A stretch of 64,000 nucleotides of DNA from Amphiura filiformis. Its lineage: Eukaryota > Echinodermata > Ophiuroidea > Amphilepidida > Amphiuridae. The DNA is taken from NCBI RefSeq assembly GCF_039555335.1, contig NC_092628.1:96173782-96237781 (forward strand). Reading direction: 5' to 3'. The position numbers were made by a program, and so were the translations under genes. How positions within the stretch are numbered: the stretch's first letter is position 1; every line of letters starts with the position of its first letter. This document shows positions 1 through 64,000 of this stretch, one piece after another. The notes below the pieces were generated by a model. It searched no databases. It worked only from the letters and a program-made list of their open reading frames with translations, and was not told where the DNA came from.

Positions 1-1981
1 GCATATCGTATGGATTCTCCATCTCTCTGCCTCTCTCCCCCCTCTCTCTCCTCTCCTTTTTCCTCTTTTTCCTTGCACTAGGGGGCGGGGGCGGGGGGCC
101 CAAATAGGCAAATCTGCCCCCCGGTAGCTACGCCACTGGGCATATTGGAAGTCAAGTCAGAGGAGCCGGTTCAGGTCGAGTCTGTAAGTTTACGCCGAGT
201 AAAAATAACATCGCGACAGGTTTTTCGAAAAACAGAAGGAGGAGGAGTAGTACATGTCTATACGATGATTTTTGGGGGTGCTAGAAAGGATAAAATTCAA
301 ATTGAGAAAAAAAATCCACCAATACGATACCGAATGGTACCTTACCCCATTGCAAATATGTATGTTATAATTTCACTGCTCAATATTGGAGTTTATTTGG
401 TATTTGAGCTGCGGGAGATGCTTGAGACCAACACTACCTTGATGTGGCGGCCAACTTTGAGGAATTATACTTATTTATTACCAAATATTTAAAAGTCTTT
501 GCTGAGAATTAGGAGAAATTGAGAGATAATAATCTTTCATTTACCATAAAAAAAGAACGCTTTTTACAAGCCTGATAGCAGAAAACCATGATGAAATCAT
601 GCAATTTAGCCAACTAGGGCCTATTTAGTATGGTGTCCCACTTACCCCACCCACTTGGGGTAGGTGGGACAGTGGTTCTTGAAATTATTTTTTGATACAA
701 AAATGTATGCATATAATGCCACCAACAAGCTCAAAAATTAAAATAATACTGAAAACGTCTATTGACTATTATGACTTCTAAATTATTGGGGGGTTTTGTC
801 ACCAAAAACCAAGAAAAAAATCTGCCTCATGTATTCAGATGAAATTAATAAACATGATATTATAGTCTTACTATATTTTTGGTATAATTATGTTAATAAT
901 GCCCAAATGCTCTAATATAAATATGTATTGCTGGAAAATATGTTCTTTTAATGTAATAATATCATAAATATATGTGTCAAATTTACCCCTACCCCTTATG
1001 TGTCCCACGTACCCAAAAATGTTGGGGGTAAGTGGGACAGTTGAGTCATTACATAATTGGCCCGCCATTCTGTACTGAATTGGATATACGATTCATATAA
1101 GGGACTGTGCAATAATTATGCGCAGTAGCGTAGCTGGGAGTTTTGCCATTGGAAAAATGTACTATACATGTACATTTGCAGACTCCACTTACCATGCTTA
1201 CAACCTTTTTGACCAGATTTACGCTGCAGGGTTTTGTCCAAGTTTGCGCAACTTTGCACGACTTTGTTGAACCTTCAAAACGTCATATAACTTTACAAAA
1301 CGTTTGTGCAACTTAGTCAGTGTTACTCTACTTTTGTGCAACTTTGATAATGGTTTTTTTAAACAGGGTTTCATAGGTTTTTTACCCACATTTTCTTATT
1401 TTTAGTTTTTGGAGTATTTTGGACAGCTTTTACGTATATTTTCCTGTTTTTTCGCATTATTGTCCTGTAAAGTAAGCTGAGGCTTGTGGATCAATGTCTA
1501 GGCGTTGTGCCTGTGCGTAGTGCACTATAAATCACTGCGCTTTTTTTAAAATTCCTTGCATTCTCTTGCCTGGATGATGTGCCAAAAGGGTCCTTTATGA
1601 AATGAAAGGGAGCCCGTTTGCCCTATGTTTCCTCTAGAACGAACCACAACTTGTTCTTTTAAAAAGATGGAACGAATAACGATTCTTCAAAAATTCAGTA
1701 TGACATACTGTTCTTTCATTGGTTCTCCGTGGTTCAGACAACAAGTTACAAATTTTCTTTAAAAATCTGAACTTCAACATTTTTATGACAAAATTAGTAC
1801 AGTATATTGGTTCAGTGGTTATTGAGATAGCTTTTGATATTTCGATAAATATACGTATATATCAAATAACATGGAATTTGAAGCCTATCCTGCAAACATT
1901 TTATAGTCGAGCAGAGTGTAGCATGGGCGTTTGATTGACTTTACTGAATACTTTAATAAAAATGATTCATTTTCATTTTAG
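1..1981. other. upstream region of copy A, no exon found
   Basis: 75-141 is a fragment of the G-rich GGCGTAGC repeat. 632-1042 is an inverted-repeat block with ends gtgtcccacttacccc / gggggtaagtgggac. I searched for a counterpart of copy B exon 1 (Cys-Lys-Glu start, donor in phase 1) and found none. In copy B this intron is about 6 kb, so the exon of copy A may lie outside the window. Confidence 0.6.
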
Positions 1982-2127
1982 CTCTAGATGCATTTGGTAA
2001 AGTGCCAGCTGGTGTTTTGGCTGGAAATTTTGAATGGTTGGGCGACTATGACGAATGTACGTCTCTTCAAGATTTGCAATACTGCCTCATCAACTACGGA
2101 CTAAAACAGCCTCAAACCAATGTATCG
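1982..2127 (+). CDS. copy A exon 2: NRF-domain start
   Basis: The acceptor is ttttag|CT and the donor is TCG|gtaagc. The exon enters in phase 1 and leaves in phase 0. It encodes LDAFGKVPAGVLAGNFEWLG followed by DYDEC, the signature opening of NRF domains. It is numbered exon 2 by comparison with copy B, whose exon 1 supplies the base completing the Ala before LDAFGK. The GTG read as a start at 2002 is simply Val inside the exon. Confidence 0.9.
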
Positions 2128-5100
2128 GTAAGCATGGTAAGAGTGAATTCATTTTCTTCGGAGAGGGTCCCAAATTTGTCAGCGATGCATTTTTATGATC
2201 CCCCGCCCCTATCTCGAGTCAATGAAATATGTGATGACCCCGACTCAGGACCGGATGCCTATAAGTTGCGCTGAAAAAAGGGGCTGTCGTGCATCCTCGG
2301 AAATCAACTTCTAATCGCTGTCTATAAGATAAGAAACAATGGGTAGAAAACAATAAGCTATGTTTAAAATGAAAAAGAAAGTCCCAAGGGGTCAACAGGG
2401 GTTAAATTTCATATCAAATTTTAAAGCTGCTCAGATTTAAGTTGTCAAAAACTACACCTATGTATTCTCGTAGTCATCTTCTTCTTCTTCGGCCGCCGTC
2501 ACTACTGATGATCGGCTACCATCTGGCTGCATCTCCCTATCTCCTTCTTCCAAGCTGTTCTGTACCGAGCTAGACCTTTCCTTCTATTATTGAGTGTTAA
2601 TGCACTGACACTTCCTCTGAGGATGTGACCAAGGTAAGTTAACTTTCTTGTCACCAACTCTGTCTCTTCACACCAAGTTCTTCAAGGATGCTCCTGTTTG
2701 TTCTTCCAACTGATGTTTAGCCTTCTTCTCCAGAACCATATTTCAGCCCCCGGCTTTTTGGTGGGTATGTTGCCCTGGAATTTTGAGGTGGTGGGTCTTT
2801 GGGAGCTGACGGTGTAGCGGTAAAAGCGGGTCTTTCGGAGCTTTGAACAAGTAAAATGGGGGACTTTTGGAGCTGCGAACAGTCAAATCTTTCTGGTTGA
2901 AAATCGCCTGAGTAAACCAGAAATATGAGGAATGAGCAATTTTTTTTATAGCTTTAGAGCTGAAAATATCAAAATAAATGGTCTTTCGGAGCTCTATTTT
3001 GGTCAAATATAGAGGGTCTTTCGGAGCTGCTAAATCCATAAAGGGGGTCTTTCGGGGGAGCATACCCGTATGGTCATTTGTGTTAAGTGCCGCCCCGGGA
3101 TTTCAGCAGCAAGCACCCGGTTCTCATCTGCTTTGGTCACAGTCCAGCCCGTCAAGCCATATAGGAGTACACTCCACACCAGTATCTTGATCTGACAGTT
3201 TCATCTTGTTGCAAGGTTCCGATCATTCCACAGATCCTGAAGTTCAATCATCCTTCCTTTGGCCATTCCAATCCTGACTTTGATGTCTGCCGTGTAATTT
3301 GCATTGGATGTTTTCTTCAAATTAAGTTTGAGAATCATGTCTTTGCCATATCAGCCTCTTAACATTCAGTTTGCCTGATCTTCTCTTTGGTTTGGTACAT
3401 GTTGGCTTCACTCGCATCTTTGCTGCTATGTGATTTGTATCACATTCAGCCACAGGGTATGTCTTTGCACATTCGATTTCCATCTTCTTTTCATCACGGT
3501 GTAGTCGATCTGATTTCTTTGACGTTCGCCAGGTAATTTCCATGTGTACAGGTTTCTTTGGTGTTTGAAACAAGTATTCATGATGTCTAGGTTGTTGGCG
3601 CAGCAGATTTTGGGCTTAGCAAGAAGTCTTCGGATATGAGATTGTTGCAAATGCCTTCCATGCCGCTTGTTTCAAGATTACAGCAACTCCATTTTCTTTC
3701 TTCCCACTCGGTCTTCCAGAGAACAAGATTTTGGTGTTTTTATCCGGTTGAAAAGATCCTTCTCTATTCCATTTAGTGTAACTGAGGCCAAGAACATATT
3801 CTATCTGCCTCTTCAAGTAGCAGCACATGAGACCGATTGGTAATGCTGCCGTCAAGCGCTATCCTTTCCGTATGGGGTAACGCCGTCATCATTGGCACTC
3901 CTCTAAGGTTCAGCAACCTCTTCTGCAGTAACATCTCGGATGGGTGCCAACACTTGTCGCACTTTTATTCAAGAAACACTTTGTTGTATTCCGACATTGT
4001 TATGGGTCTAAAATTGCCTAAGTCTCACCGAATAACGCATATGGGGACGTCTCACCTAATTACCTCCTTTTTGGTGTCAAATATCTCAACAAAAGAACCC
4101 TATAATAGTTCTGAATCCAGTTCTGAATCTCTGACCGCACCCCTCACTTCGAAAGGCGAGTGCCCCATGGGGCACGCCACACTGAGAGGGAGGCCTGATA
4201 TGGGTGATAATCACCCGCCATAGATAATGTCACTAAAAGTTGTTGCTATAATTATGTTTTGGCCAACGGCGACGCCAGGAATTTTTTTCGGGGGGTGGGG
4301 TCAAAGTGAATTTCAGGGGGAATTGCCGCAAAAGGGGAAATTTACGTGATTTTGGGGGTTTGCCTCAAAAGTGGGGGGCAAATTGGGGGGGTGCAAGAAA
4401 AATATTTGGGGGGGCATTTCCCCGTAGCGCCGCCACTGGTTTTGGCAGGGCGGGTTCGAGCTAAAATCTCTAATGTTTAACTCGTAATTCGTATAATTCT
4501 ACTGTCGATTCGTTTGTTATCGATGTAATTATTGAACTTCAATCGTAATATATTATAATGGTTGTCTCTTTTCCATCAATAAACAGCTCAAGTATGGCGT
4601 GTGCGTTCCTGACGTGTGTTCAGAGGATCAAATTATACAAAATGTAGACAATCTTACAAAATGTAAGTAGCCTATGTTCCTAGCTCAACTCTCAAAAGAT
4701 CACGTAGGTGTGACAGGGGTCAAAAACGTGATTTCAACTCAAAATGCTACTTCTCCCACAAATGTCGTAGAACAGTAACGTCACTTGCACACATACATTT
4801 TTATTACCCAGTTTCTGTAAATCATACACAAATTTGAGGTCAAAGGTCATTAAGGGGTTACTTCCGGTGTAAAACCAAATATCTTCAAAAGTTTTTATTC
4901 CCATAGGGGAGTGATGGTATGTGCACACATGAATTATGTTTACCTAATGTATATGTGGTATTTTTTTAATTTGGGGTCAAAGGTCATGAAGGGGTCACTT
5001 CCGGTATAAAACGAAATACCTTCAAAATGCTACTTCTCCCACAAATTACGTATGACGGTGACGCAACTTGCACACATGTATTGCTATTACTCATTGTCTA

Positions 5101-5660
5101 TAAATCATACACAGATTTGAGGTCAAAGGTCATTAAGTAGTCGCTTCCGGTATAAAACCAAATACCTTCAAAAAATTTATCAGCCAAGAAAAACATAGCA
5201 CAGTGACGATATATTCACACATGAATTGATGTTCATGTGTGAATTGATATTCATTACTATCATGAATTGATAGTAATGTAGGGGTGTTCTTTGTTTGTTC
5301 AGCAAGTTAATGTAATTAAAATGTCATTTAACAAAGTGTCAAATAAAAATCAAGCAATTAGATATTTTGCAATTCTCAATTTTGGATGCGGGAGGAAAAC
5401 AATAAACTCAAAATCAATTATAAGATTGTTTCACTATTTCGTCATTCTCCCTATACAGCAATACCCGAGTTACAATTTCTCAGTTTAGTGACACCCATGT
5501 ATGCCGATTCACCAGTAAATTGTCAGCATTTTCCGCAACGACCTTATGATGCCGGATTTATATGTTTTACGTAAGTATGTTTTTACCTACATTACCCGCC
5601 TGGAGCCAGGACACAAGGACATAATAATGAGGATGAGGATGATGATATGTTGATGATGAC

Positions 5661-5715
<55 letters not shown>

Positions 5716-5724
5716 TTAATAATG

Positions 5725-5778
<54 letters not shown>

Positions 5779-7291
5779 GATGATGATGGTGATGATGGTG
5801 AAGATGCGGAATTTGAACCATCCGATCACCTGTATATCATACATGTCTTTATTTTCAGTGCTTTCTGCCTGATTTTAGCCATACTGATGTTGTCAGGTGC
5901 AGCTCTTGACGTCTTCCAGAAATACAAGAAAAGAAAGGCGATCGACGATAGTAAATTACGGTTACCATCCCACCAATCGTATGGCAGTACAGGAGAAACA
6001 AAGGGCGTAACCATGATAACTGATTCTTCACTTGAAGGAAAGGAACCTTTGATGGATCATGAAGTCAAAAATGTTGAGCGTAGCTCTTCAACAATAACTG
6101 GTTCTAAAACAAGTACGTTAATTAATTAGTTAATTAAATATATATTTACATTATTTGTACGATTTTATTTGATTGATTGATTAATGTCAATCGATCGATC
6201 GGTCGATCGATTGATTGATTTATGACTAATTGAATAGCTAATGTGAGTTGATTGACGTGACGTGACTCAAATGACACTTGTCAGAATGGTCGACTGCAGA
6301 TCCGTCGGATAACGCTTTTTCAATGGGAAATGAACTTTGCTGCTTGGATGATGTCACGATGAGGTTAGCATTTATTCCGTATTGAAAAGCGTGTTCCGGC
6401 GGATATGCACTCGACCGGCCTCTTGTACAATGGTTTGAACTCAATTTGGTGCTTAGATTAACATGATTAACATAGTATGAAGGAATCGCAACTTCTCATG
6501 TGCTTGTGAGAGAAATAGTGATCGTGTACCTGGATATACATGTATTATAGAACTTAAATGACACTTGTTTAATCGTTTAAACTCAATTTGGTGCTTAATG
6601 GATCAGAGAAGGAACCACATCTTTTCGTATGCTTCAGAAATGGCGATCGTGTACCTTTATCTATACATGTGATTATAGAACTTCAATGGTGATCCACTCT
6701 ATTATAATGTATTCTTATTTGCAGGTATGCTTCAAGAAATTGTTCTGTGTTTTGCTTTCAATCGAAACATATCCAAACTTCTGGATACCACCATTGGTCA
6801 GTCTCAATCAATTGGATGTCTGCATGGTATACGTGTTATCAGCTTAACATGGGTAGCTCTTGGACATACGTTTATGTTCAATTTTCTGATTGGAATAGGT
6901 TTGTATACAAGAAGATACAATGTTTTATTTTGTATTTATTTACCCATATTTACATGAAATGGAAACGCTTGTCACAGGTTAAATTACTATACTATTTTCT
7001 ATATTTACCCGCCTAGAAAACATGCCTGAGGCACTTGTGAATATACTTCCCAGTTTCTTCTTTCAAGCTGTTGGCAATGCATATTCGTCAGTGGACACGT
7101 TCTTCTTCATGAGGTATGTTTTTATTCAAAGAAAATATAAATGACGTTTAAGAACTTAATTAACTTTGACCCGTCGGACTTTTTCCGGAGGGAGACATCG
7201 AATGAGCTTTGATTTGGGGTCAAAGGTCATGTAAAATTATTATTATTATCATTATTATTATTATTATTAGTGTTATTATTATTATTATTAC

Positions 7292-7382
<91 letters not shown>

Positions 7383-10300
7383 GTGGATTCCTACTTTGCT
7401 ATTTGACATTTACCCGGATGGCGAAATCCGACGGGAAAATTTCATGGCTTCTTTTCTACTTTCATCGAATATGGAGGTTTGTTATTTTTTTCATAATGCT
7501 ACAGAATATACGCTCTTTGCGCTTTGTAAGATATGTTTGCACGGATGCGGCTTCAGACAATCTATATACCGATAAGAGGCGTAATTCTCCCCCCCCCCTC
7601 TCTCTCTCTCCCCCTCTCTGTCCCTCTCTCACTCCCTAACTCTATCTCCCCTCTTCCCCCCATTCCCTCGTTCTCTATTAAAATGATTTCATTATCAGCA
7701 TGTTTCTTCTGAGTACACAGGTCACGGATTTTTGTTTGATTGTTTCATTTTCAGAATCACTCCATTGTACGCATTTGTTATCCTTTTCATTATCTACCAT
7801 CATCCATACTTCGGAGATGGACCCAAGTGGTATCAAGTTCTTTACGTGGATTCTCTATGCGAAAAGTATTGGTGGCGAAATCTTCTTTACATCAACAATT
7901 ACTTCCCATTTACAGATATGGTAACTTTATCATTCGATTTCCTAATAGTCATATATTATATGAATATTAGTGTGCTTTCATAATCCATTAGGCTTAGATC
8001 ATAGCGCGGATATCAGAATCAGCTCACTTCCCCAGGACAGTTCTTGGATTGTGAAGTGACTGCGAATTACAGGCATATATAACTATGTTAACCGACGGCG
8101 TCCCCTCCACAGGACGGAGAACTCTCAAAGCTCATTTTATACAACTCTAAATGTTGTATACATGTTCGTTAGGCGGGGCTTTCAGTTAATTTAAACACAA
8201 TTTCAGGCACGTCAAAAATGGAATCCGCAAGATATTACGCGAACGTCATGATTATGTTGATTCCTTTTGTTTCTTTTCAGTGTATAGGGTGGTCATGGTA
8301 TTTGTCATGTGACATGCAATTTTTCATCATATCTCCGTTGATCCTACTGCCTTTATTCAGGTATGAATTAATTTATAATGAATATAATATAATATGCACA
8401 TTATGATGACTACGACTACGACGACGACTACAAGACGACGACGATAAATGATGATGATGATGATGACGCCCTAGGGTAACGCTTGTGGTGCTTAGGGACC
8501 GTTCACAAAAACTTGTTAGGGGGGCTTGATGCATACAATTTTCGGGGCCCCTCGTTTCAGATCTCAAAAATTTCAGGGCCCCCTTTTTGACATGAAAATT
8601 ATGGGTCAACCTCATAGAAAAGCATATTTTTCCCGGGAAAATTTGTGGTCATTTTTTCAGGGGCTACCTTAGAAGGGTCAAAACTTTTAAGGGCTCCCCT
8701 TTTTGCATCAGTCCTCCGTGTTTGTGAACGGTCCCTTAAGTTGATAATATTATAATGGCGATAGTTTAATGTTTTACTTCTTACACACAGGTCTCAAACC
8801 GCTGGTATACTTGTTTCCTCCGTCTTGTTCTTCGCTAGCTTGGTGGTAACAGGTTCTTTGATTGGCAAGAATCACCTGGCAACAAGTGTCATGTAAGTGT
8901 GCTAACACTATTTTGAGGTTTTTTGACAAATAATCGCATAATTAATAGTAGAGCTGTGTTTTTAAATCATAACGTAACGAAATTCTGACTTAAATAGAGC
9001 TAAATAAACCTGAGGTTTGATTTATTAACATGATTAAACACATAACACGTAAGAGGAGAAGGGTTGATTTTTAAAACCATAACATCCCTAAATTTCCTAG
9101 CAAACACAAACCGTTTTTAACGCTTTTAAACATGTTGGGTTTTGGTAAAAACGTTTAATAACATTGTCTAGTCTTATAAAGGTCATGGAAACGTTTTGAA
9201 ACTTTTTGTATGAAAACACTATACAGCAACATTTTTGAAAATGTCAAAATGATATTGCAAAATATTTTTGCAAACATTCTTTTGCCAAATATTTCGTCAA
9301 CACTTAAATAACATTTTGTTAGAATATTTTGCAGTAACTTTTCAATAACGTTTTTGAATGTTATAAAAACGCGTTATGCCCTTTATACACTCTTTATATA
9401 TTGAACCAGACATTTGAACGTTTTCTGGCAACCTTTCCTAACCTGTTGCGAATAATGTCGAAAATGTTTTATGTTTGCTGGGTTAATCAAAATTGATAGT
9501 TCGGAACATAATTACGCAAACGTTACTGCGAAAATTTAACAAAAAGGACCTCATACAGGAAAGATTGAAAGATGGTTATAAAAACGCTGAGCGTAAGTAC
9601 AGTATTTGCCACATATGTCACATCCCAAAATGTATTGCTGATGTTGATCCTTCATCTCTTTAAAACACAGATCCGCGGATCCTTTTTCTCCAAAGAACTA
9701 CTTGGAACTGGTATACCTCCAACCATACTCACGAATTCCTGCTTACTTAATAGGAATAATCATGGGTTACATTATGTACAGGCAAATAAGTGAACATCAC
9801 CGCATACGCCTTTCTTCCGTAAGTGAAATATCGACTTATTCTAGTTACTATTCTAGTCTTAACACGGTCAACGAACATTCTCCGTTGACAAACCTTTTCA
9901 TATTGTAGCCTCAATTGATTCATTCAGCAATAAAATAGTTGAACCAACGTTGGTAAAGGTTGGCACAAAAATAGTGATATACCGTGACATATCCATGCTC
10001 CTGAATATTTTATTTTTTATTTCCCACCTTCTTTAGAATATTGTGTCTGTTGATGGGCTTTAGCATTTGCAGTAGGTGTAAGCGTCGTATATGGAACATA
10101 TACTAGATATGGCGATGTAATGTTACAAAGTGAATGGAGCAACGCAGCAAATGTCTTGTATGGGACTTTCGGCAGTGTTGGGTGGTCACTGGCTTTGTCG
10201 TGGGTCGTATTCGCTTGCTATTACGGATATGGAGGTAAGATACGTAAGGTTCACACCTTGGTTTCATTATCATGAGGTATAGGACTTTTTATTTTTTCGG

Positions 10301-13300
10301 AGAAGAGCAGGTAGGGCAACTACTTGATTATATTTCTACATGTTCATACTACATGCTCTGAAAATTTTAGAAAATTCGCACGAGTCCGTTTTTTTAAAAT
10401 CACATATTTGTTCCTAAAATGGGGGTTATAGCGCCCTCAACGGGCACTCTCTCCATAGGGCTACATGTAAAGACCAGTTATAGACAAATGGCCCTAAAAT
10501 AAAACGGACTCGTGCGAATTTCCTCAAATTTTGCATATGATGTAGATTTAACATCTGGAATGTAATGCAAGTGATGTCGTTGCTGCTCTTCTATATTCAT
10601 TTTTAAAATGTCCGCCCCAGACTAATTCACCTGTCATGTTGTTTTTCTTTAATGAAATTATATTTGGGAGCCTCCGCCAAAGAAACAAAGCTCAACTAAA
10701 TTTTTTAGAAGTTGCCCGAATTAGCATAAATTAGCACCAAAGTTCCTTGAAACACCGCTCATAATGATGATAGATTTCTGGAGACCAGATCTGATTCAAG
10801 AGACCAGCGATAAGAGATACAAAACTAGAGAAGGAACACTACCCAGTCCGAAACTGATTTGATTGGTGCCCATCAGTAGATTGCCACATCCCAATGCAAC
10901 TTAAAGAGCCACTTTATGGACATTCAATGATATAATGTTACATCATTTTTGAAGAAGCAATAATCATTTTGATTGAGATTCACAACAAAGCGAGACAGGC
11001 CCCTCTATAACATGCATGCAGAATCATTTGTTCAAATCAGTCTGGTCCAAGGTATTATGGCCACTGAACAAGCTTTCAACATCTGAAATGTGTTTTGATG
11101 GAAATTTGAAGTATATGCATTTATTTTAAGTTGGATTAATGACTTTCTGTGTTGGTCACTCTGGATGTCATTGAGTAAGTTTAGCACTAAACCTATTACC
11201 AATCATATCCACAAAATCGAGTAGGTTGACTTTATCAGCGTATCCCGTACATGGGCTGGTTATAAAAACCTATTACCAATCTATCCATCATCATATCGTG
11301 TATCTATTTCATTTCTTTCAGGTTGGATTAATGACTTTCTGTGTTGGTCATTCTGCACACCATTGAGTAGGTTGACCTTCTCAGTGTAACTCATACATGG
11401 TGTGGTTATACAAACCTATTTCGAAGCATATCCATTATCATATCGTGTATCTAATATTTCATTTATTTCAGGTTGGATTAATGACTTTTTGTGTTGGTCA
11501 TTCTGGATACCATTGAGTAGGTTGACTTACTCAGCGTATCTCATATATGGTCTGGTTATACAAACCTTTAACCTATTTCGAAGCATATCCATCATCATAT
11601 CGTGTATCTATTTCATTTATTTCAGGATGGATTAATGACTTTCTGTGTTGGTCATTCTGGATACCATTGAGTAGGTTGACCTACTCAGCGTATCTCATAC
11701 ATGATCTGGTTATACAAACCTATTTTGAAGCATATCCATTTAATATCATATCGTGTATCTATTTCATTTATTTCAGGTTGGATTAATGACTTTCTGTGTT
11801 GGTCATTCTGGATACCATTGAGTAGGTTGACTTTCTCAGCGTATCTCATACATGGGCTGGTTATACAAACCTATTATCAAGCATATCCATTATCATATCG
11901 TGTATCTATTTCATTTATTTCAGGTTGGATTAATGACTTTCTGTGTTGGTCATTCTGGATACCATTGAGTAGGTTGACCTTCTCAGCGTATCTCATACAT
12001 GGTGTGGTTATACAAACCTATTTCGAAGCATATCCATCATCAAGCCATATGTCGATGATGTCATCCGTAAGTTGTTTGATTTGCACTATAATTTGCCTTC
12101 TTTCTTGCTGTTGCATATACACATTATGATACATACACACATTATGATACATGCAACAGGCTATACATCAAAGCACCCCACCTACTACACCCGTATTTCC
12201 ATGCCCACCCCAGCCCACCCCCACACACCCTCCAAGCAAAAAGCATCATTGACCCCTCTTGCCCATGATTGATACTAGTATTACATCCGGTAAAGGCCAT
12301 TTACTAATCTGCTGATTAATGATCCACCATAGACTTGCAACAACATAGCTTGCAACAAGATGTATGGCAATTTCTACATGATCTACATATTTGACAGCAT
12401 CACTTTTTCATGTACTATCATTATGATGTTAGTTAATGTGACGTATCATTAATTGTCGCACTTCCCCTTGCACTTCGCAACACTATAAGTATAATTATAT
12501 AAATGGAACCACTTAGAATCTCATTTCTATGGAGATCTATAATACCTATGACCATAATGACTCCAGCCAACCTAAACGTCTTTTATGAGGAAAAGTCAGA
12601 CCGCTGTCTCGCATGTGTTGGAAAGGGTAACTTGCAGCACATTCTGAGCGCTTGAGATGGAAGCATTAGCGTATCATTTTGAGGAAAACCCAAGAAACGG
12701 TCACTATACTCGGGTTTCGCCAAATCGGGTAGCAATTCTGGGGTTTTGCAGTCCATTCCTAAGAATGGGCAGCAACATTGTATAACCTCCGAATCTTGGG
12801 TTTAGTCAAGCAAAACTCGAATTCGGGTAGCGATTCTAGGGTTTTGAAGCCCATTCCTAGGAATACCCCGCTAAACCAGGGTATAACCTCGGAATCTTAT
12901 GTTTAGCCCGGCAAAACTCAAATAGGGGAGCAATTCTAGAGTTTTGAAGCCCATTCCTAGGAATAGCCCGCAAATCCAGGGTTTAGCTTCTGAATCGTAG
13001 GTTTAGTCTGTCAAACTCAAATCGGGAGTTTTGAAGCCAATTCCTAGAAATAGCAGCAATACCATAGTATACATTTGAGTTTTGCTGAGGCATTCCTTAG
13101 TTTACGGTGCAAAACCCAGGAATGGGCTGGTAAAACCCGGGTATAGCAGCAACCGATTCTTGGGTTTTGTTCAAAATGATAGCGATACTGATACACTTGG
13201 CACCAGTCAGTGACGTAAATAACGATTAACTTTTGCAGCACTACGGTATAAGTATTATAGAGTACCGAAGTGTGACGTCATAAAATTTTCTTTTTTGTAT

Positions 13301-13943
13301 TTCAGCATTTTCATGATCATATTTCAGTAGAACATGATGAAAAACATCCACAGTCCAAATTTGGTGGGAATCGGATCATGAGGCCCCGAGATATGCCCGC
13401 ATGAATACCTAATTAGCCCCTTTGAAATCAGTGTAAATTGGCCTGGTTCATAACTGTTTGGAACCAGGCCAATTTACACTGATTTCAATGGGGCTAATTA
13501 GGTATTCATGCGGCCATATCTCGGGCCCTCATGATCCAATTCCCACCAAATTTGGACTGTGGATGTTTTTCATCATGCTCCACCTTCAAAACGCTGAAAT
13601 GCAAAAAAAGTTTTTTGTGACGTCATCACTTCGGTACTCTATAATGTACTCCAGTCTAACAGGCAATTCTTGAAAATACTATTAATTTACTCTGAGGTTG
13701 GTTTATCTGGACAAAGACCACCATCAAAATAATCCAAAATAACCTGTTTTTTGTTTGTTATTCCAGTGTTATATCTTTTGTGGCAGTGTGATGATTTCTT
13801 ACGCATCTGCAGGTTTACTCTCCATAGCTGTTGAATATCCATGCGCAGGATTGGAAAAACTGATGTTAAGAAAAGAAAGTCAGTGTTCCAAAGACATAGA
13901 TGAAGAAAAGTCATGTCACCAGAAAAATGTAACAAAAAGTTAA
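1982..13943 (+). CDS. NRF-6-like acyltransferase-3 membrane protein, copy A (5' end missing; one frameshift)
   Basis: This is the span of the upstream paralogue, assembled from 14 exons: 1982-2127, 4587-4662, 5459-5570, 5859-6112, 6725-6898, 7017-7113, 7384-7476, 7755-7920, 8281-8360, 8791-8892, 9671-9818, 10037-10234, 11924-12066 and 13767-13943. The product order is a Cys-containing NRF domain (LDAFGK...GNFEWLGDYDEC), a first membrane helix (FCLILAILMLSGAAL), a cytosolic linker, then an acyltransferase-3 domain with an R-X10-H motif (GIRVISLTWVALGHTF), VDTFFFMSGFL, WWRNLLYINNY and GWSWYLSCDMQFF. Family members (C. elegans nrf-6, Drosophila drop dead) are multi-pass proteins linked to lipid or yolk handling; the reaction here is inferred. 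The N-terminal exon matching 20905-20970 is not in the window. A missing G near 10052 shifts the frame in exon 13, so the copy is either a recent pseudogene or contains a sequencing error. Confidence 0.85.
2478..3860 (-). mobile_element. decayed LINE (RTE-like endonuclease and reverse-transcriptase remnants)
   Basis: On the minus strand, fragments in several frames read in LINE order. First comes endonuclease (KILFSGRPSG then ENGVAVIL near 3690-3740). Next is the endonuclease C-terminus (NTCFKHQRNLYTWKLPGERQ, RNQIDYTVMKRRWKSN, near 3480-3580). Last are the end of the RT region (MAKGRMIELQDLWNDRNLAT, then SVLLYGLTGWTVTKADENR, about 3110-3270) and a tail (YLGHILRGSVS, near 2600-2650). Most of the RT is deleted and there are frameshifts, so it is dead. 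The clade is judged from motif resemblance to RTE/BovB-type ORFs and is not certain. It sits antisense in the intron between copy A exons 2 and 3. Confidence 0.8.
2748..3099. mobile_element. 352-bp insertion in the LINE with 8-bp target duplication (hAT-like)
   Basis: The block is bracketed by ATTTCAGC at 2740-2747 and again at 3100-3107. Removing it with one duplicate rejoins the LINE reading on the minus strand (VLAAEI then WFWRRRLNISWKN), which proves an insertion. Its ends (ccccgg... and ...gccccgg) are only loosely inverted. Inside are repeated gggtctttcggagct motifs. An 8-bp duplication is typical of hAT elements; no transposase is present. Confidence 0.8.
4266..4440. repeat. G-rich GGCG(T)AGC-end dispersed repeat
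   Basis: It begins ggcgacgccagg and ends cgtagcgccgccactgg, with long G runs between. The same ends and G-rich interior recur at 75-141, 19029-19445, 24625-24856, 33350-33508, 34123-34380 and 56158-56292. No coding capacity. Confidence 0.6.
4587..4662 (+). CDS. copy A exon 3
   Basis: Borders are aaacag|CTC and AAAT|gtaagt; phase 0 in, phase 1 out. It encodes LKYGVCVPDVCSEDQIIQNV then DNLTK. The CVPxxCS pattern is the conserved cysteine motif of NRF domains. It is 76 nt, identical in length to copy B exon 3. Confidence 0.93.
4737..5180. repeat. tandem repeat of about 140 bp, about three copies, carrying AGGTCAAAGGTCA
   Basis: Blocks with 'cttctcccacaaat', 'acttgcacacat', 'ggtcaaaggtcat' and 'acttccggtataaaac' recur with spacing of about 137-146 bp in the intron before copy A exon 4. 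Each unit has a direct repeat of AGGTCA (or GGGTCA) spaced by one base, at 4837, 4974 and 5120. Confidence 0.8.
5459..5570 (+). CDS. copy A exon 4
   Basis: Borders are atacag|CA and TTTTAC|gtaagt; phase 1 in, phase 2 out. It encodes IPELQFLSLVTPMYADSPVN then CQHFPQRPYDAGFICFT, the end of the extracellular domain. It is 3 nt shorter than copy B's 115-nt exon 4. Confidence 0.92.
5661..5777. repeat. (ATA)n trinucleotide microsatellite
   Basis: About 115 bp of near-perfect AAT/ATA repeat sits just upstream of the acceptor of copy A exon 5. The poly-Leu and poly-Ile open frames here are artefacts of the repeat. Confidence 0.97.
5859..6112 (+). CDS. copy A exon 5: first membrane helix and cytosolic linker
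   Basis: Borders are ttttcag|TG and AACAA|gtacgt; phase 2 in, phase 1 out. It encodes FCLILAILMLSGAALDVFQK, a hydrophobic helix followed by the basic stop-transfer stretch YKKRK, then a Ser/Thr/acid-rich linker. Copy B's exon is 12 nt shorter, the difference falling in the linker. Confidence 0.93.
6164..6230. repeat. (GATT)n / (CGAT)n microsatellite
   Basis: gattgattgattaatgtcaat and cgatcgatcgg runs lie in the intron after exon 5. The same intron of copy B also carries GATT repeats (29092-29200), so the microsatellite probably predates the gene duplication. Confidence 0.85.
6725..6898 (+). CDS. copy A exon 6: R-X10-H catalytic segment
   Basis: Borders are ttgcag|GT and GGAATAG|gtttgt; phase 1 to phase 1. 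It encodes LCFAFNRNISKLLDT and SIGCLHGIRVISLTWVALGH. The Arg and the His eleven residues on form the R-X10-H pattern of acyltransferase-3 proteins in the first helix of that domain. Confidence 0.95.
7017..7113 (+). CDS. copy A exon 7
   Basis: Borders are gcctag|AA and ATGAG|gtatgt; phase 1 in, phase 2 out. It encodes NMPEALVNILPSFFFQAVGN then AYSSVDTFFFM. VDTFFFM joins SGFLL in exon 8 to give the family's conserved VDTFFxxSGFL helix. It is one codon longer than in copy B. Confidence 0.95.
7236..7382. repeat. (TTA)n microsatellite abutting a splice acceptor
   Basis: About 145 bp of TTA/ATT repeat runs into the terminal TAG of the intron, so the acceptor of exon 8 lies within the microsatellite. 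Copy B has the same arrangement at 30914-31050. Confidence 0.97.
7384..7476 (+). CDS. copy A exon 8
   Basis: Borders are attatag|TGG and TGGAG|gtttgt; phase 2 in and out. It encodes GFLLCYLTFTRMAKSDGKIS then WLLFYFHRIW. The fragment FHRIWR-ITP continues into exon 9. It is 93 nt, as in copy B, with a single residue difference (A for T) in the part compared. Confidence 0.95.
7755..7920 (+). CDS. copy A exon 9
   Basis: Borders are tttcag|AATC and GATATG|gtaact; phase 2 in, phase 0 out. It encodes ITPLYAFVILFIIYHHPYFG, GPKWYQ and CEKYWWRNLLYINNYFP. The C-x(3)-WW-x-NLLYINN motif is diagnostic for NRF-6-like proteins. Confidence 0.96.
8281..8360 (+). CDS. copy A exon 10
   Basis: Borders are ttttcag|TGT and TTCAG|gtatga; phase 0 in, phase 2 out. 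It encodes CIGWSWYLSCDMQFFIISPL then ILLPLF, matching the family's C-x-GW-x-WYL-x(2)-DMQF motif and the next helix. It is 80 nt in both paralogues. Confidence 0.95.
8496..8738. mobile_element. short TIR element (MITE), TTA-flanked
   Basis: The ends gggaccgttcacaaa and tttgtgaacggtccc are inverted, each next to TTA (ct-TTA- style flanks). The interior is non-coding, with ggggcccc-type runs. The TTA duplication would suit a PIF/Harbinger-like origin; this is inferred. It lies in the intron after copy A exon 10. Confidence 0.7.
8791..8892 (+). CDS. copy A exon 11
   Basis: Borders are cacacag|GTC and GTCAT|gtaagt; phase 2 to phase 2. It encodes SQTAGILVSSVLFFASLVVT then GSLIGKNHLATSV, a membrane helix. 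It is 102 nt in both copies. Confidence 0.93.
9099..9482. mobile_element. TIR element with ends agcaaacacaaa / tttatgtttgct
   Basis: Inverted ends near 9099 (agcaaacacaaaccgttttt) and 9460-9480 (aaaatgttttatgtttgct) enclose an AACGTTTT-rich, non-coding interior. The structure is that of a MITE in the intron before copy A exon 12. Confidence 0.6.
9671..9818 (+). CDS. copy A exon 12
   Basis: Borders are acacag|ATC and TCTTCC|gtaagt; phase 2 in, phase 0 out. It encodes NYLELVYLQPYSRIPAYLIG then IIMGYIMYRQISEH. The QPYSRIPxYLxG motif matches the family's K/QPYxRIGPYLVG. Confidence 0.95.
10037..10234 (+). pseudogene. copy A exon 13, with one-base deletion
   Basis: Borders are ctttag|AATATT and GGAG|gtaaga. 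Compared with copy B exon 13 (199 nt) it is 198 nt. Copy B has gttggatgg where this copy has gttgatgg, so one G is missing at about 10052. The resulting frame meets TAG at 10061-10063. The rest of the exon, read in the restored phase, still aligns well (SEWSNA, LYGTF, WVVFACYYGYG). It is either a recent null allele or a base-call error. Confidence 0.88.
10361..10535. repeat. inverted-repeat element with cgcacgagtccg ends
   Basis: aaattcgcacgagtccgtttt near 10375 is answered by aaaacggactcgtgcgaattt near 10500. The arms are about 30 bp around a 100-bp non-coding loop. It is a MITE-like structure. Confidence 0.65.
11131..12066 (+). repeat. 147-bp tandem array of partial exon 14 plus intron end (six units)
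   Basis: Units start (ttggattaatgac or equivalent) at 11131, 11323, 11473, 11627, 11778 and 11925. Each unit carries tttcatttatttcag, then most of exon 14, and passes into the next unit at cgtgtatctatttcattta without a GT donor. The basic unit is 147 bp (49 codons); extra bases are +42, +3, +7, +4 and 0. Unit 1 has lost its AG, unit 2 has an in-frame TAA, and units 3 and 4 run out of frame. Units 5 and 6 are open and in frame. Confidence 0.92.
11924..12066 (+). CDS. copy A exon 14 (last unit of the array)
   Basis: This is the only unit with both borders: tttcag|GTTGG and TCATCC|gtaagt. It enters in phase 1 and leaves in phase 0, 143 nt as in copy B. It encodes WINDFLCWSFWIPLSRLTFS then AYLIHGVVIQTYFEAYP, the conserved PLSRLTxxAYLxH segment. 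An alternative start at 11777, using the acceptor of unit 5, would add 49 residues in frame. Confidence 0.9.
12690..13150. repeat. degenerate tandem repeat of about 100 bp
   Basis: gttttgaagcccattcctag and variants recur at about 12743, 12841, 12941 and 13028, with accompanying caaaactc and gggtttag words. It is non-coding and lies in the intron before copy A exon 15. Confidence 0.75.
13251..13650. mobile_element. 400-bp foldback (palindromic) element
   Basis: Two arms of about 195 bp are near-perfect reverse complements around a short loop at about 13450-13462 (ggttcataactgtttggaacc). The outer ends are gagtaccgaagtgtgacgtca and tgacgtcatcacttcggtactc, with TATAG/CTATA at the border. There is no coding sequence; it is a MITE or foldback transposon. 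It lies only about 115 bp before the last exon of copy A. Confidence 0.85.
13767..13943 (+). CDS. copy A exon 15, with stop codon
   Basis: The acceptor is attccag|TGT. It encodes CYIFCGSVMISYASAGLLSI then AVEYPCAGLEKL and a polar tail, ending in TAA at 13941-13943. The last membrane helix and the EYPxxGLEK motif are typical of the family's C terminus. It is one codon shorter than copy B. Confidence 0.93.
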   Translation, partial: CYIFCGSVMISYASAGLLSIAVEYPCAGLEKLMLRKESQCSKDIDEEKSCHQKNVTKS

Positions 13944-15847
13944 ATTTTACATCAGTAAAGATACCTTCACGTATAATTAACTTGTCCTAACTAGTCGAGG
14001 TCATTCTGTGATGAAACTTACTTGGGTTAGGATCAGACAAATTGCCTTCATCCCAGCATTTTATTTTTCAGACGACTTGACCTTTTAAGGTCATTTAGTA
14101 GACTTGCTTACCAGTCGTTTTTGTTATTCTAACTACAGTTCGCACATTGAAAAGTGAACTTCGACGTACGTACGTGGTGCCAAAATTCTTGTGGTACCAT
14201 TTTGGATTCATTTGCATGCATGTTTTCAGCCGTTTGCGGCCACACATCGGTATAGGCCTACATATGGCCAGTTGTAGCTGTATATAGAATATCTTTGCTT
14301 GCGTATGAAATGGAGCCCAGTGTTATGCAATTGACTTGCATCACATATTCATATTTATGTAAAATAATGCTAAGCCGTGCTGTAAATTCTATTAAGAGCC
14401 AGTCTCCCTTCCTAAATATTATGTACCTCTATTGAATTAGTGCGCCCACATGATCCCATTATTTTCTTGCTATCAGTTATACATAAGCCCTTTAGCCTAT
14501 CATTCCAAATGCAAGATGCGGTATGCGTGTTTTTTTTTATAAATTGTACAACGATATTTTGTAATATCAAAATATGTAAATACAATTCTATATAATGGCT
14601 ATGTTTAGCTGGAATATATGCTACACTTGGCGTTACGATTTCGGAGTTGCGGTGCAAATAGAAACTAGAGGCAAATGGTGGTCATAGACCACAAACCTAG
14701 CTGGGGCATGTTGGTGTTGTGGAGGTATCTGACCCCTGCAAAATGTTCCAAAAATGTTCCCCTGTCATGAGGTTTGTTGTCACCGAGTTTTGAGTCCTGT
14801 ACTCCTCACAGATGTCCAGAAAATGCAATTCTAAGATTTGACCCAGATGACCTTTGACCAGACCCCTGCAAGATGTTCCATAATTCACTCCTGGTCATGA
14901 GTTGTCACCGAGTTTGAGCCCTGTACCTCTTACTTAAATACTTCCCACATTGCCTCTGTCACATATTTCCTTCATATTATTGCCAGCAAGTCCTAATTTT
15001 GACTTTGCAAATTGCAAAATGTCATTTCATATCAAATTAGTAGACTTTCTTTGAAAAAACATATCACTGGTGCCTGATGGGAATACCCGTCCGCCATTTC
15101 ATTAAACTGGATCGTTTTCGCCTGGTTTGTGCCCAGATGTATTGGGGGCGCGCTATACTCTCATTGAACAGGCAAAGTTCGCAAAACTAACAACGTTGTT
15201 ATTTGCGAAACTCAATTAACATGATCCAAGGGGTCGAACATGAATTATTCATAACGAGCTATAACGGATCGATAACTGGCCTCACTTTCTAGCTAGTAAA
15301 CCAGCTGAATTTTTCATAGATTTTGCGTTGCTAATAGAACAACCGTGAATTTAGTGTCACCCCCTTGATTTGCATTTTGTCGGCGAATTTGGCTGACTAG
15401 CAAATGTGTTAACTAAGGTTTGCCTGGGATGAGTACATCATCAGGTTGTAGCACGCTACAAATTTCAAATGTTTGAGGACTTGTTCTCATTGCTTACCTG
15501 TGTTTTCACATCATATTTTGTGGTCAAAATGATTACAAATGTGTAATTTGCCCGGGGTAATTTGCAATCATTTCCGACGGCTAAGTAAGATGGCCTTGAA
15601 CAGGGATCTCTGATTTGAATGCACACTAACCAGGGCCGTGACACTCGTATTCAATCCCTGTATATCAGTAAGCTTAAAGACGAAATACCTAGGGGAAACT
15701 GGGGAAAAGTGGAAAAAAAAATTTTGTCCAGCCCAAACAGGATTACGAAGCAAGGCAAGGCAAAACTTATTAAGGTTTACAAGATACATATTTGGTGCAT
15801 ACGCACCGATATGAACCTCGCGCCAATCAGGCCGTCTTCACGTATTA
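13944..15847. other. intergenic DNA, no gene seen
   Basis: It lies downstream of the copy A stop. It holds scattered low-complexity words and a small duplicated phrase (gacccctgcaa..atgttcc, tgtcaccgagttt) near 14730-14925. No open frame resembles a known protein and I see no clear polyadenylation cluster. Confidence 0.6.
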
Positions 15848-17128
15848 GAGGTAAAGTTTGACATATCAGATATCGCACGACTCTGTGGTATATTTGGTTA
15901 ACAAGATAGAGGGTTAAATGCACAAAGTGCTATATCTCATTAACCAATGATCCTACAGAGATGTGAGCACTGACTTTTTTGTTCTTTATGACCAGAGGAA
16001 AAGTTTGACATATGGCACGACTCTGTGGGATATTTGGTTAAAAAGATAGATTGTTAAGTACACAAAGTACAAAAAAGTGACTATATCTCATTTACCAATG
16101 ATCCTACAGAGATGTGACCACTAACTTTTTTGTTCTTTATGACCAGAGGAAAAGTTTGACATATCGCACGACTCTGTGGGATATTTGGTTAAAAAGATAG
16201 AGGGTTTGGTGCATAAAGTACAAAAAGTGACTATATCTCATTAACCAATGATCCTACAGAGATGTGACCACTGACTTTTTCGTTCTTTATGACCAGAGGA
16301 AAAGTTTGACATATCGCACGACTCTGTGGGATATTTGGATAAAAAGATAGAGGGTTTGGTGCATAAAGTACAAAAAAGTGACTATATCTCATTAACCAAT
16401 GATCCTACAGAGATGTGACCACTGACTTTTTTGTTCCTTATGACCAGAGGAAAAGTTTGACATATCGCACAACTCTGTGGGATATTTGGTTAAAAAGATA
16501 GAGGGTTAAGTACACAAAGTACAAAAAGTCACTATATCTCATTAACCAATGATCCTACAGAGATGTGACCACTAACTTTTCGTTCTTTATGACCAGAGGA
16601 AAAGTTTGACATATCGCACGACTCTGTGGGATATTTGGTTAAAAAGATAAAGGGGTAAGTACACAAAGTACAAAAAAGTGACTATATCTCATTAACCAAT
16701 GATCCTACAGAGATGTGACCACTGACTTTTTGTTCCTTATGACCAGAGGAAAAGTTTGACATATCGCACAACTCTGTGGGATATTTGGTTAAAAAGATAG
16801 AGTGTTAAGTACACAAAATACAAAAAAGTGACTATATCTCATTAACCAATGATCCTACAGCGATGTGACCACTGACTATTTCGTAATTTAAGACCAGAGG
16901 AAAAGTTTGACATATCGCACGACTCTGTGGGATATTTGGTTAAAAAGATAGAGGGTTTGGTGCATAAAGTCCAAAAAAGTGACTATATCTCATTAACCAA
17001 TGATCCTACAGAGATGTGACCACTGACTTTTTTGTTCCTTATGACCAGAGGAAAAGTTTGACATATCGCACAACTCTGTGGGATATTTGGTTAAAAAGAT
17101 AGAGGGTTTGGTGCATAAAGTACAAAAA
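15848..17128. repeat. 150-bp satellite, about 8.5 tandem copies
   Basis: gaccagaggaaaagtttgac recurs at 15990, 16141, 16291, 16442, 16591, 16741, 16892 and 17043, that is every 149-151 bp. Each unit holds atatcgcacgactctgtggg, atatttggttaaaaagatag and ctatatctcattaaccaatg. Copies differ at only a few positions. The array lies between the two paralogues. Confidence 0.97.
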
Positions 17129-17215
17129 CATGTGCAATTTCACTTAGTTGCCAGCGGAAGAAAACGGGAAGATTACAGTGGTTTGTTGCCAGCGGAAGAA
17201 CCCGAACGATTACAA

Positions 17216-17246
17216 TACCTAGCTGGGGGTGTAAACCCCCAGCTAA
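17216..17246. repeat. short perfect hairpin
   Basis: tagctgggggt, gtaaa, cccccagcta: 10-11 bp arms with a tiny loop. Just upstream, gttgccagcggaagaa occurs twice (about 17149 and 17181). Function unknown. Confidence 0.7.
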
Positions 17247-18394
17247 ATACCAACTAGGTAACTAGCTGGGGAGAATAACAAAATTTAAATTGAACATTGA
17301 TTTGTACAGCTGATTTTCAGCCAAATTTCGTTAAAATGTAAAAAAGAAGATACAAAGTAAAATTCAACTTCTGCAATTTTGCTCGAGCAAACTCGTAGCA
17401 TAAATCAAATGAGCGTGGGGAACATGAGACAAAACTATTATTTTGCAAATAATTATGCAAATATTTAGGGGATGTGAACCCACAACACCAGCCCCGCAAC
17501 CCACGCCCACCCCCGCTTCCGTCGCCTATGGTAAAATGCTAAACGTAACAGACTGCGTGTATATTTCAACGCATAGGCACAAACAGTAGGCTTAGGTGAT
17601 TAAAATTAATCGATTACAAATGATGGCACGTGACCCATGGGTGCCGCCATAACAATACCACCAAGTAACTATGATTATTCAGGTGAAGTATTACTATACA
17701 CTAACGGATAGGAATGTTTCAGACAAATATCATCGAACTTTAAACTGATAATTTATTTAGTCCTGAAAATTGGGCGCGTTGCATGAACTTCGACATGAGG
17801 TAAAATTATCATATTTCAACGTAGCACCTGCGTTTTATTCCACGTTTGAATCCAAAATGTGAAATCGCAATGTCCTTTTTTATACGAATATTATCACAAC
17901 ACATTTCAATGTGCAATCTCTGCATATGGATATCGCGTATAAATTTTTTAATACATCGCTGCACCTTTATTATAATGATTTTTTACAAATAAAAAGGATC
18001 ATAATAATAATTAGACTTTCCTTCGTATGTTCATTATCTTTGACTGTCTTAAGTCTTTCACATATGAATGGAAATGAAATGGACACATTGTGTGCATTTT
18101 CAAAGATGTATCTACGTTGATTTCGCACGTGGAAAATCTTCAAAACTTGCTAAATACGTGACCTCGCTTCGATATAGGAGAGTGGTTTGAATAGATCAAC
18201 GTACGTCCGATACCTACGCTTGGAAATCGCAATCTCTCTATTATGTTATCAAGAACTTTAATGTGAGTATATATGTGATTTGTCTGTACATTTATTTCTT
18301 TGTACTCGTAAAAATGGAAAGAATTCAAATATAGGCCTAAGCACCTAGTTTTGCTTAGTTAAAAATAAGAATTTGCGATAATTTTCCAGAATAA

Positions 18395-18807
18395 CACAAT
18401 TTATTGTGACGTGTCATGTCAAAAGGAGACACTTTTGGGCAGGATCGTAAATTGGAGAAATAGCCAAAAATATGGCCGGGGTAGATTTTGCACAATTTGT
18501 GTTTGTAGCGAATTTGTGATGTTATTAATGTTTAAGATGTTCAGACCGAAATATAACTGGCATCTTATATTTTTGAGACATTTTTCTAGGTAATTCCTAC
18601 TCTCAACTCTCAAAGGCCGATATCTCAATTTCCAATTTTATAATACCATAACTTACGAACTCAATATCTTCGCTTAGGAATGTCCGATTTCATTGGGGAA
18701 AACGGCATTGTCGAGCAAAATATCTTTATATTGAAGATATGTAAAAACCTCAAAATTGATAACCTGCCTAAAAGTGTCTCTTTTTGACATGACACGTCAC
18801 AATTGTG
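18395..18807. mobile_element. about 410-bp TIR element (MITE)
   Basis: The left end reads tgtgacgtgtcatgtcaaaa then ggagacacttttgggcagg. The right end reads ctgcctaaaagtgtctcttt then ttgacatgacacgtcacaa. The terminal inverted repeats are about 40 bp, with a non-coding interior. Confidence 0.85.
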
Positions 18808-19028
18808 TCACATGAATAAGAAATCACTGATCAGTATGAACGGTGACCCTTTATGGTGAGAGTACGTGCAGGCATTTTGTACTCACACTGTATTTGCATA
18901 ATAGCATGATCACTGAATAGCTTAACATCGGAAACCAAATCCAAACTCATGAAATTTAACCCCCAAAAAACTGGGTGCTGTTGTTGAACCTGATTTAGGG
19001 ACGTACCATTAGATATCAAGGTGGGGGG

Positions 19029-19445
19029 AGGCAGGGGCGTAGTCAGCTTTCTTGGTCAGGGGGGGCAAAATAAAATTTTGGGGGCACAGACGAAAAAAAT
19101 TGCAGTTGCATCATACAATAGACTGTATGTCTTCGAGCTTCCCGAAAAGGGCCTTATTGGGATGATGTGCGCGCGTAGCGCGAAAAAATGGTATTTTACA
19201 CTATTTTCGCCCATTATCCGGCTAAAAAGGGGCTTTATTGTTACAATGTGCGCGCGTAGCGCGAAAAAAAATTGTATTTTACACTATTTTGGCCCTGAAT
19301 TTTGCTAGAAAAGGGCTCCTTGCCCTTTTCTTTTCCTTTGCCCTCCTGATTTTCTCTTTCATTTTTTTTTGTCAGAGGGCACTTTTTCTTTCATTTTTTT
19401 TGTCAGGGGAACTCTGCCCCCTGCCCCCATGGCTACGCTACTGGG
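19029..19445. repeat. G-rich GGCGTAG dispersed repeat with internal duplication
   Basis: It begins caggggcgtagtcag and ends ccatggctacgctactggg. Inside, gtgcgcgcgtagcgcgaaaa and its context occur twice (about 19167 and 19248). Non-coding. Confidence 0.6.
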
Positions 19446-20083
19446 GGAGGGTTGGGTAGCTGGATGAAGCAAAAAACCCAAAAAACACCTCAGCGAGGTA
19501 ATTTAGTTCTATCTATTTTCCACGATTTGTTTTCAGAATTTATGAAACCCATTTTAACGTGTTTAGCACCTAAATTTTGTGTGATGCGAAAAATATTATT
19601 TTTAGGTTAAAATGAATGGTGAATTTTTCGTGCGTAGCGGGGGAACTTGAAAATTTTCAAAGGAGATCTATGTCTTGTGATCATTTTCATCAAAACATAG
19701 ACTCATGTGTAAGGTTTTCTCATGAAAAAACATACCCACATACATCCCCACGTATGGCTCCCATCCGTGTGGCATAAATTTCTTTTTGACATTGGGTGCA
19801 ATTTGCGAAAAAATGCACACACAATATAATCAATAGCACTAGAAAGCTAAAATAGTCAAACATGCGGTTAATTTTTCTTCACTATAACCTGTGACAATTC
19901 TTTTTTACCCTTGGTATCAAATCTTTTTTTCTTTTTTGGTTTGAGGTGGAGCAAATTATTCTTTTTTGCTCAGATGACGAAGCATTTCTTTTTTCTTTTA
20001 AAAACTATCCAGCCCCCTTGATAGCTCTTGATATCAAATGGTGCGTCCCTTATGATACCGGAAAGGCAATGTGGTGTCGAAAG

Positions 20084-20760
20084 GCAATGTACGTGACTTC
20101 AATTGTCTCGGTCCCAGCCGGTTTGTGTTCCTCCGTCACTAAACGAACCGTCTGACGATCAATGATTGGTTAATGAATTTCCAAATAAATTGGTTAAAGG
20201 ACGTGACTTGTGCAAGTGACACTAGACGTCATAGGCCCCCACTATTTGTAGATACCGCAAACGTTGTGTGGATTTATGTAACCGCAATACCGCATAGCCG
20301 GGCCGCAGCTGTCCATCAACCGCTGCATGCGCTGAAACCCAGCGCTGATTGACAGTCAATTCTCAATCCAGACGGCGGATGACATGATCGAGCCGGCAAC
20401 TCGTGAAACCGCCCGGCCGTATGGCATTTTCCATATACTCGGTTAGTTTTGTGGGGTTCATTATCGAACCCCAACGGTTTTAGCTTGTATTTATATTATT
20501 TATCAACATAGGCCTATTTGTTTGTGATATTTCAAGCGTTTTAAAATGTCAAAATAATCCCATTCAATTACACGGTTGACGATGAAAATTTACTGAATTT
20601 AGGGACTGCACGTCATACACCACCTGTCTCAATCATAACATTTTCTTATGACGATGATTGGCCAATCAGAAAAGACGTACTATGAGGTTGTCGCCAGACG
20701 GTTTGTTAAGTGACGATGGAGCACAAATCGGCTGGGACCGAGACTAGACTTACATTTGCT
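20084..20760. mobile_element. about 680-bp TIR element upstream of copy B exon 1
   Basis: The left end (gcaatgtacgtgact, tgtctcggtcccagccggtt) is matched by the inverted right end (aatcggctgggaccgagact, agacttacatttgc). The arms are about 65 bp. There is no recognisable transposase. It ends about 145 bp before the first identified exon of copy B. Confidence 0.8.
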
Positions 20761-20867
20761 TACATTATGGTCCCCGGATAATGGTCTCTATGGTTAACGG
20801 TAGTTTTAAGCAGACTGACTATCAAAACATGACAGTTTATTTATAGGATTAGTGTTCTCGTTATATG

Positions 20868-20877
20868 TATATAAATA
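20868..20877 (+). promoter_or_regulatory. possible TATA box before copy B exon 1
   Basis: tatataaata lies 42 bp before the ATG at 20910. If used, transcription would start near 20897-20900 and the ATG would be the first codon. The alternative is that exon 1 is internal and the tatag at 20900-20904 is a splice acceptor. I cannot decide between them. Confidence 0.3.
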
Positions 20878-20904
20878 AGCAAGTAAATTTTGATCACAAA
20901 ATAG

Positions 20905-20970
20905 ACGGCATGGATTGCAAAGAAGCCATTATCCAACTCCTACGGAATGATACGACCACATCTATTCAAG
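20905..20970 (+). CDS. copy B exon 1 (first identified)
   Basis: It encodes MDCKEAIIQLLRNDTTTSIQ and ends in G|gtaatg, phase 1. That G plus CA from 27010 gives Ala, so the join reads TTSIQ-A-LDAFGK. This matches the family pattern: a Cys and helix, then A-x-LDAFGK. The start is uncertain. The AG at 20903-20904 could be an acceptor, with a signal-peptide exon further upstream; or ATG 20910 could be the start, in which case there is no signal peptide. The frame upstream closes at TAG 20850. Confidence 0.7.
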
Positions 20971-23900
20971 GTAATGTATAGAAATAGTAATAAATTTTTA
21001 CTTGACGAGACAGATAGAAAGTCATTTTCAGATAGATTATTCGTTTTGATGAAATATATTGTTCATTTTGATTAGGTATAGGCCCCTATCAAACCCTCGT
21101 AATTTTGACAAGACAAAACTACTATTTGAAATGTTGGGTTATTTTTGACAAGAATCTATTCATTTTTTTTAAATGACAAGGCAATGTTATCAAATTTGAT
21201 GAGTTGCTTGTAATTTTGATGAGAATATCCGATACATAACATAAATATAATTTTTCATGCAGGTAGATAAAGTGATCCCGCCCGGGAATCGAACCTCAGG
21301 TTTACGAGACTGTACCTTAACCACTCAACTCACTGACCTCTATGTATAGAGGTCAGTGACTCGACCACGGGAGCTTAATGATCAAGCTGGCTGAAATTCG
21401 AACCCATAAGCGGTCACTTAATCCCTTCTCCGCAAATCCGGGCCGCAAATATCCCATAGTAGTTAAGGCCGTAAATGCAAGAAATTAAAATTGTCACTCT
21501 CCCTGTAGAGGAAATATAACATGGAAAAAAAGTGCAATGATCGACGGGAAATATATCAACACAATATATATATCACCAGGTTAGCCCGTAAGTTTAAGTA
21601 ATCGCTTATGGGTTCGAATTTCAGCCAGCCTAATCATGAAGCTCTCGTGGCCGAGTGGTTAAGGCACGGGTCTCATCATCATCCAGTTATTGTTAACTAC
21701 ATGTATGCACACAACACAGGGGCACTCACATAGGTAATTGACCCGTACTGGTAGCGCTGTGCTGTGGGTATATGAGATGAACTAGTTAGCGTCATATATC
21801 AAAAAGTATAAAAGCTCTGATTTTAGTACTTGCTCTATGTTTCAATTACTTATTCTTTTCAAAATATCTGAATTTGTAATCCGGTACAAGCTTTAAAAAC
21901 GGGGGAGCATGCATTTGTATGAGAAAGGAAATCTACCATCTTATCCAAACTCCCGTGTTAATCCAATGCACATTTTGCTTCACCGGGCCGCCCTGACTTG
22001 GTCGCGTTTGGGAGAGGGGTACCACCAAACCGTAATAGGTACAAATTTAGTACTTTCTTTCAATCAAGTATGGTTTATTTTCTACATGTCAATCTTTAAA
22101 TTATTAGCATAGTCCTTATAATAATAGTGGAGCGCCTTGATGAGTAAATGATAGCAAACCAGTGAAAAATCCCCAAAACTCAGTCAATCGAGCTCCGCCC
22201 GTGCATGTCAATAGCGTCATTATCGATTGGATTAGTCGACCGTAGCGGACAATTCGATCGCTCATTGGATTACTATTATCACGTGGTAAGAAATGTGCAT
22301 TGGACAATCGATTACTATAATGGTTTAGTACTGCATATTTCGGTTTAATCTTCACCCAGCGGGTTTATGTCTGAAAAGGTCGCGGTGAATTTGCCGAACT
22401 ATGTGAAGGTACGTGAGGTCCCGGGTTCGATTCCTGGGTGGGATCAGTTTTCTTTTACATGTTATCCGATTCATTTTGATTCAAATATTTGAATACATTG
22501 GCCTTGTCATTTTGACAAGATTCTGTTATGTCCTCCTTATACTTGTAAAATTGGAATAGATTCTATTCATTTGTGACAAGTTAAGAGTGTAAGGTTCCCA
22601 GTGTAAAGAATTATTTTGTTACCACACAGCCGTATGTGCACAAAAGCTATTTTGAGATACAGGTATTTATGTACTTAGGGCCCTCTGCCTCTAACACATT
22701 TCACGCATTAGTGATACAGGACATGTACACTTTCGCTGGCTTTTCTGTGGCTATAAATTGATTATGACTATACAATCATAAGGTGCCCAGTTTCTGTGGC
22801 TGTAAATTGATTGTGACTATACAATCATAGGGTGCCCAGTTTCTGTGGCTATACCTTGATTATGACTATACAATCATAAGGTGCCCAGTTTCTGTGGCTA
22901 TACCTTGATTTATGGCTATACAATCATAAGGTGCCCAGTGTTGTAATGATTTTTTTGTACAAAAATCTAAATTTGGCCAAAAATGCACTTAGGACCTTCT
23001 GGCTCTCACCCCACGATTTGTACTTAATTAATTCCTATCCAAATTAATTATTTTTTTATCCGAAAAAGTGCCGAAGGAAAAAAAAGGCAATACAAGTTGT
23101 CCCATAAAAGGTTACATGTAGAAAATATACCAAGTTGTGAACTTGACATTCACAGGGTTACTAGTAGAGTGTACATAGATTATGCCATGAAAATGACATT
23201 TAAATTTGTTAACATTAACTTAGATTATTTTCAAAAATCTACATGTAACCTTTTTTGGGGACACCCGGTACAATAATGGCTGTACGTTCCAAACATTTTG
23301 GCCGAGATTGTATATAGCTCTGATTCCATTACTACAAACAAACATCTCTGCATTAAGGGCACAGCTCATAGGAAGAAAGAAAAACGAACATATTCTTGTT
23401 TATGCCATAATATTATACAACCCTTTCACAACTTCAGCTGTGTAACTTACAAAGAAAAAGTTGTCAGGGGCGTAGCAAGCGGGTGGACAGGTAGACTTCT
23501 CCGTAGTCCACTTGTCCATTGTGCATATTCTGGCTGTTGCATTTAAGCTTAAAACTCTGATTTAATTAATTTGTGCACAATTGATAGATTTTCACATCTG
23601 ATCTTTAGTTCAGTCACCGTACTCCCTCTGTTTGTTAGCTTCCCAAGTGAATATTTAATCTGGCCTTCGCGAATAAACTGGTAGATTCCAAAATCAGAAT
23701 TGTTCAGTATTAAAGTGAGCCATTATTCAAGATATGTTGCATTCAATAACATAAGTATACTTACTTTTACTGTCACTAATTATATAAACTCTTTATGACC
23801 ATTTTACTATTAATTATAATACACATTAGTATAATTTTGAGCTCCAACAGGATGCGTTCATCATGATTAATAATAACATATTTTTATTTAAATCAAATTT

Positions 23901-26900
23901 CGACTATGGCATAGTCTAGTGGACAGGGTGAACGAAGTCCATGCGCCCCGGAGGTTCAGAGGCCCCGAGCACGAAGGAAAGAAAGAAACACAAATGAAAA
24001 TATTCTGAAGTGCAAGGTCGAAAACAATTCAAACTTATATTTAAGCCATAATGTACGATCTTTTAAAATGAGTTTGGTCAATTTTTTTCAAACCTGATTT
24101 TTTGGCATTTTGTAATATTAGTGTGATTTTAGGACAACAGAGCACGTTTGAATTAACATGATTAAAGGATTCAGTAATAAGGAACACTAACTATTAATTA
24201 AAACGCAAAAGTGCATGGTAAAAGGAGCCCTGTACACAGGAGTGTACGTTAAAATTTCAATGTCAAATATTTCTATAGAAATATAATGGGCCAGAACAGG
24301 CAAACATCTGAATTTCACAGCAATTCATTGACAGGGAATGATTCATATCCCCGGGATTTATGTATACCTTTTTTTCAAAGGTGTCCATGAAAAGAAGCTT
24401 GAATAATTTCTTTGTATTTTTGCAATGATTCAATGACCCGTGAATTCTGCATAGCTAACAATTAAATTCGTTACAGGTAGCTATGAGACTATTAAAGTGA
24501 CGATGAAAAAAAAGTGCTATTACCGCACCACAGCTGAACCATGGGACTTTGGCCCTGTCACCGGGGGGGGGGGGTCATACATTCTTGGGATATCTAAATA
24601 TGAAAAGGACCCACAATAAGAATGTTGACCGGAGTCTTATGAAGTGGTGGCGCTTGAAGGGGGGGGGGGCAAGGGGTATTTTTGCCTCCCCAATATTTTT
24701 ATTGCCCCCCTTCCGACTTTTGAGGCAAAAACCCCAACAATTACGTAAATTTCTACTTTTTGCTGTAATTTTGTGCAAAATGTGTCGATTTTGCCCCCTG
24801 AAATTCACCCCCACCCCACATGCCCCGAAAAAGGATTCCTGGTACAGCCACTGGTCTTATGAGGAGTGTCTCTCCCGGATATTATTTTTTTTATCATATT
24901 CTTTACTTTTTTCTCTTTCATTTGACAACACTCAGAGGGTCATACCTTCTTGGCATTTTGAGATATTGACCCGGGTCTTATGAGGAGTGGGAAAATATTT
25001 TTATTATATTCTTTACTTTGTTCTCCACTTGACACCACTTGGGGGGTTCATACCTTTGTGGCATTTCGAGATATGAAAAGGACACAAAATAGGAATATTG
25101 ACCTGGGTTTCATGAGGAGTGTCACCCCGGAGGGGAATATAATTTCAAAAAATTCTTAACTTCTTTCCCTTTCATTTGACACCACTCGGGAGCTCATACC
25201 TTCTTGGCATTTCGAGATATGAAAAGGACCCAAAATATGAATACTGACGCAGGTTCTATGAGGAGTGTTACCCCCGGGTGGGAAAATTATTTTTATTATT
25301 TACTTTGTTCTCTTTCATTTGACACCACTCGGGGGTTCATACCTTCTTGGCATTTGAGATATGTAAATCACCCATATGACTATTGACCCGGGTCTTATGA
25401 GGAGTGCCACCCCGGGTTGGGAAATATTTTTATTATATTCATTACTTTTTTCTCTTTAATTTGACACCACTTGGGGGTTTATATCCTTGTGGCATTTCGA
25501 GATATGTCCATTTCAGACCAAATGGTTAGTCAGTAAGTAAGTAAGTAAGTAAGATACACTAATGTAGGCTGATACCATTACTTCTTCCTCAGTCATCAAA
25601 GTTTCAAAGATTTGGGCCAAGGATGATAGACATAAGCAAACATACAAACAATAAATTAATTTGCATAGTTTACCAAATTAATTCAGACAAAATAGGTAGA
25701 AAATTAAGTTATTTTTACTTCAAAATCGTCCGGAAATGGTTTGTAATTGTGCGCACTGAAAATAAAAATGTGCAGCTTGTGCAGTTTTTTATTGGTTATT
25801 TCTAGCCCGGCGAGTTAGGTTGCCTACCCCTGTACTATATTGATGAGCATGACACTCTCATCATGAATGATATTAAATTCACAATATGTTGACATAGAAA
25901 GAGGAATGGTTTATTTACGCACGTTTTTATACCCCATTCGCAAGATTCGGCAATGTCGTTCAGTAAATTTTTTCAAGAAAATGGTTTAATTTAAAAGTTG
26001 CAGTTTACAGCGATCATTAATATCTTACGCAAGCATAGATACATATAAAACCCGCCATTATATTCGCGCTTAATTCAAATGAAAGCCATAATTTGTGATT
26101 TGCTCCGCAGCAACGCCCTCAATTTCTTTTTCGAATTTCTACTTTTTGCACCATTGTAATGGCCATTGGTGCACATAAATGCCCTGTGAATGACTAAGCC
26201 TACAGTAATTACAGTAAAATTTAACATTTATAATAACACAACATAACGCTATGAGGCTTTGTATTCCACTCATTTATACCATTTTACTGATCAAGTAACA
26301 TTTTCACTGCGCAAACTTGGCAGGACGTTAAAGGATATCGAATTGCATTCTGAATACGAAGAATGTCCTTCTGATATCAAATAATTTTGATCTTTTGAAA
26401 TTCGCAATGTAATACACATTTTATGGCAAATCATTAAAAATTGATATTTTTGATATTTAACAGTACTCGAAGTAAACTTTATAAATTTGATGGTTTATAC
26501 TTAAAGTGTATGTAGGTGGGATGAAAAGCCGACGATCAATTGAAAATTTTGACCTTTCGTATTGAAGATATGGATTTCCCAAAACACCAAACAAAATTAG
26601 GTCTTTTTGGGAAAAAAATCCATATTTTCAATATGAAAACAAAATTTTCAATTGATCGTCGGCTTTTCCTCCCACCTACACACACTTTATGAATATATCC
26701 TTAGATTTATAAAATTTACTTCGAGGACTGTTATATCAAAAATGTGAAAAATATCAAATTTTAATAAAATTTGTATTATATCGTGAATTTCAAAAATGAA
26801 AATTATTTGATATCAGAAAGACATTCTTCGTATTCAGAATGCAATTCGATATGTCTGATGTGCTCTCATGTCCCACAAAAATACTGTCGAAACGCTCTAA

Positions 26901-29900
26901 ACGCTCATTCCGATCCCTTCATGATTTCGAATGTTTGGGCGGCTTTTAAATAATAAAAATGCTTAAAATGTTTCAAAATACTTATCATTTCAACCATATT
27001 TCATTTCAGCACTAGATGCATTTGGTAAAGTGCCTGCTGGTGTTTTGGTCGGAAATTCCGAATGGTTGGGAGACTATCATGAATGTACATCTCTTCAAGG
27101 CTTACACTACTGCTCCATCAACTTTGGAGTTAATTCATCTAGCCTTGGTCTACGTGTACCGGTAAACAAAAAAATGGGAGGGAACTTTTTAGGAACTTGG
27201 AGCGTGAGATTTTTAGCAGTTTAGGGAAAGTTGTTCTTTTCTTTTTGAGATAAAAAAGGGCTATTTGGGTTGGGGTGTTTTTGCATATTATTACGCAATA
27301 TGGTGTAGAAAGTAAATACATTGAAGTGTTTAAAACACATTAAAATTATATTTGGAATCTTAGATTTAACTATTTAGGCCCTACATGGTTCGATGTGAAC
27401 AATTCCAGTGAAAAATTATGTTGACCACTAGTGTAGTGGTGAAACGTCACTAAAATGTGAGTAGTCAACATCATTTTTCACTGGAATTGTTCACAACGAA
27501 CCATGTCATGCATGTTAACAGTTAAATCTAACATTCCAAATGAACCTGTTCAAAGATTAGGTCTACTAGTATTAACCATTGTTTTAAGCCCCCGTTTTAA
27601 TACGTTTAATACACAGTTGCAGCTCAAGTATGGCGTGTGTGTTCCCAACGTGTGTTCAGAGGATGAAATTATACGGAATATAGACAACCTTACACAGTGT
27701 ATGTACACTTTTTATACGATCAGGGAATTTAAATAAGGGAAAGGAATGTAGAATGACATCACCATTCAATTCATTGTTCAATAAAGTAGAAAAGCTTCTT
27801 TTGTAGAATTGAATCTAAAAAAGAACCTTTTCTACTTTATAATTATGTTGATCGTGTACTTTTAAAACTGTTTGCTATTGTCTTACAGTTATACCGACCG
27901 AGTACCGCTTTCTGGACTTAGTGACGCCCATAAATGCAGATACACCAGTTAATTGTCAGGATTTCCCACAGAGGTCTTATGATGCTGGATTTATATGTTT
28001 CACGTAAGTATAATACTATATAGAATAGTAAACGGACATCTAGGCTTTATAGTAGGCATACTATATCCACTAAATCTTGAGAATACTTGTACAAAAATTA
28101 TGATTCCGAATTTGAATATAATGTTTCATTTTTTGCAGTGTTTTCTGCCTGATTTTAGCCATTCTGATGTTATCAGGTGCAGCTCTTGACGTCTTTCAGA
28201 AATACAAGAAAAGAAAGATGATCAACGACAGTAAATTACGGTCGTCGTCCTACCCATCGTATGGCAGTACAGGAGAAACCAATAACGCAGCTGATGCTCC
28301 ACTTGGAGAAGATGAACCTTTAATGGACCGAGCTAAAAATGTAGAAAGTAGCCGTTCAGAAACAGGTGGTTCTCAACCAGGTACGTTTAGAAATCCTGCT
28401 GGGCTGCTCACAATGTCATCGGAATGCAATAATCTTGAAATCATGAGGAGGCCCTATGTCACTTGATCGATAACGCAAAGTATCCTTAAAAACAAATTAT
28501 TTTAGAATATCTCCTGAAATTCAGTGTTACCTTGCGTTTTTCCGGAAAATTTTCCTTTGCGAAAAAAAATTTAAAATCTTTCTCGTTTTGATTTTTAGAA
28601 TCGTAGATAGCATATTACTTTTGGGCTTGGAGATAAAAAAAAAGATAAAAATTCAAATCGACGCGAGTTCCTCAAGTGCGTGTGGTCGGTCCGTCAATAT
28701 GTGTATGTATCAGGTACACAGCAAATTACTCCCACCCTGCCTGCCAGGTGATTTTACGTGGAAATTCACTCGCGCAGCTCAAGCAAGAGGCCCTATGTCA
28801 CTTGATCGATAACGCAAAGTATCCTTAAAACAACAAATTATTTTAGAATATCTCCTGAAATTCAGTGTTACCTTAGAATATCTACTGATATTTTCCGTTA
28901 TTTTAGAGAATGTTGTGAATTTTTGTGTTTTTTTACAATATTCTTGTCTTTTCTTAGGTTTTATTAAAATGTTTCGTTATTTTGCGTTATCGATCATGTG
29001 ACATAGGGCCTATGAGGGAGACTGTCTCTTAGTCTCACTAGTCTCATATCCCTGGTCTTACTTGATTAATACTTATTAGATTACTTATTAGTTTTGATTG
29101 ATTGATTATTAGTTTTGATTGATTGATTATTAGTTTTGATTGATTGATTAATAGTTTTGATTGATTGATTATTTGATTGATTGATTGATTGATTAGGTTA
29201 GTGACGTTGCTTACAAGTACACTTGGTCAAACGTTAATTACTCAATGTAGTGCTTGAAATAGGGCAGTGTAATTCTCAAACATATCGATAAATTATTGAT
29301 ACTCAAATTGGAACCCTATGGATATGATCAGCGAAGGAACCACAATTTACTTCTCGTATGCTTGTGTCAGAGACAGTGGTCGTGTACCTAGCTAGACTGC
29401 TCTGCATTCCCTTTTTAAATAATTCATACCATTCCATGCATAAAAGACAACATATCCCCAGTGACTGCCCTGCCCAGAGATAGCTGGCTGTAGGATCAGA
29501 ACAGTGTTAGAGGGATGCTAAATTAAAATGGTCTACTACAGTAGGCTAGTACCTAGCTGGATCTAATTTATAAACTTCAATAGTCTATTGCTTTTTTTCT
29601 TTTCAGGTATGCTTCAAGAAGTTCTCCTGTGTTTTGCTTTCAATCGAAACATATCCAAACTTCTGGATACCACCGTTGGTCAGTCTCAATCCATTGGATG
29701 TCTGCATGGTATACGTGTTATCAGCATAACATGGGTTGCTCTTGGACACACATTTGGGTTCAGTGTGATGTCTGGAATAGGTTTGTACACAGGAAGATAT
29801 TATAAAAAAAAGTAATTTGTAACTTTGCTTTTTTGACATTTTAGATTTACCTATTTAATTATGTAATTTATTTTGTTTATTTTAATAATGTTATTTATTT

Positions 29901-30913
29901 TATTTATTTTATTTATTCTATAACATTTTTTTTTTCTTATTTATTTTATTTTTTTAGATTACTCTGTCTTATTTATATAGTTGTTTGAGTGTGAGATAGA
30001 GAGATATAAAATTATTGCAAAAGCTCTCTCAAGAGATTATAAGCCTACATTACTTTAACCAGAGAAGATACTGAGCACTACCTGCCGATCTAACATTGCC
30101 GCTGATTGGTCAATTACATGATATCTTCACTTTAATCACCAATCAGAATGGAGCTTTGCAAATAATTCACCCCAATTTTTGGTATGGTGAAATTATTCTA
30201 ACAATGTTGCTGATTGGTTCAATTTATAATGAAAACTTCTTTTTGGCCAATCGGCAGGTAGTTCTCATGGGGTTAATGAGTTAAATCATGATATTCTACC
30301 TTCCATAAGGATTGGTCGCATCATTAAACGGCCTATTAACAACATAAACATAAATGTTAAAAACTGTTTAATATGTTCAACAATTAACATCCAACATTTC
30401 GGTGATAAAAGACAGAACAACCGACGTTTCGATTCATAAAACACTACCCCTTTTAGTATTGGTAAAAACAACAAGTAGCACCATTAGTAACTAGTACTGC
30501 AAATGATTACAATTACGGAGAAAAAATGACATGCATGGAATGAAAAGAACTTAGAATAACAATAATAACAACATACAAGGGAAAAATCAATTAGGTGAGA
30601 AAAATATGTATTTTATTTATCTTTATAAATAAACATAATAGAAAGTGTTGTCATATAATTATTGGATCTCTATTTTAATATTTACCCGTCCAGAAAACCC
30701 AGACCTAATTGTAAATACACTTCCCAGTTTCTTCTTTCAAGCGGTTGGCAATGCATACTCAGCAGTGGACACTTTCTTCTTCATGAGGTATGGGTTTGCT
30801 ATAGAAAATAAGAACTTGAAAGACAACATAGGCCTTTGCCCTCGCCAAATGGATATATTGGGGTCATATGTCATGTAAAAGTCATTTTGCTGCTCCTGAT
30901 GATGAAAATGAAG

Positions 30914-30979
<66 letters not shown>

Positions 30980-30995
30980 GTTGTTGTTTGTTATT

Positions 30996-31048
<53 letters not shown>

Positions 31049-34000
31049 CAGTGGATTCCTACTTTGCTATTTGACATTTACCCGGATGACGAAATCCGAC
31101 GGGAAAATTTCATGGCTTCTTTTCTACTTTCATCGGATATGGAGGTTTGTTATTTTCAGAATCTTAAAGAATAAAGGGAATTGTTAAGGCTTTTGTAAGA
31201 TATGTTTGTGTGGATGCGACTTTTAATCCAAGAAAGCCATTGTTTTCTCTCAACATAGATAACATTATAAAAAAGGTTACGGTCAATAGATCCAGTGGGC
31301 TTTAACCAACCTTTTTGCCTTTTGAAAAAAAATACCATTTTGCCCTACTACCCAGGTAACTAACCACCTGAGGTATGCCAAACTATTCTTTGCTTAAAAT
31401 GTTTCTGCAAGCGGAACAATTTGAGTCCATTTTGACCAAAATCGGAGCATTTTAAATTTTGGACATCTGTGGAGCCCTTAACGTAACATTGATCATGGTC
31501 AGGCCCGGCTTTTGATTATTGCAGTGCTCGACTTGGACCAAAGCCCGTGGAAAATCACTGTGGGCCTGCCGATACACTATGCGGCCATATACAGCCTGTC
31601 TCAAAAAAAATTGTGCAAGTGAAAAGCGCCCTCTTTGGAAATTAGAAAATACCGTTGTGACATGGTGCTTACATCAGCGTCAAGGACGTAGTCTTAGCTC
31701 CCACATGTCGTTTATTCTGTTCAATTAGCTTGCTTTAATCTCGAAATATGTTTAGTTAACAGCACAAGGGTAAAATCACAATTGTGCCACTTTTACTAGG
31801 GAAGAGGGCTGTACATGTAACTCAATGATAGCTGATGCCCGGGGGGCACTCCAACTATGGAGGTGACGCGTATGTAGGGCTGTTAAGACCCCCCTTTTCA
31901 GCATCGCTGTCACCCAAAGACCCCATATTTTTTTACGAACACGTGCTCTGTCACCCAAAGACCCCTTATTTTTCCATTTGATCTATCACCCAAAGACCCT
32001 TACAAGTTCATTTTGTTACTTATTTTGAAAAAACAAAGAAATTTGAAGCCATTTAGAGCTAGAAATTCGATTTACGAGGTTTCTGTGGCGCTGTTTCGGT
32101 TCTCACCCAAAGATTCCAATAAAAAAGGTCATGTTCTCACCCAATGACCCCATATTTTTTACATTTTGCTCTCACCGAATGCCAAAAATCATGCTCTCAC
32201 CCAATGACCCCATATTTTTTACATTTCGCTCTCACCGAATGCCCCTTGGTGCGAAAGTGCCAGCCCTACACCTATATCCATTTCAAATTGAAGTGCCCCC
32301 CCTGGAGCTGATGTTGATGCATCTAATGCACTCCCCCTTCGGGGCTTGCGCATTAGATGTATCAACATCAGCGTGTGTGCATTATTTTGTCTAATTTCTC
32401 TCCCAACAAGTAATACGCGTTCATTAACCTATAAGTGTGCAATATTTGTTTGTCTTTTCTTGATTGACAAAGAGAACAGTATTTACCATGATAATATCAT
32501 TGACATGCACATGTATTTAATTTTACTGCAGAATGTGAAATATTTATTTATCTTTTAATCTGTTTTAAGTAAAAAAGAGAATCATTATACCTGTATCATG
32601 ATAAAACAGTAAAAAGAGTAAAAGATATTTTGTATTGTTGTGTAATTGATGCATTCTTTGATTTCACGAAGGAACTCTTGATAAACTTGACGCTACCATT
32701 GATTTACATGTACAGCCCTCTTCCCTAGTAAAAGTGGCACAATTGTGATTTTACCCTTTCGTTGTTAACTAAACATATCTCGAGATTAAAACAAGCAAAT
32801 TCAACAGAACAAACGGCATTTAAGAGATGAGACTACGCCCTTGACGTTGATGTAAGCATCATGTCATAACGGTATTTTCTAATTGCCAAAGAGGGCGCTT
32901 TTGACTTGCACAATTTTTTTTGAGACAGGCTGTATATGCTTTTATACATCTGGTGATCCATATCGAGTCAGCCTCCATTCCAGCCTCCCTTCTAGCTGGT
33001 CTAGATCCGGCCCCTCTCCTCTCCTCTCTTCCACTCTATCTAACTCGGCATGGCTTCTCTGAGTATACAGTAAGTTCACGTTTCTTTTGTTTTGCTTGAT
33101 AGTTTGTTTGTTTCATTTCCAGAATCACTCCATTGTACGCATTTATTATCCTCTTCATGATCTACCATCATCCATACTTCGGAGATGGACCAAAGTGGTA
33201 TCAAGCTATCCACTTCGATTCACTTTGCGAAAAGTATTGGTGGCGAAATCTTCTTTACATCAACACTTACTTCCCACAGGCAGATATGGTAACGTTATCA
33301 TTCGACTTCCTAAAAGTCACATGTTTACAAACATAAATATTATTGCAGTGGCGTAGCGTGGGTCATCACATTGGGGGGGGGGGCACCGAGTCTGATTTGG
33401 GGGGGGCACCGAGTCTGATTGGGGGGGGAGCACAGGCCATTTTTCGGCAATTTTCAGATTGATTGGGGGCACGTGCCCCCCGTGCCCCTATGACGCTACG
33501 CCACTGTATTATTGTGCTTGTATATCCCATTTGGTACACAGTGCTGCTGCACTTGGAACAGCAAATTTTAAAGGGTGTCCCTGAAAGAACTGTATGTATA
33601 TAATATATAGTATGTCGTCTGAAACTTTAATTTGCGGGCAATTTACTACCCAAATCAAACCAAACTTGGTGAGAAAAGGTAATCGAACTTTACACAGGGT
33701 CAAACTTCAAACTTGCTCATTTTATTTTAAATCCCATACCAATGTATCAGTAGCCATGCTAACTGGGGGGGGGGCTGGGGCAGCCCCCTCAATAGTGTTT
33801 GTGATGGAGCCCAAGTACCCTAGAGCCACCCCCAATAATCTGAGGTAAAATTCACAATTTTAGGATCAGATGCATAATTTTAAGGTAACATTAATAATTT
33901 TAGGGTATAAGTCAAAATGTAAGGTACAATTCATGTGAAAATATATGCATTTCAAAAGCTTACCCCTTCCCGCACCCACCCCTTCAGCGTTTCGCGCCTC

Positions 34001-34955
34001 TGAGCAGGCCAAACATTTTGGGACCACCATATTCAAATTCGTCAGGCGTCTCTAGTCATAAGGATTCAGAAAATGTGGTACCTTGGAGGTACCACATTTT
34101 CTGCACAAATTAACCTCACAACCTCCCAGGCTCGTAGCTAGGGGTTGTGGCGCCCGGGGCTAATGATACATAATGGCGCCTTTCACCCCCCCCCATTCTT
34201 AAAACAATTGCGCGTGGAGCGCGAGAAAATTTGCACAAATACCATAAATTAATTTTGGTTATAATGAAGTTGAATTTCGGTCTTAAATTGATCTAAATAG
34301 ATATTTGCTGAATTGGTCAATTCGGCGCCCGTCTAAAGTGGCGCCCAGGGCACGTGCCTCCCGTCGCCACGCCACTGGGCTCGCCCACTATAAGATCGAT
34401 CTAAACACGTCAATACGTGGAATCTATAAGAATGATATGTTCACTTCTGTTGTTTCTTTCCAGTGTATACAATGGTCATGGTATTTGTCATGTGACATGC
34501 AATTTTTCATCATATCTCCTTTGATCCTACTGCCTTTATCCAGGTATTTATCATTATTAATAATGATATGCACATTGTAAATATGATGATGATTACGATG
34601 AGGACGACGATGATGATGATAGAATGTCTTTTAGAGCCATTTGGACAACCAGTCTAGAAGTTTTAAGCTCTGAAAAGAGCCGTTCAGACAACCAACCTAT
34701 AGACGTTATGGTAGCACTGAAATGAGCCAATCAGAGCATAGCTCAATTTACCATTAAGAGAGTAGCTTAATTAGCCAATCATATTACATCTTCAGAGGAA
34801 AGTGAACGAGAGCACAGAAATGTCATTGCCTCACAACTAGAGTATATCGCTGCTTCCTCTTCCTACTTCAGGCCTGAAGAAGTTATCGTCACACCAAACG
34901 AAACCTGTCGCCTGTTGCGCTGAAACCTTATCGCCCGTCGTTGATGATGATGATA

Positions 34956-35019
<64 letters not shown>

Positions 35020-38000
35020 CGATGATGATGATGATGACATGATGATGAAGATGGTAATGAGGAGGAGGAGCAGGAGCAGGAAGATGAGGAGGGGAGGAGG
35101 ATTATGATTATGATGACGCTTATAATTATCTTCATGATATTGAAACTGAATATTATAACGGTCAAATTTTAGAGTTTTACTTTTTACACACAGGTCTCAA
35201 AACGCTGGTATACTTGTTGCCTCCGTCATGTTCTTATCTAGCTTGGTGGTAACAGGTTCTTTGATTGGCAAGAATCACCTGGCAACAAATTCCGTGTAAG
35301 TGTGCTGGTGCATATTCAACGCCAAAAGTAATGTCAAAACTATCAGAGTGACCATGAATGTGCTAGTAAACTGCACAAATGGCAAACGTGAAAGTGTGTA
35401 CAATTTTACAGGGCCTCAACTTTCTGTGGAGTTGATTCGTCGTTTCGCGAAGAAAAAACGTTGGTTTGTAGGTTTTACAAAGGCACACCACGAGCTGTGC
35501 TTTATTTCTTGATATGCACCGCTCTCAAGATTACTCTTTAAAATTTTCCGATTTGATATTCAATCAAAAAGATTGATTTTTCATTCTTTTGCCGATTGCA
35601 GTTATTAGGGACAAATCGTTTCGACCGAATATTCAGTCGAATGATTTGAATTGTCAATCTTTTTAATCAACCAACATGACTGATTCTCAATATTCTAACA
35701 ATTTAGGTTAAGGGAACTGGAATGTGCGTTTTGAGCGTTTCGACAGCATTTTTGGTGGGACATGAGAGCACATCAGACCTATCGAATTGCATTCTGAATA
35801 CGAAAGATGTCTTTCTGATATCAAATAATTTTCATTTTATGAAATTCACGATATAATACAAATTTTATGACAAATTATTAAAATTTGATATTTTTCACAT
35901 TTTGAGATATAACAGTCCTCGAAGTAAATTTTATAAATTTAATGATATAGTCTTAAAGTGTATGTAGCTGGGAGGAAAACCCGACGATCAATTGAAAATG
36001 TTGACCCTTCATATTGAAGATATGGATTGTTTTCCCAAAAAGACCCAATTTTTTTTGGTGTTTTGGGAAAAAATCCATATCTTCAATACGAAAGGTCAAA
36101 ATTTTCAATTGATCGTCGGCTTTTCATCCCACCTACATACACTTTAGGTAGAAATCATCAGATTTATAAAGTTTACTTCGAGTACTGTTAAATATCAAAA
36201 TATCAATTTTAATGATTTGCCATAAAATGTGTATTACATTGCGAATTTCAAAAAATCAAAATTATTTGATATCAGAATTCCATTCTTCGTATTCAGAATG
36301 CAATTCGATATGTCTGATGTGCTCTAATGTCCCACAATAAATACTGTCCAAACGTTCATACCCCTTCCCTTAAGGGAAAAATTGCGATTTAATATTCAGC
36401 CGAACAGAATGGTTGAAAATAGCCATTATAAAAAGTCTTAAATCTCATTCTAACCGTAATGCATGGCATTTGGCAGTATAATACATTGGGAGTAACACTT
36501 GATTTGATGGCGAAATCAGAGTCCATTTAAAAATCTATTTGAATCTATTTTTCAATTTTTTAGATTGAAATATTTTAATCAGTCAATTTAAGAGGACAGG
36601 ATTTATGTACTAGACACTCAAATTGCCGTAGCCTGACTTCCAACACTAACCGTTGGCCCATCGTCTCTTTGAAACACAGATCTCTACAAAACGGCTTTTC
36701 TGCTACGAACTATCTGGAACTGGTATACATCCAACCATACTCACGAATTCCTACTTACTTAATAGGAATGATCATGGGTTATATTATGTATAGGCAAATA
36801 AGTGAACATCGGCGGATACGCCTTTCTTCCGTAAGTCAAATATCTAATATAAAACTTTCTGTTCAATATGACACTATCACTCATGACGAAAGTTCTTGCA
36901 GACATTCTCACCAAGTCCATGTGCCGATATAGGTGGATACCACCAATTTCCTCCACCCGCTCCGCTCTTTTTTCTTAAAAAAATAAATATCATAAACCTT
37001 TCTTGAGATCTTTATTAATTCCCTTCATTTCCTTATGGATGTTTGCTTTTAATTTCTCACCTTCTTCAGATTATTGTGTCTGTTGGATGGGCTTTAGCAT
37101 TTGCAGCAGGTATTAGCGTCATATATAGCACATACACCAGCTATGGCAATGTGACATTACAAAGTGAATGGAGCAATGCCGTCAATGTTCTGTATGGGAC
37201 TTTCAGCAGATTGGGATGGTCACTGGCCTTGTGTTGGGTCGTATTCGCTTGCTATTACGGCTATGGAGGTAAGATACTTGGCGTTTGCTTTTCCTGATGT
37301 ATTTCTTTAATATATAGATTTATTTTTGAGTAGGTTGATTTACTCATCGTATGTCATACATGGTCTGGTTACTTAGTATATAAAACTATTACCAAACATA
37401 TTCATCATCATATCGTGTATCTATTTCATTTATTTCAAGTTGGATTAATGACTTCCTGTGTTGGTCATTCTGGATACCATTGAGTAGGTTGACTTTCTCA
37501 ACGTATCTCATACATGGTCTGGTTATACAAACCTATTATCAAGCATATCCATCTTCATATCGTGTATCTATTTCATTTATTTCAGGTTGGATTAATGACT
37601 TTCTGTGTTGGTCATTCTGGATACCATTGAGTAGGTTGACTTACTCAGCGTATCTCATACATGGTCTGGTTATACAAACCTATTATCAAGCATATCCATC
37701 GTCAAATCATATTTCGATAATATCACTCGTAAGTGGGTTTGTTAATCATTCACCTTCACTCAATAGCCTCATGATATACGCAATCACATCTGAACTGGAC
37801 CCAGCTCTTACATTGACTAGGCTCTTCCAAACCCGAGGTTTTTGAATATTTTAGTAATTTTAACTGTCATGAATGGTAAGTCGAAAGCAATGTATTAAAT
37901 GACTTTACTATAAAAGCATAATTTAAAATTCACCGTGCATCAGGATACATCTACATTAAACGCAACTACACCAGTAGGTCTGCCCTTACTCACACGACAT

Positions 38001-39319
38001 TATTCGACATCCACACACCCACTCAACTACTGTATATGCTACGCCGCGCGTACGCACCAACCCCAGACACCCACCCACTTGAACCACTCACAGAACAAAA
38101 CGCGTAAATGAAAATTTAGAGAATAAGGGTATCGGTTTTAGCTACTGGAGTGCATCTATCGTCTCATATATAACACAGGCGACATCATTATTTTAAGTAA
38201 AACAACGAGGCGAAGCCGAGTTGTTTCACGCCAAAAATAATGATGTCGCCCGTGTTATATGAGACGATAGATGCACGACAGCGGCTAAAAACAATACCTT
38301 TATTCTCATTCTTAAACACTTCAATTCAAAGAGAAATATCATAAGTATTACAAATTTTAAGCAATAAAATCCGACATTTTACAAGGAACTACCTAGGGCT
38401 TAATACCGATCAGTCCCGTTGTTGCTATGCGCCTTCGATTGGTTCAAATAGCGAGTACGCGTACCACGTTGGTGCACACGCGCTGACCCGTGTCATACCG
38501 TGTCATATCACAAGGGTAAGAACCAATAAGATTGCAGGAACGTTCTCAAGTGTTTAAGAATAACATATATCAATTCTACATCTGAATTCCCGCCGTAACG
38601 TTATTATTTTGAAAGCTCTTTCTTATACGTGTATGTTAAACTCATTATGTGTCACTTAATGTACCGGGGGGGTACTTAGTACAAATGACCATACGGGGAC
38701 GTGCCGCAAATATGGGTAGCATTTTCGGCCTTTTGGTAAGCCAATTATGAATGGGTCCTTTTTTCAAAATTGTTTCAATTGTCTCGAAAAATAGCTCAAT
38801 TTTGCCTCAATCTAGCCCAAATTTCAAAATTGTCCAAAACTAAGACAATATGGGTTGAATTTGGCCGAAAATTTTGAATTTTGGTATATTTATGGGTCCA
38901 CTTTCAAATTCTCAGCGGCACTCCGCTACCAAAATCAAACCCCTCCCGGCAATAGTAGTTTCGCACAAGCTGCTTTAATTGATACCTCCTCAGAAACACA
39001 TGTCATTCAAATCAAAAACATGCAGACAAGGCAAGTAGACAGCACATGCAACACTAAATGTCGGAAATGTGAGTTGCACCCGGCCCAATTGCCAATTATG
39101 GATAGACGAAGAATAACTTACATTTCTTTCTTATTCCAGTCTTACATCTTTTGTGGCAGTGTGATGATTTCTTACGCATCTGCAGGTTTACTCTCCATAG
39201 CCATTGAATATCCATGCGCAGGATTGGAGAAACTGATATTAGGACATGAAAGTCAAAGTTCCGAAGCTAAATGCGACGAAGAAGTGTCACGCCGGAAGGA
39301 AGTAACAACGGTTACATAA
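20905..39319 (+). CDS. NRF-6-like acyltransferase-3 membrane protein, copy B (apparently intact)
   Basis: Fifteen exons join in frame to about 676 residues: 20905-20970, 27010-27161, 27623-27698, 27889-28003, 28139-28380, 29607-29780, 30694-30787, 31052-31144, 33123-33288, 34464-34543, 35194-35295, 36680-36830, 37070-37268, 37586-37728 and 39140-39319. Residues about 1-135 form the NRF-type extracellular domain with paired cysteines. Residues about 137-155 are the first membrane helix and 156-216 a charged linker. From about 217 on is an acyltransferase-3 domain with R about 253 and H about 264 (R-X10-H), VDTFFFMSGFLLCYL, FHRIWRITPLYAF, CEKYWWRNLLYINTYF, CIQWSWYLSCDMQFF and a hydrophobic helix-rich C-terminal half ending in a polar tail. 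No stop or frameshift was seen. Length is close to the family's usual 650-800. The true N terminus (a signal peptide) may lie in an exon I could not find. Confidence 0.9.
21270..21428 (-). mobile_element. tRNA-derived SINE fragments, minus strand
   Basis: Read on the minus strand, 21345-21272 gives gttgagtggttaaggtac (A-box-like) and ggttcgattcccgggcggga (perfect B box). Behind it, 21428-21360 gives a second B-box-like gggttcgaatttc followed by ctcccgtggtcgag. The cloverleaf is poor, so these are tRNA-derived repeats rather than working tRNAs. Confidence 0.6.
21598..21683 (+). mobile_element. tRNA-derived SINE fragment (A-box half)
   Basis: It contains cgcttatgggttcgaatttc then gctctcgtggccgagtggtt and aaggcacgggtctc, a Ser/Leu-tRNA-like 5' half with an A box. 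It is the inverted counterpart of 21360-21428. The expected B-box half is not adjacent; a fitting one is at 22400-22446. Confidence 0.55.
22400..22446 (+). mobile_element. tRNA-derived SINE fragment (B-box half)
   Basis: gtgaggtcccgggttcgatt then cctgggtgggatca is a T-arm and acceptor-stem-like 3' half with a perfect B box (GGTTCGATTCC). No full tRNA can be folded here. Confidence 0.55.
22742..22939. repeat. 49-bp tandem repeat, four copies
   Basis: tttctgtggctata... starts at 22742, 22791, 22840 and 22889. Each unit also holds actatacaatcataaggtgc. Non-coding, in the long first intron of copy B. Confidence 0.93.
23093..23270. mobile_element. 178-bp inverted-repeat element
   Basis: ttgtcccataaaaggttaca at the left is matched in reverse by ctacatgtaaccttttttgg and ggacac at the right. 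The arms are about 30 bp; MITE-like. Confidence 0.7.
24580..25510 (+). repeat. 143-bp tandem repeat family, about six degenerate units
   Basis: tttgacaccactcgggggtt, cataccttcttggcatttcg, agatatgaaaaggacccaaa and gggtcttatgaggagtg recur; the gacaccac word is at about 24923, 25031, 25178, 25321 and 25463. The first part is interrupted by a G-rich GGCG repeat (24625-24856). The same family lies inverted at 41980-42510. Confidence 0.88.
26333..26910. mobile_element. large foldback MITE, copy 1
   Basis: The arms of about 260 bp run from atatcgaattgcattctgaa (left) to ttcagaatgcaattcgatat (right), with the fold centre near 26590 in gaaaatccatatcttcaat-type sequence. The left outer flank is truncated relative to copy 2 (35712-36370). 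Non-coding; it sits about 100 bp before copy B exon 2. Confidence 0.85.
27010..27161 (+). CDS. copy B exon 2: NRF-domain start
   Basis: Borders are atttcag|CA and GTACCG|gtaaac; phase 1 in, phase 0 out. It encodes LDAFGKVPAGVLVGNSEWLG then DYHECTSLQGLHYC. It is six nt longer than the copy A exon at its 3' end. Confidence 0.92.
27390..27502. mobile_element. 113-bp hairpin element
   Basis: gttcgatgtgaacaattcca, then gtgaaaaattatgttgac, is matched in reverse by gtcaacatcatttttcactg and gaattgttcacaacgaac. The arms are about 45 bp. A tiny MITE in the intron before copy B exon 3. Confidence 0.8.
27623..27698 (+). CDS. copy B exon 3
   Basis: Borders are gttgcag|CTC and CACAGT|gtatgt. It encodes LKYGVCVPNVCSEDEIIRNI then DNLTQ, with the CVPxxCS motif. 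76 nt, phase 0 in and phase 1 out. Confidence 0.93.
27889..28003 (+). CDS. copy B exon 4
   Basis: Borders are cttacag|TTATA and TTTCAC|gtaagt. It encodes IPTEYRFLDLVTPINADTPV then NCQDFPQRSYDAGFICF, the last part of the extracellular domain. Phase 1 in, phase 2 out. Confidence 0.92.
28139..28380 (+). CDS. copy B exon 5: first membrane helix and linker
   Basis: Borders are ttgcag|TGTT and CCAG|gtacgt. It encodes VFCLILAILMLSGAALDVFQ, the basic KYKKRK and a polar linker (SYGSTGET shared with copy A). Phase 2 in, phase 1 out. Confidence 0.93.
28449..29012. mobile_element. TIR element with an extra direct copy of its end
   Basis: aggccctatgtcacttgatc then gataacgcaaag occurs at 28449 and again at 28790. 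Its inverse (gcgttatcgatcatgtgaca, tagggcct) ends at about 29010. Both direct copies are followed by the same ttattttagaatatctcctg sequence. Non-coding, in the intron after exon 5. Confidence 0.75.
29092..29200. repeat. (GATT)n-based tandem repeat
   Basis: tattagttttgattgattga repeats four times, followed by pure GATT. It is the positional counterpart of the GATT repeat at 6164-6230 in copy A. Confidence 0.9.
29607..29780 (+). CDS. copy B exon 6: R-X10-H catalytic segment
   Basis: Borders are tttcag|GTATG and GAATAG|gtttgt; phase 1 to 1. It encodes LCFAFNRNISKLLDTTVGQS and GIRVISITWVALGHTFGF. Arg and His of the R-X10-H motif are at about residues 253 and 264. Confidence 0.95.
30075..30270. 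mobile_element. 196-bp TIR element
   Basis: gcactacctgccgatctaac at the left and ggccaatcggcaggtagttc at the right are inverted. The interior has repeated 'gattggt' and 'accaatc' words. Non-coding MITE in the intron after exon 6. Confidence 0.65.
30694..30787 (+). CDS. copy B exon 7
   Basis: Borders are cgtccag|AA and ATGAG|gtatgg. It encodes NPDLIVNTLPSFFFQAVGNA then YSAVDTFFFM. Phase 1 in, phase 2 out; one codon shorter than copy A. Confidence 0.94.
30914..31050. repeat. (TTA)n microsatellite abutting a splice acceptor
   Basis: Two TTA runs, split by a short ttgttgttt stretch, lead directly into attatcag, the acceptor of exon 8. The same intron of copy A is built the same way. Confidence 0.97.
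31052..31144 (+). CDS. copy B exon 8
   Basis: Borders are ttatcag|TGG and TGGAG|gtttgt. It encodes GFLLCYLTFTRMTKSDGKIS then WLLFYFHRIW. 93 nt, phase 2 to 2. Confidence 0.95.
31838..32305. mobile_element. 468-bp nested insertion with 8-bp duplication AGCTGATG (hAT-like)
   Basis: AGCTGATG precedes at 31830-31837 and follows at 32306-32313. The ends are imperfectly inverted (cccggggggcact... and ...agtgccccccctgg; gtagggctg near both ends). The interior repeats 'cacccaaagacccc' and 'ctcacccaatgaccccatat'. The 8-bp duplication indicates a hAT-like insertion into the larger TA element. Confidence 0.85.
32306..32372. repeat. hairpin inside the TA element
   Basis: tgatgttgatgcatctaatg is matched in reverse by cattagatgtatcaacatca, with a loop containing cccccttcgggg. 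The arms are about 25 bp. Confidence 0.8.
33123..33288 (+). CDS. copy B exon 9
   Basis: Borders are tttccag|AATC and GATATG|gtaacg. It encodes ITPLYAFIILFMIYHHPYFG and CEKYWWRNLLYINTYFP. 166 nt, phase 2 in and 0 out. Confidence 0.96.
33350..33508. mobile_element. G-rich GGCGTAGC element with inverted ends
   Basis: cagtggcgtagcgtgggtca at the left is answered by tatgacgctacgccactg at the right. Between lie repeated ggggggcaccgagtctgatt. The same family is at 56158-56292. Confidence 0.75.
34070..34106. repeat. short perfect hairpin
   Basis: agaaaatgtggtacc, ttgga, ggtaccacattttct: 15-bp arms in the intron before copy B exon 10. It is followed at 34123-34380 by a G-rich GGCG-type repeat. Confidence 0.8.
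34464..34543 (+). CDS. copy B exon 10
   Basis: Borders are ctttccag|TGT and ATCCAG|gtattt. It encodes CIQWSWYLSCDMQFFIISPL then ILLPLS. Copy A has Gly where this has Gln in the third position. 80 nt, phase 0 in and 2 out. Confidence 0.95.
34942..35054. repeat. (GAT)n trinucleotide microsatellite
   Basis: About 110 bp of TGA/GAT repeat in the intron before copy B exon 11. The poly-Ser and poly-His frames on the minus strand are artefacts. The same intron of copy A has a shorter GAT/GAC run (about 8404-8466). Confidence 0.96.
35194..35295 (+). CDS. copy B exon 11
   Basis: Borders are cacacag|GTC and TCCGT|gtaagt. It encodes SQNAGILVASVMFLSSLVVT then GSLIGKNHLATNS. 102 nt, phase 2 to 2. Confidence 0.93.
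35712..36370. mobile_element. large foldback MITE, copy 2 (complete)
   Basis: The outer arms read tgcgttttgagcgtttcgac ... and, reversed, gtccaaacgttcata. The inner arms share catcagac-atcgaattgc and the mirror gcaattcgatatgtctgatg. The fold centre is near 36055. It is the same family as 26333-26910 and lies in the intron between copy B exons 11 and 12. Confidence 0.87.
36680..36830 (+). CDS. copy B exon 12
   Basis: Borders are acacag|ATC and TCTTCC|gtaagt. It encodes NYLELVYIQPYSRIPTYLIG then MIMGYIMYRQISEH. It has one codon more than copy A near its start. Phase 2 in, 0 out. Confidence 0.95.
37070..37268 (+). CDS. copy B exon 13
   Basis: Borders are cttcag|ATT and GGAG|gtaaga. It encodes IIVSVGWALAFAAGISVIYS and, later, WSLALCWVVFACYYGYG. 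199 nt with an intact frame, against 198 nt in copy A. Phase 0 in, 1 out. Confidence 0.95.
37326..37728 (+). repeat. 147-bp exon-14 array in copy B (two units and a remnant)
   Basis: A remnant lacking the 5' half begins at about 37326. A full unit begins at 37440 and the last unit at 37587, exactly 147 bp apart. The junction cgtgtatctatttcattta is the same as in copy A, so the repeat predates the gene duplication. In the 37440 unit the acceptor reads tttcaag rather than tttcagg, so the correct AG is lost. Confidence 0.9.
37586..37728 (+). CDS. copy B exon 14
   Basis: Borders are tttcag|GTTGG and TCACTC|gtaagt. It encodes WINDFLCWSFWIPLSRLTYS then AYLIHGLVIQTYYQAYP. 143 nt, phase 1 in and 0 out. 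Confidence 0.94.
38120..38315. mobile_element. about 195-bp inverted-repeat element
   Basis: agaataagggtatcggtttt, agctactgga and gtgcatctatcgtctcatat are mirrored by atatgagacgatagatgcac, gcggctaaaaacaatacctt and tattct. The arms are about 90 bp; foldback MITE in the last intron of copy B. Confidence 0.8.
39140..39319 (+). CDS. copy B exon 15, with stop codon
   Basis: The acceptor is attccag|TCT. It encodes SYIFCGSVMISYASAGLLSI then AIEYPCAGLEKL and a polar tail ending in TAA at 39317-39319. 180 nt, phase 0 in. Confidence 0.94.
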   Translation, partial: SYIFCGSVMISYASAGLLSIAIEYPCAGLEKLILGHESQSSEAKCDEEVSRRKEVTTVT

Positions 39320-39544
39320 ATGTGTTTGGAGTTGATGAAAAACAAATATTGATTATGCTTTTTAAAATTTTATTTAAGGGTGACTTATACTGACTAAAGT
39401 AAAGATTGATGTAACGATGCAAACCCGTTATATCATCTTATTGAAATTTAATCCTCTATTATAGAGGAGTGTAGCACTCCCCGATAATATGGGGTGTGCA
39501 GTTATTTTCTGGAATAGTCCATCCGCAATTATGGATATATTTAA

Positions 39545-39972
39545 TGTTCATATCAATTTGTTGGATGATTTGATTTGATTTGATTTGTTCGGGTTTTAAC
39601 AACACTGGATAACCCACGAAAGCCTCTATTGAAGCTTATTTCCATTAGGCTCCAGTTGAACACCGGGATGGGTTGGGAACAGTCAGGGGTTAACACCCAA
39701 CTCTTTTGGAAACTGGCTACGAGATACATGTACAGGTATGGCTCTCTGCACACGGGACCGACGGCTTAACGTCCCCTCCGAAGAACGGAGTACTTTTATG
39801 ATTCATTTACCCATACTAAATGAACCATGTGGAGAGCGGAAGTCTTAAATTTAATCTACAGAAGTTGCCAATTAATTTCAGACTTTTGTTTCCAATTTTG
39901 TTGCCGGGAATTGAACCGGGACCTCATGCACTAAAGGCAAGTACCCTATCCATTTTGCCACACTCTCATTGA
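39545..39972 (-). mobile_element. tRNA-derived SINE with (AAATC)n tail
   Basis: On the minus strand, 39966-39900 reads gtgtggcaaaatggataggg (A-box-like) and cccggttcaattcccggcaa (B-box-like). It is followed by an unrelated body containing ggacgttaagccgtcggtcc and a tail of AAATC repeats at 39567-39590. Head, body and tail are in the order expected of a SINE. It lies 230 bp past the copy B stop. Confidence 0.75.
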
Positions 39973-41445
39973 ATAAGTTCATCGGGACTGTTAGGTATCA
40001 AACTATTGGTAAATTTTCTTTTACAAGTCCAGTAATTTACTCACGTTTTAGACGTTTCATCATCCGATCGGAAGACTTCATCGGTAATGCGCCGATATAG
40101 CTACAATCCCACTCTCATCACGATGAAGGGACATATTCACTAAATTATGATACGATAAAGCTACTGCAAAGAACATAACATTCTGGAGGTGCGAGTGTTG
40201 CTAAATCAGCGCATTACGAGGGGCAGTCACTCAGTATGTAATGAGAGTTGACTGCAAAACTCCATAATATGAACTATTTTCATGGCCTTTCTTTGTGATC
40301 ACATAAACACGGTACCTTTGTCTTTCAAACAATATAAATTATGTAAAAATTATATCACACACTTGATTATGTAACGGCATTAGCATAAAATCAATGGTCT
40401 GCAGTCACTGGCTGAAAATGAGTCGTTTTTTGTTAAGGGAAATAAGAGGCTGAAATGAGGTATTTTCGTATATTTTCGATTTTCTGGGGAATTAAAAGTA
40501 TGGAGTGCTGCCTTTTGGAATAGTAGTAGAACACAATCTTCCAGCTCATGAAATTATCTTTGTTGGGCTCGAATGGTTTTAGTTTATTTATAATGTATGG
40601 TCAAACTGTGACCAGCTCCAACAAAAGCCGGAACAAGTCGCCAGGCATGTTTTTGAGTAATAGGCGTTTAGAGATGACATTCCCATAAAAAAAAAATCAA
40701 ATTTTGGAATTCTTAAGTTCATGGTATTTGACCTTGGGACTGAGTGGACTTTCAAATCCTTGAAAGTGCTTATTAAAAAGAGGTTTATTTAATCAATAAT
40801 TGACAGTTGAACTATGATAATCCCTATTCAACCCTGTTTAAAGCAGGAAACTAATTAGCTGATTTTTCAGAATAGCAGTTCGGTAAAAAATATCAAGGTA
40901 TCATTTAAAATTATCTATATCTTGAAAAGTATTGATGCTATGTACATAATTTTAGTATCATTTTGAAGCTTATTGTCCCGTGCTTACATTTATTCAAATC
41001 ATGAAATGTCAGAAATGTGACTTGTTCCTGGTTTTGTAAGAACGGGTCACATATGTGTTGTTTTTGACAAAAATAATACTTTTCTTTCTATAAACATTTT
41101 GTTATTGCCAACAATAGCAAACGTGGATTTTTGTGTCAGTTCTGCTGACTAATCTTCAAACAATAAAACGGAAGTCTCCCTAGAAAATATGTTAAACCGT
41201 GATTGAAATATAAGCGTTATTCTACTCTTGTTACATTTTTACAAAACAATAGCGATATAGAAAGAGCGGTCATCGTTTGAGTGAGAAATTTATTTTTTTA
41301 AATTGTCTGTTCATTTGAGGTTGAGATCATCCATAAAAATCACATCAATTATTAAATTTACATAGTATTTTGTATAAATTACATGAAATTTTGCAATTTG
41401 CATACCTTTGCTTTTGTTCTGAGATCTTTGACGATATGCATGAGT
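39973..41445. other. intergenic DNA, nothing recognised
   Basis: No open frame of note, no clear repeat and no RNA gene seen. From 41446 to 41546 and again at about 41716-41800 there is a diverged direct duplicate (ggcatagcgtttga..., actag..aaagacacca). Confidence 0.5.
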
Positions 41446-41979
41446 GTTCATTTTACGCGGTACGAACTTGATAAAAAGTGGCCCAACTCGGGCGATTAAG
41501 TAAAATCGGGCATAGCGTTTGAACCCCAACTAGGAAAGACACCAATTAAAGTTTTTCTATTAGCCAAGATATTACTAATTCTACTGCATATCACATTTAC
41601 ACCATGGGACCATGACCCCTTTTTATTTGCTTTTTAAAGCAAAAATGCAATTGCTAATCATGAAAGTCGATTCTACGCAATGCCAGCTTGATATTCGCGG
41701 AAATATCACAAGTGCCCCAACTCGTTTTCTGGACGATTTAGTTTATTGAGCATAGCGTTTGAGCCCGAACTAGTAAAGAAACCAAGTAAAGTTTTTATGT
41801 TAAAGAGTACAAGGTCCTGGTATTAACATTTAGTAATTGTTGGTATTTAGTAAACCCGCCAGTTGACCAGGCCAACGATGTTAGACCTTTAACCAAGATG
41901 TTACCGATTCCACTACATTGTTCCCATGATCTCTTTTATTTTTTGATGAACCATGAGTGTATCTTACTTACTTACTTTG

Positions 41980-42510
41980 GTCTAAAATGGGCATATCTCA
42001 AAATGCCACTAAGGTATGACCCCGTGAGTGGTGTCAAATTAAAGAGAAAAAATAAAGAACATAATAGGCTATAATATAAAATATTTTCCCACCGGGGATG
42101 GCACTCATAATAAGCCCTGGGTCAATATTCATATGGTTCTTTTTATATCTGAAAATGCCAAGCAGGTATGTACCCCTGAGTGGTGTCAAATGAAAGAGAA
42201 CAAAGTAAAAAATATAATATAAATAATTTCCCCACCGGGGTTCACACTCCTCATAAGACCCGGGTCAATATTCCTATTTTGGTTCCTTTTCATATCTTGA
42301 AATGCCAAGAAAGTGTGGTCTCCTGAGTGGTGTCAAATGAAAGACAAAAAAGTAAAGATTATAATTAAAATAATTTATTTCCCAATTGGGGGTAACACTC
42401 CTCAAAAGACCTGGGTCAATATTCATAATTGTGGGTCCTTTTTAAACCTTGAACTGCCAAGAAAGTATGACCCTCTGAGTGGTGTCAAATCAAAGAGAAA
42501 ACGCCCACCT
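41980..42510 (-). repeat. 143-bp repeat family, inverted relative to 24580-25510
   Basis: gagtggtgtcaaatgaaaga, aatgccaagaaagtatgacc, ggtcaatattcatat and actcctcataagaccc recur with gtggtgtc at about 42029, 42180, 42328 and 42479. These are reverse complements of the words in the 24580-25510 array. Confidence 0.88.
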
Positions 42511-42885
42511 CATGGACCGAAAGTTACTTCGGTTGAACTTTGACATTGGTCTACCTCTGACCTCTTGACCTTTTTTGAATTATCATTTTATTATTTTCAA
42601 TATTTTTGTTTTCTTGAAATTTGTTTGGTCAAAATTCGACTTTTTAAAAAATCTTTTGACATAGTATGTCAGGCAAAATGCCTTTTATTCACATTAAATA
42701 CACTATAAATATTATAACAACAAAAGTTATTGCACTGCACATAATCCATATATAATAGTAGATGTTATAAAACAAATTTACATACATGTATATAATAAGA
42801 AAATTGGTCTCGTGACCTTTGACCTCGGTTGACCTTTGACCTCGTGACCTGGAAGTAAACGTCCTGGTAGTTCATCTTACTACTA

Positions 42886-43060
42886 AAACCCTAAACATAT
42901 CCCCAAACCCTACCCTAACTCTGAATCCTAACCCTAATTCATATCCCTAAATCCTACCTCTAACGCCACTAAACCCTACCCCTATGCCACAAGCCTAACT
43001 CTAAACCCTAACCCTAACTCACACCACCAACCCTAATCATAGTTCCTAACCCTAACTCAA
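42886..43060. repeat. degenerate CCCTAA (telomere-like) repeat
   Basis: Loose ccctaa/ccctaac/cctaact words fill about 170 bp. Units are irregular, so this is an interstitial telomere-like minisatellite rather than a chromosome end. Confidence 0.7.
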
Positions 43061-43150
43061 AACACAAACATATTTTATATATTAGATCATCAAAAATAAT
43101 TGTAATTTCTTTATTATTATTATTATTATGATTATTATTATTATTATTAT

Positions 43151-43194
43151 AAATAGCGAGTTAGGGCATTCAAAAATGCCCTAACTCGCGATTT
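43151..43194. repeat. perfect hairpin after a (TTA)n run
   Basis: aatagcgagttagggcatt, caaa, aatgccctaactcgcgatt: arms of about 19 bp. The word gttagggcat recurs at 43203 and 43405. Confidence 0.75.
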
Positions 43195-43508
43195 GTAAGT
43201 TGACTAGCAGTTAAGGCATATGCCCTAATTTTCACTTCCGTGTATCTCACGTAATCTCTATTATTTTTCATTCATGTTACTTCTGCCAACTAATGTCATT
43301 ATCTTCGAAGATTTTATCTTGTATTTGTAAGGTTTTTCCAAGAAATTAGGAAGAAAGAATGTTTTATTAGAAAATGCGTATTAAATACTATTTACGTTCA
43401 AAGTATAGACGGCGACTTAGGGCATTCATATGAAATTCGATGATATCATTAAAAGTGGCCTTTATTATTGAGAAACTACGATACAATATATTAACTTGAG
43501 CGACTGTA

Positions 43509-44531
43509 GGGTAGGACTACCAATTATCGGACAATGCCAGTTATCGGACGATTACATGGTTTGGACCATGTGGAGTTGTTTCTTCAAGTCAACGTGAATT
43601 TATATCGCATCAAATGAAAGAACGGATACTTACTGCATTTAAATGGCTGCCTTGCAGCTGGTTCCATTTATTATTATTTCGCAAATACGAGCGTGAATGG
43701 ACCGAGTATGCCTCTTTATTATTAAAAACATGTTACTTATGAGGTAGCGTAATTTGGCATGACCAATTTGTGTGGGTCTTGAGCTTTTCATAATTTACTA
43801 AAACTGATATATTTTTATTATTATGTTTGTAAAACTGTGTAGTTTCTGCAGCAACATCTGACATGACCGGTTGCTAACAACGCTTCCGGCTGAATGAAGT
43901 GTCCGATAATTGGCTTGTAAAATCTGTGCATGCCCAATTACCGGACACCCTCTCTGGCCTTCATATAAACAGTGCCAGCCAGCCGGCGCTGTATGTCAAT
44001 TAACATGTTGCACTATGTTAGGTGTATTTTAGCTTATTTGAGCGAAGTTGAGAACGCAAATAGGGTTTGATGTTAAGTTTAAGTTATATTATAATGTTAT
44101 GATTAAAATAGTTGATGCGCCTACAATGTATAGGCCTACATTGTACCTAAATGTGGTTTGCGGTGGGGAAAATGCCACTGTGAAGTATCAGACAATGTCC
44201 AAATATAACCCAAAATCATGAAGGAATATATCAAACTTAACTGCATTTGGTTGAGTTGAAAAAATAGATGTGTGCCGTTATTTTTGCGGGTGTCCGGTAA
44301 CTGGCTGCGTAGTGTCCGATAACTGGCATAGGCGTCCGATAACTGGCAAGATGCCTCAATGTGGTTTTCATCCATATATCTATAATGGCTTGTCTCATCA
44401 ATTCAAATTTTATGTTACATTTAGGGCTGTCTTTGGTCATTACGTGGATGTTCTATAGTTGGGAAAATATTCTTCAGTTTTTTAAATATTGAGCATATTG
44501 CTTAAGTGTCCGATAATTGGTAGTCCTACCC
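43509..44531. mobile_element. 1.02-kb TIR element with TA target duplication and subterminal repeats
   Basis: The ends are TA|gggtaggactaccaattatc ... gataattggtagtcctaccc|TA, perfect over about 25 bp. The word tgtccgataa(t/c)tgg or its complement recurs at least seven times inside near both ends. Open frames in the body do not resemble a transposase I know. It is a non-autonomous DNA transposon, perhaps Tc1/mariner-like from its TA duplication. Confidence 0.87.
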
Positions 44532-45201
44532 TAAATACTAATTGTGTGTAAAAATGTCACAAAAAAATCAAATTTGATTATAAAAAGGTTTTATTTGTCT
44601 GTCTTTGGGATGATGTTGTTATCAATAACTCCCGATATTTTGTGTCGCCAAATTGATGATTTCGAAATTCCCCGTACTGCCGTAATATTTTCATGGGGCC
44701 TAATTTTTATGTTTTTGCATAAACATTTTTTTTTTTTTTTCAATCATTTATAAAATTTATTTTTTGTAAACATTTTTGTAGAATTTTAAACATATGCAAT
44801 GGCTGTAAAAGCATCTAGAATTCATTTCAAATTAAACAGCGAAATCCTCAATCAATTAAGAACGTATACAATAGTCAACCCGCACCCGCCATGTTATTTG
44901 GATAGATCCGTTCGACGTCACGTTCTGAATCAGAAGCACTGATCTCTACACACCTCAGAAGTCGCTGCTCAGTGGCATAAATATCTCCAGGATACATCAT
45001 GCATACGTACATGTGTATGTACGGACATGGCGACTTCAAATCTGTAACCATGTACAGTGTACTGACAGTCGATGCACAAAACAGATTTGATTTAAGCAAA
45101 GTAAGTATACACCTTGTATATTTTAGCTTAACAAATAACAGCAACACACACTGCACATGAACTGCACCAGTGTGTACAGTATGCATGGTATGGGTTGATC
45201 C

Positions 45202-45392
45202 TTCATGTAATTATTTCGTGTAATCTAATCCTAACTCTAACCCTAATCCTAACCCTAACCCTAAGCCTAATCCTAATCATAACCCTAATCCTAACCCTAA
45301 CCCTAATCCTAACCCTAATCCTAACCCTAAGTTTAACCCTAACTCTAACCCTAACCCTAACCCTAATTCCGTGTAAAATTACATGAAGGAAT
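45202..45392. mobile_element. telomere-like repeat flanked by inverted repeats
   Basis: tccttcatgtaattatttcg (left) and ttacatgaagga (right, in acacggaat context) are inverted and enclose 45225-45366, a run of CCCTAA/TCCTAA/ACTCTAA variants. Inverted ends around a minisatellite suggest a MITE whose core expanded. Confidence 0.75.
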
Positions 45393-47452
45393 AACCACAG
45401 TATGGCTTTACTTATAATTGTTTTCATCATTCATGGTTTTAGTTTCACCGGCATGCATGCGTCATAGTCTATCTACCTCGAGACACTGGCACTAGCTTTG
45501 AAGTTTAGCGTGTTCCGCGTCAGAGCGTTACTTGCGTGTACATAGGGCCTACTTTTATGCGGGCATCAATGTGCCGCATAAAATTATGTGCACACAACTT
45601 AACCACGCTAAAGCTGGTTTCATACTACCCTGCCGCTTGCCGCAGAGAGGCGTGGCGCACGCGGATTGCAAACAAACGGACACAATCAAGGCTTGTCAAT
45701 GGTTGAAACGCCCTGCCGCTTGCCGCAGTGGCAAGCGGCAGAAAACTAGTGCCGTCGTCTCGATGCAGTTGGCAATTAAGCTATTTGTTTGAGGGAGTTG
45801 AGATTTAAAAGCATATCTCAAATTATTCCACTTGTTCATGTTATTGGTCATTGGGAATTAAGGCCGTCAGCCTTTCGCCATCTTGTGGGTACAAATGATA
45901 CGCGTGTTCATGCGTCGGACACTACGCCGCCGGGCGCAGCTTGCCATGAAACTGTTATCATGCATCATCACGCATGGAGATCGAAGGACCATCGCAGCAT
46001 GTACCCACAATATGGCGGCATATGAGTATGACGTCACGCTGACAGCCTCTATTGAATGAATGCAGCTTTCAACAGCTGTACACAATCCAACTGCGATCCT
46101 ATATCGCGTATTTCAAACTACAACACGAGCGGTCGAGCGCACAATGGATACCAAAATTACCATACAATACCAACCAATCATGAGTGCATTGGCATGGATG
46201 GGTCTGCGTTAGGCATGAACAGTCGGACATGGTGGCGTATATCGCGCAGTGTACGCACAAATTTGTCACGCTATGCCTATGTCAGGCTGTGTTCATTCAA
46301 TTGGAATAATTATTCCATCTGTAAAGCACATGAAGGCTAATAGGCCCGAGCATCACAAATACCGTTAGGCATGAGCGGCTGACGCTAAGCCCAGCCCCAG
46401 CAGTAGTACATGTACATAGTTTCATAGTTTCATAGTTTTATTTCATCTCAAGCAAAATGTACAATACAAAATATATAATAACAAAAATGATTATAATAAT
46501 ACAAATATAAAAATAATTAGGAAAAGCTATTCAAATAATATGCAAATGAGACGTGGACGTCACTAAACGCAGAGCGTGATGAGTGTGACGCCCAGTAGAA
46601 AAAAGTTGCAAAAAAAAAAACCCAAAACATTAAACAATGAACATTAATGAACCTAACATTTGAAGAGTCATGATGTTTGAAGCATCTCTCTTATGTCATG
46701 TTCTCTAGACCTAGTATATAATAGGCCTATTTTGCAGTAAACATTTGACGAGCACGTACTACCAACCATGATGTTGCAGAGTCAGAGCCAAAAACGTGTA
46801 CGGTGCAAAGTTCATTCATAAATTTCCACTCTGCAACAGCAGATTGCCTCAGCAGCAAACAGGGCAAGTGCATTTCAATGCAGTAATTACGCCATCGCCA
46901 TGTAGGCCTACGGTTAAAATATGTGCTCGTCAAAGGTTCACTGCAAAAATATTATAGGGACTACTTTTCACCTTAGGGAGATAATTGGAAATATATTATA
47001 TCAATCATGCATTTAAACAAAGTTTGCTGACTCAAGCTTGCCTTGTGCGTATGCATGTATGTAGGCCTGGCCTAGAGTGGGGTTTTGAGTACGGTACTAG
47101 TCTAATGTGCATCATGTTCAACACTGTTCATGTCACGTCCGTCCGATAGTGATGTCAGTTACAGTGCGCTGTAAGCGCTGAGAAACCACCCCTTGATGTG
47201 TGCATGTACGCTCTGTGCGATTAACATGTGTGCGAAGTGTAAAATTCACCAAAGTATGCGCATTTACACAACACGCAATTAAGCACAATTCGCGACAGGT
47301 GCTGTGCCTACAGCCTACTTGATACATTTATGGCGTGCAGAGAACGCGCATTAAAAGGGCATTTTGTGATCCACAGCCTCATCCACCCACTATTCTCAAA
47401 AAAAGTTGTGATTTTTATACCACTCACTGTACCTTTGGCTACATAATGTTTG
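45393..47452. other. intergenic DNA with scattered palindromes
   Basis: ccgcttgccgcagtggcaagcgg at about 45716-45740 is a short palindrome, and its half occurs at 45632 too. gccatcttgtgggtaca (45877) and tgtacccacaatatggc (45999) are inverted. No gene recognised. Confidence 0.5.
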
Positions 47453-47868
47453 GGGCTGTGCAATAATTATGAGCCCTGGGGAGGGTAAAATTGGGGGAGG
47501 CAAGAAATTTTGGTGAGTCGAAGGGGGGGAAGCAATTTTTGGCAAAGCTGAGAGGGGCAAGAGATTTTTGGCACGCTGCTTTTAGGGCGCCTTTTAAATA
47601 AAACGCTCTAAAAGGCGTGGGAAACTGTAGGGAAACGCTTAAATATGCAAATTTTCATGCTCGCTACGCTCGCAACATGTACATAGACCATTTAAAGTTT
47701 GTAAATTGGCATGTGCAAGTGGGGGGGGGGCAAAGATTTTTTGGCAGGCTGAGAGGGGGGGGCAAGCAATTTTTGGCAGGCCGAGAGAGGGGGCAAGCGA
47801 TTTTTGGCGAGCCATTTGGAAATTTTACCCCGGCCTCATAATTATTGTACACCGGGATTGCACAGCCC
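47453..47868. mobile_element. 416-bp TIR element
   Basis: gggctgtgcaataattatga at the left is matched by ctcataattattgtacac and gattgcacagccc at the right. The interior repeats ggggcaagcgatttttggca-type words. The same end (gactgtgcaataattatg) occurs alone at about 1104. Confidence 0.78.
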
Positions 47869-48701
47869 TTATGTACCAAAAATTTCTTGCAGATTAATTT
47901 GTTTAGCCAAAATATCACCAAATTTGAATTTCCTTCAACTGGTATGTACCAGAACGAAATTACAACAGTGGCCTATGGAGCAGTGCAGTGTAATACACTA
48001 AATCATGCATATAAACTCGCAAACGCAAAATTGGAATCAACTGAAATTTTGGGAATAAGCTTTTTTCGTAGATATCTATTGAAAAATGTCATAAAAAGAG
48101 GATGCTAGGATCACAAAATCCTCCTTTAATGTAAGTTGACACGCACAGTGACAATTAAAAAAGACAAATATTTTTTTGCTAATTATTTAAAGCTCTCAAA
48201 TTTTGGAAGATTAAAAAAATTAATTAATTAAAAATGCACTCGTAAAGTTAGATATTCATAAAAAAAAAAAATGTAATGGGTTTGAGCACTCTAAATTCCA
48301 AAGTTAGTCACTTGTATAAAAGTAGGCTAAACTTGTTATAGCAATATTGTAAAATATGATGAGTTCGCCCCCCCCCCATTTTATTTTTCAAAATTCCGCT
48401 TTTTACACAATTTACATAATAGCAAGTTGGTGGTGCGCGCCCTTAGACATTTGGCTACGGGCTGCGGATAGCAAGGACAATTTTCAGAAAAAAAAACAAC
48501 ACCATGTTGTCATCAAAGTTTCACCAGTTTTCTATAACATGGCTAGAAAGAAATTGCCCCATTTTGCACTACAGAAGAAGAGCTGAACCACTGCCCTTGT
48601 GAAGTAATTTTGTGAGCTAAGATTTGATTAATACCCAGTTATGTGAGTAAAGAACAAGAAAGACACGAGAATTCATCTGGTTTAGCTCTGACAATTCAAC
48701 T

Positions 48702-48754
48702 NNNNNNNNNNNNNNNNNNNNNNNNNNNNNNNNNNNNNNNNNNNNNNNNNNNNN
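48702..48754. other. assembly gap (53 N)
   Basis: A run of 53 undetermined bases. Its true length is unknown. Confidence 1.
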
Positions 48755-50057
48755 CAAAAGCAACCAAACTTGAGCCAAATCTCAATATGAGAGCTTGCAT
48801 GTAATGGTGGTATTCAAGGTCAAAGGTCATTTGAGGTCAACTTGTAAATAGGCTGAAAAGGATGATTATTACTTGTGTTTACATTGTCCGACGTACGCCC
48901 GGGAGTAGCCGGGACTTGGCCGGGAGTAGCGGTAGGCGTTGCCAGGAGTAGTGGCAGTGTGAACGATGGTCAGCGTAAGTTCCGCCAGGCGCGTACATCG
49001 ACGATTTACTCCTGACAAAAGTCAGGAGTAGCAAGCTGGGTGTACACTCCGCCAGGTGTAAGTTGCAATGTAAACACTGCTACTCCTGACACCCGGTGTA
49101 AGTTTCACCTTTTGTTGGTCGGAACTAAGACATTACATATTGCGTGGTTGAAAAAGGTCACAGAAACACTGGAAGTGGTAGTCGATGTTTACACCGACCA
49201 GAAGTGAATGCTTGGTGGATCGGCGTAGTGCTAGGAGTAGGCTAGGTGTGGACACGCTGTAGGAGTAGCGAAAATATTTGTGGAATTTTTATCATTGTTA
49301 GCGTAACTTTACGCCGGGAACTCATTGAATTAGTGGACATGCTTGTAAGTCCTTGTCAACTTCCAGTACATGTATAGGCCTTATAGGGATCAGCAGGAGT
49401 AACATATTTCCTTTTTCGTAGCAGAATTGGGACTAGGATCATATGCATAGGCTCTTAAAACCTGTGACTAAAACTGTTGAACATTGCTTTAATTGCCAAG
49501 TAATAGGAATAGATCTTTTATTTTATTACACAGGAGTGTAAAATTTAATTCTTCATTATTCTTTGTTAATTTGTATTTTTTGATTTTACAGCTAGAAGAA
49601 CCTTAATGTAGAAGGAAAGTATATAGAGAGCTTTTTTCCGAAATGGCAGTATATCACAAGTAACAAGTTACAGACTTCGAGGTTTCCAGAGGTAAGAAAT
49701 TGAAAAGCAAGCCAGTATTGCAGTGGGGGCAATCTCTCCCCGGGAAATCTCTGTGCTCCCTGATACTAATGTAGATTCCATATCATGTTGGAGCGATGGG
49801 AAAAGGTTAAAGGTCATTGGACCTCGACCATTGTCCCAAATAGTGGACGATTGGTCATTAAGACTATTGGTCATTAAGATTTATATTATCAATTTCTGAT
49901 TCGCGTCTCAAAGAAACTTGCCATGAAAGAAAAAGGAGTTATGTTGTTCGTACAATCAACTATAATTTTTGTTGACATAATTATAGGCCTAAATCATGTA
50001 CTTCACCATGTTAAAAACTTCACCATGTTATTTGAATTTTATATTGATTTGGGCAAT

Positions 50058-50215
50058 GATACCAAGGCAGACAGAAAGTCAGATGGAGGGATGAGATAGC
50101 AAGTTTCATAGGGATCAGGTGGATGGCAAAAGCAAATGACAGGAAACTTTGGTGCCAACTTGGGGAGGCTTTCGCCCTGCAGTGGGCTGAATACGGCTGA
50201 TGATGATGATGAAAT
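50058..50215 (+). mobile_element. 3'-terminal fragment of a LINE with (TGA)n tail
   Basis: Read in frame from about 50083, RWRDEIASFIGIRWMAKAND then RKLWCQLGEAFALQWAEYG* matches the C-terminal RW-x-D-(x)n-W-(x)n-DR-x(2)-W-x(2)-LGEAF-x(2)-QW signature of non-LTR ORF2 proteins. It ends in tgatgatgatgatg. Only this 5'-truncated end is present. Confidence 0.85.
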
Positions 50216-50337
50216 CAAAATTGTGCTTAGCTTATTATTTTACTATAGGACTATTTTTACTTCACTACTATATGTGCGTGTTTATAGTGAGCCAGATTAT
50301 CCGGTATTTAGCGTATATTAACATAAATCAATTGTTA

Positions 50338-50768
50338 GGCCCAAAAAAAATAACTGTTTGTTTGTCCTCCACAGCTTTGAAAGAGGACGTGCGGGCGGGC
50401 GGATTTTAAAAAAAAACCATTTTGTGTATTTAATATGCAGTTATAATAATTTGTGTTCATGACATAGTCTTTTAATGATTTCATATCCAATGTATTTTGA
50501 AGTCAATAAAAATAATAGACTATGACATGAACACAAGCTATAACTTTGCATATTGAAGACACAAAATGTTTTTGGGGGCTTTTTTTTACTTTCAACCATG
50601 AAAGATCTTAGTATTTAGCTCTAGCTAGGTCCAGAGATAGGGCCTACTCCAAATCTGAAGTTGAATTTTACTTATTTTTATAAAAAAAAATTTATAAAAA
50701 AAATTGGTCAGGCCTTGATCTGAGGAGCGGGCAGTGGAGGACAAACAAACAACCTATTTTTTTTGGCC
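50338..50768. mobile_element. 431-bp TIR element with TTA duplication
   Basis: TTA|ggcccaaaaaaaataactgt and, inverted at the right, ...aacctattttttttggcc|TTA. The terminal repeats continue through tttgtttgtcctcc for about 33 bp. A second internal inverted pair (tgtgttcatgacatagtc / gactatgacatgaacaca) is at 50450-50540. The 3-bp TTA duplication fits PIF/Harbinger-type MITEs. Confidence 0.85.
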
Positions 50769-52221
50769 TTATTGCAGTATAATAAGTCCACTACAATTTT
50801 AACATTATTGAGCCCCTCCATTCCACGGGCACCACCTGCACAAAAGTGATGTTCGCTCCAACTAGATATTGAACATATTATAGACCGTATTTACACTATT
50901 TTTGCCCCCCCCCCTCAATGCCCCATCATTTGTTTCAACCGAAACATTTGAACCAGAAGTCCAAATATAGTTAGTCATTTTGGTGTGATTTTTAAGCTTA
51001 CCTATTTTTTCTTGAATTACTGTTGTGAAAAAGACCTAATAAATGCCCCCTCTTTGAAAATGCAACATCACCATTTAGTAAATACTGTACTGGCTACAGC
51101 TTACAGACCCAGTACAGACCAAACACACTAGAAACCCACAAAGACAAGAAAGTGCTCATATTTGGCGAGGCTAGGCGAGAAAAGGTAAAAGACAAGGTAG
51201 CATACAAGAATTTGTCTTTAAAAAAGTTCACGGATCAAGTGTATAGTACATACTATGTACTTTGATCTAACATTTAATATTCACATCTAACCTACTCTGC
51301 ACTTATTCGACAATAAATAAGTGATATGAGGCTTAATAATGATACCTGCGTCTTGACTCTGGAAAACAATATTTTTAAAAAGCTCATTTTGCATTTAGTT
51401 TTTAAGCCACCTCGGGACACACCGACACCGCCTGGCTAATAATTATTTGGTGCAGCAGAGACATTAAAATGAATACACGGGATCGATACACGTGAATTGC
51501 TATGCACGATTTTGATATCAGACGAAAATCTTCGGATACCGGGTTAGAAAATGATGAATATCTCCCGTAAATGAATTTTTCTCAAGAAACCAGATGTGGT
51601 CTCATACACTTGAAAATATGTGTTGAACAGATATGATGGTCGCTAGAATGCGCTTTGAAAATTGGCCGTGCGCTTTGAACTCAAAATCGGACCAAAACTC
51701 TAATTTTATATTGCGTTGGTCCTGTATGGACTACAACGTGTAGTACAGCTGCACTCACTACTAGGCAGTATAAAAGTCGATGACCATTGACCTCAATGGG
51801 GTATACAAGCTTATTCATGCACAACCAAGATCGATTACCCGGCTATTGTGAGTAGCCTAAGTCATGTCCCTCAACTAATTATTCGTCTCAAAGAGCTTCA
51901 AAGGTCTGAACCAAATGGCCAATCGTGGCTGTGGATTCAACCTACCATGGCGATTTCTGCCATGAAGATATAGGGTCGATGACACTGTGCGGGAGCCACC
52001 TACAGGATCTCATTTTGCATTTAGGTTTTTATTGCGCTGCAAAGTAGCAAAACTTTCTTTATATATGGCCCAATCCGTGCGCTGGAAAAGGCTATCCTCT
52101 TACAACCTATCAACAGGTCTGATTTCTGTAATGAGGTGTCACCAGGTTTGCAAGAGATAATAATACCAAATATAAAGACCATGAAATTCACCACATCACA
52201 ACCAAGCTCACATTGGGACCC

Positions 52222-52294
52222 AATAAAAATTCCTTTAAAAAAGGAATGGGCACCCAATTTGGGTGCCCATTCCTTTTTTAAAGGAATTTTTATT
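52222..52294. repeat. near-perfect 73-bp palindrome
   Basis: aataaaaattcctttaaaaa then aggaatgggcaccca, att, and the exact reverse complement. The arms are about 35 bp. It gives similar peptide reads on both strands, which are artefacts. Confidence 0.9.
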
Positions 52295-52959
52295 AACTCA
52301 TTGCTAGCTTTTGTTAGGGTCAGGGTGTCAGGGATATTTGTCTTTGTCAATATTATACAGGTTTATACACATGGGTTATTACAAGCGTTAATAAACATTC
52401 AATTAACTATAGATAATAGACTTAGTTTTGTGCAATGTAGTTATATTGAACTTTATCTGAAGTAAATAACATGCTACACAGTTTTCTATACAGAATGATG
52501 AGGCCTTTTGTGATGAGGCCTGACCTCGACCTGCTAGTTTTGATTTAAAACCAAATCAGTTATGTGTATTGTCAGCATGTGATGGCTATAAGCCAATTAC
52601 AAACATGTTTCTAAAAAAGGCTAAACAATTCCTACACTGGATAGACTCTTGGCTAGGTTAAGTGCTAATAGTAAGTTGTCATGTTGGGCAAGATTAGATA
52701 AAGGCATACAAACTAGGGTATGAGATATTGGAAATATTTCCTAGCCTCTTAAGCACATGGTTGGTGGGCTATATAGATATTCAAGACACAGGGTATGTAA
52801 GGGACAAACTGTGCATATGAGATGTGGGTGCAAGTGGCATCATTTCACTACCTTGAAAAAAGGCGAGGAATGGCTCAGATTAAGTCTTGCTCAGATCCTG
52901 GACAAGTTTGGCAAGGAAAGGCAAGGTACATCCAGCACATCCATACCCTTGTCTGGAAT

Positions 52960-54860
52960 ATAAGATTCCACACCACCAAATCACACCATGAAGGTAAATG
53001 GCTGGTAAAAAAAAATCAGTGTTTTTATTGTAAGAACCACACCGGGATTGATTTCAAAAGAATTAAGGCTCACGTGCCTATCTTTGTGATAGCTGTACTT
53101 TGTGGATGGTTTTCTCAATATCTAAGCATAAAAAGATTACATTTGTTACAATTATGAAATTTGAGGCACGTTTTTTGTTCTCGAGATCTTCACCAGATGA
53201 CGTCACTACATATAATCAGTGTGCTGTAAGATTGACAGGATGTACATAGTTTTCAACATGTCACTGTGAAAAAACAAGCTTGCAGCTGCTCCTTACCTAC
53301 CCAATATTTGTTGGTTATATGGAAGAACATATCATAAACATTAGGTAACATGGTGTTTTGAATGAAGCAGGGAGGTTTAACAATGAGAAAACGATCAATT
53401 CCTCCATATCTTTTAATACATACATGAATAGGAACTCTATTTGGCCGTGTGTACCCTGTATTTGACATGTATGACAGACACTCTAAAAACACTGGCAATG
53501 TGCTATATTAAGATCACTGAGCAAGATAAAATACAAATTGTCATGATTGTGGAATAGTGGAACACCTGATTTTTTGGCATATTTGTCATGTTTACACATG
53601 TCCCAACTTGCACCTAAATGGAATCAGCCAAATTTGTTGTGTTTGTAATTGTAGGTCATCAGAGCAAAGTTCGACATAATTTATTTTATTTATTACACTT
53701 TATCACTGGCACAGAATTACAAGAAATATATAATATTGCACATAAGTTACATCAAAAATTACACAATATTATGAAAGGAACATTTGTTTTAAAAGTCAGT
53801 GAATGGCTGGAGCGAACAGGTGCCAGGCACCTCTAAGACCGCCCCCACCAAAACCAAAAAAGAAGGGAAGGGAAAAATAAATTAGAGGGGAAAATGCAGG
53901 TAAGTTACATTTGCCTGCAATTTGGACAATTACAAAATGAGGTCCAAGTGCAAACAGAAGTTGCATCAAAGGTGCGAGCAAATTTGGACTGGTAAAACTC
54001 CAAAACTTGGTGCTTAAATGAAGCAACAGAATTATTCAAGAATAATAATTCAAGAATTATGACATTATGTCCTCCTATATAACTGCATGTTAAACGGCCA
54101 TAATAACCAGCAGGGTTTATTTCACTTTACCTTGTTATTTCAGCTCAAATGGACAGAAACCTTTCCCGATAATTATTATTAGCATTATTTTAGCATTTTA
54201 AGTGCATAATAACAAATTTAAAATTTGAAGGAAATCGTACATTAAGGCTTTAAGCTTACCTGAAAAAGTCTTCTTACCATGCTAAAGTACATGTAATTAT
54301 TAATCAGCTAGTCAAGACCATTCCTCTTGTACAAGATATTAATTAAGGCCTATAAGCCTAAACTGAAAAATTGGGGTTTTGTGGAGTAGGCTAGGTGCTA
54401 GTTACTGACTCGGAGACATGACTGAGTTTGGTTTAATGCAGTTGCAGTAATCTGTCTGCTTTCAATTTTATTTTTGTTCAGATATGACCATGTATGTGAC
54501 CATCTGCCATCAAGAAACCTGCCACAAACAAGAAAAGCCATTAAAAGGGGATGCTGTGTTTCATGGGTAAGTCCAACTCACTGAACTATTGCTTTGCCTA
54601 CTTAACAATAGGTATGGTTATATTAATGTTTGTTTCAACTTGTTCTGTGACTCAATTAAAAATATCTGAAAGGTTGAGAAACAAAAATTAGGCCCTGCCT
54701 GATTATCATAATTATCTTAATGTTGCTATCTTCAGTAGATAGCACATGGTTAGCAATACACATGCTGCATTAATTCTAGTCGGCAACTCGGCATCAATAC
54801 TTAAACTTGAATAATTTCACTTTTAATGGTCGAGATATGTTGAGAAAGGCTACAGATCAT
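52960..54860. repeat. segmental duplicate blocks (5' set), unidentified
   Basis: Blocks at about 52967-53045, 53325-53420, 53460-53560 and 54205-54845 recur at about 60663-60745, 60775-60870, 59221-59335 and 59468-60610 in changed order. Open frames here (for example 52822-53157) give no protein I recognise. The block at 54481-54566 looks exon-like (tgttcag|AT... GG|gtaagt), but it is repeated and its frame is broken in the other copy. Confidence 0.75.
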
Positions 54861-54871
54861 GTATGACCCTT

Positions 54872-55248
54872 TATCATTCAGTAGACATGAATAACAACAT
54901 TTCATTGGTTAATAGCCAAATAATATAATTTCGTATTGTTCAGCGTTCATAAATTACCGTACAATATATAGCCGTATTATTCAGCTCTTAATCAGTACCG
55001 GTAATTAACGGGCCTGCATACTCGCATTGTATTGTGCTGATCGCGTATGCGGTAGAGACGGCAATTACGTGCATATTCGCATCGCGTGCTAAGTGTGCGT
55101 CACACGTTGGCACTAAGCGCACTGTATTACATGGCCTGGCGGTAGTTGCATGACAGAAAACTGTAAAGCATGCATTGAAGAGTTTGGAGTAGGCCTATAA
55201 CTTGATCACTTTATGATTGTGGTATTATTTAATTATTATTTTTATTTA
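54872..55248. mobile_element. element Q, copy 1 (split by a later insertion)
   Basis: It starts tcattcagtagacatgaata and runs, through gatcgcgtatgcggtagaga, to the simple TTTA tail. Copy 2 at 58604-59080 has the same sequence and an inverted end ttcatgtctactgaatgata. Here the tail is interrupted by the element at 55251-56943. Confidence 0.75.
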
Positions 55249-55250
55249 TA

Positions 55251-56943
55251 GGTTTTCCCGTCCAATTTCAAACTTTGGTCGTTCAGTTTAATATAAGTGT
55301 CATTCCTTTTCGCTTAAATTGAATGAACGCTTACATTCTCGATTTCAATTTAGCAAATGTGCAATCTATTTCGCTTAATACGCATTCAAAATTCTAAATA
55401 GTGCACCCAATTTCGTGATATTGTGCAGCAAATTTCGAATTGTGCAGCCAAATTCACGTGGCCTTGAATTCAGAGCCTATTTGGAAATACAAATTCATAT
55501 ATGCGGAAACAAAATGGAAACATCTTCAAACGAATTCGCAAAGTGCAGAATCAAATCCAGAAGTTCTTAAATTTTTACAATGGTTCAAATATAAAAATGC
55601 TATTTATATTACACATTAGATACATGTATCGTCAACATTGTTCAAACAAGCACGCTGCTATATTAAATGTGAAGGAAAACATTTTAAGTCATGTTTAAAA
55701 TTGCCGTATGCATAGGCCTATAGTAAAAAAGAAAATGAATTATAACTAATTATAATATTTTTCATGGTTTAGTTCAGAAACCATAAAGTGATGTATATGT
55801 CCCATAGTTCAATCAAGCTCAGTCTGGTTAATCATTACTGTGGTTAATCATATAAATTATAAAAATATAATGAAACTCTTCCTTTAAGTTAATGCTACTT
55901 CTTCTTACGATAGGTCTTTTTTAAATCTTCGTATTTTTAATTGTATAATATATATGTATAGTATAAGAATAAAAACTGAATGAACACAGTCAAAACAACA
56001 TCCAGAAATTAAATAGCTTAGCATATTTTGCAGTCGACTTATAAACATATCCTTTACATTACAACCTGTTTAATTAGACCCATTTCGTGTCCATTTCATT
56101 GTGTGAAAATCTGAACTATATATAGGCCTATAGTATAACATTTTATAAATTTTTATTCGGGAGTGGGGAACCGACCATGATTGGGGGCACCGGTCTGATT
56201 AGGGGCACAAGCCGTTTTTCGCCATTTTTCTGTGGGATTTTCGATTTTCAGATCGATTGGGGAACGTGTTCTATGACGCTACGCCACTGGATTAACTGAC
56301 ATGTTAAAGTGTTAATATTGCTAACACCCTAACGTGTTAAACGACGCTTTAAATATATTTTAATGTGTTCGTGTGTTTAAAACAATATTAACATGTTACA
56401 TTCATATTCGTACATTTGCAAGCATTAATGTGTTTATAAATGAACACTGTACCTAAAGTAAACTTCTCATTACAAGCATTACCCATTAAAACATTTGTGT
56501 GTTTATTCTGTGTTACATAGGGCTACTCACTTTTTTTTCTGCTGCAACGTGAGACGTAGGGCCTATAGGCCTATGTCAGTATACTTGAAAATGCACATAA
56601 TTTCAAATTGAATTCCTTTTCGCTAATTAGATTGTCACTGCATGAAATTGAAAATAGGATTACCAACGCTTTATAATCCCCGTGCATCTTTGGCGTAATT
56701 GTTTGCCTATTTCTTTAAATTAGACGTCTAATGGTGAAATTGAAACATTCGAGAACGAAATTGAACTCACAATAATGAATTGTTCTGATCATACATTAAT
56801 TTAATTGAACTAAAATGAAATGGATTACAAAAAAAAAAAAAAAGAAATCGGGATTCGCTATGCGATCATTCAATCTTGCGCGAAAACGAATGACACTTTT
56901 ATTAAAAACTGAACGACCAAAGTTTGAAATTGGACGGAAAACC
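55251..56943. mobile_element. 1.69-kb TIR element with TA duplication, inserted in a TTTA microsatellite
   Basis: TA|ggttttcccgtccaatttca, then aactttggtcgttcagttt, is mirrored by aaactgaacgaccaaagttt and gaaattggacggaaaacc|TA. The terminal repeats are about 65 bp. The interior has no recognisable transposase and holds a G-rich GGCGTAG element (56158-56292). TTTA repeats lie on both sides. Confidence 0.88.
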
Positions 56944-56946
56944 TAT

Positions 56947-56948
56947 AT

Positions 56949-57023
<75 letters not shown>
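56947..57023. repeat. (TTTA)n microsatellite
   Basis: About 19 perfect ATTT units directly follow the right end of the 55251-56943 element and belong to the tail of element Q. Confidence 0.97.
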
Positions 57024-57024
<1 letters not shown>

Positions 57025-57027
57025 TGT

Positions 57028-57245
57028 ACATTTAAAATAGACTTGGTGATTTATTAAAGCATTATTTACAATATTGTTTCATGCAAGCCAGCCGAAGCCG
57101 ACCTACACTCGTCAGAATATGCTTATATTCTGACGAGTGTATCGTGATAAGCATATTCTGACGAGTGTAGGTCGGCTTCGGCTGGCTTGCATGAAACAAT
57201 ATTGTGAATAATGCTTTAATAAATCACCAAGTCTATTTTAAATGT
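57028..57245. mobile_element. 218-bp near-perfect palindrome
   Basis: Arms of about 100 bp run from acatttaaaatagacttggt through gccagccgaagccgacctac to cactcgtcagaatatgctta, then back in reverse. The centre holds a duplicated ttctgacgagtgtatcg. Foldback or MITE. Confidence 0.88.
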
Positions 57246-57249
57246 ATTC

Positions 57250-58470
57250 CAGCTCCCTTCTTGGTTGAGCACTTTACTGTGGATGATTTACCTTACTTGG
57301 ATTTATTTATTTAATGTATTTATTTAATGTATTTATGTATTTATTTGTGTTTATTTGTGTTAAGGCCAGAGTAATGGAAGACACATTCGCTCACGCCAAT
57401 TTGAGATTTCTTGATATTTATCAACACTAAGATGTATTCTTTCACTTGAAACTGATCAAATACAACTTGCTAATATTTACTCGTATTTTTGCTTGATTTG
57501 TTTCACTCTTTTCAACTCTAAAAAGTCACATGGCTCAAGACAGCTTAGTAAATTGGCGGAAATAATGAGTCAGAAATGCGCGAATGCGAAATATTTTGAT
57601 TACGCACGATTCGCTTAGCGTGACGTGATGCTAACTCTGCGCGCGTATGTCCAACGCAGTCTAGGCGCATTCGGTTTGTTGTTCACGCCAGCAAATGTGG
57701 TGTAAACAAAACAAAAATTTGCAGTCAAAATGCCACTTAGATTTTTTAAATTATTTTGAATTTTGGCGCACTGAAAGCAGACATTATAGATTTATTGGTG
57801 CAAATAGATGCATATTTAGACCATGCACCAGATACAGCTTTTACAAGCGTGAAAGTCTTACCGTTTTAAAATATAAGGACGTTTTGTGCATAATTTTGAC
57901 ATTTTTTTACTAAAACGTCAATTTCTCAGAGTTCACTTTTGACAATATTGCACGATTTTTGGGACAAGATAACTTTCGAAAATATGCAAGCAAAAGGTAA
58001 ACTTTTTGCACTATCGTTTAGAGTAAATCAAAGCCTAGGGAAGGTTTAATCATTTTTTCAAAATATTTGTTTTAAACAAAAATATACACCATTCTGTGCA
58101 ATTTTAGCTTAATAGAGTGACAAAATTGCTTTCTTCACATGTTTTTTTCAATATTTGAAAAAGAGACAAATTTCAAAAAAAAAAAACCTTCCCTAAGTTC
58201 ATGTCTCTTCTTTATGAAAAGCTAACTGAATTTTTTTTACTCCGAACGGATTTTTTTCTAAGTTGTCACAAAAAAATTGGGGTAAAAAAGTGAATTTTTG
58301 TGATTTTTTTCAAAAACTTGAGATTTTTGAACAAATCTGACGTCACCATGGGATTCCTTGACTCATTTCCTTTCCAAAAATGTATAGTTTTATATACTTT
58401 TGACATACAATTCAGAAATAATGATGCTCGAAAAGGTCCATGTTCTCTCCCATTACACTGCCCTTAAATG
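57250..58470. other. intergenic DNA, nothing recognised
   Basis: TTTA words near 57300-57360, then AT-rich DNA with poly-A and poly-T runs. No gene seen. Confidence 0.5.
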
Positions 58471-58483
58471 TATACTGAATGAT

Positions 58484-58592
58484 AAATTTGTTACCCCCTG
58501 TCTGTTCAAATGCAATACGAAAAATATCACTGGTTTTGAGGTCGTATCACACGAGACCGCATTCGTATTGCATGAACAAACAGGGGATAACT
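58484..58592. mobile_element. 109-bp palindromic element, copy 1
   Basis: taccccctgtctgttcaaat then gcaatacga is mirrored by tcgtattgcat and gaacaaacaggggataa; ctggttttgaggtcgtatca lies in the middle. A second copy is at 59092-59216. Confidence 0.8.
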
Positions 58593-58603
58593 AATATTAT
58601 CAT

Positions 58604-59080
58604 TCAGTAGACATGAATAACGACATTTCATTGGTTAATAGCCAAATAATATAATTTCGTATTGTTCAGCGTTCATAAATTACCGCATAATATATAGCCG
58701 TTTATTCAGCTCTTAATCAGTACAGCCGTATTATTCAGCTCTTAATCAGTACCGGCCTGCATACTCGCGTTGTATTGTACACTGTGCTGATCGCGTATGC
58801 GGTAGAGACGGCAATTACGTGCTACCTCGCGTCGCGTGCGTCGCGCATTGGCAATGGCGCGCTGTATTACATGGCTTACGGCAGTTGCATAACATAAATA
58901 AAGCATACATGGAAGAGTGTGGAGTAGGCCAATATCTTGATCATTTTATGATTATATTGTGGTATTATTTAATCGTTATTTATTTGTTTGTTTGTTTGTT
59001 TGTTTGTTTCGTTATTTGTTTGTTTGTTTGTTTGTTTGTTTATTTATTTATTTATTTATGTTAAATTCATGTCTACTGAA
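58604..59080. mobile_element. element Q, copy 2, with (TTTG)n/(TTTA)n core
   Basis: The ends tcattcagtagacatgaata and ttcatgtctactgaatgat are inverted. The body matches 54872-55240. The tail (58978-59060) is TTTG then TTTA repeat, enclosed by the right inverted end. Confidence 0.8.
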
Positions 59081-59091
59081 TGATAAATTCG

Positions 59092-59216
59092 TTACCCCCT
59101 GTCTGTTCATATGAAATAAAAAAAATGTCACTGGTTTTGAGGTCGTATCACACCCGCAGGCCGAGTCAAAACCAGTGATATTTTTCGTATTGCATTTGAA
59201 CAGACAGGGGATAACT
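59092..59216. mobile_element. palindromic element, copy 2
   Basis: taccccctgtctgttcatat ... aaaaccagtgatatttttcg, tattgcatttgaacagacag and gggataa. Same family as 58484-58592; the two copies flank element Q copy 2. Confidence 0.8.
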
Positions 59217-60103
59217 AATAGTATGTGACATGTATGACAGACACTCTAGAAACACTGTGTGGGATGCACTATATTTACATGTACATGTAGATCACTGAGC
59301 AAGATCAAATACAAATTGTGGAATAGTATATAACCAGATTTGTCTGTTTTGGTGTAAGTTTTTTGCTAATTTGCATTACATGGGGGTGGGGGGGGGCTAG
59401 ATATGAGGATTTGGAAATATGCTCAAAAATGGCTTCAGATTGAATTTTTGAAAGTTAAAGATTTCCTTCAAATTTAAAATTTGAAGGAAATCGTACATTA
59501 AGGCTTTAAGCTTACCTGAAAAAGTATTCTTACCATGCTCAAGTACATGTAATTATTTATCAGCTAGTCTAGACCATTCTTCTTGCACAAGATATTAATT
59601 AAGGCCTGTAAGCCTAACCTGAAAAATTGGGGTTTTGTCAAGTAGCCTGGCCAGGTGCTAGTTACTGACTCTGAGACATGACCGAGTTTGGTTTAATTAA
59701 TGCAGCTGCAGTAATCTGTCTGATTTCAATTTTGTTTTTGTTCAGATATGACCATGTGTGTGACCATCTGGCATCATGATGAAGTTACAGAAAAAATCCC
59801 TTTGACTATTTACAAGAAAACCGCCGCAAACAAGAAAAGCCTTTAAAAAGGGATGCTGTGTTTCATGGGTAAGTCCAACTCACTGAACTATCACTTTGCC
59901 TACTTGACAATAGGTATGGCTATATTAATCTTTGTTTCAACTTTAACATGTGTTCTGTGACTCAATTAAAAACATCTGAAAGGCTGAGAAGCAACAAATT
60001 AGGCCCTGCCTGATTATCATATCTTAATGTTACTATCTTCAGTAGATAGCACATGGTTAGCAATACACATGCTGCATTAATTTGAGTCGGCATCAATACT
60101 TAA

Positions 60104-60565
60104 AGCCATATTATAACATTTGCTGAGGAAGACTCCCTCACTGAATTTTTAAAATTCCTTTTTTACACGATTAAATTGTACTTTATTAAACCAATATACC
60201 CTGCAAAAATCAAGACTCTGTAGTGCTGTAGTTTTGTCAAAATCCGAGATTTTTAATAAAACGCCAGAACCGGCGCTTTATTATTACGATGGAATTATTA
60301 TTCGAACGCATACACAATGTTCATAACACACAGTACGTACACGGCGTGCGGGACGGTGATATACACAACAAAGGGTCGTACCACAACACGACCAAAGGAG
60401 TGGTACGTATAGGCGACATGTGCGCTGGTAGTAAATTCCAATTTTCTTTGCTTTGCCATAGTTGTTCGGCTCAAAAATAAAAGGGGATATATCTGACGGT
60501 AAAAGCTAACATTTTATGGCAAAGAAATGCTAATCTATTTTGTTTGAAAATGTTATAATATGGCT
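60104..60565. mobile_element. 462-bp TTAA-flanked MITE (piggyBac-like)
   Basis: TTAA at 60100-60103 and 60566-60569 flank agccatattataacatttgc ... aaaatgttataatatggct, inverted ends of about 19 bp. The paralogous block at 54791-54825 has the same flanks joined at a single TTAA (54801-54804): an empty site. Insertion and TTAA duplication are therefore shown directly. TTAA is the hallmark of piggyBac; no transposase is present. Confidence 0.93.
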
Positions 60566-60909
60566 TTAAACTTGAATAATTTCACTTTTAATGGTCAAGA
60601 TATGTTGAGAAAGGCTGCAGATCATGTAAAATGGGGTTTTAAGAAAAAATTTTAACCCTGCAGATTCCACACCACCAAATCACACCACCAAGGTAAATGG
60701 CTGGTAAAAAAAAATCAGTGTTTTTATTGTAAGAACCATTGGTGCTTATATTGTAAAGTTAGTTATATTGTAGAAGATATCATAAACATTAGGTAAAATG
60801 GTGTTTTGAATGAACCAGGAGGGTTAACAATGAGAAAACGATCAATTCCTCCATACCTTTTAACACATAAATGAATAGGAAATCTATTTGGTGGTGTGCA
60901 CCCATAAGT

Positions 60910-61744
60910 AGCACCCAATTAACACCTTTGTTATCATGTTGACTCAATTGGTCATCAGTCAAGATTAATAGGTAAATTTTCATGGGAAAATTGGACACGT
61001 GACCAATGCGTATCAATGTAAGTGTAACCTTGAGCCTGATCTCTGACCAGGGTTGTCACTACACTGGTCGGTGCCGGTCGGTAGTAACCAGCACTCAGGC
61101 AGACCACCCGGCACTCAAGGGAATATGAGGACTTGCCAACCGGCACTAAAGTAGAGAAATTGTACTCTTTACCCTAAAAAACAGCTGGAAAGTGACGCAT
61201 GAGAGTATTTTGGACAAATATCATGGAAATTTAGCCGGCACTAAATTCAGTCTAGTGACAACCCTGTCTCTGACCCCTGGCTGTGACCTCGCTATTCAAG
61301 TCTTAGTTATTTTGAATTGAAAAATTAGTTTTGGCCGCAGTTTCGATAGAAATTCGAGCATTGCAAAATTATTGATTTCTTCACAATATCATCAAAACGT
61401 AATTTCAAAAATATTTACCTACGGAAAAAATATTTATCTACGAAAACTCTTGTTATAATATTATAAACTTCCGACAAGTAACTTATTTTGCATCCAAGGA
61501 GAAGTTAAATTCTTCCTATTCAAATACATTGGAAGACCACCGCTGTGCTCGGGGTCACATTCCATAATGCTAATATGTCTGCGCCCATGGGTATCACGTG
61601 TCCAGAAAATTTTCCGTGAATATTTTCCTATTAATCTTGACTGGTCATTAACAATTTTAATTTTTATTACAGTAATTCCTGCCAGACAGCCCAGGAAGGT
61701 TATGACCAATTGAGTCAACATGATAACAATGTTAATTGGGTGCT
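60910..61744. mobile_element. 835-bp element with about 95-bp inverted repeats
   Basis: agcacccaattaacaccttt, then gttatcatgttgactcaatt and ggtcatcagtcaagattaat, is mirrored at 61610-61744 in reverse (attaatcttgactggtca, ccaattgagtcaacatgata, aattgggtgct). It contains a nested hAT-like MITE (61048-61266). Non-coding. Confidence 0.85.
61048..61266. mobile_element. 219-bp hAT-like MITE with 8-bp duplication TCTCTGAC
   Basis: TCTCTGAC at 61040-61047 and 61267-61274 flanks cagggttgtcactacactgg ... ctagtgacaaccctg. CAGGG ends with an 8-bp target duplication are classic for hAT elements. The terminal repeats (about 20-30 bp) include the near-terminal gccgg. Confidence 0.92.
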
Positions 61745-61957
61745 TTACTTATATTCCAGACAAAATGTGCTGGAATTTAGTACCTCACCATTTCTTGCCA
61801 AACTTGCCCAGGATGCCATTCCTCACCTTTTTTTAAAATATAAAGAATATGTGACCCGTCACATCAATAGTTACTGATTGCTACATGTACCTAGTACCTG
61901 TCCCTATTTAGTATGGGGCTTGTTTGAAACAAGTTTGTTGATGTTCAAATGCCAAAT

Positions 61958-62093
61958 TGACTGCTCAGTGCCAGAAGTGGGTAAGTGCAATAGCTGCCAT
62001 GTGAAGTATGAGTACAATGTACTGTGTGTAAACTGCCAAAATGTTCACAGGGCAGCTATTGCGCTTACCTACTTCTGGCACTGAGCAGTCAAA
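61958..62093. mobile_element. 136-bp hairpin element
   Basis: gactgctcagtgccagaagt, gggtaagtgcaatagctgcc and tgtgaa are mirrored by ttcacagggcagctattgcg and cttacctacttctggcactg. The arms are about 45 bp with few mismatches. Confidence 0.85.
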
Positions 62094-63229
62094 ATACTGA
62101 TGCCCTTGCACATTATTTTTTTTCCATCACAGTGCACTCCACCTTCGGGGTTGTATCGTATAGGAAAAAAATAAACATCATTTACATTGAAATTTGTCAT
62201 TTGAACTACAATAAAAATCATATCTAGTCATTAATCTCAAATCAAGAACTTAATTTTGTTAATTAAATGCAAGTTTAAACAAACAACATTACTTAAACTC
62301 TTAACGAGAGTAACAAGAGTAAAAACCTATATTATGTATTGTGTTATGTGATAGACTTGAACTGAAAGCCTGATGATTCCAAGAAAGATGGGCTAACCAC
62401 TGAGCTGTTATTTTATTAATTTTAATTTCCATAAATCTTCATTTTATCACAGGTGATCATATTCGCCATACCAAAATCACAATGCGTCGAACACAAGAGG
62501 TGCAGCTGTTTGTCTCAAAAGAGGAGAATTCCATAGAGGTGATGGGCGCTTGATGACATCCACTTGCTAGCCTACCTTATACCGGAAGAAAGGAAGCGTT
62601 CCTTAAGAATATTCATATAGGGCTGCTTGGTAGTTCGGTTTTAATAGTCTCATGGAATTGAGACTAAAATAGTCTATAGAGAACAGAACTATAATCACTG
62701 CAAGCTCCTGTAAACTCATCTCCTCAAAATTATCCCACTAAAAGTAGCACTTAGATAGTCTGCATGCTGTCTACTGAAGCTAATGCTAAGTATGTTTCAT
62801 ATGCTATCAAGATAGTCTGTATGCTATCTACTGAAGCTATGCCAAGTAGTTCATTCCACACATGCTGTCAACTGAAGATCATAGCAATATTGTAATTTGT
62901 TATTAATATGTGATGCAATCAAGCAAAATCAGTTGGAACTTGGAAATATTAAATTTTCTGTTTCTTATAGGATAGTAAAAACATTTACAAATCTGGATTT
63001 TGCAGAAAACAGCATTGAAATTGAACAACCAATTCCAAAGATATGAGCAACTAAAGAGTTTCCAAAGCAACCAGAAACAAAAGGAAATATTTACTTTGTG
63101 TGGCTATATCTCAAAATCGATATTTCCGAGTTCCGACTGATTTTGCTTGATCGCATCACATATGTTATTATTTTAACAGATTCTATCTACTTAATTGTTT
63201 TGTATTACACAGGTGCTACTGAATATAGT

Positions 63230-63405
63230 CCATTTTGTTTAGAGGTTAATGACTGTGCATCATTCATCTTGAGGGTATTGTAAAATAATTTTATTTAAAA
63301 CATTGTGCTTTGGAATCAAGGAATATCAGGAGCAGTGCAAAGCACAATGTTTAGATATTTTACAATACCCTCAAAATACCTGATGCAAAGTCATTAACCA
63401 CATTC
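63230..63405. mobile_element. about 175-bp palindromic element
   Basis: aggttaatgactgtgcatca, cttgagggtattgtaaaata and acattgtgctttg are mirrored by caaagcacaatgtt, tattttacaataccctcaaa and gcaaagtcattaacca. Foldback MITE. Confidence 0.82.
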
Positions 63406-64000
63406 ATAACTGCCACTTTTCACTTTGCATCATATTTTCTTCTTTCAAATTTGAAAACAAAATAAAGTTTTAACTTTATCACAAAGTTGTCACAAAGTAG
63501 CGTCTCATCAAAAATATGTAGCATCAAAACCATAGCACCTATGAAAAACAACCTTATTGGTGCAAAGTGGGGGCAATGGCTCATCTAAAATTGTAAACTT
63601 TGATAAGGTTGCACCAAGTTGATGTATCGTTATGATACACAAAATTTTCATTAGAGATGAGGACTGTACAAGAATACTGCTTGGACTGCTTAAGGCCCCT
63701 ACTACTGTATATAGATACCATTTTTCCTTCCAGAAAATGTATAATTTTTGATATTATTAGTTCATGACACATGGCCTTATAGTAAACATTTCACTTGAAT
63801 GAACATATCACCCATCTTATTTCAAAATACAATGCAAACGCACAACCTTGCATACTTAATGAAAAACACTAGCTAATCACGAGTGAGTTGGATTCTCTTC
63901 CCTGTTAGACACATGCAATAATTAATCACACAGTATGCGTGGACAATCATCGCACTGTTGGCAGCTTCGTTCATTCAAATGAAATTTTTACTCTAAGATA

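Follow-up and report, generated by a model that had tools for sequence, protein, structure and literature searches.

The locus described here raises the questions of how the spliceosome chooses among several acceptors of identical sequence, and of whether tandem arrays that carry such acceptors feed new coding sequence or new introns into a gene. It lies within a window of 64,000 nucleotides (the whole stretch of DNA that was analysed; GC content 37%), in which a repeat made up of an intron's 3' end and the first part of the following exon is present in several head-to-tail copies.

Host genes

The window contains two neighbouring paralogues, here called genes A and B, both of which carry the array. 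The gene models cover ten exons each, from exon x5 to the last, and all nine introns between them are bounded by GT-AG in both A and B. The product of gene B from x5 onwards matches Acyl_transf_3 (PF01757; E 1.1e-25, 90.9 bits against a cut-off of 31), and a single 53-aa exon further upstream in the same gene has a match to the NRF N-terminal domain (PF20146; 33 bits, cut-off 27). Because of these two matches both genes look like NRF-6-type Acyl_transf_3 acyltransferases, with the Pfam domain evidence coming from gene B. A Pfam search of eight ORFs from the window, among them three that contain A or B exons, gave no match above cut-off and two weak matches in one ORF. There were 0 matches to Rfam at the gathering threshold, 0 in a tRNA search, and no match in a plasmid collection.

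Exon x12 of gene A (10037..10234, + strand), which directly precedes the array, is 198 nt long compared to 199 nt in gene B, and the frame is thereby shifted. When gene A is read from x5 as given, the frame stops after 294 aa, ahead of the array, and none of the six AGs listed within 9990-10110 that were tried, the usual one included, restores an open frame for x12. This 1-nt difference may reflect a pseudogene, a broken allele, or a base error. Among the other features of the two genes, we note an inverted repeat of approximately 400 bp that lies in the final intron of A (13254-13645), and a near-palindromic element of approximately 600 bp that is present in two copies, one before gene B (26335-26919) and one within it (35710-36358).

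A tandem array across an intron-exon boundary in gene A

There is a tandem array in gene A, detected by TRF as a repeat with a 147-bp consensus at 11219-12042 (score 1296, 5.5 copies, 89% matches), and a unit of approximately 147 bp recurs head to tail from about 11103 to 12042. Alignment of the units of both genes shows that a full unit comprises 28 nt of the intron end, including the AG, followed by 119 nt of the next exon, and the acceptor region with about 120 nt of exon described for each unit in a first-pass annotation of this DNA is thus borne out. That annotation had counted six head-to-tail units in gene A. The exon start is indeed found six times, but the first of these units consists of two truncated pieces, such that the array has seven pieces, two truncated (A0 and A1) at the 5' side and five full (A2-A6).

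All seven are in the + orientation. A0 (11103..11215, ends approximate) is internally truncated and its exon would start at 11131, whereas A1 (about 11216..11293) is truncated at its 5' side and is without an acceptor. These are followed by A2 (11294..11441, with the AG before 11322), A3 (11442..11595, AG before 11472), A4 (11596..11748, AG before 11626), A5 (11749..11895, AG before 11777) and A6 (11896..12042). A6 holds the genuine acceptor before 11924 and runs on into the 143-nt genuine exon (11924..12066, + strand), which has a GTAAG donor at 12067. The unit length of 147 bp given in the first-pass annotation agrees with the TRF consensus, but only the A5-A6 spacing is exactly 147, the three other full-unit spacings being 150 (A2-A3), 154 (A3-A4) and 151 (A4-A5). 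Likewise, the acceptor said to be kept identically from the second to the sixth unit is present as an exact TTTATTTCAG in four of the five units A2-A6, with A2 having TTTCTTTCAG instead; after the acceptor, A4 continues with GA rather than GT. Further tandem arrays with periods of 143-152 bp are present in the window at 15924-17128, 24988-25506 and 41993-42501, of which the second and third are inverted relatives of each other.

A second array in gene B

A second array of the 147-bp unit, overlooked in the first-pass annotation, is present in the paralogous gene B, where the repeat is detected at 37326-37708 and three aligned pieces span 37310-37704, all in the + orientation. B1 (37310..37410) is 5'-truncated and has no acceptor, and B2 (37411..37557) has an AG that is shifted by one base and is out of frame, its frame being otherwise open. 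B3 (37558..37704) holds the genuine acceptor before 37586 and runs into a genuine exon (37586..37728, + strand) that is again 143 nt long, with a GTAAG donor at 37729. The junction between units is identical in the two genes, with exon sequence ending in CA followed directly by TATCGTGTATC.

Splice signals and reading frames

Considering both arrays, an AG is in place in six of the ten pieces (A2-A6 and B3), is shifted in A0 and B2, and is absent in A1 and B1. Gene A has five AGs upstream of the genuine acceptor (in A0 and A2-A5), four of which are disabled for in-frame use, leaving that of A5 as the only frame-compatible one. These earlier units had been described as blocked by a lost AG, a stop, or changes of frame, and this is correct for A2, which has an in-frame stop, and for A3 and A4, which are out of frame. 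The AG of A0, however, is not lost but merely lies one base off, in the sequence TTTTAAG followed by TTGG, and it is out of frame. The single upstream AG of gene B, in B2, is disabled for in-frame use in the same manner as A0. Within gene A the only acceptors giving open frames are those with exon starts at 11777 and 11924, and use of the A5 acceptor, as had been proposed, would add exactly 147 nt, or 49 codons, with no stop before the genuine exon. Since gene A is frameshifted before the array, a feature likewise overlooked in the first-pass annotation, the choice of 11777 or 11924 leaves the product of the given sequence unaltered. Acceptor strength fails to single out the last acceptor, because A3-A6 and B3 carry an identical 10-nt acceptor. 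Conservation is not significantly higher in the acceptor tails than in the exon parts of the units, with variable columns numbering 2 of 28 and 22 of 119, respectively (P 0.25).

The donors have a simpler distribution. On the + strand, the pattern GT[AG]AG occurs only at 11175 and 12067 within 11117-12080, and only at 37729 within 37300-37745. A0 contradicts the assertion that a donor is confined to the last unit, since it carries a consensus GTAAGT at 11175; together with the AG at 11130 this bounds a possible 44-nt exon (11131-11174) that ends with TGA. A0 is alone among the units upstream of the genuine exons in having a GTAAGT-type donor, and there is none in the upstream units of gene B. 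Whole-exon duplication would place an acceptor and a donor in each copy, and this is not what the GT[AG]AG scan reveals; the acceptor and the 5' part of the exon have been copied, and the full upstream units are without a strong donor. The first-pass annotation was right to set the structure apart from whole-exon duplication.

Unit divergence and probable exchange between genes

The seven full units (A2-A6, B2 and B3) differ from each other by 2.7-10.2% in the 21 pairwise comparisons. A5 differs from B3 at four of 147 positions and from B2 at six, compared with seven differences between A5 and its neighbor A6. When the repeated exon is set aside, the nine remaining modelled exons show differences between the two genes at 54.5 of 270.3 synonymous sites (approximately 20%; dS 0.235), and the binomial probability of four or fewer differences in 147 is 5e-10 at 20% divergence and 7e-4 at 10%. 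Protein constraint is a poor explanation for the likeness of A5 to the gene B units, since B2 is without an in-frame acceptor, and coding selection on the upstream units A2-A4 was rejected, as these have a stop or frame-changing lengths.

A5, B2 and B3 cluster in 195 of 300 bootstraps, which is moderate support. Among the seven full units, 11 of the 21 pairs of informative columns do not fit a single tree, although the columns of one incompatible pair are just 2 bp apart and repeated mutation is the better explanation for that pair. The end pieces A0, A1 and B1 have ATTACC in common, whereas the seven full units have other states.

Between the genuine exons of A and B there are 7 differences in the 119 positions belonging to the unit and 7 in the 24 just beyond it (Fisher P 0.0025), and the exon preceding them differs at 28 of 181 (P 0.016). 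The likeness of the genuine exons alone is not special, because only 12 differences are present in the opening 124 nt of the exon that follows, and the dS of the genuine exon, 0.144, falls within the spread of values for the other exons and not below several of them (x5, 0.149; x7, 0.051; x9, 0.131; x10, 0). Per-exon dS between A and B spans 0 to 0.416, such that conversion is possible elsewhere in the two genes too. Four residues encoded within the unit distinguish the two genuine exons (F/Y, V/L, F/Y and E/Q), and both states of each are found among the gene A units. Homology of A and B in the intron just before the arrays is weak, with 177 of 5000 shuffles reaching the score, and so is the case for orthology of this intron segment. 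An (ATT)n microsatellite immediately precedes the corresponding exon in A (7236-7381) and in B (30914-31048), and adjoins the low-divergence exon x7. In exon x10 (8791-8892 in A, 35194-35295 in B), the two genes differ at 0 of 26.7 synonymous and 9 of 75.3 nonsynonymous sites.

The comparisons of units point to unequal exchange together with gene conversion, acting inside each of the two genes and probably also across the pair. We favour an arrangement in which the inner units have been homogenised by unequal crossing-over and conversion, with the end units left out. Independent recent amplification in A and in B is not favoured as a whole, because the junction is common to both arrays and A5 is nearer to B3 than to A6, but it could account for inner units other than A5.

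Origin and consequences of the arrays

The most likely reading, to which we assign a probability of about 80%, is that the array is a minisatellite straddling an intron-exon boundary, of the kind named 'mirage' in lancelets, in which the units are homogenised and the intron is lengthened with little other effect. The last ~28 nt of the intron and the first 119 nt of the exon would have been duplicated head to tail, and the common junction suggests that this had a single origin, either before the duplication that gave A and B or with later transfer between the genes. The array would then have changed in length, and its units appear to have been homogenised within and probably between the genes. 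The upstream copies would be part of the intron, and the last acceptor is most likely the one used, because the strong donor beside it is the only one with which the frame stays open. The array would lengthen the intron, and the protein is probably unchanged. Occasional use of an upstream acceptor would yield mostly frameshifted or stopped RNAs, and A5 alone could add 49 residues, were the frame of gene A open.

If the A5 acceptor were used at times in a functional manner, the product would be an acyltransferase with 49 extra residues repeating the PLSRLTFSAYLIHG segment, and the intact acceptor of A5, its exact 147 nt spacing and its open frame into the genuine exon are all consistent with this. 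However, gene A is frameshifted one exon upstream in the given sequence, and B2, the matching unit in gene B, has its AG out of frame. Nor is an extra membrane helix evident in the 49-residue copy, as a Kyte-Doolittle scan of the A5 copy found no window above 1.2. Lancelet mirages are reported to be regularly spliced though many of their repeats keep splice signals (PMC3087553, PMC3902484), and we give the longer isoform very little credence. Alternatively, the arrays could serve regulation through unproductive splicing, with the upstream acceptors, or the 44-nt piece at 11131-11174 with its own donor, directing transcripts to nonsense-mediated decay. A0 does pair an AG with a consensus donor and end in TGA, and A2-A4 and B2 yield early stops, but the donor is present in A0 only with none in B, and decayed units are the expectation under neutral drift; a role in decay is very unlikely.

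Tandem arrays assemble badly, and an aberrantly assembled mirage in a genome draft was reported in the lancelet globin paper (PMC3087553), so that misassembly of the array, or of its length, has to be considered; the 1-nt deletion in gene A could also be a base error. The units nonetheless carry unit-specific indels in addition to their 2.7-10.2% divergence, and gene B has an independent array with the identical junction, which makes an assembly artefact quite improbable. A further scenario is that the intronic units are a store of exon variants, from which conversion transfers 147-bp units between A and B as well as to the genuine exons, so that a conserved C-terminal segment is reshuffled. 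We regard this as unlikely, if conceivable, and prefer the minisatellite reading, under which the practical weight of the arrays is small unless upstream acceptors are used.

Comparison with known systems

Several systems have features in common with the arrays in A and B. In human segmental-duplication genes, exon-intron boundaries are reported to carry internal tandem repeats, which vary among paralogues of recent origin (PMC2812944), and the A and B arrays are similar in both position and variation between paralogues. The human case includes transcript-backed novel introns, whereas the A and B copies seem to lie within an existing intron. In a potato RdRp gene, an intron was reportedly gained by tandem duplication spanning the border between an intron and the exon downstream of it (PMC4974935). 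The duplicated stretch crosses the same type of boundary here, but in potato a donor in the copied exon piece made the new intron, and the full units of A and B are without a strong donor. With mutually exclusive exon arrays such as that of Dscam (PMC3236188), they have in common the presence of tandem copies of exon sequence in one gene.

The structure in A and B is not of a new kind, as mirages have already been described. The term refers to tandem repeats over an exon-intron boundary in lancelet genes, and was applied to Adh3 and the globins BflGb6 and BflGb9 (PMC3087553), with troponin C (TnC) and PGBD5 added by PMC3902484. Somatic instability of the Adh3 mirage is attributed to Canestro et al. 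2002, as cited in PMC3087553. The BflGb6 unit joins the 3' end of an intron to the 5' part of the exon that follows, is 150-160 bp long, and is present in six and three copies in two haplotypes; it is described as undergoing concerted evolution from which the boundary units are excluded (PMC3087553). These copy numbers, together with seven pieces in A versus three in B, make the suggestion that the array is a hot spot for length change a plausible one.

The arrays in A and B differ from the lancelet mirages in that they are in two linked paralogues that seem to exchange units, and in that the host is an NRF-6-type acyltransferase. Exchange of units between two linked paralogues is not mentioned in those portions of the literature covered by a narrow search, and we do not claim that it is unpublished. 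The acyltransferase gene pair joins the described mirage loci and provides a two-gene setting for asking whether paralogues can trade units through such arrays; should the host be something other than a lancelet, it would be a mirage outside of the cephalochordates. As in the lancelet mirages, the repeat spans an intron-exon boundary, and many, though not all, of the units keep splice signals. The inner units appear homogenised and the end units divergent, as seen in the distribution of ATTACC, the mosaic units and the moderate grouping of A5 with the gene B units, and the end pieces A0, A1 and B1 resemble the excluded boundary units of BflGb6.
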